Assembly: GCA_031261265.1 (NCBI GenBank)
Contig: JAISKI010000033.1
Coordinates: forward strand, 1-5,251
From: Candidatus Peribacteria bacterium
GTDB lineage: Bacteria; Patescibacteria; JAEDAM01; Absconditabacterales; Absconditicoccaceae
Length of the DNA: 5,251 nucleotides
Direction of reading: 5' to 3'
Below are positions 1 to 5,251 of the stretch, in pieces; position 1 is the first letter of the stretch, and every line of letters starts with the position of its first letter. A program made the position numbers and the translations under genes. The notes under the pieces are model-generated. The model made no database searches and was not told the DNA's origin. It worked only from the letters and a program-made list of their open reading frames with translations.

Positions 1-38
1 CTTTTAGATTTACACTTTTTGCATACTTTTTTACTCAT
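1..38 (-). CDS. Start of a small CxxC (possible zinc-ribbon) protein, cut by the left edge
   Basis: Only the first 12 codons are visible: ATG at 38-36, reading MSKKVCKKCKSK and leaving the window. The Cys-x-x-Cys pair in a lysine-rich N-terminus resembles half of a zinc-ribbon knuckle, as in small ribosomal or RNA-polymerase-associated proteins, but the fragment is too short to name a family. The start codon follows directly after the T-run of a strong hairpin (44-86), so a transcript would have to read through that hairpin or begin downstream of it. No Shine-Dalgarno sequence lies at normal spacing. The call rests on the start codon, the Cys pair and same-strand placement with the other genes; it could be chance. 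Confidence 0.35.
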   Translation of the reverse strand, partial: MSKKVCKKCKSK

Positions 39-43
39 CTTAT

Positions 44-86
44 AAAAAAATAGGAGATAAAGTAGTTATATACTACTAAATCTCCT
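44..86 (-). terminator. Strong intrinsic terminator-type hairpin (possible attenuator)
   Basis: The outer arms are AGGAGAT (52-58) and ATCTCCT (80-86), 7 bp. Then come a symmetric AA/AA internal loop, inner arms AGTAGT (61-66) and ACTACT (72-77), 6 bp, and a 5-nt loop TATAT. Read on the minus strand, the stem is followed by one A and seven Ts (50-44), the classical rho-independent layout. On the plus strand it is followed only by TGTTTT, so the minus direction is favoured. It is the second hairpin downstream of aspS and lies 5 nt before the start codon of the left-edge ORF. It may be a back-up terminator or an attenuator in that gene's leader. Confidence 0.7.
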
Positions 87-150
87 TGTTTTAGCCACAC
101 AAAAGTAACATTATGCCTATCTTTTTATAACTTTGAATTTCCTATATACT

Positions 151-177
151 AAAAAAGCCGATGGTATTCGGCCTTTT
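151..177 (-). terminator. Intrinsic terminator downstream of aspS
   Basis: On the minus strand GCCGA and TCGGC (plus-strand positions 168-172 and 157-161) form a 5-bp GC-rich stem around a 6-nt loop, followed at once by six Ts (156-151). It starts about 35 nt after the aspS stop codon, the expected place for its terminator. The plus strand also has a T-run (174-177) after the stem, so it could act in both directions. Confidence 0.75.
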
Positions 178-210
178 AATTTGGTCTTTTTTTTGTGGTT
201 TTCACCGTTA

Positions 211-1527
211 TTATGGCGTTAATCTTTGCATATCACGTGGAAAAAGTTCAGCTTCTTTGATATTTTCTAGTCCGATTACTTTTTGTACGAAACGGGAAAT
301 CCCCAATCCAAATCCTCCCTCATCGGGCATTCCATATTTGAAAGCGTCTAAATAATGTTTCAATCCTGGATGGTTGGGATCCATTCCCTGGTCGGCGATT
401 TGTTTCACGATATTTTCATATATGACTTCACGCTGGGTGAGCGTGACAATCTCTACTCCTCTGAAAAGCAAGTCTGCTCTGTCGGCAATTTCAGGATTTT
501 CTCTATTTTGGTGATGATAAAACTTTGCATCAGACCATGGAAATCCATCAACAATCACAAAATCTGATCCTCGATTTTTAGCTGAATATTCACAGATGAA
601 TTTCTCCTCCGATGGAGCTAAATCTCTCTCTCAAACATAATCTTCACCCGTTTCTTGTTTCATCAGTTCGTGAAGTTTTTCTACGGTAATACGAGGAAAT
701 TTTTCAACAAGTAAGGGTTTTGTAGCTCCGAGAGCGAGAAGAAGCTGTTCTCCTTCTTTTCGAGTTTGCTCGATTACATAATTTACAAATCTCTCCGTCA
801 TCTCGATAATATCATCGAAACTATCGATAAATCCCATTTCCATATCGAGCATTAAAATTTCTGTCGTATGTCTGCTAGTATTGCTCTTTTCTGCTCTGTA
901 GGCTTTTCCGATTTCGTACACTCTCTCAAATACAGGAACCATCATTTGCTTGTAAAACTGAGGACTTTGTGCGAGATAGGCTTTTTTCCCAAAGTATTCC
1001 ATCTCGAAAAGTTCTGCTCCTCCCTCAGTCGGAAATCAGATTATTTTTGGGCTATTGATTTGAGTAAAATCATTCTGATCTCGGAATGCTCTCATATTTT
1101 TTTCAATCATCGCAGCGATTTTGAAAATTTTCTGCTGTCTAGGATGACGCAAAACAACTACTTTTTGTTCGTGAAGGGTCTCACCATCGGCAGCAATCGT
1201 GTCTTTGGAAATGTCCACGGGAGAGGGATAAATCACTTTATTCAGCACTTCAATCGTGGATTTTTGGAGTTCAAAGGGGAATTTTCCCTTGGGCATCTGA
1301 GCGACTGTTCCCGTAGCTTTCACGATAGAACCGAGCAACGCTCCGTCCAATTTCGCTATTTCAGCAGGGTCTTCAATGACGACCTGAGAAAGTCCATTTC
1401 TATCTCTGAGGATCAGAAATGCAAGGGTTGCACCGACTGTACGCACGGTGTGAAGGTGTCCACGAAGAGTGGCGGTTTCTCCGATGTGTTCGGGTAATTG
1501 CCCTGAAAGAATGCTGTCTTTAAACAT
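211..1527 (-). CDS. aspS: Aspartyl-tRNA synthetase, archaeal type (probably non-discriminating), with two UGA-Gly codons
   Basis: This class II aminoacyl-tRNA synthetase charges tRNA with aspartate in the cytoplasm. The 438-codon frame (ATG 1527-1525, tandem TAA TAA at the end) is interrupted only by two UGA codons: codon 164 (1038-1036) in SPKII-G-FPTEGG and codon 299 (633-631) in EDYV-G-ERDLAP. Reading them as Gly gives one full-length protein. An OB-fold anticodon-binding domain spans about residues 1-110 (GHLHTVRTVG, LRDRNGLSQVVI). The catalytic domain follows, with YLAQSPQFYKQ (184-194), motif 2 RAEKSNTSRHTTE (211-223) and motif 3 GGFGLGISRF (404-413), ending FPRDMQRLTP. Length, the lack of the bacterial GAD insertion and the C-terminus match archaeal-type AspRS rather than bacterial AspRS or AsnRS. 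With gatC nearby, I infer that it also charges tRNA(Asn) with Asp. About 31 glycines, only 2 from UGA. No Shine-Dalgarno site precedes the start; a promoter lies at 1560-1587. Confidence 0.93.
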
Positions 1528-1559
1528 TATTGATGTGAATAGAATATAAATCTAATTAC

Positions 1560-1587
1560 AATATATACAAATTGTTTATGGTATCAA
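1560..1587 (-). promoter_or_regulatory. Sigma70-like promoter of aspS
   Basis: On the minus strand, -35 TTGATA (1587-1582) and -10 TATATT (1565-1560) are separated by 16 nt, each matching 5 of 6 consensus bases. Transcription would start near 1553, giving a leader of about 25 nt. A second -10-like hexamer, TATTCT (1546-1541), lies 13 nt before the ATG and could give a much shorter leader. The promoter fills the 77-nt gap after the glycosyltransferase gene, where I see no terminator hairpin, so read-through from that gene is also possible. Confidence 0.5.
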
Positions 1588-1604
1588 GAGGTTTTTAAGG
1601 GAAT

Positions 1605-2474
1605 TTAATATACTCCAAATTCTTGGAAAGCCTGATGATAGATCTGTTTAAAAAGCGGGAGATTTTCTTGGATATCGTGATAACAGGGTATCGCTTGGGA
1701 AAGATTCTGAATACAAGTAGTAGTATCAGCACTATGCGTAATATCTCTACGAGAATTGTAATTGGAAAATCGTTGAATTTCTCTTTCTGAGGGGGTCGTG
1801 ACAATTCCTCCAAAACCTGTCCCCGAAATCAAACACTTTAGTCCCAAAACATTCATTTCCTGCAACGCTAGTCCTACTCCGATCCCGTATTTGAACTGTG
1901 CAATAAACTTCCAGGCTTCTTCATCTTTGAGAGGGAGAAGAGATCCAGCAGGATAAGGATAGGTCGAAATGGTAGAAAGTTTCCGTCCTAAGGTAGAAAG
2001 GAGATTTTGTAGTCTCTCATATTCAGGTCGTTTATCTTTGTAGAGATTACCAAAATAAACGATCTCTTTATCTCCGCGGGTAGGTAGAGACTTATAGGGA
2101 AGAATCCTTTCTGCATCAATCGTCATAGGAATCAGAATTGATTTTCTGTGAGCTTGTTGGAGCAACTCTTGATATTTTTTGGTATATACGATCGCAAGAG
2201 AATTTTCAGGGCTCTCAGCGATGAAAGTTCTCATCTGCAAAGTATCGTGAATAAATTGGATATATATATCACTAGTTCCATGTCTTTCTCTCAGAGTACA
2301 CGTAGTGCTAATGAGAAACTGTTTGTCTACGTCCTGAAGCAGTTCTTTGATCAGTGGAATCTGGTATTTTAAGATGTTTACAGAATAGGTATATCCTCCA
2401 TTTTGGTATCCATATTCGAGATATTTTTGATGTCGTACAGGATCGGTATAATCAATGATAGTAATTTGATGCAT
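1605..2474 (-). CDS. GT-B-like glycosyltransferase (GT4-type), substrate unknown
   Basis: An unbroken 289-residue frame ends in TAA. I chose the ATG at 2474-2472 (MHQITIIDYTD) because an upstream in-frame TTG at 2534 falls inside the -35 box of the promoter. The protein seems soluble, with no signal peptide or membrane segment. It looks like a divergent GT-B fold: a Gly-rich loop near the N-terminus (YQNGGYTYS, 23-31), the interdomain pattern LIPMTIDAERI (114-124), the start of the second Rossmann domain IVYFGNLYKDKRPEYE (138-153), and ALQEMNVLGLKCLISGTG (203-220) followed by FGGIV, in the place where GT4 enzymes carry the nucleotide-sugar-binding EX7E region. The usual second Glu is not clear, so activity and donor are uncertain. 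All 17 glycines use GGN codons and none UGA, unlike its neighbours. It could be another two-Rossmann-domain protein; the family call is moderate. Confidence 0.55.
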   Translation of the reverse strand: MHQITIIDYTDPVRHQKYLEYGYQNGGYTYSVNILKYQIPLIKELLQDVDKQFLISTTCTLRERHGTSDIYIQFIHDTLQMRTFIAESPENSLAIVYTKKYQELLQQAHRKSILIPMTIDAERILPYKSLPTRGDKEIVYFGNLYKDKRPEYERLQNLLSTLGRKLSTISTYPYPAGSLLPLKDEEAWKFIAQFKYGIGVGLALQEMNVLGLKCLISGTGFGGIVTTPSEREIQRFSNYNSRRDITHSADTTTCIQNLSQAIPCYHDIQENLPLFKQIYHQAFQEFGVY

Positions 2475-2505
2475 AAAAAAAACTGAAAGATAAAAGATGT
2501 CTCCC

Positions 2506-2534
2506 TTTATAAGAATAAAGTGGTTTTTTGACAA
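2506..2534 (-). promoter_or_regulatory. Strong sigma70-like promoter of the glycosyltransferase gene
   Basis: On the minus strand, -35 TTGTCA (2534-2529) and -10 TATAAA (2511-2506) are separated by exactly 17 nt, each matching 5 of 6 consensus bases. It is the best promoter in the window. Transcription from about 2499 would give a leader of about 25 nt before the ATG at 2474. That leader is T-rich (TCTTTCAGTTTTTTTT) and has no Shine-Dalgarno sequence near the start. Confidence 0.65.
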
Positions 2535-2597
2535 CCGAGTGAGTGTAAGGAAAGGAAAAAGATTTGCAAGAGATAATGTTTTTAGATGGGCTTTAGG

Positions 2598-3261
2598 TTA
2601 ATTCGGAGTTCAGCCAATAAGCTCTGAAATAGGCACCAGATATTTTCCATATTTTTCTACCATAAATTTTAAATCCTCTGTAAATCTTTCTGGATAGTGT
2701 ACGATTTCTGCTTGAAGCTCAGCAAGTGAAAATACTTCTATCCCTGTAGCCTCTCCGTCCTTGAACTTAATTGCCCCATCGTAGTACCCACAATAAACGG
2801 TGGTAATATGGGGTTGTTTAGTCATATATATATCAGGAGTTTTGGGTGATTCTTTCTGACATAAAAGTCTGCAGATAATCCACAGATCTGAACAGCCCAA
2901 TAACATCCAAATCCACAACTTTAATTGCATTAAAGAATTCCTGCTCTGAGGCAACCACAGCGGGAAATCCTAATTCTTCGGCACATTCTTTTACCACTGT
3001 CATAGTGAAGGAATCTCCTGCCACCACATGTCCTCCAACCGTTTTATCATACATTCCAGCATTCCCATCTTTATATTTACTTCTTTTCTGGACATAAAGA
3101 CGTCCTGCAGAGGTCATCAGAAAAAGCCTAATTGTTTTCACCTTTCTCGTGATTTCTCACTTTTCATCGTACTCTTTCCAGATTTCTTTATAAAATTCCT
3201 TTCTGTCTTGGACTCAGATAAGATTGGATTGAAGGTCGTAGATTTCTAGTAATTCTGCCAT
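2598..3261 (-). CDS. Nudix hydrolase, read with UGA=Gly, frame broken at an (AT)5 tract
   Basis: Nudix enzymes hydrolyse nucleoside-diphosphate-linked compounds; the substrate here is unknown. Translation starts at ATG 3261-3259 (MAELLEIYDLQSNLIG). UGA codons at 16 (3216-3214), 35 (3159-3157) and 143 (2835-2833) read as Gly. The QKRSKYKDGNAGMYDKT segment (58-74) and the Nudix box G77-F99 are clear: G(x5)D(x7)KECAEELGF, with conservative E-to-D and R-to-K changes in GX5EX7REUXEEXGU. This layout resembles YfcD/IPP-isomerase-like Nudix proteins. At 2824-2833 the frame runs through ATATATATAT and stops at TAA (2820-2818), giving 147 residues. The expected C-terminus (TVYCGYYDGAIKFKDGEATG, then VPISELIG-G-TPN with a fourth UGA, 2612-2610) continues in another frame to TAA 2600-2598. 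One more AT unit would give 221 residues. The cause may be a repeat-contraction mutation, a sequencing error or, less likely, recoding. No convincing promoter or Shine-Dalgarno site was found. Confidence 0.85.
2824..2833. repeat. (AT)5 dinucleotide tract at the Nudix frameshift
   Basis: Five AT units lie exactly where the reading frame of the Nudix gene changes. The upstream frame reads TGA TAT ATA TAT GAC TAA, while the downstream conserved region needs ATG ACT AAA. Adding one unit (+2 nt) or losing one base joins the two halves. Short dinucleotide tracts are prone to replication slippage. Confidence 0.8.
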
Positions 3262-3297
3262 TTGTGATATGTAAAGGTAAAATATCCTTTTTTATAA

Positions 3298-3346
3298 CCC
3301 CCGTCCTCGGTCCCCCTAACAGGGGATAAAAATAAGGGATAAAAAA
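3298..3346. repeat. GC-rich island with a short hairpin and tandem GGGATAAAAA repeat
   Basis: In the AT-rich gap between the transporter stop (3351) and the Nudix start (3261) there is a C-rich block (3298-3325) containing CCCCT-AAC-AGGGG (3313-3325), a 5-bp stem with a 3-nt loop. It is followed by two copies of GGGATAAAAA at 3323 and 3336, a 13-nt period. No T-run follows the stem on either strand, so it is not a standard terminator, although its position after the transporter gene would suit one. It may be a small interspersed palindromic element; I cannot show other copies from this window. Confidence 0.4.
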
Positions 3347-3350
3347 CTGA

Positions 3351-4562
3351 TTATACAATACTATTTTGCTGTTTCTTTTTCCAAAGAGTTATAATTAACA
3401 ATCAAATAATTACAAAAATGGTCATAGTAGCCATTGCAATACGATAACTTCCACTATTCACTCCTCCTACGGCGATAATCCCTCCCCAAGTTAAAGGTCA
3501 GATTATTGCTGCAAATCTTTCAAAGATCGTATAAAAAGAAAAACCATATCATAAATCCTCCTTAGTAAGTAGCAAACTCATATAAGCACGACTTACTGCC
3601 CACATTGCTCCTATTAAAATTCCTACAAGAGCCGTAAGTACCATAAATATAGTAATATTAGCAGTAATTGCCACAATAGGAAGTGCTACAATCCAAGCAA
3701 TCAATACTCCTGTTAAAGTCTTTCTAATTCCTATTTTGTCTCCAATCCAACCCGACAATAATGCTCCAATAGCATTCATTACTACAATAACCATCAAGAT
3801 AATGGACTTTTTAGTATTAGAGATTTCAAAAACATTTTCTAAATAAATAGAGAGATTGTTCGTGACCGTCACCAAGGCATCATTGTAGAAGAAAAATGCA
3901 ACAAGTAAGGGTGCTGCTACAGAAACGGAGAAAAAGGGAATTAATTTTTTGTAAAAATGATTTCGTTCTACTTTTTTTATTGCAGTAGTGGTTTCTGTTT
4001 TTTTATCTTTGAAAAAGATCATCATTGGCAATGCTAAAAGGAAAAACACTCACACAGCAGGCAATAAAGGTGCTAATAAATTTTCACTCAAAGGAAGAAA
4101 AATCGCTAATCCTACCACTTGCCCCAAAGCATTTGCAAATTGTCCAATCCCTGATACTCTTCCTCTATGATTTTTATCAGAAATATCGTCAATCATCGGA
4201 TTATAAAAAACAAAAGAAAGCTGATAGAAGTATTGAGCAAAGAGAAAAAAGAGTGCTGTAAGGTATATAGGTCGTTGTTGAAAAGCAGATAATGCAGATA
4301 ATCCATAAAAGAGAAATACTCAAATAGTAGAAAGATTTAGAAATTTCTTGAGATTTCCAAACTTATCGGTATATGCTGCTAATGCTGGTGCACTAAAAAA
4401 CAATAATACAGCTGAAATGGCGAAAATAGCATTATATCCTAAATCTGAGAGTCCTCAATCTGCTGAAACTAACCACTGAGAAAAATACAACAAAAAATTT
4501 ACAAATACAATTGAATTTGCAAAATCATACAATGCCCAGAGGAAAATCTGTTTTTTTTGCAT
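3351..4562 (-). CDS. UMF1-family MFS transporter with six UGA-Gly codons
   Basis: A membrane transporter of 403 residues, starting at ATG 4562-4560 (MQKKQIFLWALYDFANS) and ending in TAA 3353-3351. The N-terminal LYDFANS signature and NHRGRVSGIGQFANALG after the fourth hydrophobic segment are typical of the UMF1 family (related to fungal Atg22). About 12 hydrophobic segments can be counted, with a charged loop (FFKDKKTETTTAIKKVERN) in the middle, as expected for a 6+6 MFS protein. The substrate cannot be told from sequence. UGA occurs at codons 36, 81, 171, 338, 355 and 387 (for example SAD-G-GLSDLG, STI-G-VFLFYG, AII-G-PLTWGG). Six of about 28 glycines use UGA, and all lie in otherwise continuous membrane-protein sequence, so this gene is the best proof of recoding here. 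With the standard code it would be split into several fragments. No Shine-Dalgarno site; TATTCT at 4581-4576, 13 nt before the ATG, may be the -10 box, but no good -35 is seen. Confidence 0.9.
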
Positions 4563-4575
4563 AGCTATATGGTAA

Positions 4576-4581
4576 AGAATA
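4576..4581 (-). promoter_or_regulatory. Possible -10 box of the MFS transporter gene
   Basis: TATTCT on the minus strand ends 13 nt before the ATG at 4562. The same hexamer is at nearly the same distance before gatC and aspS. No good -35 lies at 16-18 nt; the nearest candidate, TTTACC (4601-4596), is only 14 nt away. The call rests mainly on the shared placement. Confidence 0.25.
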
Positions 4582-4588
4582 AAACAAA

Positions 4589-4737
4589 CTATTTTGGTAA
4601 AGAAAACTTCATAACTTTCTCACTAGTTTCAAAACCTGATACAACATCTCCCATAGGACTTCCTACCTCTAATGCATTCAATAACAATTCTTCCTTGTCT
4701 AAAGATTTCCACGACAGAGATATTGGAAACGAAGTAC
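4589..4737 (-). other. Intergenic open frame, possible gene remnant
   Basis: Between gatC and the transporter one minus-strand frame is open and codon-like. It reads SLSWKSLDKEELLLNALEV, then GSPMGDVVSGFETSEKVMKF and SLPK, ending in TAG (4591-4589). It is rich in G-starting codons and has A/T third positions, as in real genes here. It has no ATG near its beginning; the frame runs back into gatC in an overlapping frame, so it may be the 3' end of a displaced gene. The only start-like codons are TTGs in the middle. The plus strand also has a frame (ATG 4569 to TAG 4769, 66 residues) with less coding-like composition. I do not recognise either product. Confidence 0.25.
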
Positions 4738-5022
4738 TTACTCTCCAAACGCTGACTTCACTTCAATAGCATTTCCCGCCAAACGCTCTGCATTCACATT
4801 CTGCAAAATCGCCTGTGCATCCACGAACGTTTCCTGCTGGTCAAAACAAGCTATCACTTTCTCCTCATCAGACGAAACAATTTCCTCTGGCAAGGGAAAC
4901 TCATAAAACTCATCAAACATCTGCTTCATATTGGAGAAATAGTCCAAAAAAGCTGGCATTTGATCAGGATCAAGCTCTATTGCAGTCAGTTTAAGTAATT
5001 TTTGGAGTTCAGCTTCTTGCAT
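4738..5022 (-). CDS. gatC: Asp-tRNA(Asn)/Glu-tRNA(Gln) amidotransferase subunit C
   Basis: GatC is the small subunit that holds GatA and GatB together in GatCAB, which amidates misacylated Asp-tRNA(Asn) and/or Glu-tRNA(Gln). The 94-residue product has the family layout: an N-terminal helical part (LQKLLKLTAIELDPDQMPAF, then LDYFSNMKQMFDEF) as in the GatC LxxLAxLxL region, an acidic proline-containing linker (FPLPEEIVSSDEE), and the C-terminal signature AILQNVNAERLAGNAIEVKS ending AFGE, which fits the usual ILxNAP...xxVPxxF end. I chose ATG 5022-5020 because the N-terminal helix begins there and a promoter lies just upstream; an upstream in-frame ATG (5130) would add 36 residues unlike GatC. 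The stop is TAA and there are no UGA codons. gatA and gatB are not next to it in the window, so the set is split or lies outside. Together with the archaeal-type AspRS it points to tRNA-dependent Asn synthesis. Confidence 0.82.
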   Translation of the reverse strand: MQEAELQKLLKLTAIELDPDQMPAFLDYFSNMKQMFDEFYEFPLPEEIVSSDEEKVIACFDQQETFVDAQAILQNVNAERLAGNAIEVKSAFGE

Positions 5023-5034
5023 TAGTAGAATCGA

Positions 5035-5062
5035 AGAATAAAACGCATGTATGGTATGTAAA
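5035..5062 (-). promoter_or_regulatory. Promoter of gatC with a very short leader
   Basis: On the minus strand, -35 TTTACA (5062-5057, 5 of 6 consensus bases) and -10 TATTCT (5040-5035, 4 of 6) are separated by 16 nt. The -10 ends 12 nt before the ATG at 5022, so the leader would be only about 5-6 nt and has no room for a Shine-Dalgarno site. It also supports the shorter gatC start, because an ATG at 5130 would lie upstream of this promoter. Confidence 0.45.
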
Positions 5063-5251
5063 TTCCCCCTATTTGCAAGGAAATTTGCATTTTTTCGACG
5101 AATTTTCAAGCAAAATGCACCAAACAGCATTCAAAATAAGATAAGAACTAGATAACTTGATTTAAGTAATAAGTAAACAAGATTAAAGCGGTTCTATATT
5201 TGAGTATTTTTCTTGGTTTATTATTTATTTTTCTTTCAACTTCTTTGATAT

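Follow-up and report, generated by a model that had tools for sequence, protein, structure and literature searches.

The DNA analysed here, a stretch of 5,251 nucleotides (the window), very likely is of chromosomal type and stems from a bacterium of the Absconditabacteria (SR1) with two changes to its genetic code, in which UGA is read as glycine and CGA, probably together with CGG, is read as tryptophan. Within the window, the first change is supported by ten scored alignment columns and the second, more thinly, by three codons of the aspartate--tRNA(Asn) ligase (AspRS) gene; genome-scale columns, tRNA sets and RF1-type release factors come from relatives only.

The genes are listed in Table 1. 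A phylogeny of AspRS alone (38 rows) pairs the window with the sister genome G252 (100/100) and nests the pair in the SR1 set, which supports well the earlier placement of the window in SR1/Absconditabacteria. The two AspRS proteins are 90% identical, and their genes share all three CGA sites as well as the UGA at codon 164. The window's gene order around AspRS was not seen in five further SR1 relatives (L001-L005), and no tRNA lies within the window. Family searches with hyp309 gave no family, and viral_contigs gave no relative. The small protein at the far end matches PF13318 (AtzG-like) weakly, at 21.2 bits and under the cut-off of 24, and a piece of G252 that adjoins its Nudix gene is 61% identical to it; GatC would be a plausible name.

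Table 1 Genes of the window with their UGA and CGA codons, by position in the window.
Feature	Positions	Strand	Special codons	Basis or remark
AspRS, aspartate--tRNA(Asn) ligase, non-discriminating type	211..1527	(-)	TGA 1036-1038, 631-633; CGA (read as Trp) 1081-1083, 760-762, 571-573	NCBIfam NF003483, 440.7 bits versus cut-off 353
hyp309, unknown family	1605..2534	(-)	TGA 0, CGA 3, CGG 1	TAA end
Nudix hydrolase, two reading frames	2598..3261	(-)	TGA 3214-3216, 3157-3159, 2833-2835, 2610-2612	PF00293; frames from comparison with L268 and three database relatives
MFS transporter (UMF1/Atg22-type)	3351..4562	(-)	TGA 4455-4457, 4320-4322, 4050-4052, 3549-3551, 3498-3500, 3402-3404; CGA 4272-4274, 3963-3965	PF07690, PF11700; relatives carry the UMF1 family name
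GatC-like small protein, 94 aa counted from conserved ATG	4738..5022	(-)	TGA 0	TAA end

A previous sequence-only reading had counted 12 in-frame UGA codons in three genes and noted that the five main genes stop with TAA. Both observations were reproduced: the UGA codons fall at codons 164 and 299 of AspRS, at codons 36, 81, 171, 338, 355 and 387 of the transporter, and at four sites in the Nudix gene (codons 16, 35 and 143 of the frame 2818-3261(-) and codon 115 of the frame 2598-2954(-)), and together make up 12 of the 97 glycine codons on the window's coding paths. Since TGA accounts for 113 of the 257 stop triplets in all frames of the minus strand, drawing TGA twelve times out of twelve by chance has a probability of about 5e-5. 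The same reading described the frames as broken by UGA alone, which is true of AspRS and the transporter, neither of which contains an internal TAA or TAG, but falls short for the Nudix gene, where the reading frame also changes. There, relatives align with frame 0 across residues 1-146 and with the +1 frame after that, and the switch lies within or next to a TA-rich tract at positions 2812-2835. All four Nudix UGA codons nevertheless remain on the coding path, and codon 143 aligns with a UGA-coded position in the relative L268.

Ten of the window's UGA columns were scored (the last two Nudix codons lie outside this set), giving glycine +19.6 in natural log units and the runner-up, alanine, -3.9, so that glycine is preferred to any other residue. 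Database protein rows were used for the transporter and Nudix columns, omitting P0241 for the former and P0121, P0122 and P0222 for the latter. Glycine-dominated columns at AspRS codons 164 and 299 had been named as possible support, and neither proved to be one: codon 164 holds small residues (Ala, Gly, Ser) and codon 299 varies, so the transporter and Nudix sites bear most of the weight. At the scale of a genome, UGA at conserved positions in G252 (318 kb) corresponds to glycine in 47 of 69 cases, compared with 454 of 598 for GGA. The glycine assignment is well supported, and UGA = Gly has been known as the code of this group since 2013.

The decoding apparatus of the relatives is in line with this assignment. 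A tRNA with anticodon UCA and the glycine identity elements G1:C72, C2:G71, G3:C70 and U73 is present in all four genomes examined (G001, G004, G005 and G252), as the sequence-only reading had predicted. A sequence pattern for tRNA-Gly(UCA) matched 33 of 288 genomes of the class, and misses G002, G003 and G249. Alternative search patterns with A37, or with GCGG at a set spacing, returned no tRNA-Gly(UCA) among their matches, at least partly because this tRNA has G37. That residue stands beside A36 in 33/33 pattern matches, while A37 is found in 31 of the 33 remaining tRNAs with A36 in four SR1 genomes; the conservation of G37 is possibly a new observation. The predicted lack of RF2 was likewise seen: all eight searched relatives with a UGA-interrupted AspRS (G001-G005, G176, G249 and G252) have an RF1-type factor and no RF2, although these are drafts of unstated completeness, from which the absence in any single one could stem. 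Both factors are present in the standard-code genomes G006 and G007.

Evidence on CGA comes chiefly from the sister genome. Conserved positions coded by CGA in G252 correspond to tryptophan in 18 of 45 cases and to arginine in 2, whereas in the standard-code control G006 the figures are 0/125 and 71/125 (Fisher p 2e-12 between the genomes). In L001-L005, CGA coincides with tryptophan at 6 of 7 positions. For CGG, G252 and L001-L005 together offer 9 positions only, with tryptophan at 4 and arginine at 2. In the window, the AspRS CGA codons are 149, 256 and 319, where relatives mostly have residues other than arginine (Trp, Phe and others). Codon 256 is TGG in five of five SR1 relatives, codon 319 is TGG in two and CGA in three, and codon 331 shows a single CGG/UGG swap. 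Database protein rows were excluded from the scoring of CGA because many look mistranslated. Against 13 standard-code CPR relatives, the three AspRS columns contain arginine in 0 of 39 cells and score +5.8 for Trp and -5.0 for Arg, with codon 319 itself being Leu in 9/13 and Trp in 2/13; against all 75 non-SR1 AspRS relatives, the same columns give Trp 0.57, and arginine is absent from codons 149 and 319. With two variable transporter sites added, the five window columns yield Phe 0.39 and Trp 0.26, so the meaning of CGA could not be decided from the window alone.

The tRNAs of the relatives also point to tryptophan. By a crude D-loop rule, tRNA(CCG) and tRNA(UCG) lack the A20 of arginine tRNAs in four of four SR1 genomes, and A20 is present in Arg(GCG), (UCU) and (CCU) of SR1 genomes, as well as in tRNA(UCG) of G006. 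Read by eye, the SR1 tRNA(UCG) and tRNA(CCG) have G73. Both criteria follow the identity rule given in PMC8629427. CGA is thus very probably, and CGG, from the few sites available, probably, a tryptophan codon in the window's organism.

The main competitor to this double change is the code of NCBI table 25 in its plain form, with UGA as glycine and CGA and CGG still arginine. All of the UGA evidence fits it, the group has been assigned this table, and the plain code can draw on arginine in 9 of 75 non-SR1 relatives at AspRS codon 256 and on the joint indecision of the five window columns. We nonetheless consider it improbable in view of the tryptophan excess at CGA in G252, which the control lacks, the exchanges between CGR and UGG at AspRS codons 256, 319 and 331, and the missing A20; the arginine meaning that table 25 requires was not borne out, most clearly in G252. 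Re-calling genes with table 25, as the sequence-only reading proposed, would still leave wrong proteins because CGA, and probably CGG, is read as tryptophan in the group, which makes that table alone incomplete.

Readings in which UGA is anything other than glycine are far less probable still. Tryptophan, as in Mycoplasma (code 4), would equally make UGA a sense codon and fit the relatives in which RF2 was not found, and 40 of 118 database relatives do have Trp at AspRS codon 164, which we take as rows translated with UGA = Trp. The columns are glycine throughout, however, with tryptophan at 0/69 UGA positions in G252 and 0/113 in L001-L005, contrary to the Trp-dominated columns named earlier as the opposing outcome, and the UCA tRNA has a glycine acceptor stem. 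About as improbable is an origin of the in-frame stops in gene decay or faulty assembly: a frame change is indeed present in the Nudix gene, but the interruptions in AspRS and the transporter are UGA without exception, relatives retain UGA at the same glycine columns, and the close match of AspRS to G252 includes the shared special codons, so that this explanation is already contradicted for those two genes. Selenocysteine is the least probable of all. ARAGORN labels the UCA tRNAs 'SeC', a label set by the anticodon; these tRNAs measure about 74 bases and have acceptor stems of the glycine type, and the UGA positions in G252 are too many and too glycine-like for selenoproteins.

In the double code change that we propose, UGA would be decoded as glycine by a tRNA of its own, which has the anticodon UCA and glycine identity in its acceptor stem, and RF2, which would terminate at UGA, would have been lost, leaving genes to stop at UAA or UAG. 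CGA and probably CGG would be decoded as tryptophan by tRNA(UCG) and tRNA(CCG) without A20 and with G73, and CGU and CGC would remain arginine through tRNA(GCG). The window's own genome presumably has the same tRNAs and lacks RF2, and these tRNAs would be charged with glycine and tryptophan in the cell. CGR and UGG would then be used almost equally for tryptophan, at 51 versus 49 conserved positions in G252 and 9 versus 10 codons in the window, a near-equality that is possibly new. The idea that tryptophan at critical sites shifted to CGR as a way around misreading of UGG was rejected, as CGA positions are conserved Trp in 18/45 cases and UGG positions in 29/49 (G252; Fisher p 0.10, the opposite trend). 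Tentatively, the CGR reassignment may be mature here, with G37 keeping tRNA-Gly(UCA) off UGG and letting glycine and tryptophan share the UGA/UGG pair, a suggestion that we regard as rather doubtful.

Annotation of the window with table 11, 4 or 25 is unsuitable, since each introduces spurious stops or incorrect residues. Such errors already seem to be present in public protein sets: besides the Trp at AspRS codon 164, 39 of the 118 database relatives have Arg at codon 331, and both are probably mistranslations. A lineage that uses CGR about as often as UGG for tryptophan is a good proteomics test case for sense-codon reassignment, and its use of UGA for glycine next to UGG for tryptophan raises the question of how one tRNA decodes UGA and not UGG.

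Both code changes have counterparts in described systems. The UGA = Gly code of SR1/Absconditabacteria and Gracilibacteria (table 25; Campbell 2013 and Rinke 2013, cited in PMC8629427), for which proteomics in BD1-5/SN-2 is described in PMC4032931, resembles the present case in UGA at glycine columns, tRNA-Gly(UCA), no RF2 found in the relatives and the same clade, and differs in keeping CGA and CGG as arginine. UGA = Trp codes, as in Mycoplasma and in the patescibacterial family JAKLIH01 (PMC13092985), share the sense use of UGA and the loss of RF2 but differ in the amino acid. A further counterpart is the Absconditabacteria code predicted with Codetta by Shulgina and Eddy 2021 (PMC8629427), in which CGA and CGG are tryptophan, a computational prediction that they describe as awaiting experiment. 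According to that account, the clade, the codons (CGA and probably CGG), the tRNA features (A20 absent, G73) and the accompanying UGA = Gly all agree. The present lineage apparently falls outside its species set, and CGA looks commoner here, at 45 per 10,000 codons over 68 ORFs of G252 versus fewer than 37 in all of the Absconditabacteria reported there, by measures that differ.

The window (5251 bases, GC 36%) carries five genes, each of which ends in TAA, as the sequence-only reading had stated. Its count of 12 in-frame UGA codons also stands, with two in the AspRS gene, six in the transporter gene and four in the Nudix gene, together 12/97 of the glycine codons on the coding paths. Because TGA makes up 113/257 of the stop triplets in all frames of the minus strand, finding UGA in 12 of 12 cases by chance has a probability of about 5e-5. 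The Nudix frame proved to be interrupted by more than UGA: it matches relatives in frame 0 over residues 1-146 and in the +1 frame thereafter, with the switch falling within or next to a TA-rich stretch (2812-2835). Intact single-frame Nudix genes occur in relatives, including locus L268 of the sister genome G252, and the frame change may be an assembly error, a polymorphism or a broken gene. The uncharacterised hyp309 gene holds no UGA, three CGA and one CGG.

Genes of the window (all five on the minus strand) and tRNA-Thr genes downstream of AspRS in SR1 relatives
Feature	Location	Strand	Remark
AspRS	211-1527	-	non-discriminating type, aspartate--tRNA(Asn) ligase
hyp309, uncharacterised protein	1605-2534	-	no Pfam or NCBIfam family in profile searches; no relative in viral_contigs
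Nudix hydrolase	2598-3261	-	two reading frames
MFS transporter, UMF1/Atg22-type	3351-4562	-	
GatC-like small protein	4738-5022	-	
tRNA-Thr(CGU)	L003 2817-2889		
tRNA-Thr(CGU)	L005 11505-11579		
tRNA-Thr(CGU)	L002 12393-12465		

Judged from alignment columns, UGA is a glycine codon. Ten UGA columns from AspRS, the transporter and Nudix (leaving out the last two Nudix codons) gave a natural-log score of +19.6 for Gly and -3.9 for the runner-up, Ala, and the same scoring returned the control codons CGT and AGA as Arg, TGG as Trp, and GGA and GGT as Gly. Among the 120 transporter relatives listed, Gly occupies codon 355 in 118, codon 387 in 116, codon 338 in 105, codons 81 and 36 in 99 and 98, and codon 171 in 36. 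The glycine-dominated AspRS columns expected earlier were not found: codon 164 is a small-residue column (Ala 46, Gly 11 and Ser 7 among 75 non-SR1 relatives), and codon 299 is variable and weak. Four of the five SR1 relatives likewise have UGA at codon 164, and the remaining one has GGA. At conserved UGA positions of G252 (318 kb), Gly appears in 47/69 and Trp in 0/69, much as for GGA (Gly 454/598), and in the five SR1 AspRS loci L001-L005 Gly appears in 86/113 and Trp in none. Among 118 database relatives of AspRS, 40 have Trp at codon 164 (window 1036-1038) and 39 have Arg at codon 331 (535-537), the pattern that would arise if UGA had been rendered as Trp and CGA/CGG as Arg in SR1 proteins.

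Both the lack of RF2 and the tRNA-Gly(UCA) that had been predicted are borne out in relatives with in-frame UGA in AspRS. G001-G005, G176, G249 and G252 each show a single full-length factor of RF1 type, its motif being PAT, PDT or PET, accompanied in G002, G003 and G005 by a short GGQ protein; the standard-code genomes G006 and G007 have RF1 plus RF2 with SPF. We take PAT, PDT and PET to mark RF1-type factors and SPF to mark RF2. In the tRNA sets collected from G001, G004, G005 and G252, all four genomes hold a tRNA(UCA), labelled SeC by ARAGORN on its anticodon, with G1:C72, C2:G71, G3:C70 and U73, which PMC8629427 quotes as the glycine identity rule. Allowing up to three mismatches, this tRNA pattern matches in 33/288 genomes of the class and misses G002, G003 and G249, all with in-frame UGA in AspRS.

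Translation table 25, proposed earlier as the remedy, is insufficient, in that CGA appears to encode Trp rather than Arg. The window AspRS has CGA at codons 149, 256 and 319. Codon 256 is TGG in 5/5 SR1 relatives and Trp in 10/13 standard-code CPR relatives; codon 319 is TGG in two SR1 relatives and CGA in three (CPR: Leu 9, Trp 2, Thr 1, Tyr 1); codon 149 is a Phe codon in four and CGA in one (CPR: Phe 8, Leu 3, Tyr 1, Met 1). None of these 39 CPR cells holds Arg, which among the 75 non-SR1 relatives occurs nine times at codon 256 and never at 149 or 319. Against the 13 CPR relatives the three columns score +5.8 for Trp and -5.0 for Arg, or +8.5 and -6.5 with the L001-L005 codons added. The window alone thus points to CGA as Trp but falls short of proof, since the Trp posterior against all 75 relatives is 0.57 (0.93 with L001-L005), and inclusion of two variable transporter sites gives Phe 0.39 and Trp 0.26.

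It is the codon columns of G252 that decide for Trp. Its CGA codons fall at 45 conserved positions, where Trp occurs in 18, any aromatic residue in 24 and Arg in 2, beside UGG as Trp in 29/49 and CGU as Arg in 54/92. Under identical treatment, CGA in standard-code G006 is Trp in 0/125 and Arg in 71/125 (Fisher p 2e-12). CGA in L001-L005 aligns to Trp in 6/7. CGG is rare (Trp 4/9, Arg 2/9 over G252 and L001-L005), with one clean swap at AspRS codon 331, UGG in the window and CGG in G252. By a crude D-loop rule, tRNA(CCG) and tRNA(UCG) of four SR1 genomes lack A20, which is present in their Arg tRNAs (GCG), (UCU) and (CCU) and in tRNA(UCG) of G006; G73 in the SR1 tRNA(CCG) and tRNA(UCG) was read by eye. 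In the decoding that we propose, RF2 loss and tRNA-Gly(UCA) would make UGA glycine and leave UAA and UAG as the stops, CGR (CGA + CGG) would be read as tryptophan by two tRNAs that once belonged to the arginine box and show Trp-type features, and tRNA(GCG) would keep CGY (CGU + CGC) as arginine; tRNA charging and decoding in the cell are inferred.

The assignment to SR1/Absconditabacteria is upheld by a tree of one gene, AspRS (38 rows), in agreement with the codon and tRNA evidence: the window joins G252 (100/100) inside the L001-L005/SR1 set, where G249 takes the basal position (100/98). AspRS identity is 89-90% to G252 and 70-76% to L001-L005, two of which are titled candidate division SR1. 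Gene order varies. The GatC-like gene directly precedes Nudix in G252 (L268 1115-1941), and the MFS transporter lies between them in the window (3351-5022); AspRS is near Nudix in the window and on a separate contig in G252. A tRNA-Thr(CGU) lies downstream of AspRS in 3/5 SR1 relatives, within 43 bases to about 1.1 kb, and no tRNA was found in the 5251 bases of the window. The joint presence of a non-discriminating AspRS and a GatC-like protein suggests an indirect, amidotransferase-based route to Asn-tRNA(Asn).

UGA as Gly in SR1/Absconditabacteria has been known since 2013 (as cited in PMC8629427), with proteomic support in BD1-5/SN-2 (PMC4032931), and CGA and CGG as Trp were predicted by Shulgina and Eddy (PMC8629427); the window is therefore another case of an already described code. 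Two points may be new. In tRNA-Gly(UCA), G37 stands beside A36 in 33/33 pattern matches (L328-L357; G001, G004, G005, G252) under a pattern permitting A or G at 37, and other A36 tRNAs of four SR1 genomes have A37 in 31/33. A thin search, covering passages of PMC8629427 and PMC4695839, found no mention of this G37, and literature listings gave no further candidate paper; conceivably, it guards the tRNA against reading UGG. The other point is a possibly advanced stage of CGR reassignment to Trp. Per 10,000 codons, 68 conserved G252 ORFs use CGA 45, CGG 6 and UGG 55 times, and 9 CGR stand beside 10 UGG codons on the coding paths of the window, whereas PMC8629427 puts CGA below 37 in all its Absconditabacteria, albeit by a different measure. 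Near-equal use of CGR and UGG nonetheless has precedent, since that paper singles out one genome whose use of CGA + CGG already equals or surpasses that of UGG.
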